From: Allomyces arbusculus
Lineage: Eukaryota > Blastocladiomycota > Blastocladiomycetes > Blastocladiales > Blastocladiaceae
NCBI GenBank assembly: GCA_027604705.1
Contig: JADHYV010000031.1
Location: 1 to 64,000, forward strand
Length of the DNA stretch: 64,000 nt
Reading direction: 5' to 3'
The notes beneath the pieces were generated by a model. That model did no database searches. It was not told the origin of the DNA and was given only the letters and a program-made list of their open reading frames with translations. Made by a program: the position numbers and the translations under genes. This document shows positions 1-64,000 of this stretch, one piece after another (position 1 is the first letter of the stretch; each line of letters begins with the position of its first letter).

Positions 1-60
1 ATCAACTGCCAAAACATTAATAATTTGTTACTTTGTGGGTATTTATGTCTTTTATCAGCG

Positions 61-78
61 CCCCCCCCCCCCCCCCCC
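61..78. repeat. C18 homopolymer
   Basis: A run of 18 C lies about 65 bp beyond the stop codon of the TRAPPC12-like gene. It is directly visible and has no clear function. A tract this long is also prone to sequencing length error. Confidence 0.9.
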
Positions 79-142
79 GTGCGCACAGTCAATTTCAGTT
101 CACGCCGCCGGTGGGCGGCCACTTAACCCCACCGATCCACTC

Positions 143-2252
143 TTACGCTAGCCGCAACACCGCCGCGGGCGGCGCATCCATGACCCGTGAGATTTCAGCG
201 AGCATCTTCTGCTTGGCGGGCGCCGCGTCTTCGGCCACGGCCTCGGCCAAGGTCGCCCAGTTGCCGACCAACGGCGCAGCAAACGCGGTGCGCCGCGCGA
301 GCTCGACAAGCACCTCTTGCGCATGGCGTAGAGCACCGCCACTCGGTGGAGAAGACGCGGAACCACATGCCGAACCGGTGCCCAGCAGGTACACGGACGC
401 GGCTGTGCGGTTGTTGAGAATCGGGCCGGCAAAGGACGCGAGCCACGCCTTGGACGTCAGGCTAGCGGCGTCGTCGTCGGGTGTCGCGTCGATCAGGTTG
501 GGGACCACGACGTTGGTGAGCAAGTTGGCGAGCGAGCCAAGCAAAGGGACCGACTCGGGTGAGAGCGACACCGTGAGCTGCGCGAGCCGGTTCCAAGTCG
601 CGTGCGCTGCCGCATAGTCGCCACGGGCCATGGCAAGCATGCCGCTAGGGGTACGCGAAGAGGAGTTGATCAGGTTCAAGATGTCTTTCCACCGCGCTCC
701 GATGGTAAACCGCGAAAAAGAGACGCACCCAATGAACGCAGAGCGCGGGCGGTCACCGACCACTTGATCCTCCACCTGCTCGACCCGCGCAAGAGTCACC
801 CCGGCCTCGCCGAGCAGATCAAGCGCAATCTGCGCGGCACCGACTTCGGTCAGCGTGTTCATGACGGTCAGTGGATCCACGCCGTGGTCGAGCTGCGCGA
901 CAAGTCGGCGAATCAGCGTCTGTGCGAGTCGCTGGTCCCCAATCTCGACCGACACGGCCACAGCGTGGCGATCGGTTTCGAGTCGCCGGACGCGCCACGC
1001 CTCGTCGGTGTTGCCTTGCTTGGCACAAAACTGCGAGAGAGCGTAAAGGCGGTCGAGGGCGGCGAGCGGATTCCCGGCGAGCGCGTGAAGTCGAGCTGCG
1101 GTGAGCCGGAGTGCCCATGGGACCGAGAGCGACTCGCCGGAGGAACCCGGCGGTGGAGAGTCGAGGTGAAGCGCTTGAGCCTCAGCACGCGCCGCGTCAG
1201 CGTGCCCAAGCTGCACAAGTGCCCGCATTCGATGGTACCAGAGCTACGGGCGGCGCAGAGTTAGCCAACCTTGGGGAGCGGGCAGGAGGAAGGCACGAGC
1301 AATAGGTACCGCCATAATCTTGGCACGGTTTTCTTCGACAGTTTTGGTGTTTGGAATCTCCTTGCGCGTGTATTCTTCGAGCAGCTTCCAACACTGCATG
1401 CTCTGCAAGTATCGATGCCGAGGAGGAACCGTCAATCAGGACCACGACACTGAGCTCGCGCTTTCACACGCGTCAGAAAAACCGTACCACGCAAAATTGG
1501 ACCGGGTCCGTCTGGCCATCCAGGTCGTGGAGCGTGAACGAGCGCTTCATTCCAGGTACAGCCGGTTTCGCTCCCGCGTCGTTGCTAGCCTGACCGCAAC
1601 AGATAAATTGAGCGCTCAAATTACATTTCCGAGGTTCAGAAGCCCGCTAACGACGCGAATTCGCATCGTCCGGGCCAAGTGATTTGCTGATGCGAACCAT
1701 CTTGAGGTCGGCCGTGATCACACTTGCCGACACGAATAGGCCCAGATCCACCGTGCCGTCGAGATGTCCCAAACGTGTTTCGGCGTCGAAAACATGCTCC
1801 AAACTGGGGATTGCGGGCTTGCCTGTCGTGGTAAATGCTGGAATGCCTGGAGACTGCGTTGCGGGTGTAGTTGGAGAGGGCTGCAGCAGCAACATTGACT
1901 CTTCCCCCCCGGCTGCCACCGCGACACTATCATTGCTGGTAAACGCTGACTGCATCTTGTCGGCTGGCCCTCTTGGTCGGTACCTATCCTCCTCTAGTAG
2001 CCCACAGCTGGCCGCGGAGATCGATTTGTTCAGCCTGTTCGAAACGTCCAACGAAGCAGCTCCCGCCAAAACCAACGCCCAAGCAACAAGCGTCGCTGCC
2101 TGTTTTGCGCCACAGGTGCGCTGCGCCCGATGCCCAATGGCCAAATGCCATGGGCCGGGCCGGCACACCAATCGTTTTCTTGATCCAACCATTTCCAACC
2201 AGCGTCCGTCTTGCCGACGACCGCACGCTCGACCCGCAGCATTCAAGCTCAT
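143..2252 (-). CDS. TRAPPC12: TRAPPC12-like TRAPP III tethering subunit (TPR protein)
   Basis: This is probably the TPR-containing TRAPPC12 subunit of the TRAPP tethering complex, which acts in ER-to-Golgi traffic. C-terminal exons on the minus strand are 1698 and upstream (start unresolved), 1589-1488, 1402-1310 and 1243-143, and these junctions keep phase. The best family match runs from LWYHRMRALVQLG through LRLTAARLHALAGNPLAALD to the C-terminal ..LRLA, colinear with vertebrate TRAPPC12 (LWFVRLLALVKLG, a GNPQESLDRLH-like stretch, CLKLA end). An upstream exon in 1698-2252 encodes a disordered acidic/proline stretch ending LGLFVSASVITADLKM. A further minus-strand open frame at 2356-2787 (Ala/Ser/Lys-rich) may be an earlier exon, and the true start codon is not determined. 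The identity rests on recalled family sequence. The C-terminal half is secure and the N-terminal half tentative. Confidence 0.72.
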
Positions 2253-3075
2253 TTTGCCTTGACCACCCGCTCGCCGGCGATTGGGACCGGGGCCAAGGCC
2301 AAATTCGACTTGGACGTTCCCGCAGCCGTCGCCCCTTCAAGTGTCAACGCGCGCCTTATCCACGACCTTTGCACGGCGCTTCAGTTGAGACGCCGTCTGG
2401 AACAAGTGCTGCTCGACGTGGCGGCAACGGCGTTTCTTCCGAGGGGAGATTTGCGGCGTCCAAACCTCGACGAAGTCCTCCGCCAACAGTCGCCTCGATT
2501 TTACTGCTTGCGGGGGCGACGCTCACGGCGCTCGATACCGTCCCGTCCACCTTCGCCGACGACACGTCCGCTTTCGGACTTGCCGTCGTCTGGCCCGACT
2601 TGTCCACCCGCAGCACTGGTCGAATTGCCAGTGTCACTGGTCGCTCGCTCGGCGTGTGCCAACCCCAGCGGCCCACGACGCCCCCCGTGCCCGTCACAGC
2701 CACACGCTCTGCCTGTTGACTACGCGGCGTATTGCTCGGCCCGACTCGTTGACACCGACGTGGCCCGCGGACCGACTTCTCTCCCAACGTGCGCCCGTCG
2801 CGAATGAAAGCACACCGACAAGCACGCTCGACCGCTCCTCTCGCCTGTTTGCGCGACTGCTAGCCATTGCGCACGCGCTCCCCACTGACACCGTTCTCGA
2901 GTACCAATTCGCCAGCGAAGCCGTTCCTTTGTGCCCGTTCTCGCGACCGCGCCGACTCGTATAGACCATAGACGTGCCGCGCTTTTCGAGCAGTCGTGCA
3001 TTTCATAGATTTGGCGTGCCACCTTGACCTGTTTGCTGGCCTAATTACCATCGCCGGTCCCGATCCCTCCCCGCC
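2253..3075. other. Unresolved 5' part of the TRAPPC12-like gene / intergenic
   Basis: No recognisable domain is present. A minus-strand open frame at 2356-2787 encodes a low-complexity Ser/Ala/Lys/Asp-rich stretch typical of a disordered N-terminus and could be the first exon of the TRAPPC12-like gene. A plus-strand frame over the same bases looks like a GC-driven shadow. The last 250 bp before 3076 would be the promoter and 5' UTR of the plus-strand membrane-protein gene. Confidence 0.35.
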
Positions 3076-5141
3076 ATGCCGACGACATTTCTTGGGTACG
3101 TCAGTGCTTGATGTAGTCGTTTGTGGTCCTGTTTCATTCGCTGGTCATAATTCTCGCTCTGGGCTGACCATCCGCGTTCCTGCCTCGATAGAGGGCCGCT
3201 CGTCGCGTCCTTCACGGTGATGCCGGACCGTCCGCTCACGGACCTCCTCATCGATCCGATCTTGCAGCTCATTTCGCTCTACCTCGTGTATCGCACGTAC
3301 GCGGCGCTCGATAAACCCTCGGACGTGATCTGCTACGGATTCCTCGTCGTGAACCGCGCCGTCACGTTTTTCGACACGCTCATGGTGCTCTTCATCGACA
3401 ATCTCGCCACCGACGCGCTCATTTACTTTTCGCTGGCGCGGTCGCTCGTGCGCCATCTCGCGCTCGCCGTGGCTATGGCCTACATTTTGCAACGACGGCT
3501 CGTGCGCATCTCGCAGCTCGTCACGCGCGAGCAGACGCAGTTATTGTCATACTTGGCCATGGGTTTTGCGCTGACGGCGGCTGTTGTTGATGCGGCCATC
3601 GTTGTTGCGTTTTTCGTGTCGGGCGTGCGCGTGAAAACGCTTGGAGAAGAGTATTTGGTCAAGCGGCCGCGGGCCACGGCGAGTGAGCTCGCACAATTCG
3701 TGTGGGCCAATGTCTCGGACGTGCCGCCCGAAATGTGGCAAATTTTGCAGGTCGTGGTGATTCCGGTCATGCATTTGATTAATTTTGTATGCGACATCTT
3801 TTTTTACAGTACGTTCGTTCGGATTGGTCTTGCGATCACGTATTTTCGCGTCACTTGTGCTGACCGTGACTTGCTCGGCACCTTCATCTAGCAATCGTGT
3901 CGGGCCTGTGGTCGACGACCTTCATCAACGTGCGCAAGCTCTCGACCAAGCGGTGGTTCGACATGAGCTGGCCCTACATGATCCTGATGGTCCTGCACTT
4001 CAACGTCTTTCTTATCACGCTCCTAAGCCGCACGATCCTGCGTCGCGCGTCGCTCGGATTCATCATGGAACTCGGTCAATTCACAGTCGCCATGGACTGG
4101 TTCATCTTTTTTCGCAAGACCAAGCCGCTGCTTGAGGACGTGGTCGCGGTCGAGGAATCCGCGACCCCACCGTCGCCGGACCGCAGCTCGCCGCAGTCCC
4201 CCGCCGCCCGCGCCGGCGGCCGCCCGCGCACGGTCTACTACAAGAACTACCAGCAGCCGACCGACCACCTCGTCGCGAGCGACACGACCGCCGTCTACCC
4301 ACCGCCCGAATTTGGCATGTACGAGACCGCGGATATCCAGAAGGCGCCACCGCCACGACCGCCGCGCGCCATGGACGCGGCCATGTATGGCTCGCCCACG
4401 CCGAGCCCACAAGCCGGATGGGACCCGCGGTACGGCGCCCCACGCGCGCCCGCCGCCGACTCCGCATGGGACCCGCGGTACGCGCCGCCCGCACCGCAAC
4501 TGGACAACCTCATGACTCCACCGTCGACCGCCGTCACCCGCTCGCCCCGCCCGGGCGCCGCTACGGGCCCACCACCGCCGCGACCACCACGATCCGCGAA
4601 ATTTGACGCGATCGAGGCCTGGGCACACGATGCGGCCGCGTCGGCGCTGCCCTCCCCGGCACCAACGGCAACAGGCGGGTCGGGGTCGTACCTGCCGCCA
4701 CCGACACCGACGTCGTACACGCCGTACGGGTCGGCAAGTACCAACGACGTGCCCATTTCGTCGGCCGCGTCCGGCGGACCGCCGCCGCGGCGGGCGCTCG
4801 CGCCGCAATCGAATGCCGCGTACTCGCCGTCGCCGATGGGAAGAGGGTCGTCGGCGCGTGGTGGCGGCGGGCCACCGGTCGTGGCGACGGCCGGGTACGG
4901 ATCAACGACGGCAGCGTACGGTCCGGCACCACCGCGCGGCGGAGGTAGCGGGATGCCAAGGTCGCCAGCGGCATCGTCGTCGTCGTCCCGGCCAGTAGGG
5001 CCGCCGCCGGACATGCACGCGCAGCAGGAGCGCCGCCGGCAGCGGCTGCAAGAGGAACAGGCATACGAAGAGTACTTGCAGGCGCAAGCCGCGCAGCAGA
5101 CACACACACAGCGGCAGTACGTGAGTCCAGTTGGGTATTGA
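3076..5141 (+). CDS. Polytopic membrane protein with proline-rich cytosolic tail (unknown)
   Basis: I do not recognise the family. Exons are 3076-3095, 3192-3808 and 3892-5141, with introns of 96 and 83 nt (GTACGT and GTACGT-like donors), giving 628 residues. The tiny first exon encodes MPTTFLG and joins in phase to GPLVASFTVMPDRPLTD. Residues ~20-300 hold about seven hydrophobic segments (for example LQLISLYLVY, LALAVAMAYIL, ALTAAVVDAAIVVAFF, MILMVLHFNVFLITLL), so this is an integral membrane protein. Residues ~310-628 are disordered and rich in Pro/Ala/Ser/Arg, with many PPPRPP-type SH3-ligand-like motifs, a duplicated WDPRY motif, and a Gln/Glu/Arg-rich helix near the end. The layout suggests a multipass receptor- or transporter-like core with a scaffold tail. 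No catalytic motif is visible. The next gene converges on it. Confidence 0.75.
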
Positions 5142-5652
5142 GTGGTTGGCCTGTCGCTGTGTGCGATTGATTGGAGCGAGCCGCGCAGTTGGGGCTCGAA
5201 TTTGTTTATGGATGTGTGCCTTTTCATTTTGGGGGACGGTCGCGCCAAATAGAGACGACCGACTTTGTTACTTGCTCCACAGCACTTCATGATGTTCTAT
5301 GGTGCTCGGGCCACTACACCCCACGATGCACTGGGACAATTCTCCACTGGACTCCGCGATGCTCTATAACACGACAGTACACGACCCTCACGGTCAAGAT
5401 AAGAACGTCTGCTGCGAGGTTCCACGACACTCCACGATTACCTTCAATACGAGTCCATTTTTTATACACGTCGATACTATCCAGGGAATGGGTTGAATGA
5501 AACGAAAGAGATCACCACAACGCGCCACCACGAACCACATCTAAACAAACGGAATGTTCTTGGCACCATCCGCGCCCCACACGGCGGTGGGGCGTCGGGC
5601 ACCAAGCACCAACACTTCTCCACCTTGCTGTGTCCAGCCAAGACCGACCGTT
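5142..5652. other. Convergent intergenic region, nothing recognised
   Basis: This 511-bp spacer separates two 3' ends (membrane protein on plus, histidase on minus). Only short open frames without family resemblance are present. It presumably holds both 3' UTRs. Confidence 0.6.
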
Positions 5653-7505
5653 TTAGAAGTGGTCGCCGGGCAGGTCCTCGAAGACGGGTGCCGGCACGGG
5701 CTCCTCGCCGAGATCCTTGGCAACGGCGTTCCAAATCGCGCCCGACCGAATCAGCTTCCAGACGGCGTCGATATCCGGCGCCATGAACCGATCCACATCA
5801 AACGACTTGACCTCCTTGCGCACGAGTGCATAGACCTTTTCCAGCACGGGCGTCGTCTTCTTCGGCCGGTGGAATTCGATCGCCTGGCACGCCGCGAGCA
5901 GTTCAATCGCGACCACCTTCTCCACGTTCTCAACCACCTTGAGACACTTGCGCGCGGCCCACCCGCCCATTGACACGTGGTCCTCCTTGCCCGCCGACGT
6001 CGGGATCGAGTCGACCGACGCCGGGTTGCACAGGTTCTTGTTCTCCGAGACGAGCGCGGCCGCCGTGCAGTGCGCGATCATGAAGCCCGAGTTGAGCCCG
6101 CCCTCCTTGACCAAAAACGCCGGCAGACCCGAAAGCGTTGGGTTGATCAACCGCTCGACACGACGCTCCGAGACCGACGCGACCTCGTGAATGCCAATCG
6201 TCAAGTAATCAAGGGCCTTGGCGGGATACTCGCCGTGGAAGTTGCCGCCGGAAATGATCTCGCCCGTCTCGGCAAAGATCATCGGGTTGTCAGTCGCCGA
6301 GTTCATCTCCGTCGTGATCACGCCGCGCGTAAACTCGACCGTATCCGCCGCGATTCCGTGCACTTGCGGCATGCACCGCAGCGTGTAGGCGTCCTGGACG
6401 CGCGCACAGTTCGCGTGCGCCGCGAAAATCTCCGAATGGTTCTTGTCATGGTGCAGCAGCGCGCGCAAGCGCTTGGCGCACTGCACTTGGCCCGAGTGCG
6501 GGCGCGCAGCGTGGATTTTCGGGTCGAAGGCGCGCGGCGTGCCCTGCAGGGCCTCGAGCGTGAGCGCGCCGACGACATCGGCCTGCTTGGCGACGAGCGA
6601 TGCGCGCACGAGGGCCTCGGCGCCGTGCGACGTAATGAATTGCGTGCCGTTGATCATGGCGAGACCTTCCTTGGCGCCCGGCTGGATGGGGGTCAAGTTG
6701 TGCCGCTTGAGAACGGCGGCGGCATCGTCCCACTTGTGCAGCGACGAGTCCCACATCTTGCCCATGCCCATCATGCTAAAAAATTGACAAAAATTGTCAG
6801 CTATCGTTACGATATTCTCCACCCAATACCACGGCCAAAAACGTAAAGGAATCGTACCCCAGCGCCAAGTGCGCCAACGGCGCCAAATCGCCCGACGCGC
6901 CGACCGTCCCCTGTTCCGGCACGTACGACAAGCACCCTTTGTTGAATGCATTCAGCATGCACCGCACCGACTCGGGCCGAATCCCCGAGAATCCCTTGGC
7001 CAAGACATTGATGCGCAGGACGAGCAGCATGCGCGTGCGCGCGGGACTCAGCGGCCGGCCCGTGCCCGCCGAATGTGACGTGATCAGGTTCACTTGCAGC
7101 TGCGAGAGCTTGTCGTTTTCAATCGTGACCGACGCGAAGTTGCCAAACCCCGTGTTGATCCCGTAAATGGGCTTGCCGCACATGGCCAGCTTGTCGACGA
7201 GCGCGCGCGACGCGCCGATGCGCGACCAGGCGTCGGGCGTCAGGTCGATTTGCAGCTTGCCGTGGCTATTTGATTCGAATTGGATCAGATTTCGGGTCGG
7301 GAAGCCAGAAGGTCGGCATCGGCGGCTCGCGGCTCGCGTACCTCAGCTGGACGAGGTTCTCGGGCGTCAGCGTCTCGCCGTCGAGCAGGAACAGGGTCGG
7401 GTTCTTCTTGTCAAACGGCATGGTGGGAAGCGGGTCGGACAGCAGCGGCTTGGGTCGGTCGGGGGGCAGTCGGAGACGCTTGCAGGCAACCGGATTGGAG
7501 GGCAA
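5653..7505 (-). CDS. HAL: Histidine ammonia-lyase (histidase)
   Basis: Histidase (EC 4.3.1.3) deaminates L-histidine to trans-urocanate, the first step of histidine degradation. Exons on the minus strand are 7505-7342, 7265-6858 and 6775-5653. Both introns (76 and 82 nt) have GTACG donors and preserve phase, giving 564 aa. The protein carries the N-terminal family segment [13 protein letters not shown] and the YGINTGFG motif. The autocatalytic MIO cofactor triad Ala-Ser-Gly sits in [16 protein letters not shown], and exon 3 begins GMGKMWD. The later conserved blocks [10 protein letters not shown] and [12 protein letters not shown] are also intact. The length is between bacterial HutH (about 510) and human HAL (about 657). 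The start at 7505 is the first in-frame Met below a TATA box. An internal Met (MPFDKK) is an alternative. It is divergent from the formimidoylglutamase-type gene of the same pathway. Confidence 0.95.
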
Positions 7506-7577
7506 GTTGCACGGTCCAAATCGACAAGTCGAATTGCTGGAGAGAGAATTTGGTGACGGAGGGCGGCACTGTGCGCT

Positions 7578-7584
7578 CTATATA
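7578..7584 (-). promoter_or_regulatory. TATA box for HAL
   Basis: On the minus strand the sequence reads TTATATAG, 73 bp upstream of the HAL start codon. This allows a start site about 30 bp downstream and a short leader. Confidence 0.6.
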
Positions 7585-8078
7585 ACTTGCGTTGCCGGGC
7601 AGGGTGCGGGCAAGCGGGGAGATCGCGGGCTCACAGCAGAATCGACGGCGGGTAATTGGCTTGCAGTTCACGGTTGAGCGGGACGGGAGTGGGTGGTGGT
7701 GCACCGCCGTGCCCAGCAGCTGTTTCGAGATCACGGCCAGAACGGCGGCGCGACACGCGTGGGCTTTGTCCGCTGCAAGGGCACGTGAGCCCTGCAGCGG
7801 CTGTTCTTGCCGATGCAGGCCATCGCTGCGGAAAAACCATAGCGTAAAACGGCGAATCTGAGCGTAAACAAGTGTAACTTGCGTTTGGCGGGCCGAAGGC
7901 TTGCCGCACGGAAGCATGGGATGCCTGTTGGTGTGACGGAAAGTGTCTGCACAACATGGTGGTGGCACGCGTCGTTGGCCATGCCATCGTTGCCAACTTG
8001 ATCTGGCCCGATTCGCCCTCTCCTTTGCCCACCTCCTTGCTAGCCTGCTCGAGATTTGCCAACCGTGCTCTCGACAAG

Positions 8079-8085
8079 TATATAA
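8079..8085 (+). promoter_or_regulatory. TATA box for the formimidoylglutamase gene
   Basis: TATATAA lies 67 bp upstream of the ATG at 8152, the usual place for a TATA box with a leader of about 40 nt. It supports that ATG as the start. Confidence 0.65.
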
Positions 8086-8151
8086 TTAGCAGGACCGACC
8101 CTCTCCACCCGCTGCACGCCAAGCTGCACACAACCAGAGATTAGCACCACC

Positions 8152-9470
8152 ATGTTTGCCAACTTCCCGACCGACGACCCGCGGATGGGCCATATTCTCG
8201 TCGATGCGACGAGTCACTCGAGTCTGGCCGACGTGCCTAAGCCTGCGACCGCCAAGAACCGAACCGCCATTATCGGGTTTCCGTTTGACCAGGCACGATC
8301 GACCTGAACGAGTCCGCATGGTTGGTCACGAAGGCTGACAGTTCCGGCCAGGGCGTCGCGCGCAATGGTGGCCGTCCTGGGGCAGCAGGCGGCCCCGACG
8401 TGGCGCTGACCTATATTCGCAAGGTGGGCACGATTGTCAACTCGGAATACGACGTGGATTTGCGGTATGTCGTCGAACTGGGCATCCGATTCGTCGCGAC
8501 CAGCAAGCTGATCATGTATTGTTTTTGCTAGCTCGACCGTGCAGCTCGTCAACGCTGGCCTTGTCGGCAACAACGACACCATGTCCCTCGAGGACGGCCA
8601 CGCGATGCTCCGCAACCGCGTGCGCGACGCGATCCAACACGGCTTTGTGCCGTTTGTGATTGGTGGTGGCAACGACCAGTCCTACCCGAACGCACGCGGC
8701 CTGCTCGACACGCTCTCACCCACGACGCACCTGACAGTCATCAACATTGACGCGCACTTTGACGTGCGTCCGCTCAAGGAGGGCAAAGTCCATTCCGGGT
8801 CGCCGTTCCGGCAATTGCTCGAGGACCGCGATTTCCAGTCGCGCAAGGGCTATTTCATCGAGTACGCGGCACAAGGAAGCCAGTGCTCGGCCGATCACGT
8901 TGCCTACCTGCGCAGCCGCGACGGCAAGCTGCACGCCGACGTGCCAACCCATACCGAGATTGTGTGGCTCAAGGACGTGATGCGGCACGAGTGCGGGCAG
9001 GGGGTGGAGGCCGGCACGTCACCGTTCGCGCAGCATTTCCGTGCTCTGATTGATCACGCGGCAAAGGAGCACCCGGACCGTGCGATTTTCGTGTCGTTTG
9101 ATTTGGACGCCGTCCGTTCGGCCGATGCCCCCGTACGCTGAATCGTGCTGCGTCGCTCAATTTCGTTTTTCATAACTCACGCGTTTGGGCAAATTGGTGT
9201 AGGGCGTGTCGTGTGCGTCGCCCTTGGGGATCACCGCCGACCAGGCTATCGACATTTGCTTTATTGCTGGCGCGAATCCCGCGGTACGGCCTCTCTGCAA
9301 TCGTCCGACTTTCCTCATTCGCAAAGGCTGACCTCTTCGTTGTGCTGTTAACTTAGGTCAAGCTCGTGGACCTGAGCGAGTTCAGCCCGCGCATCGAAGA
9401 GTACCGCACGGGTCGCTTGGTCGCCATGATGTTCTATTACTTTTCCTTGGGCCTTGCTCATCGTCCGTAG
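8152..9470 (+). CDS. hutG: Formimidoylglutamase-type arginase-family hydrolase
   Basis: This arginase-fold (ureohydrolase) enzyme probably hydrolyses N-formimidoyl-L-glutamate to glutamate, the last step of histidine breakdown. Exons are 8152-8292, 8352-8464, 8532-9132, 9203-9283 and 9357-9470, all joining in phase, for about 349 aa. Conserved blocks are AIIGFPFDQ|GVARNGGRPGA, FVIGGGNDQSYPNA, the metal-binding INIDAHFDVRP, HSGSPFRQLL, and SFDLDAVRSADAPGVS with the second metal cluster. The C-terminal VKLVDLSEFSPRIE is typical. The first metal-ligand position, His in arginases (GGxHx), is Asn here. Intron 1 (8293-8351) is GC-AG, not GT-AG. The substrate is inferred from the neighbouring histidase and sequence type. 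Agmatinase or guanidinobutyrase activity is less likely but not excluded. Confidence 0.88.
8293..8351 (+). other. GC-AG intron
   Basis: Between codon 47 (Gln, CAG) and the conserved GVARNGG block, the only phase-keeping intron begins GCACG and ends CCAG (59 nt). No GT donor restores the family sequence FDQGVARNGGR. The donor differs from the usual local GTACG by a single T-to-C change. Confidence 0.75.
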
Positions 9471-9829
9471 AGTGGGTGGAGAGCGTTTCCATAGTAGTAA
9501 AAGCGCTGTTAGTCGACTTTTGCCTCGTTTGTGACGATCAGGCGCCCAGGCGCAGGGACTTCAGGGTGGAGAGTGTCGCAGCCGCCCAATGCAACCGTGC
9601 ACACTCGAATGGGGCCGCTTTCGGGGCCATATTGCTTCGTTGCCTGGGGTGGAAATGAACAGCCATGCCCAAGGTTGTGAAAGGTCCAGTCACCTCGCCA
9701 TGTTACGTAAAGCGCGGAGTTGCTCCGGTGTTGTGGCCGCGACCCCAGCAACTGCTGTTGCCCGACAACACCAAACTCTTGGAGCACGAGCAACCTCTCT
9801 CCCCGCAAAGAGGATAGCGCACCATCACC
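9471..9829. other. Intergenic spacer before FAHD1
   Basis: This 359-bp tandem spacer holds the 3' UTR of the formimidoylglutamase gene and the promoter of FAHD1. I see no gene in it and no clear TATA box. Confidence 0.55.
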
Positions 9830-10766
9830 ATGTCGTCGTTCCGCACCGTTGGCCGCAAGATTGTCGCGATTGGCCGCAACTTCGCGTATGCATCGACCTT
9901 GACCTGTTCCTACCCTGCCAGCAACCTGTAGTGCCGCGACCGAATGCGACCTTGGCATCTCCAAGCGACTACGACTGAACGAAAACCGGCTCCTGCGATA
10001 GGGACCATGCTAAGGAGCTTGGCAACGCCGTGCCGTCCAAGCCCATGCTTTTCTTGAAGCCCACGTCCTCGTACGCCGTCAACGGCAAGACGATTGAGAT
10101 CCCGAGCCAGTGCGACGTGCACCACGAGGTTGAGCTCGGCGTCGTTATTGGTCAGACGGCACGTCGTGTGTCCGAAGCCGACGCCATGAAGCATGTTGCG
10201 GGTGCGTAGTCGCGTCAAATTCTCAATAGCGAATGCGTCTCCGGTCGCACAACTGACCACGTTGCGACCATTACTTTAGGCTACACGCTCGCCATTGACA
10301 TGACGGCGCGCGACTTGCAGAACGCGGCCAAGAAGGCGGGCCACCCGTGGTCCGTGGCCAAGGGGTTCGACGACTTCACACCCATCACCGACATGGTCTC
10401 GGCCGAGACGATCAAGGACCCGCACAACGTGCGTCTGTGGCTCAAGATCAACGGCGAGACCAAGCAGGACGGCACGACGCAAGACTTTATCTTTGGGTGC
10501 GTTGCCGCGTCGACTCTGCTTCGTTCGCTCCACGGTTCCTATTCCTGACTCTGTCGCCCGACAATACTAGCATCCCGCGCTTGATCTCGCACGTGTCGCA
10601 AATCATGACCCTCGAGGAGGGCGACGTGATTCTAACCGGCACGCCCAAGGGCGTTGGTCCCGTGCGTCCGGGCGACCACCTTGAGGCCGCGATCGAGTCG
10701 GAGGGCGAGCAAGTACTGCACGGCGAGTGGAACGTGGCCGGGCGTCATGTCGACGCCGAGCTGTAA
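9830..10766 (+). CDS. FAHD1: FAHD1-type acylpyruvase / oxaloacetate decarboxylase
   Basis: This fumarylacetoacetate-hydrolase-domain protein corresponds to mitochondrial FAHD1, which hydrolyses acylpyruvates and decarboxylates oxaloacetate. Exons are 9830-9885, 10002-10201, 10280-10496 and 10571-10766, all in phase, giving 222 aa, the normal length for the family. Conserved features are [29 protein letters not shown], and the metal-binding Glu pair in [12 protein letters not shown], with further motifs [18 protein letters not shown] and [15 protein letters not shown]. No separate targeting leader is evident before [10 protein letters not shown]. It follows the histidine-catabolism pair in tandem orientation, but I know of no biochemical link. 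Confidence 0.93.
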
Positions 10767-11228
10767 AGCGATTTTTATATAGAAAGAAGTATTGCATTGC
10801 TGTCCGAATTCATGGCGCTCACGCCGTTTGCTGAACCGCCCTGTTCTCACACAGGAACGACAGCGTCGTCAGCTCCTGCCATATTTTGCATTCTCGCCAT
10901 CGCGACGGGCACTCTCTTTGCTCTCCACCGAGCCGACGGGAGAGGTCATGAGTTGATGAGCACTCCCGCGAGTCAGGGGACCTCAACGTTGTCTGGAGTG
11001 GGAGACGTTGCCGATCCGCGCCCTCGACCCTCGAAAATCCTTCCCTCACCAAGGGCGCCTTTGCTCTTGGCAGTCGCCCGAACCTCCTGGTGTCTCCCTT
11101 TTTCGAAGCAGGAATGCCCCGTTTCGCCTCGTCTACGCGTCAGCCCGCTCCCACGCCGGGAGCCATGAACCGCACCTTCCCCGGCACCCGGGCGGGCCCC
11201 ACGACGCGCCAACACGGTTCGCGGCGCC

Positions 11229-11235
11229 TATAAAA
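11229..11235 (+). promoter_or_regulatory. TATA box for the protoglobin gene
   Basis: A perfect TATAAAA lies 147 bp upstream of the ATG at 11376. It places the start site near 11260, just after the C14 tract. Confidence 0.7.
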
Positions 11236-11245
11236 GCCGATGACG

Positions 11246-11259
11246 CCCCCCCCCCCCCC
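11246..11259. repeat. C14 homopolymer at the likely transcription start
   Basis: Fourteen C residues lie about 10-30 bp downstream of the TATAAAA box, where transcription should begin. The transcript could therefore start in or next to an oligo-pyrimidine run. Confidence 0.85.
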
Positions 11260-11375
11260 ATGGACCACTTCGGACTCTCAGATTGAGCTTCCTCGCCCAT
11301 TCGCGTCTTCCCGTCGTCTTCGCTCGCTCGCACCCTGCTGCCCTCGACACCCGCAACCCCTCCCCCGCACCCGAA

Positions 11376-12309
11376 ATGAAGCACATTAGCCGCGACGCGC
11401 TCTACACGGACCTGATGGCGCGGTTCACCTATGTGGCTGAGTTTGTCGATTTCGGTGATGCCGACAAGGCCGCAATCAAGGGCGCGGCGGCAGCGCTTGC
11501 GCCACTCGTGCCGACCGTTGTCAATGCCGGTACGCAATCGACATCCCAGGACGCGTCGCGCACCACTCTCTCCTCTCTCCCTTTTTTTGATGCGCTCTTG
11601 CCGTCGCCGTCCTCGCCTGTCCAGTTTACGAGAAGCTGTTCAGCTTCGACATCACCAAGCGGCACTTCATCAAGAAGATGGAGGGCTACGAGGGCAATCT
11701 CGAGGAGGACCTTGCATCGCTGTCGGGCGACTCGGACCAGATCAAGTTCCGCAAGGAGATGCTCTCGCGGTATCTCGTCAAGCTCGTCACGTCCGAGTTT
11801 GACGAGAGTTTCGTCAAGTATATTGACTGGGTGGCCGTGGTACGTTTTGTTTCTCGACGCGTCTCACACGGCTCTGCTCGTTTTCATCGTGATCCGCGGC
11901 CTGACCACTTTCGCCCACACCCGCGTGCAGATTCACACCAACAACAAGGGCAAGCGGTCGGGCATCAACGTTGAGATCATTCACCTCAACGCGCTCATGG
12001 GCTTTGTCGAGAACATTTTGATCAGCACGATCATGGACCTGCCGATCGACAACGACGGCAAGAAGGCGGCGTTGCTCGCGTTCAACAAGCTGTTGTGGAT
12101 TCAAAACGACTTATTCGTGCAGGTGCGCAACGCCAACCTCGCTTGGTGTTGGCTCCCGGATATGATTGACGCGGTGCCGCTTTGTCTACGGTTAGTACTA
12201 CGCGTACGATGGCTCGGACCTCGCCGAGGCGCGCGCCAACGTCAAGGGGGTCATTCGGCCGGCCGGCACGTCGGGTGGGTGCCCATTCAGCGGCGCCAAG
12301 TCGACGTGA
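11376..12309 (+). CDS. Protoglobin-domain protein
   Basis: This is a single-domain haem protein of the protoglobin / globin-coupled-sensor class found in some fungi. Exons are 11376-11529, 11625-11839, 11931-12122 and 12196-12309, all phase-correct, giving 224 aa. The family pattern is visible as ISRDALYTDLMARFTYVAEF, ALAPLVPTVVNAVYEKLFSF, FRKEMLSRYLVKLVT, the segment WVAVIHTNNKGKRSGINVEI, and ALLAFNKLLWIQNDLFV near the C-terminus. HTNN and IIHLN are candidates for haem-contacting helices. No output domain (methyl-accepting, GGDEF or kinase) is attached, so it may bind oxygen or NO on its own or dimerise. The C-terminal tail GTSGGCPFSGAKST is short. Its physiological role is unknown. Domain identity is from recall of the family, not a search. 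Confidence 0.82.
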
Positions 12310-12512
12310 TGAGGCTCTTTCACTTGCAGAATCGCTCACAGAGGAGGAGCGTCGGAATATATAACGACATTACTTTGCTACTATCTGGGCCCGCAGCGGG
12401 AGGAAGCAAAGAGGCGGGCCGTAAAAGGGGGTCAACGATGCAAAGCGCCACCACCGCATTCATAAACAGCCAGTCACACACATCAGCATGTGTTCTATTC
12501 GACCATTCACAA

Positions 12513-13786
12513 TCATGGCAAGGTGGGGGTCAACGGAAACTGCGCCGACATGCCCTCGTGCGCCTTGCCGAGCAACCCCACCGCCTGCTTGGCCCATGCC
12601 ACGGCGTCCGCCGCATCCGTCCACGCAAGCTTGTCGCTATCATCCACGGCCACAATCTTGCGCCACTCTGAGAAGAGCCGGTCAGCATGCTTTGCGATAT
12701 CCTGGGTCGGCGGCAATGGCGGCTCGGCACACGCCGCGCCCAGATCATCCATGTCAATCTGCATCGCCGCACACTGCAACGACAGCGCGTCGAGCCCCTC
12801 CACGCGGTTCGCCTTCGTGAGCAGCGCACTCATGCGCGTCGCGAGCACCGTCGAGACTTGCAGTAGCTTGAGGATCGCGCGCATTCGCGCGAGTTCGGCT
12901 GCATGGTGGTCGGCGTCGACGGGTGCCGGTGGTGGAACGTCGTTCCCACCGTCTGAGTCGTCGTCGGAATCAAAGTCGTCGTTATCGTCGTCGCGGCCCT
13001 CCTCGTACTCTTCAATCGACTCCTTGACTTCCGCGACCACATCCTTGGCCAGGCCGACAAACTCGATCCACTTGCCGCGCACCGCGGCCGCGTTCGTCCT
13101 CGGCAACTTTTCCAGCGTCTCGGCACACTTCCACGCAACCCCCGTATCAAACAGGTACTGTGCGAGTGCCGCATCTGCGTCGGGTGTCGTCGCTGACGGC
13201 GCTATCGCGTCGCCGGTACTCGACGGAACAGGCGCGCCCACGGCAGTCAAGGCGTTGGCGACCATGGCGCGGAGAGCGAGAAGGATTTCGGTCGCGGTTG
13301 TCAGGTGCAAGTTGCGCAACGTCGTGCCGCGCGCGGGCGGGAGTGTCGACACGTGTGCGGCTAGCTGCGTCGCAAGCGTCACGAGCGACCGGCACTCGGT
13401 GAGCGACGCCGAGTGGGTGACGGCGGCCGGGCCCTCCTTGTGTACGAGCACGAATTTGGTGATCGCATGATGGATGTGCTTGCCGACCGCGGCTAATCGT
13501 CGGTGCGCGGCGTTGTCAGTTGCGACGTTGGCGAAGTTGGTTGCGAAAGGTGATGCGAGCGGGTGGACATACTGAGTTGCTCCGAGTAGAATTCTTCGTC
13601 AAAGTCGTGCAGGACAAGGGTCGGATCGGCTCGCTGTGATTGGATCAAATCGAGATTGACTTGAAGCGCTTGGTGGAGCTGCGTCAGGGGCTCGGTGCAC
13701 GCGGCGGGCGCGGCCGATCCGGTCGAAGGTGCAGCAGTCGAGGTGCGCTTTGCTGCTTTCTTGCTGGGTGATTTTTTGCCGGCCAT
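12513..13786 (-). CDS. GCIP / cyclin-D1-binding protein 1-like protein
   Basis: This is probably a member of the GCIP (Grap2 and cyclin-D-interacting, CCNDBP1) family of helical proteins. Exons on the minus strand are 13786-13573 and 13492-12513, joined by an 80-nt GTATGT intron in phase, giving 397 aa. The N-terminus MAGKKSPSKKAAK is a basic, NLS-like stretch. A helical domain follows (LTQLHQALQVNLDLI, ITKFVLVHKEG, ILLALRAMVANALTAV), then a very acidic linker (EEGRDDDNDDFDSDDD) and the family-like segment ALLTKANRVEGLD..DMDDLGAA near the C-terminus. The start at 13786 is the Met before the basic stretch. Upstream in-frame codons exist. It is head to head with the aldo-keto reductase, 216 bp apart. 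The family assignment is moderate. Confidence 0.66.
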
Positions 13787-14002
13787 CGTGTTCACTCGCG
13801 TCGTGTTGGTGCGCGTCGTGTCAGCGAGCGGTGCTGGCAGGAGATGGTAAAGGCTTGATTGGCGATGTGGCATAGCAGGTTGTTGACCACGTCACTTGAC
13901 CCGTTGCGACGCACACCGACGTTGGAAAGTTGGAAGCAATGGATGACACCTCCTGCTTGTACATTCGCTGCGAGTCCAAGAGCACGCACCAGCGCGCTGC
14001 AA

Positions 14003-15214
14003 ATGAAAACCAACATGGAGGTCGACGTCAAGCTCGCGCTGCCCGCGGTTGGTCTCGGCACCTGGGGCGGGCGCTCCGTTGATGATGTAGCCGACGCCGT
14101 GTCGCATGCTCTTGCACTGGGTTACCGCCACATCGACACGGCGTGGGTCTACACGTTTGCAGAAGAAGCGATGGGCCTGGCGCTGAGAAAGTGGTTCGGT
14201 CCAAGCTCGCAGGAGGAAACGGTCGGGCTTATCGAGGAGCAGCCGGGTTCGTCGGCGCAGAAGCCGTTGCGCCAAGATTTGATCATTGCGACCAAGCTGT
14301 GGACGACTTTCATGGCACCAGGTGGGTGGAAAAGGTGCCCTTTGCCATGGCAAACGCTGTTCAGTGCTCACGGTGCCATTCTTGTGCAAGAGCACGTCCC
14401 GCTCTGTGTTGAGCAATCGTTGGCTAGGCTTGGACTGTCGTACCTCGACCTACTTTACGTCCACTGGCCCATTGTGAAGCCATTCGCAGGATCCGAAAAG
14501 AGTCCTGCCAACGATCTCGATCGACCGCGTTTTGCCACGAATGATGCGCTCGCTGATACGTGGCGTGCGATGGAGGTGTGTACACTGCCACAACAACCGC
14601 CCCCTAGCGTCACTGTCGTGGAGACTAACCGTTGAAGAAATAGGCCCTTGTCGATGAAGGGAAAGTGCGGTTCCTGGGGCTCTGCAACGTCACGGTCAGT
14701 ATGATCGCCGAGGTGTTGGCGGTGGCGAGGATCAAGCCCGCCGCTGTTCAGGTCGAGCTGCACCCGTATTTACCTCAAAATGAATTGGTCGACTTTTGTG
14801 CTCGGCGTGGAATTGAGGTCGTCGCGTACAGCCCATTGGGATCTCCAGGCTCGGTTTTCAGTATGTCATCGGTTGCTGCGATCGCGTGTTTTCGTGACTG
14901 CCGGTTCTTACAGCTAAAACATGCCCACTTCAACAGAGGACGACACGACGCCCGTCTTGCTGCGCGATCCCGTCGTGACAGCGATTGCGGCTAAGCATGC
15001 CGTCGAGCCCGCACAGGTCCTCCTGTCGTGGTCCATTCAGCGTGGGATCAAGGTGATCCCCAAGAGCACGAACCCCGCGCGTCTGCACGCCAATCTCCAC
15101 CCGGACGTGGCGCTCGACGCCGACGATCTCGTGTGCTTGGCCACATTGGGCACCAAGCACGTCCGCTACTTTGACCCACAGAAGCTGTTTGGCGTCGATC
15201 TATTTCAGGAATAA
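14003..15214 (+). CDS. Aldo-keto reductase
   Basis: This NADPH-dependent aldo-keto reductase reduces carbonyls and folds as an (alpha/beta)8 barrel. Exons are 14003-14321, 14391-14575, 14644-14860 and 14937-15214, all phase-keeping, giving 332 aa. The catalytic tetrad is present: Asp45 and Tyr50 in GYRHIDTAWVY, Lys in LIIATKLWTT and His in LLYVHWP. The VQVELHPYLPQNEL, VVAYSPLGSPGS and cofactor-binding IKVIPKSTNPARL segments are typical. A 30-residue variable loop (GPSSQEETVGLIEEQPGSS) sits between beta-2 and beta-3. The intron 3 donor is at 14861; an earlier GT would put a stop in frame. The start is chosen as the Met nearest the fold (MKTNMEVDVKLALPAVGLG), although the frame is open to 13859. 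The substrate cannot be told from sequence. It ends 54 bp from the convergent IQUB gene. Confidence 0.9.
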
Positions 15215-15268
15215 TACCAACAGAAACCAGTTGCAAAGTCGCACGTGTTCAGTACCCTCGCCACTCAC

Positions 15269-17908
15269 TCACACCGCCAGCGTCGACTTGGACACGACGC
15301 GTACTTCGCCCACCTCTGCCGGCTCATCCACCAATCCGATCTGCGACCGGAGCGCAGCCACGTCCTTGGGCTGCAACCCGTACCGCGCATGCGGCTCGCC
15401 ATTGAGTTTCTCCTCGAGTGCCGCGAGCCGTGCCCATTTCTTCCGCGTCATGGCCAGCCGCGCCTGCACCTTGGTCACAAACTCGCGCGAGTACAATTTG
15501 GCCCGGTCGACGGTCGCGTGCGTATGCGCCTCGTCGGCCGTCAACAAGATCGCGTTCCACGGGGCGAGTGGTAAGGCCGGGTCCCACCGTACGAGCACGA
15601 GCTGGTGCATTGCACGGTTGCCGCTCACGGCGCTATGGCCATTCCACACGACCTCGACTAAGTGCGCGACGTCGTCCTCGGTCATGTAGTGCGACACGAG
15701 TACGCGCGCTGGCTCTTTCGTCGTCGGGGACACGGACGTGCCGGCGTGGCCCGCGGCCGCGGCCAGGATCGCGTCGGCGTCGATGGTGGGAGGCAGGTGT
15801 CCAGGGACAGTCGTTTGCGTGAGCGCGGCCTCGGATAGCCGGATCGCCGCGAGCATGCGCACGTACTCGTCGGTGCACTGTCGCTTGGAGCCGGCGTTCT
15901 TTTGCTCGACGCACGCATGGCACACGCCCACGTTCTCCGACGTCGTGGAGAGGTGGAACGAAGTGCTCGGCAAGTACTTGTTGCACGACTTGCACACGTA
16001 GACAAATTGCGCCTGGCTCGACTTTTGCGCGGCCTAGTATTTTGTGGTTTCGTGAGTGAATGCGCGTCGAGGCACACAATAAGCGGAAAGGCGATCCATA
16101 CCAGCTTGGCCTGCGAGCTGACGTTCGCTGTGAGCGCGGCCTCCGGGTTAAACTCCGGCACGCTGATGAACTGCAAGAATAGGAAACTGATGCGTTGCCG
16201 CAGCCCGTCGAGACAATCGCCGTCGCGCCCGCGGCACAGCAGGTCGCCCTCGCGATTAATGAGCTGGATCAGGTCCTGTGACAACGTGCAGTCGTGCTCC
16301 TTGACAGCGTTCTTGACCTGGAGCAGGATGTGCAGCCGTGCATCGACAGAATCGGGTGTGTTGACAAGCGTGTAATACAAGTCGCGCAGCTCGCGCGCGC
16401 GCAACGTTGTGGGCGTGTCGACAAGAACGTGGCCACCCTTGCTCAGCGGCCATTTCTTAGAGCCGGCCATCTACACAGAACCGGAAAGAGCGTCAGTCGA
16501 CCGAGTCGAAGGTGTTTGGCAGTCAATTACCGGCGCACCTTGTCGATCCACCGGTTGGTCGCCTTCTCGTGCGCCTCCTCTTGCGCTTCCACCTTGAGCG
16601 TCTCGATCTGCTGAATGAGCGTCGCCTCCTGGTTCAATAACTCGGCCAGTTTCTGCTGCTTGTCCTCGGCCGACAGGTCCGCCGACTGGATCTTCTTGGC
16701 CTCTTGGCTCCTCCAGTCTAGAGTCGACCAAAATGTTTCAATCAGCGCGAGTTTCCTTAAACGAACAAAGGCAAGTCGCCAGAAATCACGTACTCTCGAG
16801 TCCGCTATACAGCAGCGCAAAGTCCTTGAGCGCGCGCGGCCGCACACGGCGCTGAATCTCCTTGCGCCGTTGCCGCTCCGTGAGCTCGAGGTGCCGCTGT
16901 CGTGCAAGCTCGTCGGAGCGGATTTTTTCCTCGCGCAACGTGCGAATGTGCCGGACGCGCCGGATGGCCTTGACCTTGCGGAAAAAGCACTGCAGGACAA
17001 TGACCTGGTGGGACAACGAAAAGTGAACATAGGTAACAAACGACCGAGGGAGGGTCTAGCAGGCAGGCACGCACGGCTTGAACGATTTCGTGGTGCCGCT
17101 CGGCGGCGGTCTTGTACCGTTTCGGGTGGACAACGTAGTCGTTTTCTGAGGACTTGAAGAGGTCGACACGGTTCTGGAAAAGTGGCCAAGGGGGGGGAGG
17201 GGGGGTGAGCCGAGGTGCAATGGGAGAAATCAGCACCATCGAGACGAGCGTGCCATTTGCGTGCCGTTTTCGCTCGTCGACTGCGAGAATCGGTGCCGCG
17301 TGAAGATGGTCTGGACATCGCGATGGAACCGAGGACCACAGAGCTGTTCCATTTTAAACAAATGTGAGCAACCTCCCTCGCTTGCCAACGACGAGGTCGT
17401 AATCGCGCACCATGGCTCGCTTTTCCATGGCCGTGGTCGTCTGCGTCGCCGCATGCAGGTAGATGACGCCGGTTTTTTTGTGACGGTACCCGCCCAGGTA
17501 AGGTTTTCTGTTCGGTCCTTGAGCCTGCCGGTTTGGCGAATTGGGGTCCCCACCAGCGACGTGCTGCGCCTGCGGTTCGAGCGAGAGGGTGGCCGGAGGA
17601 CTTGTCAAGGCACCATCCATTTCGGCTCCCGGATCTGGTGGCGAAAACGGCCGTTCTCGAAGGCCGTCACCCAGCACCTCTGGCCCTGGCCTCTCCATGT
17701 CGCTCCCCGTCGACTGGTCGTCCTGTTGTGGCTTGGCTTCGCCGTGGTCCTCGTCGAGTACGTCGCCGTGGATTTGGGGCTCGGCAAAGTCGCCTTCCGC
17801 TCTCGTCTCAACATCATCTGCTGGAGTCTCGTCAATCGGGTCCATTGCAGGCGCTGCGGCCATGGCCGCCGCAAGATTGGCCCCAGATTGGTTAGCGTCG
17901 GGGTCCAT
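15269..17908 (-). CDS. IQUB: IQUB homologue, axonemal IQ-motif and ubiquitin-like-domain protein
   Basis: IQUB is a ciliary/flagellar protein tied to radial spokes. Minus-strand exons are 17908-17411, 17343-17254, 17173-17075, 17004-16794, 16717-16539, 16470-16102 and 16033-15269. All seven join in phase, giving 736 aa (human about 790). Signature segments in order are KPYLGGYRHKKTGVIYLHAA, FHRDVQTIFTRH, the IQ motif VIVLQCFFRKVKAIRRV, a charged coiled coil ending DFALLYSGLENWRSQEAKK, and TLRARELRDLYYTL. Next come LLCRGRDGDCLDGLRQRISF, FLQFISVPEFNPEAA, a CxxC..CxxC module beginning VCKSCNKYLPSTSF, and VEVVWNGHSAVSGN..WNAILL. The N-terminal ~130 residues are acidic and disordered, and I cannot make out a clear ubiquitin-like fold in them. 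The intron at 17174-17253 is GC-AG. An in-frame Met at 18058 would extend the N-terminus. The gene implies motile zoospores. Confidence 0.93.
17174..17253 (-). other. GC-AG intron in IQUB with a long C-rich polypyrimidine tract
   Basis: On the minus strand the exon ends CAA-ATG and the intron begins GCACG, ending TTTTCCAG after a C-rich tract of about 25 nt. Using the only nearby GT donor would create a stop codon. The GC donor keeps phase 0 on both sides and restores the family sequence. Confidence 0.7.
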
Positions 17909-18215
17909 GTCGGAAGTTGAGCAAAAGCGGCGAGTCTGTCGCAAATCGAGGACGTGGGCGGCGGTCCAGCTCGTTGGTGTCAGGCCCGACCGCGCCCGAC
18001 CGCCGAGAATCGAAAGTGACCGTGAGGATGAGAGACGCGAGACGTTTTGGGTGATCAAGGTCAGGTGGAATGACTGAAATGGAGCTGATCAGTGCCCACA
18101 GGCAGCCGCAAGCCGTGTCGCGTCTTGGCGACGCTCATCAGTACGGTCAAGCTGTTCACGGCGATATTCAACAATTTGCTGCAAGACTGCTTGCAGCACG
18201 GTTGGTTCCGCGAAA
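17909..18215. promoter_or_regulatory. Divergent promoter region of IQUB and UGGT
   Basis: This 307-bp spacer lies between two opposed start codons. The IQUB frame stays open into it on the minus strand (to 18058), so part could be coding. I see no TATA box. Confidence 0.45.
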
Positions 18216-21200
18216 ATGGACACGGCGTACCGTTTGCGTGCAGAGTCAGGCCGTGACGATCGTCCTCAGCGACGCCAAGTACCATGTTTGCGATCCTGCG
18301 CTCGTCCAGCACGAGCAAATCGCTCAATCAGCCTGCTCGTCGTTGTTTGCGCAGCGCTCTTGATCTTCACGCTCCAAGTCGCACCAACCACGGCCGCTGA
18401 CGACGGCCAGACAGCGCCTGACGGCACGACACGGAATTCGTCTGGTTTTCGCGTCACACTTGCCGCTCGCTGGCAATCAGACTCGTGGCTCGAGTACTTG
18501 TGCGTACGATCCAGCACGTCCACCCAATAATATTGGCATTTTTCCTGGTGCTGCAGCTGACCAGTCTGAGTGATCCTGAAGTGAGGAGGTCGCACGACAC
18601 AACGCCTCAGCACTCGACCGCTTGCTGCCCACCGTCACTCAATTTGATACGATTGAAACGGCACATCGACATCTCGAAACGACGGGCGCGCTCGCGCGCG
18701 AAACGGCGCAGCTCATCAACCTCGGCGTCCAGTTCCGCGAAACGCTCCCGCGCGTTACGGCGCTCCTCGACGTCTACAACTCGACTGTGCATGCGCACAC
18801 CGACTTGCAATCGTGCTCGATTTTTGTGTCGATTGACGACAAATGGACGTGTGACCTTGAAGAGGCCCTCGCGTGGCTCAACTCGGACCATGATCACGGG
18901 CACGACACGCATTTCGACCCGGCGATTGATCCAGCACCCATGGGCGACGCGAACGCATGGCAAAAGGCCATCGTTTACGGCCACCCGCGGCACGCGTCGT
19001 TTGCCCCGTTCTGGCAGCGACTTCGCAAGCTGCCCGTGCGCGTCGCGCTGCGCTATGTGCCCGCTGTCTCGCCCGCCGTACCCGCCCGCCAGCGGCTCAA
19101 CGGCTACTTTGTGCACTTGAACATCAAGGACCTCGAGTACAAGGTCACGGACGACCGCACGCGCAAGGGCGAAGCGGCTGCACCGGACTCGCCGACCCGG
19201 CTCGAGTCGCTGGATGCGGCTGGTCTTGAGACGATTGCCGCGCGTGTCGCGCAGAACGTGACGTCGCTCGACAATCTTGCTCGGATCACGGCCGCGTACC
19301 CCGTCACGCTCCCTGAAATCGCGACGTCGACGACGGCCCCGTCAGCTCAGCTGCGCGCGAAACTCGATGCGAACCGCGAAATGGCCGAAGCGCGTCTCGG
19401 CCGCGCCGACACGATGCTGTGGGCCAACGGCAAGCCCCTGCCGGCCTCGTCCGTGACGATCTATCACTTGCTCGCGACGCTGCGCGGCGAGCTGGAGCTC
19501 GCGCAGGACGCGCAGCGCATTGGGCTCCCGTGGGCGCAGGCAGTATCTGTTCTGCAGCACAATATCAACAGCGAGGCCGCCGACTACTTTGACACGTGTG
19601 CAATCGAGCCTGTCGTCTGGCTCAACGATCTCGAGAATGATGCACAGTACAAGCCCTGGCCCAAGTCGCTGCGCAACTTGCTCATGGCGACACGCGGCAT
19701 GAAAGCCATTCGGCGCAATATCTTCACGTTGCTGTTCTTCATGGACGCGGCGAACCCGAAGCACGTGGCGACGGCGCTCGAGTTTGTGACCATGGTCGAG
19801 AACAATATTCCGCTGCGGTTCGGGCTCGTGCCGCTTGTGAACACGGATCTCGCGAGCAAGAGTGCGTCGTATTGCTAATTCACGCTTGGTTCAAGAGACA
19901 AGCTGACGCACTCCCTCCACCTTTAGCGTCGCGATTGGGTGTCGAGTTCTGGGACATTTACGTCGCCAAGGGCCGCGATGCAGCTCTGCAATGGCTCTCG
20001 TCGAACCCGGCCTTGTCCTCGACGCACCCCGACGAGACGGCGCACGCCGCTCTCTTGGCCGCGCGGCAGCAGCTCGCCGTTCACGACGACGGTGAAATGT
20101 TCTTCAACGGGCGCCCGATTGACATCGGCGAGAGCTACCAGCACCAGGTCATGGCCGAGTACCAGCAGCAAGTCGAGCAGCTCGCTATGATGGTCTACTA
20201 CGGCCAGCTTGACGACAGTACCGACATGAACAAGTACTGGTGCACCAAGCCGACGACGTGGAAGACGCGGTCGGAGCTCGCGTTTGCCAAACGTAAGCCC
20301 GAGCACCGGTGGGCCGGCTTTGATGTCTCGGCATTGCCCGAGGACGCGGATCTCGCTGCGCAGGACCAGTACCCGTTTGTGCACGTGACGGTTTGCGGGC
20401 ATATTCGCGACGAGGCGCTCGAGGCCATCAAAGCGGCGCAGAGCACAGCGCGGTTCGCGCTGGACGTGGTCGCCGACGCGACGACGGACCAAGGGATTGT
20501 CGTCAACGGTAAGCTGAACCGGCACTTGCCCGCCGAAATGACCGTGGACGACGTCAAGACGCTCGTGCACGTCGAGTGGGTGCGCCGGCTCAAGCAGCTC
20601 AAGCTTTCGCCGACGTGCGTCGCCATGGACCCGCCCACATTTTGGAAGGCGTCGTCGTTGTGGTGGAAGAACCATGTGGCCGCCAAGAGGATCGAGAAGG
20701 AGTTCCGCTCGGGCCCGGGCCACCGCATGAACCCTTTTGACATTGTCTCGTGCGACGAGGACAAGTGTCTCACGGTTCCCGCGGACGGCGCCGATAGCGC
20801 ACCAGTCGTGCAACTTGTCGCGCTTCTGAACCCAGTAAGCACCGATGCGCAGCGCCTGGTCCCGCTGCTGCAAGAGGTACACCGTGAGTTGCCGTACGTG
20901 TCCGTGACCGTCGTGTGGCTCGCAACGCCCGTGACCAAGGTGCCCGACCGGTTCACGCAGTTCGTGGGTGCTGGTCGCGACGCGGCCATGTTCCGCAACC
21001 TGCCGCCGATCTTGTTCACGCTGTTCCTCGACGCGCCACACCCGTGGGTCGTCATGGCCGCCAAGTCGGAGCACGACCTTGACAACCTGATTGTGCGCAA
21101 GAACCGCGGTGGCGACGCCGAGTTTGAGCTCAAGCATTTGCTCGTCGAGGGCCATGCCGTCGAGGCACCGCAACAGTCTCCACCGCGCGGACTCCAGTTT

Positions 21201-22434
21201 GAGCTGCGTGGCAGTGCCGGGCAAGTGGAGGACACGATCGTCATGGCCAATCTCGGGTACTTCCAGCTCAAGGCGAGCCCGGGCCGGTGGAACCTGACGC
21301 TGCGCGCCGGCCGGTCGAGCAACATTTACGAGCCCGTCCAGCAATCAGTGCTCGTCGACTCGTTCCTCGGTGTGACCCTCTACCCGACGGTGCACAAGCG
21401 CGCGGGTAAGGAGGACATGTCGGTGCTCGACGAGGACCGGCTGCAGCAATCGTGGTGGCAGCAAGTCGTGCAATCTGTGACGGGTCCGCGCAAGGAAACG
21501 GTGCATGTGTTCTCGGTCGCGTCGGGCCATCTCTACGAGCGGTTTCTGAGCATCATGATGCAGTCGGTCGTGAACCGCACGCAGAACCCCGTCAAGTTTT
21601 GGCTGATTGAAGATTTCTTGTCGCCGTCGTTCAAGGCAACGTTGCCGGCACTCGCACGCGAGTTCCAGTTTGAGTACCAGCTCGTGACCTATAAGTGGCC
21701 CGAGTGGCTCACGGCGCAGTCGGTCAAGCAGCGCACGATTTGGGGGTTCAAAATTTTGTTCCTCGACGTGCTGTTCCCGCTCAACGTCGACAAGATCATA
21801 TTCGTCGATGCCGACCAAGTCGTGCGCGCCGATCTCGCCGAGCTGGTTAGCATGGACCTCGGGGGCGCCGTGTACGGGTACACGCCCTTCTGCGACTCCC
21901 GCGCGGAAATGGACGGGTTCCGGTTCTGGAAGCACGGGTACTGGCTCTCGCATTTGCGCGGCAAGCCCTACCATATTTCGGCGCTTTATGTCGTGGACTT
22001 GAAGCGGTTCAGGCAAGTGGCTGCGGGCGACATCTTGCGGCAGCAGTACCAGGGGCTCGCGCAGGACCCGAACTCGCTTGCGAACCTCGACCAGGATTTG
22101 CCCAACAGCTTGCAGCACATGCTGCCGATTCACTCGCTGCCGCAAGAGTGGCTGTGGTGTGAGACGTGGTGCGACGATTCGTCGCTCACGCGCGCCAAGA
22201 CGATTGATTTGGTACGTGTTTCGTCGGGATCCGTGAGGATTAACAGAGTGATGGGAGACTCACATTCTGTTCGGCCACTGCTAGTGCAACAACCCGCTCA
22301 CCAAGGAGCCCAAGCTCGACCGCGCGCGCCGACTGTTGCCGGAATGGGAGGTCTTTGATGAACGTGCTGAAAAAGTGCGACACAACGTCCTCGAGTTGAC
22401 CGCCAAGTCGCCGCTAGACCATGACGAGCTGTGA
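18216..22434 (+). CDS. UGGT: UDP-glucose:glycoprotein glucosyltransferase (UGGT)
   Basis: UGGT is the ER folding sensor that reglucosylates misfolded N-glycoproteins so that calnexin/calreticulin can rebind them. Exons are 18216-18499, 18582-19861, 19927-22211 and 22285-22434, giving about 1,332 aa (human about 1,555). An N-terminal hydrophobic segment (SLLVVVCAALLIFTLQV) precedes FRVTLAARWQS, the usual UGGT opening. Thioredoxin-like sensor domains follow (VVWLNDLENDAQYKPWP, MKAIRRNIFTLLFFMD). The GT24 catalytic domain includes NIFSVASGHLYERFL-like, NVDKIIFVDADQVVRADL with the DxD motif, GYTPFCDSRAEMDGFRFW and LPQEWLWCETWCDDSS. The C-terminus is HDEL, an ER-retention signal. The leader before the hydrophobic segment is unusually long and Arg-rich (~40 residues), so the first exon may be misassigned. 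The acceptor of intron 1 (GAAG) is chosen by phase. Confidence 0.94.
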
Positions 22435-22899
22435 TCCTCTGCTAATGCCAACAGCACCGTTTGCTACCTGCGCGGTTTTTGATAGTGCTCATAATCAATA
22501 CCGCGACATCGCAAATGCAAATTGTTCCTGTTGTGGATCCAGCCATGATTCGTTCTTGCTTGTCGCAAGCCGAATTGAAAGATTTTACTGATTGTTTCGC
22601 CCCTTTCAAGCTTTCCACCTCAAAATTCAAAACTTGGCACAGAATCCCGAACAGAATCAATGTTTACAACCACTTTACACCGCGTGCCTAGCAACACCAA
22701 GACAGAAATGATGGAACTTCTGAGTGACCAACCGGCCCGTTTGGCGCTTTTCGATCTGCGGGTTGAATTCACTCGCATCTATGACTTTAGTCTAGTGGGG
22801 GCGAAGCGGTCAGAGAAGAAGAATGTGAACACATGACTAAAACAGACTGCGCGAAATATAAGGAAATACATACCAACGGTCCCGCTCCAGCCACGAACA
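22435..22899. other. Intergenic, nothing recognised
   Basis: This stretch between the UGGT stop and the truncated end of relic A is relatively AT-rich. It has small open frames with no family resemblance. Confidence 0.5.
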
Positions 22900-23562
22900 A
22901 CGTAACCAAGCGCTCTGCGCACCGAACTCGACCAAAAACCCGTTGGGCGCCTGGAAGTCGGCATTGTCGAGCAACTGGCAGCACCATGTACCGGAATGCG
23001 GCACGTCACTCTGGCAAACGATGAGCCGCGAGTCCACATTGACGGCTATGACGGACTTCGACGCTGGCGTGGCGGCCATGAGCGCGCGCATGTTGGTGGG
23101 GGCCAGGTCGCCGCTGCCGCCAATCACAAACACAATGAACCCGTTCGCGAGCCCGTTTTGCACGCGCGCTTGCAGCACCGCTTGCGCATCGTCTGATGAC
23201 AGCGGTGTCGTCAAGTTGGGCCGGGGGATAATCCCGGCAAACACGATTTGGATCTTCCCACACGCGAGTGAGAGAATGAGCAATTGTGGTGTGAAATCGT
23301 GTCAGCCAACAAATAAAAATCAGTGGCAAACCAAAGACAAGCAGGTCTAGAAACGTCAATATCGCAAATCGAGACCGAGTTGGGCATTGCCAAGAGGCCC
23401 AGTCGAGCCAATCACGTCCATTGCAGCAGCAGGCCCGTCAGTCACCCTGGGCTGGCCTCCCTTGGGGTTGCGCTGCGCACCCTGTCAGTGCGGCAAAGTG
23501 TGTTCGACATTGGTCCGTTAATCCAAACATGTCGCTTCAAAAATGTATGAACACAGGGCGAG
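22900..23562 (-). pseudogene. Decayed formimidoylglutamase paralogue A
   Basis: On the minus strand, 23481-23363 matches exon 2 of the formimidoylglutamase gene (RNPKGGQP..GLDLR against RNGGRPGA..DVDLR), and 23257 down to about 22905 matches the first part of exon 3 (QARVQNGLANGFIVFVIGGS, then SVIAVNVDS, HSGTWCCQLLDNADFQAPNG). The splice donor after exon 2 reads AT instead of GT and the acceptor before exon 3 reads GG instead of AG. The metal motif DAHFD is replaced by DSRLI. Exons 4 and 5 are absent. An intron 1 segment (23484-23562) is clearly shared with relic B. It retains introns, so it arose by DNA duplication, not retroposition. It is non-functional as an enzyme by every sign I can read. 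Confidence 0.8.
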
Positions 23563-23961
23563 ATCCGAACCTCGTCCGTGGACGTGTTGGACGGGCGGTA
23601 GTCCGAGTCTGGAGAATGGGCAAGGTGATGAGAAACCGAGAATGAGCGGGAAAAAAGTGTCGAAATCTTACGAGCGCCACGTCAAACGCGAGCCGCCGTT
23701 GTTTTCTGATGTTGTCCAATCGGGAAGCCAACTTCCCCGCGCTGATCACGACCTCACCCGCGACGTGCACGTCACCCCAACGAGGACATCAACGCGAGCA
23801 GACCACTCGGCGCACTGCAACGCAAGCCCGCCGTGCTGTCCGACCGAACCAACGACACGACGCGGCTACTCACGAGTGTCAAGGACGATCCTGAGACAAC
23901 GCCACAACAACGATCTGCAAACCCGAACGACGCGACTTTGACGTGTTCATTCTCGACCACC
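23563..23961. other. Intergenic / 5' leader of the PSS gene
   Basis: This 399-bp spacer is divergent between relic A and phosphatidylserine synthase. No gene or TATA box is apparent. Confidence 0.5.
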
Positions 23962-25652
23962 ATGGACTCGCCGACTCGGAGCGACTTTGAGGCTCCGGTC
24001 GAGCAGCAGTTGCAAGCACAAGAACCGCGCAAGACCATGAAATCTTGGGATTCTGGCCATTTTGCCGACCCCGTCGACCCGTCAATCGGTAATATGCGCC
24101 TCCGCTCGCGAGACCGACGATACGAGCGACGACGTTGATTTTGATCATGACCCGTTCCAGAGTTCCTCTACAAGCCGCACACCATTTCGGGCCTGGTGCT
24201 CATGGTCGGGTGCTTCATCTACTACGCGTTCCACGACCACGGCGACGATTCGCCCAAAGTGTGCGTGCATGCTTGGTCAACGACTGCAAATTGCGCATAC
24301 CCTCACTTCCGTTGATGTTGATCGATGTAGCGGGGCAATTGCAACGCTCTGCACGTTCCTCTTCTTTGCGACCATCACGATGCGCGACGGGCCGTTTATC
24401 CGCCCGCATCCTGTCGTTTGGCGGTTTGTCCTGGCGCTGGGGTTCGCGTACCAGCTGCTCTTGACGTACATGCTGTTCCAGGTACCAATTATGCGCTGTT
24501 CACTTCACGCCGCATGTGATCGCTGCGGTCGCTCATGCTCACTGGTCCTGAACTTGCTAGGACGTGTCGTTTGCACGCAATCTGCTCAACAAGCTCGACC
24601 CGACGATTGGTGTCCCGATCCCCGAAAAGTCGTACGCCGAGAACTGTGATTTCACGGTCGAGAACATCATGGTTCGTGACGCACATCGGTTCTTGCTTTA
24701 CGGTACGATGCTGACATGATGATATTCCGTCTGGTAGAACGGCATCGACGAGTTCGTGATTGCGCACTCGGTCGGCTGGTTCGCCAAGGCCCTGATCCTG
24801 CGCGATTACTGGTTCTGCTGGATTCTCAGCATCATGTTCGAGGTGTGCGAGTACTCGCTGCAGCACCAGCTGCCCAACTTTGCCGAGTGCTGGTGGGACC
24901 ATGTATGTTTGTCCGCTGAACTTGACCGGCTCTCGCGCACTTGCCTGATCAATCAGACGTTCGTTTCGAAACGTAGTGGATCCTTGACGTGCTCATTTGC
25001 AATTGGCTCGGCACCGTCATCGGCATGAAGACGTGCGAGTACTTTGCAATGCGGCACTACTCGTGGCGCGGCATTCGCCACATCAAGGGGTACCGCGGCA
25101 AGGTCAAGCGCGCCGTGCAGCAGTTTACACCGCACTCGTGGGTCCGGTTCGAGTGGGGCACGACGCGCAGCTTTGGCAACTACGTTGGCGTCCTTGCGCT
25201 GCTCTTCTTTGTACATTGCTCATCTCTCCGCCCGACCTCGCACTCTCTCTACCCGGGCAAATCTGACTAACCACCATCCATAGGTCCTCCTCGCTGAACT
25301 CAACGCCTTCTACCTGAAATTCATCCTGTGGATCCCGCCGAGCCACCCGATCAACATTCTGCGCCTGCTGCTCGTGTTCCTGTGCGCACTACCCGCCGTG
25401 CGCGAGGCCTACCAGTACATGAACGACGAGCGCGTCAAGCGCATTGGCATGCACGCGTGGCTGGCGATTGCCGCGATCAGTACCGAAGTGCTTATTTGCA
25501 TCAAGTACGACCCGGAGCTGTTTTTGATGCCATTCCCACCGCATGTGGTCCGGTTCTGGGCTGTCTTTGCCGCGGCCGTTGTGCTCTACCCGATTTGGCA
25601 GTTTGTGATCGTGCCGCGGTGGTGGCCGGCAGAGAAGGTCAAGAGCGAGTAG
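23962..25652 (+). CDS. Phosphatidylserine synthase, base-exchange (PTDSS) type
   Basis: This ER membrane enzyme makes phosphatidylserine by exchanging the head group of an existing phospholipid for L-serine. Seven exons are resolved: 23962-24088, 24161-24260, 24331-24481, 24561-24671, 24738-24902, 24977-25210 and 25284-25652, all in phase, for 418 aa. The family pattern is clear in [61 protein letters not shown], the hallmark [11 protein letters not shown], and [16 protein letters not shown]. Eight or so transmembrane helices fit the PTDSS1/2 topology. Most fungi make phosphatidylserine with the unrelated CDP-diacylglycerol enzyme Cho1, so this animal/plant-type enzyme is notable. I cannot say whether it prefers phosphatidylcholine or phosphatidylethanolamine. 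The start at 23962 is the first Met of a short soluble N-terminus. Confidence 0.95.
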
Positions 25653-26040
25653 GAGAGAGTGCGCGTTGGTCGGCGCGGGAGTCAGGTGGACGGGAGGTGT
25701 TTTTTGGCGCTTGTTTTTTTCAGTTCAGGTTCGGTTTCGGGTTTTTTGCTTCCATAGTGCTTGCGTGCTTTTCGTTTCCACATCAATCATTTCCAAAACA
25801 TAGGATTGCCCAATTTTCTATTTCGTCGGGGGCGCGCCGCCGACCGACTCAAATTGACGCGACCAAATGATTCTGCAGCAAGTCTGCGGTGATGCGACCT
25901 GCAAATCGTTCGTGCACCTCCGCCAATATCTTGAAATCGAGAAGGAAAATGCGCGGCTCAGAGCTGGGCCAGACACCGTCAAATCTAGAGCCGTGTGTGT
26001 GAGTTATAAGGCAAGAGCGGAACTGAATGGGCCTGCAAGA
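25653..26040. other. Convergent intergenic region
   Basis: This 388-bp spacer between the 3' ends of PSS and the DNA ligase has T-rich runs soon after the PSS stop, consistent with 3' UTR. No gene is seen. Confidence 0.55.
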
Positions 26041-29000
26041 TCAAAGTGCGTACCGTGCTTTCCAATCCCGCACCAATTCCGGGACCAACACCGACTCTCT
26101 GCGTACTAACACAAGTGCAGGAACGGCGCTCGCACGCGGAAGCCCAACACTCGGCGGGTCCACCAGCTCGTCCAAACTCCGCCGCGATGTCCAGACCACA
26201 CGGTACTTGTCCATGACCGGGACCAGCTCGTCGACAATCGCATCGGTCAAGTGATCCACCATGACGTTCGCGCCTGCGAGATGTTTGATGGGCAAGTCCT
26301 GCTCCTTCTGGACGGCGGCCTTCCGATCGAAAATGGCGCGCGTCGGACTGATCCACGGCACATCCTCCTCGTCGATGTCCATATCCATGATCTCCGTCGC
26401 CGCGTCGCTCACGACATCCGTCTCGTCTCCGCCGTCATCTTCCACGATCAGTGGGGCCGGCGCCGAGCTACTCCACCCACCAACGCGCTGCGTTGTCATC
26501 TGCGTCGACCCGAGCACCTGCGACATTTCTGCGGCCGTGACGTTACTGTTCGAGACCATCCACTCATCCACCACGTCGCCGTCGCCCTCCACTTCGTCCA
26601 CATCCTCGTCATCATCGACCATACTCCCGGCCCACTCGCGTATCGCCGCGCGCTGCTCTGGTGTGACCTTGCCCTTGCGATCGCCAAACTGCCACCCGTT
26701 AGCGTTCACTTGAGCAAACGACATGCAGTCGGTCCACTTCACGTCGGTCCGGATCCGCTTGATGCGTGGGTGCCGCAGAGTGTAGTGCTGGCGATTCGGC
26801 GGTTTCGAAATTTCGGCGCCGTAGAGTTCAGCGACGAGTGGCGTCGTGAACATGTATTCCGGCAAAGGCACGTCGGAATCGGCCGTCGAGTAGTCGAGGT
26901 GGTAAGTTAGGGCCGGGAGCGTGAATGCGCGCGTGCGCGGCATCGTGTGCGAGTTGGGCGAGAGCTTGATGAATTGGCCGATGGTCGAGTGCGCAATAGA
27001 CTTGATGAGTGCAGCCGCTACAGATGGTGGAGGGTGAGAATTCGCACGGGCATTATCAAAACGTAACACGGCGGACAGCATACTCATGCCCGTCTCGACG
27101 GCAAAAAGGACGTTGAACGTCGGTTTCGTGCCCTAGAGCACGGCCGTTCGAGCACGGTGAGCGCACTGACCTGGTCAACAGTCGACTGGAAGGAACAATC
27201 CAACGCACCCGACTGATATCCGCCTGGTCCTCGACCGCGCCAATGATCAAGTGCGTCATGAGAGCGTGATGATCGCCGAATTCGGATGCTAGGCAACGGC
27301 GACGTCAAGTCAACGTCAACCATGCGCGACACAAAAACAGGAGAGCACGTGCTGTTCAGTGCCGTCAAGTCGTCCTGGATGCGCCGCCGATCAAACCACC
27401 CGCCAAGCACGACCCAATCGTGGTTCTCGCGCATACCCTCGACGTAGTCGCGCTTCATTTTAGCAAACGTAGCCTTGGAGTAAAAAGCGTTCCAATCCTT
27501 GAGCATCAATCCCTCCTCGTGGCAATGCACGACCTCATGAACAAACAACTTCATGATCTCGTCAACTTTGTGCGGGCTCACGACCACGTACGGCGACGTA
27601 GCCGCACGGCCCTCGACGTGGCGAATGATCTGATCGAGCAGGGCGCGTCGCTTGTGAAGCGGTTCGAAAATGAGCGACTCGCCGTTGTGCACAATCACAT
27701 CGAAAAATACGAGGAAGAGCTGCTGCGACGGGTCCTTGCTAGGGTGGAGAAGGTGTCAGCCACGGCGAAAATACAAACTAGTCGAGTCAGCGAGCAGATC
27801 GGACCGCTTCCCGTGCTCGCGGAGTCGGTGGAACGGAAGCCGCCTCTGCGTCGCGACATCGATTGAGATCATTTCGGCCTCGAGAACGCACGACTGAACT
27901 GTGTCGCGCAACGCGGCAAAGATGATCGGGTGCGTGTCGGCGCGGTCGACGGTCGAGTCGCGCTTGGACTTGCTGAAAATCAGGCACGACTGGCGCGTGC
28001 GGTCGAGGACATGGATTTGCATGCTGGTAAGGTCGGGAGAGTCAGCTTGCGGACAGAACAGGCCGGGAAAAAAAGAAAAAATGCACCACGTACCGCTCGC
28101 CGTCATACTTGCGCTCGACACAGTACGCTTTCGCCTTGGTCCGGAGAATGTCCTCGGGTTTGTTGATCTGGCGCGAGACGGGGGGCTACGTCGGTTACGG
28201 GTCGTCCTCTGTCAGTTGGAATTGCATTGGGCGTTGCGCTTGTGAATCAGTCGCAAACTCGAAATACCTCGATAGGAATGCCGACGTGCGGTATAATGTA
28301 CTTGCGCGCGACCTCCTCCCACTGCGGCGGCGGCATGTTGAAGGCGTCAAACTTGATCCCATCGTGTGCCATCAGGTCCAAAGTATTGGCCACGACGCAA
28401 AGGTTGGCTGTCCTGGAAAAGTGTGGGAGAAAATCAAGTCACGTTCCATGTATTTCGCCGAGTGCAGGATCCATAAGCGAGTACATTCGCCAAGCCGCAC
28501 ACATCCACGGCATGAACCAATACCACATCGTGTCCGACGCCCTGGGCGAGAGTCGTAAATCTTTCAAGATGACGCGCAGCATCCACTTCAGGTCGATGGG
28601 CGAGAGGTCCACCAGCAGGTCGCGAAGAATGGCTTCGCGCGACCGTGGCGACGGAATGGGAACGTCGCCAGTTCCGTCCAAGTTGGAAAATGAGCACTTT
28701 CTGCAGAGCGACGAGTAAATCGTGAGAATCACGACTATCGATCAGTCCGGGGAGGGCGCGGCACGCACGAGGCCAATTCGTCGAGCAATTCATGCGCACG
28801 GGCAACCGTCAGGAGAGATCGACGGGTCGGTAACCGGCTCTGCAGCACTGTCGCGGCCATAGCAGGCAAGTCGGCGCCAATATCGGGACCACACGCGTAG
28901 GTTGTCCAGTGAAGTATTTTGAGCGCGGCCGGGTCCGTCTTGGCGAGCCCAAAGACGTTGATCAAGGCTGTGGCCAAGGCGCGGTCTTGCAAACCGTACT

Positions 29001-29316
29001 TACGCCGCACGTCTCGGGTCGGGAACAGCAAGCAGAGCAACAGCCAAGTCACAGCGTGCGCAAGGGACGACGGGTCGTAATCGTATGGCGGGAAGAGCGG
29101 GCCAACGGTCGGGTTGTTGCGGACTCGCTGGTAAAGCTCGATGATTTTTTGCACGGGCGCCGTCATGCGGCCACGGGGTTGAACATTGGTGGGACTTGTT
29201 GGACGGCCGCCATGACTCAAGCTGTTGGTGCGTTGCAGTGCTCCGGTGCTTGAAGATCCCAACTCGAGCTGGTCGACCGAATCCAAAATGTCAGCGAAAT
29301 GTTGGAAGAGCAGCAT
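26041..29316 (-). CDS. ATP-dependent DNA ligase, LIG4-related, apparently without BRCT repeats
   Basis: This ligase joins DNA ends and is most similar in my reading to DNA ligase IV. Minus-strand exons 1-6 are 29316-28769, 28700-28443, 28412-28268, 28185-28094, 28023-27775 and 27738 downwards. The 3' part (about 27300-26041) contains at least one more intron that I could not fix. The N-terminal alpha-helical domain reads RRKYGLQDRALATALINVFG and SPIDLKWMLRVILKDLRL. The catalytic lysine is in CVERKYDGERMQIHVLD (motif I). Then come LEAEMISID (motif III), EEGLMLKDWNAFY (motif IV) and, at the end of the OB fold, TLRHPRIKRIRTDVKW. LIG4 normally has two BRCT domains after this point. Here ~250 residues are acidic and disordered with no BRCT pattern I can see. 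It may be the BRCT-less LIG4-like class described in filamentous fungi. Confidence 0.82.
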
Positions 29317-29793
29317 TTTTGCGGTTGCATCAGGCTACGTGTCGGTTGGCATCGGATTGGCGTTGCAAGAGTGCAGCGTTCGAAAAGCAGTGTGGGCTCT
29401 GGTTCTCTGAATGCAGGCTTGCAAAGGTGACTTAAAGCAATGGAGACGGAAGTCTGACGTGGACGGTGCCTCCAAAATCACAAGTTTGCCTGTGGAAAAG
29501 TTGTCCAACCAAAATCCATTGGCGCCACTGGGTCACCATCGCCACCTCCACCATCTTGCACGCTCTTGCACGGCCTCTGCACGCCCGCGCACAACGCCAT
29601 CGTATTTTCGACCCGAGCGCTGACAACGCGCGTTCCACGCGATCAAACGCGCGGCAAACCTTTTCACGACGCGACAGACGCCGCACAATACGGCCTTGGC
29701 CGACTTGCAGCGCACGACCCGCACCAATCGCGCCTAGTCTCCCTTGCTCGCTTGGACCAACCATCAACTCTGCGCATTCCAACCACCAACATT
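29317..29793. promoter_or_regulatory. Divergent intergenic region, ligase / orphan
   Basis: This 477-bp spacer separates two opposed start codons. Nothing else is recognised in it. Confidence 0.45.
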
Positions 29794-30958
29794 ATGGCAG
29801 ACGACGCAGAGAGCTCGGTACATGATCGCGATGGATACTCATCGACCCGCACCACGCCGAGCCGTGTTCGATGCCCGTTTATGCAAAAGAACGACACCAA
29901 ACTGACGACCAGCTCGCGTTCGGGTCGGCAATGGTACTAGGCCGCACTCTTGGCCAACCGCTTCACGACGGCGACCATGGAAGAGAAGAAGGTCGAGCTG
30001 AGCAAGTTTATTGCCATCAAGCGCGACCGCGTCGAGACGTTGCGCGAGGAGCTTCGTGCGCGCGAAGGTCTCTCCATTACGTTGAGCTCATCGACGCGTT
30101 TTCTTGCCCAACTCACGACGCAGGCCCCTGGCTAACGCGTCCTTATTTACCCCAGACGAACTCGCGCTGCTCAAGGAACAGCTCGAAGCGATTGCGCGCG
30201 CCGAGCAGACCGAGGCCTGGCTCACGGGAGAGGCCGACCCGGACGACCCACAACTGGCCGAGCTCAATGCCGATCTCGAGCGGCTCGGGCTCATTGACGA
30301 CCTGGCCGTGGCCGTTGAAGGCGACGAGGACGTGGATACTGATGCCATTGAGGCCGCCGACGTCGCGTACGTGCCGCCCGTGTTCCCGGAGCACGTCGTC
30401 GAGCAGATCAAGGCTGAGGCCAAGGAGGCGCGCAGCCGTCCGCAGCCGCTGCCCGCCGAGTTTGCCGACGACCGGTGGGTGCAGGCGATGCGCCCGACCG
30501 TGCAGGACGCAGTCGAGACGGCTCCCGTTTGCGACGTGGTCGATGCCGTGTCGCTCACGGCCAACGCGACCGAAGTCACGACGCACACGCTCGTGTTTGG
30601 GCTCAACCAGCTGCGGCTCGGGTGGAGCAAGATTGCGCCGACCGACACGTACAAGCTGGCCATGGCCTTGACGGCGGAGACGTTCCTTGACGTCAAGACG
30701 GAAATTGACCGGCTGCTCGAGCTGGCCGCGGGCACGCTGGGTCTGCCGGCCAATCACGGTATCGTCGTCGCACTCACGCGTGTGCAAGAGTCGTTGGTCG
30801 AGGGGATTGCGGCCATGGCCGATGCGACTACGTACCGCCGTGCCGTTGTCGTGGCCGTGGATGTGGTGGAGAAGGTGGCCATGGCCGCGGGTACGGCGCT
30901 CGCGGACCTGCAGGCCCAAGCCGACATGGACGCGGCCGACGATGCCGACGAAGAGTGA
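29794..30958 (+). CDS. Acidic helical orphan protein
   Basis: I do not recognise this protein. Exons are 29794-29817, 29941-30067 and 30156-30958, joining in phase, for 317 aa. The first exon encodes only MADDAESS. Residues ~9-75 form a strong coiled coil (MEEKKVELSKFIAIKRDRVE, LREELRAREDELALLKEQLE). An acidic stretch follows (AVEGDEDVDTDAIEAADV), then a predicted helical domain with regular leucine spacing (HTLVFGLNQLRLGWSKI, VKTEIDRLLELAAGTLGL, VAVDVVEKVAMAAGTALADL) and an acidic tail ending ADDADEE. It has no Cys-rich, catalytic or transmembrane feature. It could be a complex subunit or chaperone-like factor, but nothing in the neighbourhood specifies a role. Confidence 0.75.
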
Positions 30959-32149
30959 CCGCGTTTCGTTCCGCGCTTTGCTCGCTCGCGCTGACCAACC
31001 AAGCTCTGACCACCAGCACCAATCATCAACGATCGCGGGGTCATGGCCCGATTTTCATTTTTGTTGCCGCTTGTTTCGCACATTTTTGTCGATGACCACC
31101 CCTTTTGCACAACAAGACGACGCTCATTTTTGCCCCTGCTTGCCAACGCGCCCGCTCTGGTGGCCACGAGATGCCTTCTTCCTTTCTTTGTCGAGTCAAA
31201 GGATGCTGTCCACCCGGCCTCGTTTCCATTAACGGTCGCACATCAGTCGGTAATCATGTCTTTCTCTTGCTTTGTACTGCGCTGTCCAAGACGTGTCGCA
31301 ACACGTCGCTTTCGCCGGTCGTGCCGCACACCCCGGCCGCGCACAGGTTGAGAGACCCATTTCGGCACGGTTCCTTGTTTTTCAATCCGTTTCGGTTGTG
31401 GTGGGAACGAGCGGGAAACAAAACAGAGTGCCGGGGGGAAGCCCAACGTGGAAAGACGGGTTGGCTGAGCACCTTGGGCGTGGCGTGGGCGCGGTCGCTG
31501 CCTGGCCTGCCCGGCCGTGGCTTCCCTTCCACACTTCTGCAGCTTCTGCTGTGGAAAAACCAAACCTGGCGCAACCATCGACAGGCATCGCCCTGCCTGG
31601 CGCCCCACCATGACGCCTGCCCGGCCACCTTCCGCGTTGGCAACCTCTCCTTGACGCGCGCCCTCCAAGAGCTCGCTGCAAACCTCCCGCCAACGCCGCG
31701 CGCGTGTGCTGCTCTCGCGCGACCATACCGGCTTGAGTTTACCAACGACGCCCCGGTGATCCTCGCGACGAGCGCGCTCGCATCCCCGCTTCAACCAACC
31801 GCTCTCGACTCGACAAACGAGCTCCTGGACCAGCTGCCCCGCTTGTCTGCGTGCTGCTCCCGCCAGCCAATCGAAAAACCCGGCCCAGACGCGACGCTGC
31901 CATTTTCGCGCGTCTCGATCCTCTCTTTTTCGGTGAAGTCGTGACGAACCCGGACTTGGCTGCCGGTCGCGACCTGTACGCTTGCTCACCCAAGGTACGC
32001 CGATGTTGCCCTGAGCGTGGAGCCCGTGCCGGCATGGCAGAGCGGGCTGGCAACAGCGATCTGGCCTCGCACAACGCGGACTCGAACCAAGGCTCAATTC
32101 TCCCCTTTTGCTTGGCTCCAGTTCATAGTCTCTCTCTGATCTCGCCGCT
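30959..32149. other. Long intergenic region upstream of the P-loop protein gene
   Basis: This 1,191-bp spacer has long overlapping open frames on both strands (for example 31105-31944 plus and 31243-32232 minus), but their composition (Arg/Ala/Pro-rich) and lack of family resemblance suggest GC-driven artefacts. It ends in a CT-rich leader before the ATG at 32150. I see no supported gene. Confidence 0.5.
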
Positions 32150-35100
32150 ATGTCGTCGCGTTCGAACCCGGCCGCGCGCGCCGCGCGCGCCCGCACGCTC
32201 TCGACCATTTCATCGGTGACCGAGGCCTCCAACTATTCGTCGGTCGCGCCGTCGTCGTCCGTCTCGGTCGTCTCGTCGCGCGACTACATTTCGTCGCACA
32301 ACGACTCGTCATCGTCCTCGTCGTCGTCGTCGGGCTCGTCCTACACGGCCGATTTCCAGGTCGACGATGCCGCGACCGCGGTCACGACCACGACCGTCGC
32401 CGCGTCGGCGCCGTTTGTGTCGCGCACGGGCGGTGGGGTCCCGACGGCCGTCGTCCCGATCATTGGCACGTCGCAGGCGGGCAAGGTACGTTTTGCTTGT
32501 ATTCTTTGCGCTGGATTTCTTCCTCTGTGCTCGGTCCAAGTGCCTGCATGCTGACGCTTTGTTTCCATGCGGTGCGGTTCATGTCTAGACGACGCTCATC
32601 CAATTCCTGCACGACTACTGCGAGGCCGCGTACGACCCGTCCGAGCTGCGCGTTGGCGACGGCGTCAACTCGCAGACCAAGGCTGCGCGCCGCTTCTTCC
32701 TGCGCGTGCCGCATCGCCAGGCGCTGCTCGTCCCGCGCGCGCACAAGGGCGCGTCGCTCGAGGCGCAGCTGTTTGGCATGGACATCAACGCCTCGACGTC
32801 CAAGTACCAGGTCACGGCGTCGGCGCAGCAGCAGCAGTCGCAGCAGCAACAGCAACAGCAGCAGCAGCATCAGGTGACGACCACGTTTGCGAACAACAGC
32901 TCAAGCAACGGCCGTATCCAGCACTTCCACGAGCCGCAGATCCAGACGACGACCAAGACCGACTATGTCATGGAGAATGGCAAGCAGGTGCGCAAGACGA
33001 CCAAGGTGACCACAGCCACGTCTAAGCGTACGACCGCGTCGTACAACACGAGCTCGGGCATGTCGTCGGTCGGTATGGCCGGCGACCAGTCGTACTATGC
33101 CGTCAACGCGACGACCTCACAGCAGCAAGGCCAGCAGGGCCAGCAGCAGCAGGGGCAGGTGACCGCGAACATGGACCAGAGCATCACCAAGTTTGCGACC
33201 GACGTGGCCCTCCAGGCTGCAATTGGTGAGGGTCTCTACATGTCGCACCAGCAGCAACAGGAGCAGCAACAGCAGTTCCAGCAGCAGCAATTCCAGCAGC
33301 AACAGCAGCAGCAGTTCCACGACAACCACTCGGTCGTGTCGTCGCGCTCGTCGCGTTCGTCGTGCTCGTCGTGCTCGTCGGCTGTGTGCTCGTGCGACGA
33401 TGGCAGCTCGATCGTTTCCACGTCGACGGCCCTGTCGACGGCCGTGGCCGCTGCGTCGCTCGGCCCGCAGTCACTGCACCAGGTTCTGGGCGCACTCTAC
33501 CAGGGCGTCATGGCGCAGGGTGGTATGACGCGTGACGAGGCCCAGTTTGAGTACCTTGAGCAAGTCGAGGACCTGATGCACGACCGCGGTCTCGAGCTGA
33601 TCCTCACGCGCCCCTCGCCGCGCCCGCGCTTGTGCTTGGACCTGATCGATACACCCGGATTGCTCGACAGCGCCGCGTTTGCCAACCCATTTGTCGACCT
33701 CGACCACCTCACGGGAATTCTCGACCAGGTCAAGCGCGCCGGGTCGGTCACGGCCATTGTCTATGTGATCAACGCCGACCGCCCGTATGACTCGGCCTCG
33801 CTTGCGGCGCTGACCACCTACCTGACCAACCTGCGCGACCTGTGCACCAACCTTGTCGTTGTCCACTCATCGTACAACGTGCACAAGGCCATTGACCAGG
33901 CCAAGCGCGGTATCAACACCGGCAATGGCGCCGTGCCGTTGCAGAGCATCATGGCTGGCCCCGGCGGGTGCGTCCAGCCGGTGCCGCAGACTCAGGGCGA
34001 CCAGTTTGCCTTGTTCGACTTGGGCGTGCGCGCGTCCGAGTTCAACAAGAAACTTGCTGAGCTTGGATTCCCGGACGTCACCCCGATCCACGTGCCCATG
34101 GACAACGTTGTTCCGCGGGGTGCGCGCGCTGGTTTGCAGGCCGTCTGCTACGAGGGCATGCACGTATTGCTCGACGTGCTCGAGCAGTTGGCAACGGCCA
34201 CCGTCCCGACGCCCGTTGAGCGCGTGCAGTTCACCAAGGTACCGATCCTGCGTGACATGGACGTGCATGTCGAGCGCCACCTGCAGGCGACGATTGCGCA
34301 GGTGCGCAGCGATATGGTGCGCCTCTCCAAGTCCGACAAGGAGCGCCGCTTGATCGATGCCGCCGGCAAGATTGCGCAACTGCGTGCCGAAAAGCAGCGC
34401 GTCGACGCCGATCTCGCCTACTGTGACACTACCGACCAGGTCGAGATTGACGCGCGGTCGGCCGTCCCGGCGCCGCCCGCCTTGGCCGCTCAGTTTGGCA
34501 TGGGCCCGAACACGGCGCCCCCTTGCCCAATCCACGGCAAGCCCAACGACTGGAGCGTTGCGCGCGTCCACTCGTCGTGCCCGCACTGCCAGATCGCGAC
34601 GCACCCGGTCTTCATTCACTACGAGGCGCCCAATGGCACCAAGATCCGCGACGTGCATGTGACGCTCGCTTTGCCCGCGGGCTCAGTGCGCGTGCGCGGC
34701 GCGCACCTCTCGCCGGACCGCCGGCACTATCTGCTCGTTGCGGACGTGGCCGCGACGGTGGTCCCGCTCCTCGCGCGCGGCGCTCGCGGTACGGGCATCA
34801 CGGCCAAGTTCATGACGACGCGCCGCGACCGGTATGCGTCGGCGATCACGCGGCTGCACGCGGCGCGCGACCTTGTCGAGAAGCATCTGGCCCGTCACCG
34901 CGCCGAGCTGCAGCACGTGCTCCGTGCCCTTGGCGAGGAGCGCCGCCTTCTCGCCGAGTACGAGTCGCGCGTGGCCGTTTTGGAACGGTGTGTCCTGGCC
35001 GTGCGCGAGGACCGGATGCCGCTCGACTTGTTCCTCGAGGTGCAGGACGCGTACCGCAGTCTGGCGCGGTCGGTTCTGCGCCGGTCGGCGCGCGCGAGTG

Positions 35101-35273
35101 CGACAACGACCACGTCCAAGACGACCTCGACGACTGTGACCAAGACGAGCTCGTCGTCCAAAGTCGTGACCTCGTCTTCGTCGTCGGCGACGGCCAATGT
35201 CGTCGCGTCGTCGGAGAAGTTGTCGGCCGTCGTCACGCACCTCGAGCGCTACTACTCGGTGCACCGCCACTGA
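32150..35273 (+). CDS. Large P-loop GTPase-like protein with a glutamine-rich insertion
   Basis: The protein has 1,006 aa from exons 32150-32485 and 32589-35273. The intron falls inside the Walker A motif: exon 1 ends ..IIGTSQAGK and exon 2 starts TTLIQFLHDY, together GxxxxGKT. A G3-type DxxG follows in CLDLIDTPGLLD (~residues 462-472), then ILDQVKRAGSVTAIVYVINA, which resembles beta-4 of septin/AIG1-like GTPases. The normal N/TKxD G4 motif is not obvious (VVVHSSYNVHKA occupies its place). Between G1 and G3 lie ~350 residues, much of it polyglutamine and Ser-rich, where Ras-like folds have about 40. A CPIH..CPHC pair (~residues 750-780) suggests zinc binding, a coiled coil follows, and the C-terminus is Thr/Ser/Lys-rich. 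The N-terminal 100 residues are Ser/Ala-rich and disordered. I do not know the family. Confidence 0.8.
32821..33335 (+). repeat. CAG-rich polyglutamine-coding segments
   Basis: Three separate CAG/CAA-rich clusters (about 32824-32872, 33118-33160 and 33247-33320) encode Gln runs inside the P-loop protein. Interruptions by CAA, CAT and TTC are frequent, so these are not pure microsatellites. Confidence 0.85.
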
Positions 35274-36448
35274 GCGGCCGAGTGTCCACGACGAGCGTCG
35301 CTCGCTTGCATGTTTGTTATCCTGTCGTTCTCTCACTTCCTCTTCACCGTTGTTCTTTTTTGGCATATGGAGTCTTTTCTTCCCCCCTCGCGCTTTGCCG
35401 CATCCAATCGCTAAAAAACAGTCTTCGCGCTTCGTTTTCCTGTTCCCACGCACCCTTCTTCAATCAATCATCGCGTCCGCGCTTTTTTGTCTCATGTCGT
35501 TTTTGTTGTTGAAATGGTACCAATCTTTGTTGATGATGTTTGCCTGCCTGCCTCTCCCTCTTTGCTTGTCTTTGAAGGAAATTTGGCAGCGTTCGCCAGC
35601 TTTTTCTCATCGCCAGCATGACTGCGAGCGACGGCCCATCAAGGCCAAACCAATGTGGAACTGAATCGCTGCTGGGGAAGTAAAAAATCCATTTGCTGAA
35701 ACTCTGTTGGTCGCCTGGATGTTGGTTGGGCAAACAAGGAAAGAGGAAAGCGCGTTGTGATCTGCGATTGATTCAAGGGGCGTTTCCCCGACAATCGACA
35801 TCTCCGGCGTCCACCCAGCGCCGACATGAACGCTGGGCCGATGGAGTACAACTGATCTTGCAACAGCAGACTCGCGACCATGACGATCGGAGCAGTCCGC
35901 CAACGTTGGTGACAGCACTGCATCATGCCGAACGCCATGACAAGCATGAGCGAATTCATGCCAACTATGATAGTCGCCAGCACTCACGAGTGGGGATACC
36001 CAACGTTTTGTTTTGACGGGATGGACATTCCTGCAAGAGCAGGATGGCCATGGGTGGATATCGACGATCACACGCGTCACGCGTCAAGGCTAAATTGATG
36101 GAACATGCGACAGTCACGCAGAGCCACGTCGTCCCCCATCTTCATCGTTTCCATTCGAGCTCGCCGGAGCCGTCGCCAAAGAGTATTCGCCTTGAAAGCC
36201 GAAACTGGACCGTTGGAGCGGTAGGACGAATCAGTTGGGGACAAGTATGTGAAGCCGGCTGGCGACGGTTGATGCGGCCTTGCGACCTTCCCGATAGAGC
36301 CTAAATGAGACACGGTGGACAAGATTCGCAATCCATTCCCACAGATGTACAGTCGGCCGAGAAATACACATCGGTGTGCGCAACTAACACTCGCGCACCA
36401 GAAAACAGCAAACAATTTCCAGCATTCCAAGCTGCAACAACCCCTCGC
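35274..36448. other. Convergent intergenic region, 1.2 kb
   Basis: This region separates the 3' ends of the P-loop gene and the Mso1-like gene. It is T/C-rich after 35280, then mixed. A minus-strand frame at 35639-35983 has one hydrophobic stretch but no family resemblance, and I would not call it a gene. Confidence 0.5.
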
Positions 36449-38479
36449 TCAGCGCCGGCGCCCAACCGTCGCGGAGCCTGACCCGTAATACCGATCCTCA
36501 CCACGTGAGCTGGGCGCTGCTGGCGGTGCACCGCCATAGTATCGATCCTCACTCGGCCGTGGCGACCCATACTCGCGATCGCGCAGAGCCGGCCCTGCCG
36601 ACCGCGCGCGCGAGACCGCTGGCCGTGCAGGGCGCTCCGTCGCGCGACCGCCATAGTACGGGTCCGCTGCCGGCGGCGCCGGGGGCACGGCGTCGCGCGA
36701 CCGCCCACGGTAGTATCCTCCGTCGTCGTCGTACCGTGCACTGGCCGAGCCGTACCCGCGCGTGTCCTCGGACCGGCGCGGGGTCGGCGGGGCGCGGTCG
36801 CGGTCGTCGACGCGCATCGGCGAGTCGGTGCGGCGCGGGTAGGTCGGGCCCGACCGCGAGTCCATGCTTGGGCGACCGCCGGCGAGGGACGGGTCAGTGG
36901 ACGTGTTGGACGGGCGGCGGTCAGGGCCGCCCGAGACGGCGAGCCGATCGAATTTGGCCAGGTCGTCTTCGCGGACCTTTTCCTTGGCTTGTTCCTTGAG
37001 GAAGTCCGGGACAGGGCCGCCTTTCTTGGCGTAGTAGTCGCGCAGGGCCTTGGAGACTTCCTCCGGGTCTGAGTCTGGAGTTGAGAGCACGGTGGTGAGC
37101 GAGCGGCTGGGAAGAGGGTGGAGAATGAGAGCAGGAAAATGAGCGCACCTTCGTCCTCGTTGTTCTTGGTCGTGGCCACAGCCATTTGCTGCTTGAGTTT
37201 GCTCCAAACACCCCACATGCCCGTCGCTGCGGCACCGCCGTTCCCGTTCTCGTGGCCATTAGCAGCGTGATCACTGGAATCGCGCTTGTCGCCTTCCGCC
37301 GCGGGCGGAGTGGCCGCATGCGAGGCATCGTCGCCTACCGCGCGAAAAGGAGCAAGAGTGGCGACGTGTGAGCGACAGATCACTCTGGAATTAACAAAAG
37401 CGAAACGTAAGCGCACCCGAGGTTCTCTTGGCGGCGCCTGTGGCCACACTCTCCTTGAGCTTGCTCCACAGCGACCCACCCCAATTCGCGCCCGCCGATC
37501 GTGGTGCCGACGTGTCCGAGTGCGTTGCACTCACGTCGCTTGAGGCCTCGCCTGACGGCCGCGCCGGTGGGACCGGCACGGGCGGAACGGGCGGCGCCAG
37601 CTCATCCTCATCGACATTTGGTTGGCCACACTTGTGCCGCGCCGGGTAAAATCCAACGTCGCGACCACAATCCTTGCAAAGAATCACAACGCGCGACACG
37701 CGGTAGTCGATGGTCTTGCCCGGAATGTTGATCGTCTTGGGTTTGTCGGGCCGCGCAATTGGCACGTCCGGGTCGGTCGCGGGCGTGCGTGGACGGCTTG
37801 CGGCGCGTGCACGACGCTCGGAGCGTGCGGGTAAGGCGGGAGGGTCGCTGTTGGTACGCAGCGAGGGCGGCGGACGCTCGGGACGCGGGACGCGCTCGGC
37901 AGCGATTGCTGGGCGCGCGGTCGACGACGAACCGACTTCGGACCGCGACGAGTAGCCGCCACCGCCAACTTCAGACCGTGACGAATAGCCACCACCGATT
38001 TCGGACCGCGACGATGAATACGCGGGTGCGCCGCTACTGATGCCGACTTCCGACCGCGAAGCGCCGTAACCTCCACCCACTTCAGACCGAGACGACGTGT
38101 ATCCCCCGCCACCGACTTCCGACCGCGACGAGAACCCGCCCACATCGGACCGCGACGAATACCCGCCGACCTCGGACCGCGAAATCGTCGTCGCTGCGGG
38201 CCCACTCGCACCGCGCGTTGGGCGCGGCGGACGGCGCACGGGTTCGGCCTCGACCGACGGCCGAGCGCGGCCCAGCGTGTACGGCTGCGGTGTGCTCCCG
38301 GCAGGCGGCATCGGCGCGAGGGTCCCGGGCGTGCCAACGTCGGACGCGTACCCGCGCGTACGGCTCGGGCTGCGCGGGCGGGCTGGGCGAGAACTCGAGT
38401 ACTCGGTGCGTTCCGGGCGCGGGATACGGTGCCCGTCGCGCGGCGGGCGGGGGGCGGCGCGTGCGTACTGACCGTCCAT
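36449..38479 (-). CDS. Mso1-like, SRSEVG-repeat disordered protein
   Basis: Minus-strand exons are 38479-37417, 37334-37149 and 37074-36449, all in phase, giving 624 aa. Most of it is disordered and rich in Pro/Arg/Ser/Tyr. Features in order are eight SRS(E/D)(V/I)G repeats (~residues 98-180), a zinc-binding candidate ILCKDCGRDVGFYPARHKCG, two WSKLK amphipathic motifs (GGSLWSKLKESVA and MWGVWSKLKQQMA), and then DPEEVSKALRDYYAKKGGPVPDFL. The C-terminal tail has repeated RYYGG motifs. The WSKL followed by a short AL..YY..KG..P(D/E)(F/W)L segment is what fungal Mso1 uses to bind Sec1 at exocytic sites, so a role in vesicle docking is plausible. The tandem WSKLK motif and the zinc knuckle are not standard Mso1 features as far as I recall. 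The identity is tentative, but the gene model is good. Confidence 0.6.
37935..38195 (-). repeat. Tandem SRSEVG-coding repeats
   Basis: Eight degenerate copies of a 24-36-nt unit encode Ser-Arg-Ser-Glu/Asp-Val/Ile-Gly, separated by Gly/Tyr/Ser spacers. The core codons (on the plus strand, accgacttccgaccgcgacg-like) are well conserved while the spacers vary in length. Confidence 0.85.
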
Positions 38480-38895
38480 GGTTACGTGGGCCGGCGATGG
38501 CGAGTTGGTAGTTGCTGGTGGTGCTGGTGCTGGCGCTGGTGCAAGCTGCGCTTGTCGGGGATTGCTGGAGGCTACTGGTTGCTAGCTGCTCAGGGTCGCT
38601 CAGGCTCTCGAGCGCGGGGGGGACCAGGGAGGCACAGCGACGGCGATGAGGGCGGGTCCTTTGCCGTTTGTCGGCGTGTTGCGCGCCTGTGGCGAGCGCA
38701 TGCGAGCGGCCTTCATTTTACGTGCGCTTGATGCGAATAAACACACAAACCCATTGAAATACCGAGCATCACAGACACACATCCAACACCCCACCCACGC
38801 CCGTCCGACCCAACAACGGGCCGGGCACAACCACACATCAAATCATTCACGACCCAGAAAAAAAATAATCAACACAAGAAGATGAGCGACGCCAC
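38480..38895. other. Promoter of the Mso1-like gene and 3' end of the MADS gene
   Basis: Both neighbours are on the minus strand. This 416-bp stretch holds the leader of the Mso1-like gene (Gly/Leu-biased on the plus strand) and an A-rich stretch at 38855-38880 next to the MADS stop. No gene is seen. Confidence 0.5.
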
Positions 38896-40907
38896 CTACC
38901 GCGGCGCCGCGCCCGGTGGAGCTCCTCCCTCCAGTACCCGACCACGGCCCCACCCCGCATCACCTGCGCCTCGGCCCGCGACCGCCGGCGGTGTGTTGGG
39001 CGGCGTCGTTCGACCCGGCGCGCCTGTCGTCCACGTCGCCGATGCCGGTGATGGCGGCGGCATTTGCAGCGCGACCATCAGACTTGACGGCGACGACATG
39101 ATGGATGCACGCCGCGCGTGACTCGCAGCCAAGAACGCTGGGTCCGCGCGCAAGTCTATGGGCGTTGGGAGAACAGTACCGGCTGGCGCGTCGGCCGCCG
39201 AGGGCATGGCCGCCAGCGTCGTGACCTCCCACCCAGCGGGCATCGCGACGCGGGTCACGGCGGGTGGAGGCCATGCGGTGGTGGTGGGTGCGGCAGCGAT
39301 CATGGTCCACGCGTCGCCGTTGATGGCGGAGGGAGTGGCCGCCGGCGCGGACACGGCCGGTGAAGGTGCCGCATGCCCGGGCCATGACAATGGCGCTGGC
39401 AACAAAGCTCTTGGGCTGCCCTGGTCAGCGATAGCGGTCGCTGGGATCGCGACCGTGGAGACGGGTGCCGGGATCGAAGAAAACGAAAACGACATGTTTG
39501 GCACGGTGGAGAACATGGGCGCAGGACCGCTCATTGCCATGCTGGTCGCGACTGGCGCTGGTCGCGCTGGTGCGGTCAGACCTGCGGCGGGTACTGGCAA
39601 AGGCGGTACCGCGACGAAGGATACTGGGACCATCGGTCCTGCGGCATGGGAAGATTTTGGTCTTCCAAATTCCGAATCGCCGACATTTTCTTGCGCCGTG
39701 GCACTCGATGGGAGTGGTGGAGCCGAGTACGGTGACGGGGGCCAACTCGACGGCGCAGCATGCAGAGCAGTTTGACACGACGGCGAAACCCACGTCGACA
39801 ACGACGGGTTTCCAGCAGCGCCCAACGACCCTGTCGAATCACGACGCGCAGATGCCGAATCGAGTCGCGGTCGCTTTGCTGGCGGATCTTGAAGGATCCC
39901 GTGTGCCGCGTTCGGGAACGTTGGCGAAAATGGTGCTTGTGCTAGCCCGCCCGCATAGGGAACAGACAGCACCGGCGGGAGGTGGAATTCCTCGGACTCG
40001 TCGCCGTCGTCGTGCGTGTCGTGCCCGCGTGCGCACAGCGCGGCAAACTAAGCGGAACCGGCACAATCAGGCAGCGATCAGCCCATGTCCAACGCATCAC
40101 ACCCGGACCACCATTCGCACTCGCGAACGTACCTCGTCGTTCGTGCGCACTTCCATCGGCCTCCCACTCTGCCGGTGCACCGTAAACTTGGCGAGCAGCG
40201 CGTCCACGTCGTCGAGTGACGAAAAGTACGCGGCTTTGCCCTCGTACATGACGATCAAGGCCACGTCGGCGCCGCACAGCGCGCTCAACTCGTAGGCCTT
40301 CTTCATCACGCCGGCCTTGCGCTTCTGAAATGTCACCTACAAGATAACGGATGAGTAGTATCGGAAAATGGTGAGCAACAGTGTCGAACAACAGAAAGCA
40401 TGCGCAGGTGCTTGCAGCTCATGGCAACACGACCAAGCCCGATGCACAACGAGGCTGAGTACATCGAAAAGCTCTGGAACAAAACCTGTGCGCGCTGCTG
40501 CAACGCGCCGCACGCCATCTCACTTTGCACGCGCGGCGCCTCATTCGGGCCCCGTGGCGCAAGAGTCATGGGCAACATCCAGCCGCAGCAGCGCAAAGCG
40601 AGACGAGGGCGACGGTCCGTTCCGGCGCTTTTTCGTTGCAAATCGGGTTGAATCGGCTCACACATCGTGGCAACATGCGCGCGCACGCGAGCGTCCACAC
40701 GCGGGGGTGGTTGACCGTGTTGCAAGCGCGTGTCGGCCGCGCGTGAGCAACAATGAGAGCTCTCCTCGCGCACGCTTCGCGCGCACACGATGCCGGAGCG
40801 CTAATCGGTTCCAGTTTGCTTGCGCTCGACCAGCGAACAGAGGATCCACGTACGTTTCGTGCGCGAGTCTCGGTGATACGAGCAATCTTGATCTTGCGGC
40901 GGCCCAT
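38896..40907 (-). CDS. MADS-box transcription factor, MEF2/SRF type
   Basis: This nuclear DNA-binding factor has minus-strand exons 40907-40854, 40336-40133 and 40047-38896, giving 469 aa. Exon 1 encodes exactly MGRRKIKIARITETRARN. Exon 2 continues VTFQKRKAGVMKKAYELSAL, CGADVALIVMYEGKAAYF and SSLDDVDALLAKFT, completing a canonical MADS domain of MEF2-like type (KIKIARI, KKAYELS). Residues after ~90 are an Ala/Pro/Ser/Thr-rich putative activation region with KRPRLDSASARRDS, an NLS-like stretch. The 517-nt first intron is several times longer than any other resolved intron in the window and splits the basic DNA-contacting arm from the helix. All junctions are phase 0. Its targets are unknown. 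Confidence 0.93.
40337..40853 (-). other. Unusually long MADS-box intron
   Basis: This 517-nt intron (GTACGT donor, TTGTAG acceptor) interrupts the MADS domain after Asn18. The other resolved introns here are about 60-120 nt. Confidence 0.8.
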
Positions 40908-42276
40908 CGTGCCAGCGGGCTTTGTTGTCGGCTCGGGATCGCTGCAGTTGGCTGGAGCGCCTGTGCTGACGGCGGGAACGGAGAACGGTCGTGAAACAGT
41001 GTGGGAGAATCCCGCGCGGTTTGGTGGGGGGACCACGGTCATAAAGTATGTGCCCTGGAAGACGAGCGAGGGAGGGAGAAAATGGTCGCGTGGTAGATAT
41101 AGACGCCGGTGAGCGCCAGGCCGAACAAGTGCTCTTGCAAGCGGAAGAACGGCGTAACAAGCCTAGAGTCCCGCCTCGGCGTAGGACTGATCATCTTTCT
41201 CCAATCTGCCAGAGCTGCTATGGCAAGGGGTTGAACGGGTGGAACATTGCCGTCGGGGCTTTCGCCAAACGCCATAGGGATGGCATAGTACGTACTTCCA
41301 CGGCGGCGCGCGAGCCAGGAACTGCGGTGGCGCAGCAAGTGGTGGAGAAGGCTGAACGCGCGCCGGCCTCTGAGTATGGACTGATGGAAACGTCGATCGT
41401 GCGGGCACGTTCTTGGGTGGAGAACGTGCACGGCCGACTCACCGTCGAGTGCCCCATCGTGCTTTTGTATGGGGGTGGGGCAAGGTCTTGGCACCAGCTC
41501 GTGCGCGTCGGTGGTTCGCGGTTGGCCACGCGTCAAGCGCGTCGCGCACGCGTCTAGTGGAAACGCGGAATCGTCGAGCCCATCGGCGGGGCCTGGGCGT
41601 TGGCCCCGCCTCGCACTTGCTTACGTGGGAACAGGACGAGAACCCCTTGGTCACGGTCAAGTGCGTGCTTCTCGGTCGTGCAAAGTGTAAACCCATTGCG
41701 CTCCTGTCACGATCAATGTTTCGTCTGCATGGCAGCAAGACTCGATCTTCACCAGCAAACCATGACCACGCACACTTTGATTCGGCCGGCTTGCAAGCCT
41801 CTGGATCATCCCCTCAGCGCAACTTCACGCCGCAAGCAAGCTTGCTCGGGCCCACCCGGGTTGGTCGCGATTTGTTTGGTTGCCGCGGCGTTTAGGTGAT
41901 TGTTGCCGCAAGTATCGTGACACAGCCTTGCATATCCGCCGTGCGACACAGATATAATACACGACGCGTCACCACTGGCCGAATGTTGACCTCGCTGCTG
42001 TCCACCAGTCGTCGTTGTTACAGGGGACAGCGAACCCGATATTCTCTCTGATATGAGCATGGAGGGTCCCAGCATCACGACGATCATTGGAGAACACGGC
42101 CGTCAGCAACATTTTTGCAAGACAACCGCATCAAGACACGAAGAACGGTATTTACTCGACTAGATGAATTCCATAATTTCCGGCGACAAAGGGGGAGAAG
42201 GGTATAAAGATCTACGCAAACACGGCACGACTTGACGCACGCGATCCGTGCGCACGATCCGAGCACGTGTGGAAAC
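40908..42276. other. Upstream region of the MADS gene, 1.4 kb, no supported gene
   Basis: The region lies between the MADS start and the stop of the Q-rich gene, both on minus. Open frames exist on both strands (41048-41557 plus, 41039-41536 minus), overlap each other, and show no domain. Its size would suit regulatory DNA of a transcription-factor gene. Confidence 0.45.
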
Positions 42277-42407
42277 TTACTTGCGCGAGGCCGACGGGGC
42301 GCGCTTGCCCGTGGGCGAGGCTGGGCGCTGCGGGGACTGCTGCTGCTGCTGCACTGGCGAGTTCTTGGCCTGCTGTTGATGCTGCTTGCTCGACGGCGAT
42401 GACGGGC

Positions 42408-42438
<31 letters not shown>

Positions 42439-42889
42439 CTGAAATTGTGCCTGCTTGTTGCTGGGCGATGCGGGGCGCTGGTTCTGGTTTTGCTGCTGCT
42501 GCATATGCTTCTGGATCGGCTGCGCGGACGCCTGCTTGCAGGTCGGCGAAGCGGGCCGCTGCTGGTTCTGCGACTGCAATTGCTGCTTGGCTTGCTGCTG
42601 GTTTTGGTTCTGTTTGGCCGACTTCTGCTGTTGCTGGTGCTGCTGCGCGCTCTGCTGCTGATGCGACTGCTTAATCTGCGCCGACAGCGGGCGCGCCGTC
42701 GAGGCCTGCTGCTGCTGTTGCTGGTTGGACTGCTGCGCGTTATGCTGTTGCTTGGGCTGCTGCTGCGCGTTCTGTTGTTGCTTGGTCTGTTGCTGCGCGT
42801 TCTGTTGTTGCTTGGTCTGTTGCTGCGCGTTCTGTTGCTGCGCGTTCTGTTGCTGCGCGTTCTGTTGCTGCTTAGGCTGCTGCTGAGCG

Positions 42890-42936
<47 letters not shown>

Positions 42937-43605
42937 GGGCGCCGGCAGCTGCGACTTGAGCCACATGGGCGCGACCGAGTCGTCAAAGAGCCACGCGCCC
43001 GACTCGAACGCGTCGTCCGGGTGCGCGTTGCGCGCGCGAATGGCACCGACTGGCATGGGCTGGCCCGTCGGCGCGGCCTGCTTCTGAGCCGTGTTCTGCT
43101 GCAGGCGGGAAGCCTGCGACTGCTGCTGCTGCGACTTGGCCTGTTGCTGCTGCTGAGCCGGGTTGGCCGTCTTTTGATGCGCCGACTGCGCGCGCATGGT
43201 CGAATTCTGCTGGTTCTGCTGCTGGTTCTGCTGCTGGTTCTGCAGCTTGGCCTGCGCCTGCTGCTGCTGCTGCTGCTGCTGCGCGTTCTGCGACTTGGCC
43301 TGTTGCTGCTGCGTGTTCTGCTGCTGCTGCTGCTTGTTCGAAGGCGACGCCGGACGCTGCTGCGACTGCTGCGTGGTCTGCTGCTGCGTCTTGTTCGACG
43401 GCGAGGCCGGGCGCTGCTGCGACTGCGTGCTCTGCTGCTGCGTCTTGTTCGACGGCGACGACGGGCGTTGCTGCTGCTGCTGCTGCTGCTGCGACTGATG
43501 CTGTTGCTGGTTCTTGACCTGCACCTGCTGGTTCTTGACCGAGGCCTGCTGCTGGAGCGCCGGCGCGGCGGCGGTCTTGGCCTGCGCGTTCTGAGTGCGA
43601 CCCAT
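42277..43605 (-). CDS. Glutamine-rich protein with repeated RPxSPxxK motifs
   Basis: This is a single-exon protein of about 442 aa starting MGRTQNAQAKTAAAP. The start at 43605 is preferred over the longer frame to 43746 because a TATA-like box lies at 43697-43703. The bulk is Gln (with Asn and Ala), like prion-like or RNA-granule proteins. Seven RP(A/S)SP(S/T)xK motifs, potential proline-directed phosphorylation sites, are spread in two clusters. One non-repetitive island, about 45 residues long (PMPVGAIRARNAHPDDAF, ESGAWLFDDSVAPMWLK), sits in the middle and looks like a short conserved interaction motif. A decapeptide NAQQQTKQQQ-type repeat is encoded by 30-bp tandem units. I recognise no enzyme or binding domain. 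Function is unknown. Confidence 0.72.
42695..42940 (-). repeat. 30-bp and CTG/CAG tandem repeats in the Q-rich gene
   Basis: On the plus strand, units built from gctgcgcgttctgttgttg and ttggtctgtt recur with a 30-bp period from about 42750 to 42880, followed by a run of CTG triplets (about 42895-42935). They encode NAQQQ/TKQQQ and polyglutamine. Confidence 0.85.
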
Positions 43606-44377
43606 CTTGGCAATTGGCTGGTTGGCTGGCGGAAGCGGGTGAGGAGGAAGGAGCGAGTGGAACTCGATGAGGTCTCCGAACGGCGGGGGTGCGTGGTATT
43701 TATCCTCAGGCGAGCCGCTCACTGCGGCCGCACTGGTCGTGGTCACGGCGGTCGAGCATGGTCGGTTCGTGCGGTCGAGTGCGGCGAGTCGCGCTTGCTT
43801 GGGTGATATGATGGCTTGGGTGCGGAAAATTATCTCGTGGAGGTGGTCAATGTCCGCGACAAGACACGTCGAGGCGTGTGATGGTCAAAGAGATGCCCCC
43901 CGAGACGCGGTCACGTTTCGACTTCGTACTTGAACGGCAAGGTAGCCGGCCTGATCTCTCGTTGATCACGGCGTTCCGGGATATTCTAAATATCACAGCG
44001 GTCCGAGCACGCCTCAATCAAGTACGATATAAATGAACGTCATGAGGGGTGGTCGGTGTCGGGCAACCTTGCTGGCCACTGGGGAGGCGCCGTTCCAGGC
44101 CAGTGGCTTGTCTCCCGAGACGTCATGGTCCTGGTGGGTAGGGCGAGGACATTATACCATCGATCACGGTGTCGTCCAGCGGCGATCACGCGGGTCTCGT
44201 CTCCCCCACGCTTGTCCGGGCCGTGAGCATGTTTCGCGCTTTGCCCGAGCCCGGTCAGCCAGCGGCCGCTGACAATGCAGCGCCGCGACTCCTCCTATCG
44301 GTCCAAGCGGGCACAAAAACGACTCCAATCCCTCATCCAAATATTCTTCACTTTCACCCTGCCCTACGCGCCAAGAC
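43606..44377. other. Upstream region of the Q-rich gene and 3' end of SRP68
   Basis: This 772-bp stretch has no supported gene. A minus-strand ATAAATA at 43697-43703 is a candidate TATA box for the Q-rich gene. A further TATAAA-like element at about 44027 on the plus strand has no gene downstream that I can defend. Confidence 0.5.
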
Positions 44378-46371
44378 TCACTTGCGCCCCCACAACCCGC
44401 CAAACCAACCGGCCAACAACGGCTTGGCCTCCTGCTCGACCGGAACCTCCTCCTCCTTCTCTGCCTCCGCTTGTTCCTGCTTGACCACCTTGACCGCATC
44501 CGTTTTCGCCGCGCGCTTGCCCTCTGCCCGCTTCTCTGTTACCTCCTGCTCCGCCCCCAAATCCGGGAACTCGATCGCATTAAACGCCAAATCAAAGAAG
44601 ACCGGTTTGGCGGGCACCGGCAACGGGTGCACGCGTACGACCGGCATCGCATTACTCGCGCCATCCAGCACCGTGCGCGCCGCCGCCGGCGCGTGCGACA
44701 CGGGCGGGGCCGCCGCATCACGCACGGGGGCCAGGACACGCATCGAGTCGGTCCACGCGGCCCGACCCTCCAAGTCGGCGCGGAGAGTGGCGAGACCCCC
44801 GTTGGCCGTGGGCAATGCGGGGGCGTCGCCCCATTCGACACCTTCCTCGGCGTCGAGGTCGATCGAGTCGAGGTGCTCGACGGCACGCGCAAAGACCGCC
44901 TTGGCGTCGGGATACTTGCCGGCAGACACGTAGGCCAGGGCCAAGTCGCGTGCACGCCGCGCGCGGAATTCGATCGCGCGAGCGTCGATTGCAGCACACG
45001 CGCGCGCGTCGGCCGCGACGTGCGGCAGGGCCCGGGCCTCGGCCAGGTTGGCGAGGATATTATCAAACAACCGCACGTTCTCGGAAAGCCGCTTCTTAGT
45101 CGTCGGCGCCGACGCTGCCATCGTCGACGCGGCGGCAGGGAGGGCTGCGGCACGCGCACGGTCAGCATCCTCGGCGGCACGATCGGCCAGGAGCGCGAGG
45201 TTGCGGTGCGCCGTGAAAATACGTCGCGCGTAGGCCAGGTACGTGTGCGTGACTTGCAGCCCGCGCGTGGTCGAGTCGGCGGTGGACGTGGCCACTTTTT
45301 GCTTGGCGGCCACGTCGGCATCCAAGTCCTTGCGCGCGAGCTTCTCGGCATGCAGGAGTGTCGTGATCAGGGTCTGCAGGACGGGCACGCGCTGGTTCGG
45401 CTCGATCAGCGGGACTGAGTCGGCCAAGTCGCGCGCCTGTGCGATCGCGCGTGCGACGGCGGCGTTGCGGACCGTGACGGTGGTCCCGAGGAAGGTAAGC
45501 GTGGTCGCGGCCGAGTCGGTCGTGTCGGACGTTGCGAGCAGCGCGTCGAGTTCGCGCTGGAAGTGGTCAGCGTCCGGGTTGGCGCGGCGGCCAGAGGCGA
45601 TCAGTTCGACGAGAGCGTCCACGTCGTGGCCGCGCTTCGACAGATGGTAGGTGCAGTACCGCAGCTGCGGGTCGAGCACGTCCATTGCCGACTGGCAGAG
45701 CGCCGCGTGCGTCGCGTCGGGCGTGACCTTGGCAATGTTTTCGTAGACCGACCTGGGAGAAATTGAATTAGTCGGGTGCCCCCGCAAGAGGATCAAGGGC
45801 AAAAAGCAGCGTACTTAGCGCCCAAAAAGTGGTCGAGGGCCTCCTGCCAGAGGTGCTTTTCAAACAGGTAGCGGCCGTTCATTTCGTGCGCGTAGGCACG
45901 GACCTCGAGCACATCGGTCAGGCTAAACTGCAACGTCGCGTCCTCGGCACCATCGGTGTCCTTGGCGCGTTTGGCGAGCTCCACGATGACTTGCTCCAAG
46001 TGCTCGGCCGAGCTCGCGGCCAGCTTGAGCTTCTTGAGCATATGGCGGCGCTTCTGGTTGGCCGAGACTTCGTCGACCAACTTGGCTTGTTCGGCGAGAT
46101 CCATGGCGTAGGCCCAGTACCGGTCGACGGTAAAGACGAGCGCGAGCACGTGCTTGATGTCGTTGGCGGTCTCGGCGTTGATCGGTTTCGGGTCGTACTT
46201 GCCGGCGCGTCCCTTGGCCTGGCGCATGCCCGAGGCCGCGCGCAGGCGCTGGATACGTCGCGTGCAAAAGGCGCGGTAGCGGGCGTAGTCGTCGTGGCGC
46301 AGGCCGTAGGTGGCGCGCGCGTCGGCGAGCGTGGCCAGCAGCGCCAGAGTGGCGGGCGTGGGCGCGGACAT
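44378..46371 (-). CDS. SRP68: Signal recognition particle subunit SRP68
   Basis: SRP68 binds the S domain of SRP RNA together with SRP72, in co-translational targeting to the ER. Minus-strand exons are 46371-45815 and 45752-44378, joined by a 62-nt GTACG intron in phase, giving 643 aa (human 627). The N-terminal RNA-binding domain is recognisable in TYGLRHDDYARYRAFCTRRI, RYWAYAMDLAEQAK and KKLKLAASSAEHLEQV. Then come FEKHLWQEALDHFLGAK, VLDPQLRYCTYHLSKRG and the later SENVRLFDNILANLAEA. The C-terminus keeps PAKPVFFDLAFNAIEFPDL and ends in an aromatic tail, GWFGGLWGRK, like the human GYIKGIFGF. Head to head with the RMD-family gene. Confidence 0.95.
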
Positions 46372-46753
46372 GGTTGCAGCAAGTCGTGCGGGGCCTGGAC
46401 AGCGCGGATCGAGGGCGGATCTCGGCCGACGACAATGCGAGCGTGGTGGTCGTGGTGGTCGTGGTGGTGGCGAGTATGCTGCTTGAGTAGCATGCGGTGG
46501 GATCGACACGTGGGTCGCCTGCCACGGCCGTCGGTTCGAGTCGTGACCGTGTCGCCCGCCCGCCGCACCTTGTCGCTTGCGTGGTCGGCACGGACACACA
46601 CGGCCTGCAACCGTCCCCGTCCTCGATGGCCGCGCCAATTTGTCGCGGCTATTCGCGCCAACACCACACCACCGCGACTACCCGCACTCGCGCGAGGCCA
46701 ACCTGCGCTCTCCACCCGGGTCCGCACGCGCAACCGCAAATCGGAGCCGCCAC
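46372..46753. promoter_or_regulatory. Divergent promoter region, SRP68 / RMD-family gene
   Basis: This 382-bp spacer lies between opposed start codons. A GGTCGTGGTGGTCGTGG-like GT-rich repeat at 46447-46475 is the only notable feature. Confidence 0.5.
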
Positions 46754-49026
46754 ATGTCCGGCCCCGGCAACTCGAGCGGCACCAGCCAGCCCGCGCGCGC
46801 CGCCGCGCCGTCTGACCCGCTGCTGCCCGTCACGACCCCACGGCCCATGGCCCCCAATCCCGTCAAGCGCACCGGCTCGTCGACCGGTGCCGGCGGCGCC
46901 TCGGCCGTACGCTACCGCATCATCACTCCACCTAACGTCGTCGGCCGCGCCACGCCCAACACCTCGCCGCACCTGTCCCCGTCGCTCGCGGCCACACGCG
47001 TCTTGCCGGCCGGCGGCGGCGGCGGCGGCGGATTGTCGCCACTGTCCCCGATCGGGCCCGCCGGTTTCGGCACGTTTGCCGATCTGCCCTTACCGCCACC
47101 GCCACCGCAATTCGGCAGCGGCGCCTCCGCGTCGCGTGTCGCGCAGCGCACGACCTCGTCTAAGCTCGCGCACCCGACGCCCAAGACGGTGTTATTGCCG
47201 GACAGCGACGACGGCGAGACGAGCGGGGACGACGCCGACGCCGAGGATAACGGTGGACCAAGCACGCCCACGCGCACGGACGCGAGCATCAATCCGGCCG
47301 ACGTGCCGCTGCCGGCCGGTTCGCGCACGGCCTCACCGGAACGGATTTCTGCTGACCAGGACGACCCGCAGCAGCACGTGCGCGCCGATACGTGTCCGAC
47401 CCCCGGCGAGCCCGCATCGTGGGCCGACGGTGCCGACCAGCCGGCGCTGCGGGAGTCGGCCAATACGCTGCGCCGGCAGCGCTCGTTCCAGCAGCAGCAG
47501 CACCACCGCACGCACATCCAGGAACTGTCGAGCGAGCGCGCGCGCACGGTGGCCGAAAACTTGCCCAAGGAGGACCGCCGGTGGATGCCGCGGTGCGCGG
47601 CGTATGTGACGGCTAACAAATACCGGTTTGCCGAATTGATCAAGTACGGGCCTGTTCTCGTTCATTCCATTCTGCCGATGCCACTAACCAATCGCGACCA
47701 ACCCGCTAGCTTCCTCGTCACCAAGCACAAGGTTCAAGTCCGCGCCTACGACGAGTGCCTCTACGCCATCTACCCGCAATTCTGCCACGCACCGCTCTAT
47801 GCGACCCCGCTCCCGCCGTCGACACCTGCTCCCGCGTCGCCCGCGGTCGGCCCGCCGCAGAGCACGGCCCCGACCGACCTGCGCCGCGCCAAGTCGCTCT
47901 CACAGTCGCATCTTGTCGACCTGCCTACCACCAACCCCATCCCCGCCCCCACCGCGATCGACAGCGTCGACCACTTGGCCTACGCGCCCATGGCCGTCCC
48001 GCCGCCGCCGTCAGTGCGACCCGTCGCACCGGGTAGCGAACTGTACGACGGCCCCATCGCCGCAGATAACCTGTTTTCCGGCGCATCGTCGTCCAACGGC
48101 GCGGCCGTGGCCACCGTGCCGGACCCGCCGATTTTGCCATACGGTGAAGTGTGTTTATTCGAGTACGGCGTGGTCGTATGCTGGGGCATGACTGAAAAGG
48201 AGGAACGGTGGCTGTTACGCCAGCTCCGCCCGTTCCACGAGGACCGCGATGGCACCTCGCCGAGCGACGACACGGTCGCTAATGACGCCCTGCTCGACGC
48301 CGCCGACCTCGACGACATTGTCCAAGAAGAGTTCCACGTGCAGTACGAGACGCGGCGTCATGGCAAGGCGCGGCTGTTCAATGACATTATCACGTTGACC
48401 AATGGGAACCACATGACCAAGGTGACCATTTCGCACGGGATTGCGCAGAGCTGCAAGTTGCTGCAGTTTGAAGTGCTGATGGAGACGACACTCGAACGCA
48501 CGCGCGGGATCCCCAAGAGTTTGGCGCAGACGGGCATGGTGCACTTGTCGTCGCATGAAATTACGATGCTGATGGGGCAGCTGTACCGGTTGCGCATGGA
48601 CGTAAACTTGGTGTCGAATGTGCTGGATACGCCGGATTTCTTTTGGACCGAGCCGAGGTGTACGTTGCGTCGCGTTCGGCGTTTGATTACATCCAAGCCA
48701 GTGCTGACTTGGGCATTTTGAATATGTAGGGCAACCGCTCTACCGCGCCGTGCAGAAATACCTCGAAATCACGCAGCGCGCGTCGACGCTTAACTTGCGG
48801 GGTACGTTTTGGCCTCTCCGCTTGTCCTCCACCCGGTGAGACCCTGACATCGACCTCGTCTTGAATGCTAGCGTCGGTTCTCTCGGACCTGCTCGACATG
48901 CTCTCGTCGCACACGACCTCGTCGAAAATGGACTACCTGACCTACGTGATCATCATCTTGATTGCCGTCGACGTGGTCGTGCTGTTGGGCGAGATTGTCA
49001 TGAAGGCCATCAAGATTGGGATTTAG
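46754..49026 (+). CDS. RMD1/RMD8 (DUF155) family protein
   Basis: Exons are 46754-48659, 48730-48801 and 48872-49026, all phase-correct, giving 710 aa. The N-terminal ~280 residues are disordered and Pro/Ser/Gly-rich. The conserved core starts near RRWMPRCAAYVTANKYRF and continues VQVRAYDECLYAIYP, LPYGEVCLFEYGVVVCWGMT, RWLLRQLRPF, FNDIITLTNGNHMTKVTISH, GIAQSCKLLQFE and TPDFFWTEPRWQPLYRAVQK, with YLEITQRASTLNLR next. A C-terminal transmembrane helix (YLTYVIIILIAVDVVVLLGE) ends the protein. This is the architecture of yeast Rmd8/Rmd1 and Sif2, named from sporulation phenotypes. Mitochondrial members of the same superfamily (RMND1) support translation. The long N-terminus favours the Rmd8 type. 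The exact role is unknown. The donor at 48660 was chosen because it restores the EP..QPLYRAV family sequence. Confidence 0.88.
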
Positions 49027-49261
49027 CGCGCGTGCGCGTCGTAAGCGCGCGTCGGTTGTGGGTGGTGAACGCTCATGGACAGGGGGTGGAAAGAGAAGTG
49101 GGATGCGATGTGAATCTGTGTTGTAGTCGTCACTCTTTGTGTCGCGCTCGTAATTTCAGGTTCCTTGACCAGAGACGAGCGCCGGCAGGCAGGACCAGCA
49201 CACGACCGTGAAATCAGGAATCATGTCTATATCCAACCAAACCGAACCGCTCCAACTCGAA

Positions 49262-49627
49262 TCAAGCCGCCGCCGTCACGGCGCCGTGCAACAAATTACT
49301 CGTCGCCGTCCAGATCAGCACAAACAGCGCGGTCGACGGCATCACGCCCTCGAGCATGATCTTGTACTTGCCGCCCACGGCCTCTTCGTCGACGCCAACA
49401 AACGTGGCCGTCAAGATCCCGAAAAAGTTGGCGAGCGACATGTACCCGACGAGCGTGTTGCCACCCTGTAGGTTGTACCACCCGAAAATCAGGCCTGCGA
49501 CAACCGCCGTGATCAGCTTGGCGTGCGTCACGAACGGATGGATCTTGGTGGACGCAGTCACTGCCGACTTGGTGGCGGCGGCGGTGGTCGGTGCGGACGA
49601 GCGAGGCTGGGACTTGGGGCTGGCCAT
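49262..49627 (-). CDS. RAB5IF / Rab5-interacting family membrane protein
   Basis: This single-exon protein of 121 aa has three predicted transmembrane helices. The order is a Ser/Thr/Ala-rich N-terminus, AKLITAVVAGLIFGWYNLQG, YMSLANFFGILTATFVGV, the signature DEEAVGGKYKIMLEGVMPS and a last helix TALFVLIWTATSNLLHG. This corresponds to RAB5IF (C20orf24/RCAF1; PF07019 shared with EMC6), whose family members assist insertion of multipass membrane proteins at the ER or assembly of respiratory complexes. EMC6 itself is less similar in the VDEE..GG..ML segment. Head to head with SYO1, 406 bp apart. Confidence 0.82.
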   Translation of the reverse strand: MASPKSQPRSSAPTTAAATKSAVTASTKIHPFVTHAKLITAVVAGLIFGWYNLQGGNTLVGYMSLANFFGILTATFVGVDEEAVGGKYKIMLEGVMPSTALFVLIWTATSNLLHGAVTAAA

Positions 49628-50033
49628 CTTGGGAGAGGAGGAACTGGATGGAAGACGCAGTTTTCACCAGCTGCTGGTCAGTGCTGGCATCCTTCGAGAG
49701 AGGAAGCACGACTTGAACGGCGTGGCCTCATCCTCGCACAGTAGTGGCCAGACGAGTGCGCCGGGTTGCGTGCCGGCGGCGCGGACGTACGGTGCGGGGC
49801 TCGCGGTCTCTGATGGAGGTGGCCTTGCAGCGTCAACGTGGCGATGTTGGCACCGACGGCTAGGCGATCGCGCGCGAGACATCTTGGGCGCGAAGTGCGA
49901 GACAGTATGCACAGCAACCCATCCCATGCCATCACCTGACTCTGTCAACACTGCCTGCTCTCGTCGGGCGGCCCGCGATCCGCGTCGTGGCCGTGATCAC
50001 GCACCACACGCAGCACGACGAGCCGAGTCGAAA
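49628..50033. promoter_or_regulatory. Divergent promoter region, RAB5IF-like / SYO1
   Basis: This 406-bp spacer separates opposed start codons. No TATA box is seen. Confidence 0.45.
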
Positions 50034-52308
50034 ATGGGCAAGATCAAGACCAAGAAGCACACGGGCAAGAAGCGCGCCAACCCGACGGGCGTCCCGTCGG
50101 CCGCCCAGATGGAGCGCGCCGAGGCGCAAATGATGGACACCGACGACGCGCTCGACTCGCCGGCGACTCCGCTCAAGTCGGCGGCCGCCACGTTGCCGCT
50201 CATCACCAAGGTAAATTTTTAACCGACCTACCCGTTCCACGCTTGATGGGAGGATGGCCACTGACGCCCGCTTGAACTAGCTCGTCGCAACGGCTCCTGG
50301 CGATCGTGTCTGGGCTGCCGCGGGTGTTGCCAACCTCGTCCACGACGCGGGAAACCGCAAAATCCTGCTCTCCAAGGGCCTGACGACCGCGCTCTTGGAA
50401 CGGCTGCAAAACGAGTCGCACCCGGAAGTCCTGCTCGAAGTGACGGGCGCGCTGCGCAACTTGGTGCTCGCCGACAGTACGCAGGCCAACGAACTCGGAC
50501 AAAAGGGTGTTGTCGTTGGACTCGAAAAGCTGCTCGTGACGTGCCGCGGTTTGCTTGAGGCGCAGTTTGCGGGCCGGGCACCGGCGAATACCGACGAGGA
50601 GGACGCGCGCAATCTCGTCGGCCCGCTGCTGACCAACGCGTTCAGTTTGCTCAATGTGCTGTGCGTTGCGTCGCGTCGTGCCGTCGCGGCTGTCTCGCAG
50701 GCGCCGCAGTCGCTCGCGGTCTTGTTTGAGGTGGTTTCCGCCGCCGACAAGTTCCAAAAGCCCGTGGTCGCTGCGGCCACAGCTCTACTCGAAATTGTGA
50801 CCGAGGACAACGAGGCGATCTACGGCAAGGTCGCGCCCGAGGTGCGCGCGGCCGTGACAGCGCTCGTCGACCACGCTGACGTGCACGTGGCCGTCGCTGC
50901 AGCGGGAATCCTCTACAACTTGCGGTCGCTCGCTGAAGACGACGCGTGGATTGCGCGCGTGCTCTCGGTCGTCCAGCGCGTTCTGGCCTCGGAGCACGAG
51001 CAGTTGCTCGCCGAGGTCGCCAAGTACATGGACGCGGCGGCACCGCTCGCGGCCGACGACGTGATGATGGACGTGGTCAATGACGCGAACCAAAAAGACC
51101 AGGTACCCGTCGAGGGCCAGGTCGACAAGACCTACGACCGACTGAGCGCGACCGCCGGGTCGGTCGGGACCGCGCTCGAGCTGTTGGCCAATTTGACGAC
51201 ACATGTGGTCGAGCCCGACGCCAAGGACGCCAACGAGTGGATGGATGAGGAGGAGGACGTTGCCGACGGTGACACCGAAGACATTGCTGAGGACGAGGAC
51301 GACGAGGCCGTGATTGCGGCGATGCAAGACGTGGCGCAAGTCGACCGGATCGATGCAGCCTCGACCAACGACGCGGCGATCACGCAGTACGTTGAGGCGA
51401 CGCGGTCGCCGCTGCAAGCCTTGTTTGCGCAGACGCTCCCGACGTTGTTGGCTATTGCTGGCAAGGCGCCGCCAAGGCCCGCGGCCGAAGCGGAAATCAC
51501 GTCCAACAAGACGGCATTGCTCGCACAGGCACAGGGGTTGCGCGTGCGCGCGCTCGCGGTCCTCAACAACCTATTTTTTGGTGTTCTTGCGCTGCCCGCC
51601 AGTAAGCGCGGCACGCACCCGTTCCCGCTGCTTAACTTGCTCCCGCCGCCACCACAGGGCTCGTCGCCGCGCGCCGTCACGCAGGAACTCTACAACACGC
51701 TCGTGCAGCTCTTGACGGCCCTGACGGCGCTCACGCCCGAGGCCGCCGTTGCCTTGGATGTCGAGTCCAACAGCGACTCGCTCGCGGAACTGCTGTCGAT
51801 GACTCTCGGTGCAATCTGGGGCCTGCTTAAGAACTTTGATTCGCCCGTCGATATGGGCGCGGCCACGTGGGCCGCGATCCCAATCGACCACGTCAACGGG
51901 TTCATCCAGGTCTACTATTCGCCGACCGCGACCGCCGACGTGCAGGTCAAGGTTATTGGTGTTCTCGGCGTGGTGGGCAAGCGGCAACCGGGCCATCTCG
52001 ACGCGAACCGCGTGATTGGCACACACTTGTTCTCGCTGCTGCGCACGCCCAAGACGTTGCCCGCGGCTGTGCTCGTGGAAGTGCTCAACGCCGTGTTCGA
52101 CGTTTACGGGGACAAATCCTACGACTACGACGTGTATTTCCGCGAGTCAGATGCGTTGGCCGTGCTCAAGGGCGCACTGGATGGGGCGCGCGCCGTCGCC
52201 AAGGGGATTGATCGCCGGAGGCAGCGCGCGTTGCGCGATGCGTGTGATGAGGCCGTGCTGAACTTGCGCGAGTTCATCAAGTACAAGCTCTCCGAGTACC
52301 GGTCGTGA
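50034..52308 (+). CDS. SYO1: Symportin-1 / HEATR3, importer of ribosomal proteins L5 and L11
   Basis: Syo1 (HEATR3) chaperones uL18/uL5 into the nucleus for 5S RNP assembly. Exons are 50034-50210 and 50281-52308 (phase 0), giving 734 aa. The basic N-terminus MGKIKTKKHTGKKRANPTGV is the typical nuclear-import end. ARM/HEAT repeats follow: VWAAAGVANLVHDAGNRKIL, HPEVLLEVTGALRNLVLAD, LVGPLLTNAFSLLNVLC, EVRAAVTALVDHADVHVAV and others. An acidic loop (WMDEEEDVADGDTEDIAEDE) in the middle matches the L11-binding acidic segment of Syo1. The C-terminal repeats end VYGDKSYDYDVYF..LREFIKYKLSEYRS. Its length is near the fungal norm (~675-700). Confidence 0.92.
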
Positions 52309-52652
52309 AGAGTTGAAAGGGCGGGGCGGCGTGGAAGAGAGAAGAGGAGGGTGGAGCGAGTGGAGGGAATTCTTTGGTTGTATGGCGTGTCATGAATCGT
52401 TTTGTTCTATAGCCTTGATTGAGCTCGAATCTTGGAGCATCGAAGAGCATCGTGGAAGATTGTGAGGCTCATGTGGAGTGCTGGTCCCAGTCACCGCAAT
52501 CCAAGCGATGTGATGCCGACAGAAAAGTGGACAGGTTGGTGCGGCCATGCTCATCAAACATGATCACAATTGTGGAGCTCTCAATTTCTCGGCGACGTCC
52601 CCGTCAACGAGTCTCTTCAACCACCAACTCGCAGCACTCACTCCACGCAACC
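52309..52652. other. Intergenic spacer, tandem
   Basis: This 344-bp stretch between SYO1 and the next plus-strand gene is purine-rich just after the SYO1 stop. No TATA box or gene is seen. Confidence 0.5.
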
Positions 52653-54104
52653 ATGGGCAAACGCAGCCGAGTAGCCGCTGCCGGTGCAGCCGCCGCTGCC
52701 ACCACCTCCAAGCCCGTCCCGGCCGGCAAGACGCTGCAAACTGGGCTCGCTCTCGGCGCCTGGGCCAAGGATGGGGCCAAGACAGCCGCAATCCCACGCC
52801 GTCCTCGGCTCAACCTCGCAACGATGCCCGACGACATTATCTTTGAAGTTCTGATCCATTCGCTCGCGCCGTGCCTCGCTGAATGCTCGCGGACCCTCGC
52901 AGCATCGCTGCTCCCTGCTGAGCGGGTCCCGTCCGCGATCAAGGCACGCTACCTGCTGGCACTTGCACGCGAGCAGTACCGGGTTGCGCAGGCGGTCAAG
53001 GCCGAGAAACGCGCGCTCAAGAAGCAAAAGCAGAAGGAGTCGAGCAAGAAGAAGAAGACCGAGGATGAGGATGACGACAGTGGCAGCGAGCTTACGGGCG
53101 CGGCGCTCGTGCAGGCCGCGTTCGAGCTCGGGTTCAAGTACCCTGTCCTTGACCTCGGCACGCTGCGGCACTTGGACGCGAAACTCGTGCGGTGCACGGG
53201 GCGCGCGGATGCGAAAGTGGTCGTTGCCGCGGGTAAGAAGTGCTCGGTACCGCGTTGGCTCGTCACGCTGGTGGTTGCTGAACCTGCAGGTGGGCCGCGG
53301 TTTGCACTCTTGCAGCAGTTGTTTGATCGTGGGATGGCTGAAGATAAGGGGTTTGCGCTGCTCAAGGCCGTGCAGCAGGGTTGTGTGCCAATGCTCGATG
53401 AGTTGATCAACCGCGGGTTCGATGTAAATGTGCGGGAGGGGAAGGCCGGGGAGGTGGCCGTGCGGGTGCGCTTTTGCGGTGCTGTTGCAATGTCGCTGGC
53501 GAAGTGCTCACGGAATTCGAACTTGCAGAATCGCCGACTCGACGTCCTCCAACTTCTCCTGCGTTCCGGTTACAGGCCCGTCGAATCGGCGCTCACCGAG
53601 GCCCTCGCCGCGTACGCTGCCGACCAAACGCAGCCCGCGCCGGAGTCCTCTCCACCCGCCGATATCCCTGACCTCGGCCGGAAACGCGCGCGCAATTCGT
53701 CGTCCACCTCAACCGACATGACCACTTCAGCCAAACGCGCGCGTGGCCTCCCCACCCCCTCGACCTCCCCTACGCGCACCTCCACAGCTCCAATTCTCCG
53801 CGACCCCTACGCCTCCCTCCTCCTGGTCTCCAACTGCCCCGTACGCGACGCCGCGCTGATCACCGCCGTCAAGGCCTACCCGCAGGTCCTTTCGCGCACC
53901 GAAATGACGCTATTGCTGGCGACCGCGCAGAAGCAATGCCACGTGCCCGGATCCAAAGTCATGTCGAGCGCGTATTCGCGCGGGAAGGCGGCGACCGCGC
54001 CCGAGGCCGTGCAGCGGCAGGCGGATTTGGTCCCGCTGTTGCTGGAGCATGGCGCGGTCCCGGATATGGCGTTGTTGCAGAAGTCGATGCAGTTTGAGTT
54101 TTGA
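52653..54104 (+). CDS. F-box-like, ankyrin-type repeat protein with basic nuclear signals
   Basis: This single-exon protein has 483 aa. The start at 52653 (MGKRSRVAAAG) is the most natural Met, although the frame is open upstream. Residues ~50-90 (RLNLATMPDDIIFEVLIHSL) resemble an F-box or the entry helix of fungal ankyrin proteins. A lysine-rich coiled stretch follows (EKRALKKQKQKESSKKKKTE) with an acidic block. Several weak ankyrin-type repeats come next (FALLQQLFDRGMAEDKGFAL, AVQQGCVPMLDELINRGFDV, RLDVLQLLLRSGYRPVESAL). A disordered basic Ser/Thr insert with KRARN and KRARG signals precedes one final repeat ending in ADLVPLLLEHGAVPDMALLQ. Such F-box plus ankyrin proteins are often substrate adaptors for SCF ubiquitin ligases, but that role is an inference. 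Confidence 0.68.
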   Translation: MGKRSRVAAAGAAAAATTSKPVPAGKTLQTGLALGAWAKDGAKTAAIPRRPRLNLATMPDDIIFEVLIHSLAPCLAECSRTLAASLLPAERVPSAIKARYLLALAREQYRVAQAVKAEKRALKKQKQKESSKKKKTEDEDDDSGSELTGAALVQAAFELGFKYPVLDLGTLRHLDAKLVRCTGRADAKVVVAAGKKCSVPRWLVTLVVAEPAGGPRFALLQQLFDRGMAEDKGFALLKAVQQGCVPMLDELINRGFDVNVREGKAGEVAVRVRFCGAVAMSLAKCSRNSNLQNRRLDVLQLLLRSGYRPVESALTEALAAYAADQTQPAPESSPPADIPDLGRKRARNSSSTSTDMTTSAKRARGLPTPSTSPTRTSTAPILRDPYASLLLVSNCPVRDAALITAVKAYPQVLSRTEMTLLLATAQKQCHVPGSKVMSSAYSRGKAATAPEAVQRQADLVPLLLEHGAVPDMALLQKSMQFEF

Positions 54105-54728
54105 GAGGCAGGGAGGGTAGGTACAGGTGTATTTTTGTAGGTTTTGTATTTCGTGGGCGTGGTTTTGTTGGTGGATTCGGATTCGCTTTGGTTTTGATGG
54201 GAAAGGCTGCTGGGGCCGCCCAATCCAGGTCCACCAACTGTCCCTGGCCGTCTGCATCGCGCCAAGTTCTGCTGTCGCAAATTCGCAACGCACCATGACC
54301 GGACGAGCGTTGACAGATTCGCCCTCCTGGCCCAACGGTCCAGCTGTTGGGCACTTTTGAGCGATCGCGGGCCCTGGCTTCAATGGATAGACATGACGAG
54401 GGTAATGATGGGGGACGGCATGGACTCGATACGACCAGCAAAAGTACCGTCATATATTGTATTATCGAACAGGTAGATAACTCGCGCCCACCTGTCAACG
54501 CCAACTCGCCTCGATGTCCCGCGAGTCGCGTTGCCTGGGTTATGCCGCTCTCCCCGTGAGCGTGTGCTTGGCTGCTTTCAACAGACTGGGATAAATATGT
54601 ACGTCCAGCGCTGGGGACCAAAGCTCTCGCTCGTGCACTTCATCTTCGACAGTTGCTGGCTTCGCCTGTTGCTCGCCTCGACCTCTACACTATGACGCGC
54701 ATCCTCCCTCGCACTCAACCTGACATCA
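54105..54728. other. Intergenic, nothing recognised
   Basis: This 624-bp stretch contains a G/T-rich 3' UTR-like segment after 54105 and a TATATTGTATTATCG-like AT-rich patch near 54455. No supported gene is present. Confidence 0.5.
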
Positions 54729-56000
54729 TGTCCCTGCCTGACTTTGCAACCGACGAACCACACCCCGCAATATCTTTTCAACGCGGCCCGTTGCCCGGAC
54801 CTGGCTACTGTGCCGAACCCGAACGGTCAAGAAACGTGTGGCCCTGATCGGGTTCGCATTCGACGAGGTTCGGCTGCTGTTGGCGACAATATAATTCCGC
54901 CCTGTGTCCATACATTTTTGAAGCGACAATGCTTGAACTGACGCGCTAACTTTGACCATACTTCTAAGCACTGACAGGGCGCTCAGCGCAACCCCAACGA
55001 AGGCCAGCCCGGGGCGGCCGACGGGCCTGCTACTGCAATGGACGAGATTGGCTCGATAGGGCCTATTGGTAATGCCGAACTCGGTCTCGATTTGCGGTAT
55101 AAACGCTTCTTGACCTGTTCGTCAGTGGTTCAACACTGATCACTGCCCGCTGACTGACACAACTGCAAAACCACACAAGCTCAAAATCACTCGCGTGTAG
55201 GACGATCCAAATCGTGTTCACTGCATTCATTTGCAGTCCTGGCGCGACGGTGCCGCTGTCATTCGAAGACGCGCACGCGCTGCTGCAAGCGCGAATGCAA
55301 AACGCGCTCGCGAACGGGTTCATTGTATTTGTGGTTGGCAGCAGCGGCGACCAAGCGCTCACTAACGTCCGCGACTTCGAGGCGCGCAACGAGTTTTTGA
55401 TCGAGTTCGGCGCGCAGAGCGCTAAGTGCTCGGTCGGGAACATTGCGTCTTGCGCAGCCGCAATGTCGCTATCATGCTCAACGATCCGGTGTTCCGTGAG
55501 CCAGGCTGGGTGAAATGACACACGCAAATGACGCTTGTGGATCAAGACTTCTTTCTAAGCTGTTTGCGTCGACCATCACCTACCAACCGCTCTGCTCCGT
55601 TGCGATAACGTTTGATTTGGGCGCCATGCGCGCGTCTAATGCACCGGTGCGTACCTGGCATTACTTCGGCCCAGTCTTGGGCTTGGAACTCATCGTGCTG
55701 GCCCCATCTATCATTTACCATCGCAGGGTACTTCGAATGCAAATATGCAAGGTCTTTCGGCTGACAAGGCCATGTCCATTTCATTCGCGGCTGGGACGCA
55801 GGACGCAGTACGCATCTTCACCGTTTCAGGACCGTTCGTGCTGACCGTGTTCACTCATTTCCTTCGCATTCATGGGCACCAATCTGTGGCCGCTTCCTTA
55901 ACTCTGGTCAAAGTCATGGATGTCAGCGAGCTCAGCCCGCAGCTTGAAAAGCGCCTGACGAGCCACTTGGTCGCTCGCATGTTATACCAGTTTGTCTTGG
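54729..56000 (+). pseudogene. Decayed formimidoylglutamase paralogue B
   Basis: Five blocks align in order with the live gene at 8152-9470. Exon 1 (54729-54855) starts MSLPDFATDEP and later reads KKRVALIGFAFDE, but in two frames, so a frameshift separates them. Exon 2 (54978-55096) reads GAQRNPNEGQPGAADGPATA..GLDLR with sound splice sites. Exon 3 (55201 on) reads LLQARMQNALANGFIVFVVG and then jumps from NVR to DFEARNEFLIEFG, losing ~46 residues that include the DAHFD metal motif. At about 55610, TFDLGAMRASNAPV replaces SFDLDAVRSADAP, losing an Asp ligand. Exon 5-like VMDVSELSPQLEKR lies at about 55915. Introns are kept and intron 1 resembles that of relic A, so A and B share a common DNA-level ancestor distinct from the live gene. 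Confidence 0.82.
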
Positions 56001-56326
56001 CGTTGCTCAACGGTTTGTGCAGTAAAATGATTGCACCCAATTTGATTCCGTTCCGAGACTTGTCATGGTGGAAGGATTGAAGGCCCGCATGTGCTGCACA
56101 TCCAAAAGGGACGTTCTTGCCAAACTTGACGACAGGGTGGAGAGTGCTCAGCTCGTCTTTGTTTCCAAGGACATGCAATGCCAGAATTGGATGTACGAAA
56201 GTACGCGACCTCCCGCGTCAACACGAGCAGATAGCAACCTCACTGGCCGCGACCGAGATCCGAGCAAAACTGAAATCCGCACATTCAAAACGATACCTAT
56301 CTGGTCCCCAATCCGAAAACCCATTC
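56001..56326. other. Intergenic, nothing recognised
   Basis: About 326 bp separate the end of relic B from the convergent PIG-S stop. No gene is seen. Confidence 0.5.
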
Positions 56327-58200
56327 TTATGATGCTCTCTCCATCGGCACATTACGCGCCTTGCGCTCGTTTTGCCAGACGCGCAGCTCACGCACGACCA
56401 CGCTCAAGACTGTGACCAAGACGGGCACAAACAGCGGCATATACACCGCATACTTGTGCTCGTCCGGGAAATACATGAGCCCGACCATATCCGGGTCAAA
56501 GAAGGCCGCCTCGGCCTGGGCCCGCGCCGCACGGGCGCGCTCGTGCATGCCACTCCATGCTGCGGTCGGGCGCGACGTGACACCTCGCAAGGCTGTCTGC
56601 ACTTCGCGCGCGATCGTAGGGGAAACGGGCAGGTTGGTCTGCTGGTCGACGAGCCGCACGAGCGCTTGCAGCGTCTGAATGGTCTCGACGGTGTGGGTCA
56701 CAGCGGACGAGAGGTGGAAGATGGCGAGTTCGGTGGACGAGATGCCGGTTGCGGTGTCGAGGTTGGGGAAGTGGAGGGTCGTCGTGTCGACCTGGAAACA
56801 TCAAAAGGTGCCAGAGCGTCAGTTCAAAGAACCCGAGGGGTACAATGGACTCGGAATAACGTGCCTGCATAGACCCGCGCACACGTTGCACACCAAACGC
56901 ATCGCGCAAATGCGTGATCCACGTCTCCGCCAACTTTCGTTCATCTCCAAGCGGCACAATCACCTCTTCCGCCCGCGTCGCCGGTTCACGCACATTGTGC
57001 ACGACGACCCCACCCCAGCGCGGCACCACAAAGTCGTTGAACGGCGACGGCGTTGCCGACTCCACGTCATCCCCATCCAACACCACCATTGGCGTCGCCG
57101 GGACGAACGTGACGAGATGTACGACCGACCGGTGCGGCGCCGCAGCCGACGGGGCCACGGGCCAGTCGGACCCGACCAAGTGCGGCAATCGGTCGCGCGG
57201 GAGCCGCACTACAGTCGCGTTATGGTCGGCTTCGGTCAGCACGCCCTCGCCGGGCTGCACAAAGTACCGGACTTGCGACGCGAAATGAACGAGGGAGGAG
57301 CCATTGGCGCGCGTAGGGAAGAGCGCGTCGACAAAGGGGCGGATGTACTTGTCGAGCGCCGAGGGGCCCACGGACCAGGTCGACTGGTACCCGAGCGAGC
57401 GGACCGCCGCGGGGTCCTCGATGAACAGACTCGCGAGAATCTCGTATTCGCGAGAAAACGGGACGGATTCCTGCGCGTCTGCAACGAGTTGGGCCAAATG
57501 CACAGTCCCGTGGGCGAGGCGCGTCGCGTCTGGTGAAGAAAAGTGCAAGAGACTAGGTCGGTTTGTCGTTGCTGAGAGAACAGGACAAATCGCGAGAGAA
57601 AGCCAACGTACACTCCAAACTCGTCGAGCCCGAAATCAGCACCGCGTTCTTGTCGAACACGACTCTACGCTCCTTTCCCTTGGCATGGCAAAGAATCGGC
57701 ACATCTTCGACTGCATCGTCTTCGGCGTGGACGTTCGGCTCAATCCGAAGCGACCAGTCTGGGTACCGCACGAGCGGAACGTGCGCGTCAGGCAGAATTC
57801 GGTCAATTTCGGCAATCAAGTCGGCCTGTAACGCTTGCGCCGTCACTTTGAGCGACTGGGAACCGGCGAGGAGACACTGCGCGTCGGATCCGATGCGGTA
57901 CGCGAACGGCACCGTGACGGTCTAATGCATACAAGACGGCTGAGCATGGCTGTTCGCTGAAAACCGGGAGACTCCATCTCTGAATCGCACCCTTGCTTCT
58001 CCCGCAGCAAAAACATCATGCTTGGGCAAGGATGATCGCTGAACGCGCGTCAACGACCACCATCCCGGCACACCGAGCAGGAACGCAGCGAGGTATGCGG
58101 CAAGGATTGTGCGCTGCCAACTCCGTGAAAATTCTGGTCGTAATTTGAACGCAAATGTTGCCGGTATTGCAGCGTCGTCAATTACACAATTACTGATCAT
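56327..58200 (-). CDS. PIGS: GPI transamidase subunit PIG-S (Gpi17)
   Basis: PIG-S is a membrane subunit of the ER GPI-transamidase that attaches GPI anchors to proteins. Minus-strand exons are 58200-57991, 57921-57612, 57529-56883 and 56791-56327, all phase-keeping, giving 543 aa (human 555). The N-terminal membrane anchor reads TILAAYLAAFLLGVPGWWSL. The luminal domain includes VHLVTFVPATPMVVLDGD and FNDFVVPRWGGVVVHNV. The C-terminal part keeps AQAEAAFFDPDMVGLMYFPD, followed by EHKYAVYMPLFVPVLVTVLS, the family's last transmembrane helix. The exon 3 donor (GTGCG at 56882) is preferred. An alternative in-phase GCACG donor lies 12 nt downstream. No ER-retrieval signal is obvious. Confidence 0.92.
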
Positions 58201-58745
58201 GGTTGATTGTCGTCCAATCTTCGGCCAAGGCCGTGACAACGGCTAGTCGGATCCGGAAGCTGCAAGTCGGTCGGGCCGTTGCGAAATCGCGCCCATACCC
58301 GGAAAATCGATTGCCATCAGTCTTGGTGCGTGCAGTCAAGCAATATTTGGTGAAAACTGTCGCTCCTCCAAAGATGCGCCAAGGGTGCCGTTGAACGAGA
58401 AGACCACAGCCAAAAACGCGAAACGAAATGGAGTGATCTCAAACCTGTCAAAGGCATTGGACTTTCCACATCAGTGATTCTTCGAGACCTTCACGACTCG
58501 CGCTCCCCGGCGCTCCCTCATCCCCGCTGCAACTGTCTGCAACTGCCCCCCACTGATCGTTCCGCGCGTGCCGTGCTCCCAACTGTGTCCTATCAACCGA
58601 GCGTCTGACTGACGCTAAAGAGCCGGCGTCTCGCCGACGTGATTCGCCGCCCCGCTGGTTTGGTGTGCATCGACATGTCGGCTGCCGTCGCCGGGTCCTG
58701 ATCAACCCCCGTTTCCTGCCGCCGAACCAATCTCCTCCAAGCAAC
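58201..58745. promoter_or_regulatory. Divergent intergenic region, PIG-S / orphan
   Basis: This 545-bp spacer lies between opposed start codons. The orphan frame is open upstream to 58665, so its leader may be partly coding. No TATA box is seen. Confidence 0.45.
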
Positions 58746-60149
58746 ATGGCGGGATTTTCTCTCATCGCGTCCATCCGCCCCACGGCGGGCTCGGCAACAA
58801 CCTCGACAAGACAAGCCGACACGTCCGGGTCCTCTTCGCCGCACCATTCTTCCAGCAGACGAAGGCCGTCGCTCGAGCCGTTACATTTCAATGCAGCGTC
58901 CTCTGACAGCTCCGCTCGGACCGTCCGGGACCGCACGTCGCCCGTCGCGACGTCGTCACCGTCAAGCTGGCTCTCGGATCGTAGGATTGGTCATTTATTT
59001 GCCGCGCTCGCCGCGACAGCGGGATTCGACTCGACCGCGTCCCAACTCGCCGCCAAGGATGCATCTCGTGAGAGCCGGGATGTTGCGGCGAGCAACGAGT
59101 CTCTCGCCAGTATCCGGGCGGACGTGGACCCGCTGCGGTCACCAACAGCCATGGCAACCGATTTCGGCGTTGTGACACCGTACTCTCTCCCTGATCGCGA
59201 CGGCGTGTCTCCGAGCAAGCTGCGGCCCGGCGGTGAGTCGCTCATTTCCGCGAGCCTTTTTCTCGGCGCGACGCGCGCACCAATGGGACTTGCCGTGCGG
59301 CCGCAGGGTATTCTACTAGCGTCGGTCTTCTCCAACCCGCAGCACCGCATGCTCGCGTCGCGCGCCGTCGCACCCCCGCAGCCACTGCCCATGTCCCCAC
59401 TCTCCACTGCGCAGTCGATCCGGATCGGCAGCCCGCACGGCAGTCTCGGACACTTGGTGCCGGTGGGTGACCGTGCGCGGCGCGCGTCCGATAACCTCGA
59501 CGCCCCATTCCTGGCGAGCGCGCACTCGGTGCGCCACGCGCCGCTCAAGGGGTCGAGCGAGACGCTCGGTCGGTCAAGCGTCTACTCGTCGTGCAACTCG
59601 GTGCGCACTCCGCTACGGGGCGGGTCATCGCACACGGCGTCGACGGTCGGCACGAGTGATCCGCGGCTGTACGAGTCGGCGTGCAGTTTTACGACACCGA
59701 CACCGAGTCTCGCGTGTCTCGGATCGGTCAGCGACGACCATATCGTATCCGACGACTGGGCGGCTAAGACGGCCGATTTGATTCGCACGCTCGATGACTT
59801 GGTGCATGAGATTCGCGGCACGCTCACGGATATGCACGCGGCGCTCGATGATGAGGTCGCGGACCAGTTACATTTTGGGGAGCGGTTGCTCGTGTTCCGC
59901 ACGAACTTGCATTCGCTGCTCGAGTGGGAGGTGGATAGTACGGAGACGGCGGTCGCGTACTTGTCACGCCGCACGCAGGGGCTCTCGGCATCGCTCTCGT
60001 CGCAGGCGACCAGTACGAGCATGTCGCGCGATGGGTCACTTGCGGCCAGTGCCGTGCAGGACCGATCTGTCGCAGGGCTGGGGCGGGTCACGGATATGGG
60101 GCCTTTTCATCCTGCACCGGCACTGGTGGCGCTGACAGGCCTTCCGTGA
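58746..60149 (+). CDS. Ser-rich orphan with C-terminal coiled coil
   Basis: I do not recognise this single-exon protein of 467 aa. The first ~330 residues are disordered and rich in Ser/Arg/Pro/Ala with many S/T-P sites (SLEPLHFNAASSDSSARTVR, PMSPLSTAQSIRIGSPHGSL). Residues ~345-415 form a helical segment (KTADLIRTLDDLVHEIRGTL, TDMHAALDDEVADQLHFGER) likely to be a coiled coil or four-helix element. The tail is again Ser-rich. Such layout is typical of regulatory or cytoskeletal adaptors. The start at 58746 follows the first Met with a good context (AACATGG). An in-frame extension to 58665 is possible. Confidence 0.65.
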   Translation: MAGFSLIASIRPTAGSATTSTRQADTSGSSSPHHSSSRRRPSLEPLHFNAASSDSSARTVRDRTSPVATSSPSSWLSDRRIGHLFAALAATAGFDSTASQLAAKDASRESRDVAASNESLASIRADVDPLRSPTAMATDFGVVTPYSLPDRDGVSPSKLRPGGESLISASLFLGATRAPMGLAVRPQGILLASVFSNPQHRMLASRAVAPPQPLPMSPLSTAQSIRIGSPHGSLGHLVPVGDRARRASDNLDAPFLASAHSVRHAPLKGSSETLGRSSVYSSCNSVRTPLRGGSSHTASTVGTSDPRLYESACSFTTPTPSLACLGSVSDDHIVSDDWAAKTADLIRTLDDLVHEIRGTLTDMHAALDDEVADQLHFGERLLVFRTNLHSLLEWEVDSTETAVAYLSRRTQGLSASLSSQATSTSMSRDGSLAASAVQDRSVAGLGRVTDMGPFHPAPALVALTGLP

Positions 60150-61839
60150 CCACTATGAGGGGACTCTGGATAGTGGTGGGTGGCGATGATGGCCATGACG
60201 GTTCTGGTAGACTGCAAAAAATCTGTTTATCTGCTGATTTTCGTCTCATCACGACGGCTGAGGTGAACGATGGTTCTCGTTCTTTTGCCAGAATTTTCGC
60301 TTCCATGAGATGAACCGCTGCAAGGCTGTGAGCGTGCTGAGCATGATTTTGAAATGTGACATCAGGCGGAGAAGTCGAGTCAAGCAACAAATGCTCAAGT
60401 TTCCTCGACGGTGCCGTGAAATGAAAAGTCATTACTTTGCGGCAGAGGCGAGGCAGATCGGGCTGACGGCAACATGAATGCTCATGAACAGAGCAGAACG
60501 AGACGCAAAGGGGGTAAAATGGTGTGGTAGACCTGGAAGATGGCCTCTCATATCAAAGCAAGTAACGACCACGGTTGTGTAGTGTGACCCAGTTCTTGTG
60601 TGCGGCAGTGGTAAGTGCACTTTGGCAACAGCACAGTGCGGCCTTGCCCAAAGCATTGACCTTTCTTCATGGGAGTCAGGTGTGCAAGCTCGAGGCATGT
60701 AAAATTTTTGACGAGTTCGAAAAAGTAACGTTCTCTACTCCGCCTTTCCTTCCAACTGGTAGGTTTGGTGACAGTTTCTTCCATTCTCACCTTCTCTCCA
60801 TATTGGGATGGCACTTTCCCAACGCTCTGCGGCGTGCTGTCAGCCTGTCAGGTGTGACTTGACAACAAGTAAAAATTGCAGCGCTCTTCTTGACTTACAA
60901 AAACGAACTCAAAACATGGAGAATGGAACGGACACCTGCAAGCCTGCGACAATCATGTCCAATCAATCCATCAAATCTGCTGGAGCATCACCAAGAAATG
61001 GATCCATGAGCGCAGACATCAACAACCGCAACGCCAAAAACAAAGCTCAACCCGATCCACAAGCAGATGCTGTCTACCAGTTGAATGACATTCATGACCC
61101 CGCGTGCCAGCGAAAAAAGATCCGATTATTGTGGCCTTCATTTCTCATTTCATCACCATGACGATTCACGGTGACGGTGGTGCTCATTTTCTTGCCAAAT
61201 GGCGCGCTTCACACCCAGACTACACTGTATTTTGAGCTTGTGATTTTCGCGAGCAGCACGATCAGGTGAAATAATTGAGTCAAGGAGCAACGTACGGCAA
61301 ATACCTTCCCTGAAGAGGATAAACAAACCATGCATGGAAGCGCTACAGAAACGGCGAGAAATTGATTTTGGCCAATTAGTCAAAGTTTGTGTTGCGGTCC
61401 AACAATGAGAGGCACACTATGAGGCATGGACACATTGCGGCAAAGGCGAGAACTGAGTCTTCACCAAGGGCACAGTCATCTTGAAGACAACGGCAGACAT
61501 GAGTGCTCAGCGCTCACACGCAGAGCCGGAAACAAAGACCATGTAGAGGACCTGTTCAATCTGTATTCACGTTGGGGACCCTTCAAGCGACGACATTAAC
61601 CACTTATCGCAACAAAGCAGCAGCATGCGCGTCAATTTCCATCGTTTGCAACAGCAGGGGGGATGTATGGTTTCTCTTCCAGTCACGGGGACCGTATGGT
61701 CCTCACGTTCTCAGTAATAACATTGCACCGTACAGTATTGTGATGCAATTATTGCAAGTAATGCCCTTGCCATGTAACAAAAATGAGCCGAACAAAGGAA
61801 GTGCACAAACGACGCCAATCTCAACCCAACTGCAGTTTG
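60150..61839. other. Lower-GC region with leucine-rich, partly duplicated fragments
   Basis: G+C falls to roughly 50% here. No intact gene is seen. On the minus strand two fragments look related to each other: EHLLLDSTSPPDVTFQNH near 60400-60340 and RTLLLDSIISPDRAARENH near 61290-61230. Each is followed toward lower coordinates by a further similar stretch, and each is preceded by a TTTGCGGCAGAGGCGAG/CATTGCGGCAAAGGCGAG-like DNA block (near 60435 and 61440). This suggests a tandem duplication of about 0.9-1 kb of an LRR-type gene now in decay. Confidence 0.45.
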
Positions 61840-63250
61840 TTCAATCGGCCATAACTGCTGCATCAAGGAGAGGATCCACAACCGCAGCAAAGACACTGAT
61901 AGAAAACCGGTTGGGCAGCTTTTCATCCCAATCCACGGTTGCTTCGACCTGCAGTTTCGTCCAATCAGAACGTGTCAGTCCTGCACGATGGCGCGCGACC
62001 ATGAGCTGCCTGCCCACATTAGCCTTGGGCGCGCAGCATTGCGCAATGTTGAGCTTATGCAGCGTCAGCAGGAGCCCATCGACCCATTCGTGCAGGCGCA
62101 ACTGGTTCGTGAGAGTTGGGGTGCACGAAACGTCAATAATGTGCAGCATTGGCGGAAGGGGCATCGGGAGAGTATGGAAGGTGTTGGACAATAGGTCGAG
62201 GTGGGAAGGTTCAATGGCAGCTGTGGCCAGAGAAAAGCAAGATCTGACGCTGTTAGGGGAGTATTGGCGAGTGAGAGACGTGTGACCGACGACGGAAAAC
62301 TTCAGTCGACGTCTTCAGGCAAGACAGCAACAAAGTGACTGGGAAAGCACTTCTTCAAGGGCAAAGACATGAGCGAGCGCAGCAGCTTAAATGGATTGAG
62401 GGCGAAAATCGGAATGGCCACATGGGCGTGCCTTTTGCACCACTGAGCTCCAGCATGGTAAGATTTGGCGCGACAATGTGGTCAAGCACTTGCTCGATAA
62501 ACTGTTTGGTCCAGTACGGCAAGTGGAGGCGGAGCGACCTAGTTGCAATGGGGAGGCGCACCAGGAGGTGAGAGAAATAATTGAGCCCCTGGCATGGTCC
62601 ACCAATACTCAGCCGAACGTGATCGATCTGCAACTGCGTTCCAATGTCGTCGACCATTTTCAGGCAATCTATTACACGCATCTGATCGAGCGAGGTCATG
62701 ACGCTGAGGTTGAACAACTGCATTATGCCATGCACTGCATTTGAGGATTGAGTGGCAACGAGTGCATTGAGCACAGGGCAACGTTTTCGTAACAAAGAAC
62801 GCCGTTCAACTCCAACGACACCAAACAGGCATGCGCGCCAGAATTTTCGGCAGGACATGAATACCATCAACTTACCTTGCTGATCCCACTCATTCGTTAA
62901 ACTCTGTGCACAGCTGTACTGTCAACCGTGAGAGTGAGAATGCGATCATACAGGCCTGGTAATCCCTCGTCATTTTTGATATCGTTGATGTTGAGCTGGA
63001 GAGTGCGAATCCCTGGTAGCAAGTGCTCATGCACACCAAACATCAAGGGCGGCTCAACACAAAGGCCTTCTAGATGTAGCGACATGAGCGTGTCCAGGTG
63101 AAGTGGCCACGTCTCGAGCGCATAGTAGCCGCATGCATACATCGTGAGATGGCAACATGCATGGCATGAGGAATCGCGAGTGTCACGGTCAATCACCATG
63201 TGCCGAAGCTGGTGCAATGGAATCGTCGACTGTCAGCCACTGAACATGCA
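61840..63250 (-). pseudogene. Leucine-rich-repeat gene relic
   Basis: Minus-strand pieces with LRR character run in order: LHQLRHMVIDRD and LDTLMSLHLEGLCVEPPL, GIRTLQLNINDIKN (63217-62897), FNLSVMTSLDQMRVIDCLKM and APNLTMLELSGAKGT (62870-62400), LTASDLAFLWPQLP (~62260-62200), and HLDLLSNTFHTLPMPLPPML (62205-62140). Neighbouring pieces sit in different frames and at least one in-frame TGA separates them (near 62300), without convincing introns to explain every change. I therefore read it as a decayed F-box/LRR-type gene. A heavily intron-split living gene is the alternative. Base composition is lower in GC than its neighbours. Confidence 0.5.
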
Positions 63251-63881
63251 TTTGGCCGTCTTGAGGACTGCCTTGTCAGCTGCGACCTTTAGAGCTACAC
63301 AAAACCCACTGTGCTCTCCCACCACTTGCCGCAGAGAGGCCGCAACATGGCATCCATGCCAGCGCAGAGCTTTTGGTCGAAAGAAGCTCTTCGGGACCAG
63401 CAAACTGGCGTCTTTCGGTCAATTTCTCCTCCACGGCGCTTCCCACAACTCATGTGATAGCAGGACTCCATTATTGTGGTCGCTTGGTCCCTTGAAATTA
63501 CTTGCGCTGACAGTTAGGTGCGACTCTTGCGCTTCCATCATTTTCGGTCCGACATGGCCTCTTGAGTTTGCGCTGGTCATCATTCTCTGTGTTGATGCGC
63601 GAGATCAGCACTTACAGCGGGGATTCGGGAAGAGATCGCAATGGCCGCAGGTTTGCGATCTGACATGGCCACAAATTCAGCTTTCTTCTCAGGCACGTGG
63701 GTCGCGATCTGTGATCCGTGGTTCGGCCGGCCCTGCCGGCCCGCCGCAACCCCTCCACCAGCGGCCACTGTCGACAACGTCCCCTTCGACAACGTTGAAG
63801 GGCAGCGACAATAAGCATAATTCGCAGCAATCGCGCTGCAACTGCACGCAAAACGATCCAGCAGCAACACCAGTATCAACC
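63251..63881. other. Intergenic / promoter of the Mpv17-type gene
   Basis: This 631-bp stretch has no supported gene. Composition returns to high GC after about 63700, just ahead of the ATG at 63882. The minus-strand part nearest 63250 may include a further piece of the LRR relic. Confidence 0.45.
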
Positions 63882-63965
63882 ATGGCCGTCCAATCCAAGC
63901 AAGTCAACCGCGGGTGGTGGGCCGCCTACGTCGCGATGCTCGCTGCACGGCCTGTCTTGACAAAG
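63882..63965 (+). CDS. Mpv17/PMP22-type membrane protein, first exon (cut by window end)
   Basis: The first exon of 28 codons encodes MAVQSKQVNRGWWAAYVAML followed by AARPVLTK, and is followed by a GTAATT donor at 63966. The W..Y...L..RPVLTK pattern is the opening of Mpv17/PMP22-family inner-mitochondrial or peroxisomal membrane proteins, in which Pro and Thr/Lys before the first helix are conserved. Only this exon lies in the window, so the call is provisional. Confidence 0.55.
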
Positions 63966-64000
63966 GTAATTAAATTCCTATTCAGCTCCACGAGCCATGC

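Follow-up and report, generated by a model that had tools for sequence, protein, structure and literature searches.

In the window, that is, the whole 64,000-nucleotide stretch of DNA analysed here, two genes that appear to encode the first and the last enzymes of histidine catabolism, namely, histidase (HAL) and a putative formiminoglutamase of the arginase family (FIG), are arranged head-to-head on opposite strands, with their start codons 730 bp apart. The pair would make up a metabolic cluster of two genes within the histidine-to-glutamate pathway of a zoosporic fungus, probably a blastocladiomycete. In the pathway reconstructed from sequence comparison, HAL would convert histidine to urocanate and ammonia, urocanase and imidazolonepropionase, encoded on two other contigs of the same genome (C3 and C39, respectively), would convert urocanate to formiminoglutamate, and FIG, an arginase-fold metal enzyme, would convert formiminoglutamate to glutamate and formamide. 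We consider it very likely that these four predicted enzymes indeed comprise a single route from histidine to glutamate.

The models of both genes were built from splice signals and homology and are predictions from genomic DNA only. HAL, on the minus strand (7421..5653), consists of 3 exons that encode an uninterrupted protein of 536 amino acids, and FIG, on the plus strand (8152..9470), consists of 5 exons that encode an uninterrupted arginase-family hydrolase of 349 amino acids. The features of the locus are as follows:

5653..6775, minus strand: HAL exon 3, which includes the stop codon
6858..7265, minus strand: HAL exon 2, which bears the Ala-Ser-Gly (ASG) triad, aligned to solved HALs
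7342..7421, minus strand: HAL exon 1, with the ATG at 7421 and no further Met upstream in the same open frame
7422..8151, no strand: intergenic region of 730 bp, a candidate bidirectional promoter
7579..7584, minus strand: TATA-type site on the HAL side, TATATAG (7584), located 163 bp upstream of the HAL start codon
8079..8084, plus strand: TATA-type site on the FIG side, TATATAA, located 73 bp upstream of the FIG start codon
8152..8292, plus strand: FIG exon 1, after which comes a GC-AG intron (8293-8351)
8352..8464, plus strand: FIG exon 2, which has the RNGGR motif
8532..9132, plus strand: FIG exon 3, with the GGGND, DAHFD and SFDLD motifs
9203..9283, plus strand: FIG exon 4
9357..9470, plus strand: FIG exon 5, which includes the stop codon

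The sequence-only reading of this locus had described an intact histidase and a formimidoylglutamase-like hydrolase, head-to-head on opposite strands within positions 5653-9470, and the gene models reproduce this span exactly, with uninterrupted proteins, a HAL that exceeds the hutH cut-off and best matches of the Trypanosoma cruzi type; the distance between the starts, previously given as 646 bp, is corrected to 730 bp (7422-8151). All six introns of the two genes are of the GT-AG type, save for FIG intron 1, which has a GC donor. Among the 20 reading frames of the contig that were scanned, 12 had a Pfam match, including those to UDP-glucose:glycoprotein glucosyltransferase, SRP68, EMC6 and PIG-S. 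Because HAL and FIG both contain spliceosomal-type introns and the contig bears eukaryotic genes, bacterial contamination can be ruled out.

The minus-strand gene is, by sequence, a histidase. The predicted protein exceeds the curated NCBIfam cut-off for hutH (694.1 against 539.15 bits) and is identical in 290 of 505 residues to the solved chain 6v6h, which we take to be the T. cruzi HAL, and in 212 of 494 residues to 1gkm, presumably the HAL of Pseudomonas putida. The ASG triad, which gives rise to the MIO cofactor, is retained in the alignment to solved HALs. In a profile search of the genome, both matches to the aromatic-lyase family fell within this gene, and this copy number is a lower bound because the search scores the best candidates only.

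For FIG, the top matches among solved structures were 2a0m, 4mxr and 4myn (235-238 bits), of which 4mxr and 4myn are named formiminoglutamase and all three of which we assume to represent the T. cruzi enzyme, in agreement with the references in PMC12203737; the next solved entry, another formimidoylglutamase, scored only 51.8 bits. The identity between FIG and the T. cruzi-type solved enzyme extends to 123 of the 253 aligned residues. In particular, the GGGND, DAHFD and SFDLD motifs of FIG align with the GGGN, DxHxD and DxD motifs of 4mxr, which harbor the metal ligands, the metal in FIG being presumably manganese. We compared these motifs with those of prokaryotic relatives of FIG, 80 of which were kept of the 420 found. 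The last position of GGGN is occupied by Asn in both FIG and 4mxr and, among the prokaryotic relatives, by His in 75 and by Asn in 5; the DxHxD motif is present in all 80, a count that is partly built in given that one of the search patterns spanned the motif. The score of FIG against the hutG model (126 bits) is below the curated cut-off for this equivalog family (TIGR01227, 229.15 bits). However, a control with sequence pieces of the T. cruzi protein, a fragment of 264 letters with linker, reached only 128.5 bits, so the shortfall cannot separate FIG from the T. cruzi enzyme; the three prokaryotic relatives that were tried also missed the cut-off (196-220 bits). Taken together, these comparisons suggest that the plus-strand gene encodes a formiminoglutamase of the T. 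cruzi type that would catalyze the corresponding reaction.

The remainder of the pathway was sought in the genome (25.9 Mb in 197 contigs) by exon-by-exon profile scoring in which the best candidates only were considered. Urocanase is encoded on C3 (975 kb) at about 400.9 kb, where two exons match hutU, and scores 274.7 bits, over the Pfam cut-off. Imidazolonepropionase is represented on C39 (217 kb), between 122.5 and 123.8 kb, by three consecutive exon matches to hutI (130.9, 223.7 and 26.1 bits), which as single exons are each below the whole-protein cut-offs; two further weak hutI matches (25.9 and 21.9 bits) were detected on other contigs. The sequence-only reading had singled out these two enzymes as the ones to look for, and since the genome has both, the pathway cannot be doubted on account of their absence. 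Each of the two genes is at least about 90 kb from the ends of its own contig and, lying this deep inside other contigs, neither is tightly clustered with HAL and FIG. As for alternative final steps, FTCD (searched as FTCD_N) and HutF/FGase had no match among the best candidates in this genome, whereas control searches for FTCD, HutF and FGase had matches in 1, 9 and 1 of 14 control genomes, respectively. The only other arginase-family gene found is an arginase on C109 (367.8 bits, over the cut-off of 227.6), so FIG is the sole candidate found for the fourth step. A formamidase of the FmdA_AmdA family was also without a match in the genome, the same search having matches in 4 of the 14 control genomes. 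These absences are not proof because the search was performed exon by exon and retained the best candidates only. With regard to the host, two matches to the bacteriorhodopsin family in this genome exceeded the cut-off, and one of them is accompanied downstream by a cyclase stretch; its nearest solved relatives, compared over 93 residues and clearly different from it, were nucleotide cyclases and rhodopsin/guanylyl cyclases (6sir, 6ao9, 5oyh and 6aoa), presumably proteins of Catenaria and Blastocladiella. Such a rhodopsin-cyclase fusion is also reported in the literature on these fungi, and this marker points to a zoosporic fungus, probably a blastocladiomycete, as the likely host.

Given that FIG belongs to the arginase family and matches the agmatinase model as well (62.9 bits), it could be construed as an agmatinase-like enzyme or another guanidino hydrolase rather than a formiminoglutamase. 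We regard this interpretation as very unlikely considering that the hutG score of FIG is double the agmatinase score (and the arginase score is lower still, 32.8 bits), that the closest solved enzyme is a formiminoglutamase with which FIG has the Asn position in common, and that the exon-by-exon search of the genome yielded no other enzyme for the fourth step. Furthermore, in a midpoint-rooted tree built from 82 rows, two of them eukaryotic, FIG and the T. cruzi enzyme form a group with support of 100/99; the program flagged long branches elsewhere in this tree. The same tree places this eukaryotic group as the sister of nine archaeal HutG rows (98/87), and some of the archaeal loci show the gene order seen in the fungus. 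Another hut gene is present within the fetched stretch in 28 of the 80 prokaryotic loci, and a HAL match in at least 19, a lower bound because many loci are incomplete; HAL is codirectional with HutG in 14 of the 19 and head-to-head in five (L017, L018, L020, L021 and L025), which are labeled Methanoperedens, Methanoperedenaceae, Euryarchaeota or, in two cases, ANME-2; all five cluster together in the FIG tree. In these five loci, the matched HAL and HutG stretches are separated by 189-250 bp, and urocanase is next in all five and imidazolonepropionase in four. The combination of the FIG tree and the archaeal gene order prompted consideration of a transfer in which the fungal lineage acquired the head-to-head pair as one unit from archaea with the same order. 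The test of this scenario relied on HAL, with 17 of the 19 HAL matches included (L027 and L044, being too short, were left out). The HAL tree leaves the placement of the two eukaryotic proteins without resolution, but an AU test rejected their grouping with the five archaeal HALs (p-AU 0.020, and 0.022 with Micrarchaeota added), although these values are indicative only because the groupings were defined only once the gene order was known. In addition, both enzyme types are also found in T. cruzi, so that a pair acquired in this manner would have to be of great age. Within the sample on which this question rests, in which two eukaryotic rows were combined with 80 prokaryotic relatives out of 420, the AU result makes joint archaeal transfer of HAL and FIG unlikely, and the acquisition of the ready-made pair as one unit seems to us extremely improbable; the similar order in archaea and in the fungus is probably convergent. 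The fungal pair is further distinguished from the prokaryotic hut clusters in that hutU and/or hutI are linked as well in 18 of the 19 HAL-bearing loci, whereas the fungus links the first and the last genes only, and these possess introns and separate TATA-type sites.

The principal question on the pair itself is whether the adjacency reflects common control. In our assessment, there is an even chance that the 730-bp region serves both genes as a common promoter, keeping entry into the pathway in balance with exit from it, and co-regulation of HAL and FIG is plausible. Conversely, HAL and FIG could be genuine members of the pathway that came to be neighbors by an accident of gene order, without common control, a possibility that we take seriously, even if we are inclined to doubt it. 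Of the TATA boxes that had previously been assigned one to each gene, a TATA-type site is indeed found before each, but on the HAL side TATATAG matches only TATAW and fails the stricter TATAWA, a motif that is rare in this window of 61% GC (14 occurrences, both strands together). The two sites are near-palindromic and so visible on either strand, and lie 500 bp apart, an arrangement that fits independent promoters equally well. The linkage, moreover, is limited to two of the four pathway genes, with urocanase and imidazolonepropionase unlinked to the pair. Candidate regulatory words lend no support to common control. The word ACGGTTGAG is present upstream of all three transcription units (HAL-FIG, urocanase and imidazolonepropionase), and GCCATGATGGC is present upstream of urocanase and imidazolonepropionase; however, for upstream words of 10, 12, 14, 16 and 20 bases, 30, 12, 17, 24 and 34, respectively, of 60 control draws from the same genome scored as high, so both words were dropped as evidence of co-regulation, with the proviso that a weak or gapped site could escape such a comparison. 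Against mere accident, the chance of any adjacency among the four named genes in roughly 9,000 (a number estimated from gene density) is itself estimated at about 0.001, a value that is uncorrected for the other pathways in which a similar adjacency could have been seen. Divergent genes less than 1000 bp apart are assumed to have a common promoter in PMC2871058, according to which fungal divergent pairs conserved in evolution tend toward related functions; this also speaks against accident, with the relatedness concerning conserved pairs. The HAL-FIG pair resembles catabolic gene pairs that are divergently transcribed in fungi, with genes of the same pathway located back to back within 1 kb; titles of papers on such pairs name nicotinate, glucuronate, rhamnose and nitrate, whereas here the substrate is histidine.

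Histidine catabolism in zoosporic fungi is not without precedent, and the sequence-only reading was too generous in its view of the novelty. Urocanase and imidazolonepropionase ESTs (steps 2 and 3) from Blastocladiella emersonii were published in 2006 (PMC1550239), along with the proposal that this fungus uses histidine as a carbon source, so the presence of the pathway in this group is not new. The same source, within the text considered, gives no histidase or formiminoglutamase sequence and no gene order, and its main text is without the string 'formimino'. The broader claim that fungi lack histidase likewise finds no support because, as stated there, Aspergillus nidulans makes an active histidase, in this case without urocanase; among lower eukaryotes, histidase is described as irregular and rare in PMC9002059. 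Among the systems most similar to this one is the pathway of T. cruzi, for which PMC12203737 describes TcHAL, TcUH, TcIP and TcFG, acting in four steps to yield glutamate and formamide, and states that the formiminoglutamase activity is confirmed. The pathway predicted here includes the same four steps to the same products and an arginase-family formiminoglutamase with Asn in the GGGN position, albeit in a different kingdom. Among the matches listed in a search of the open-access literature, we found no account of a HAL-formiminoglutamase pair in a fungus, which is weak evidence of absence. What is new here, then, are the first and the last genes of the pathway and their pairing, the latter being a modest novelty.

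A more inclusive scenario, which we advance tentatively and consider rather unlikely to hold in full, is that the pair represents a minimal hut cluster that is under selection and inducible by histidine, with HAL (entry) and FIG (exit) on one bidirectional promoter, that the same design evolved independently in methane-oxidising archaea, and that the eukaryotic formiminoglutamase, in the fungus and in T. cruzi, derives from an archaeal-type HutG. Regardless of that scenario, the pair completes, at the gene level, a zoosporic-fungal pathway that had been seen only partly from ESTs, and it points to a final step of the T. cruzi type, with release of formamide, rather than to FTCD or HutF/FGase. 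The archaeal head-to-head order appears to be an independent parallel to the fungal pair. Should the pairing prove to be conserved and the two genes co-induced, this locus would provide a small, testable case of eukaryotes linking the first and the last enzymes of a pathway.

Among the 80 prokaryotic relatives of the hydrolase (HutG) that were retained, histidase is encoded head-to-head with HutG in five archaeal loci (L017, L018, L020, L021 and L025), whose titles name Methanoperedens, Methanoperedenaceae, Euryarchaeota and ANME-2. The matched histidase and HutG stretches in these loci are separated by 189-250 bp, with urocanase next after the pair, and the histidase-HutG order is identical to that in the fungus. 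Within the same set of relatives, the histidine at the GGGN position is replaced by asparagine in L016, L022, L024, L027 and L032, all from Chloroflexota and Acidobacteriota, and these sequences make up a single group in the tree.

In the fungus itself, the word ACGGTTGAG, located at 7670-7678 in the region between the two genes, recurs upstream of both urocanase and imidazolonepropionase and was matched once in 82.7 kb of control sequence; in the three-way comparison of these upstream regions with control segments of the same genome, it was not significant.

The donor site of intron 1 in the hydrolase gene (8293-8351) is GC, which belongs to the minor splice types. Two further features were observed at higher coordinates:
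10210-10545, same strand as and 3' of the hydrolase gene, exon of a fumarylacetoacetate-hydrolase-family gene (not known to be linked to histidine breakdown)
11591-11971, frame with a Protoglobin domain (38.9 bits)
Fungal sensor-type globins are the subject of PMC3287990.

Elsewhere in the genome, there are two microbial-rhodopsin genes, L011 (contig C7) and L012 (contig C15); in the former, which the cyclase comparison covered, a guanylyl-cyclase-like stretch lies downstream. Both rhodopsins are candidate zoospore photoreceptors.
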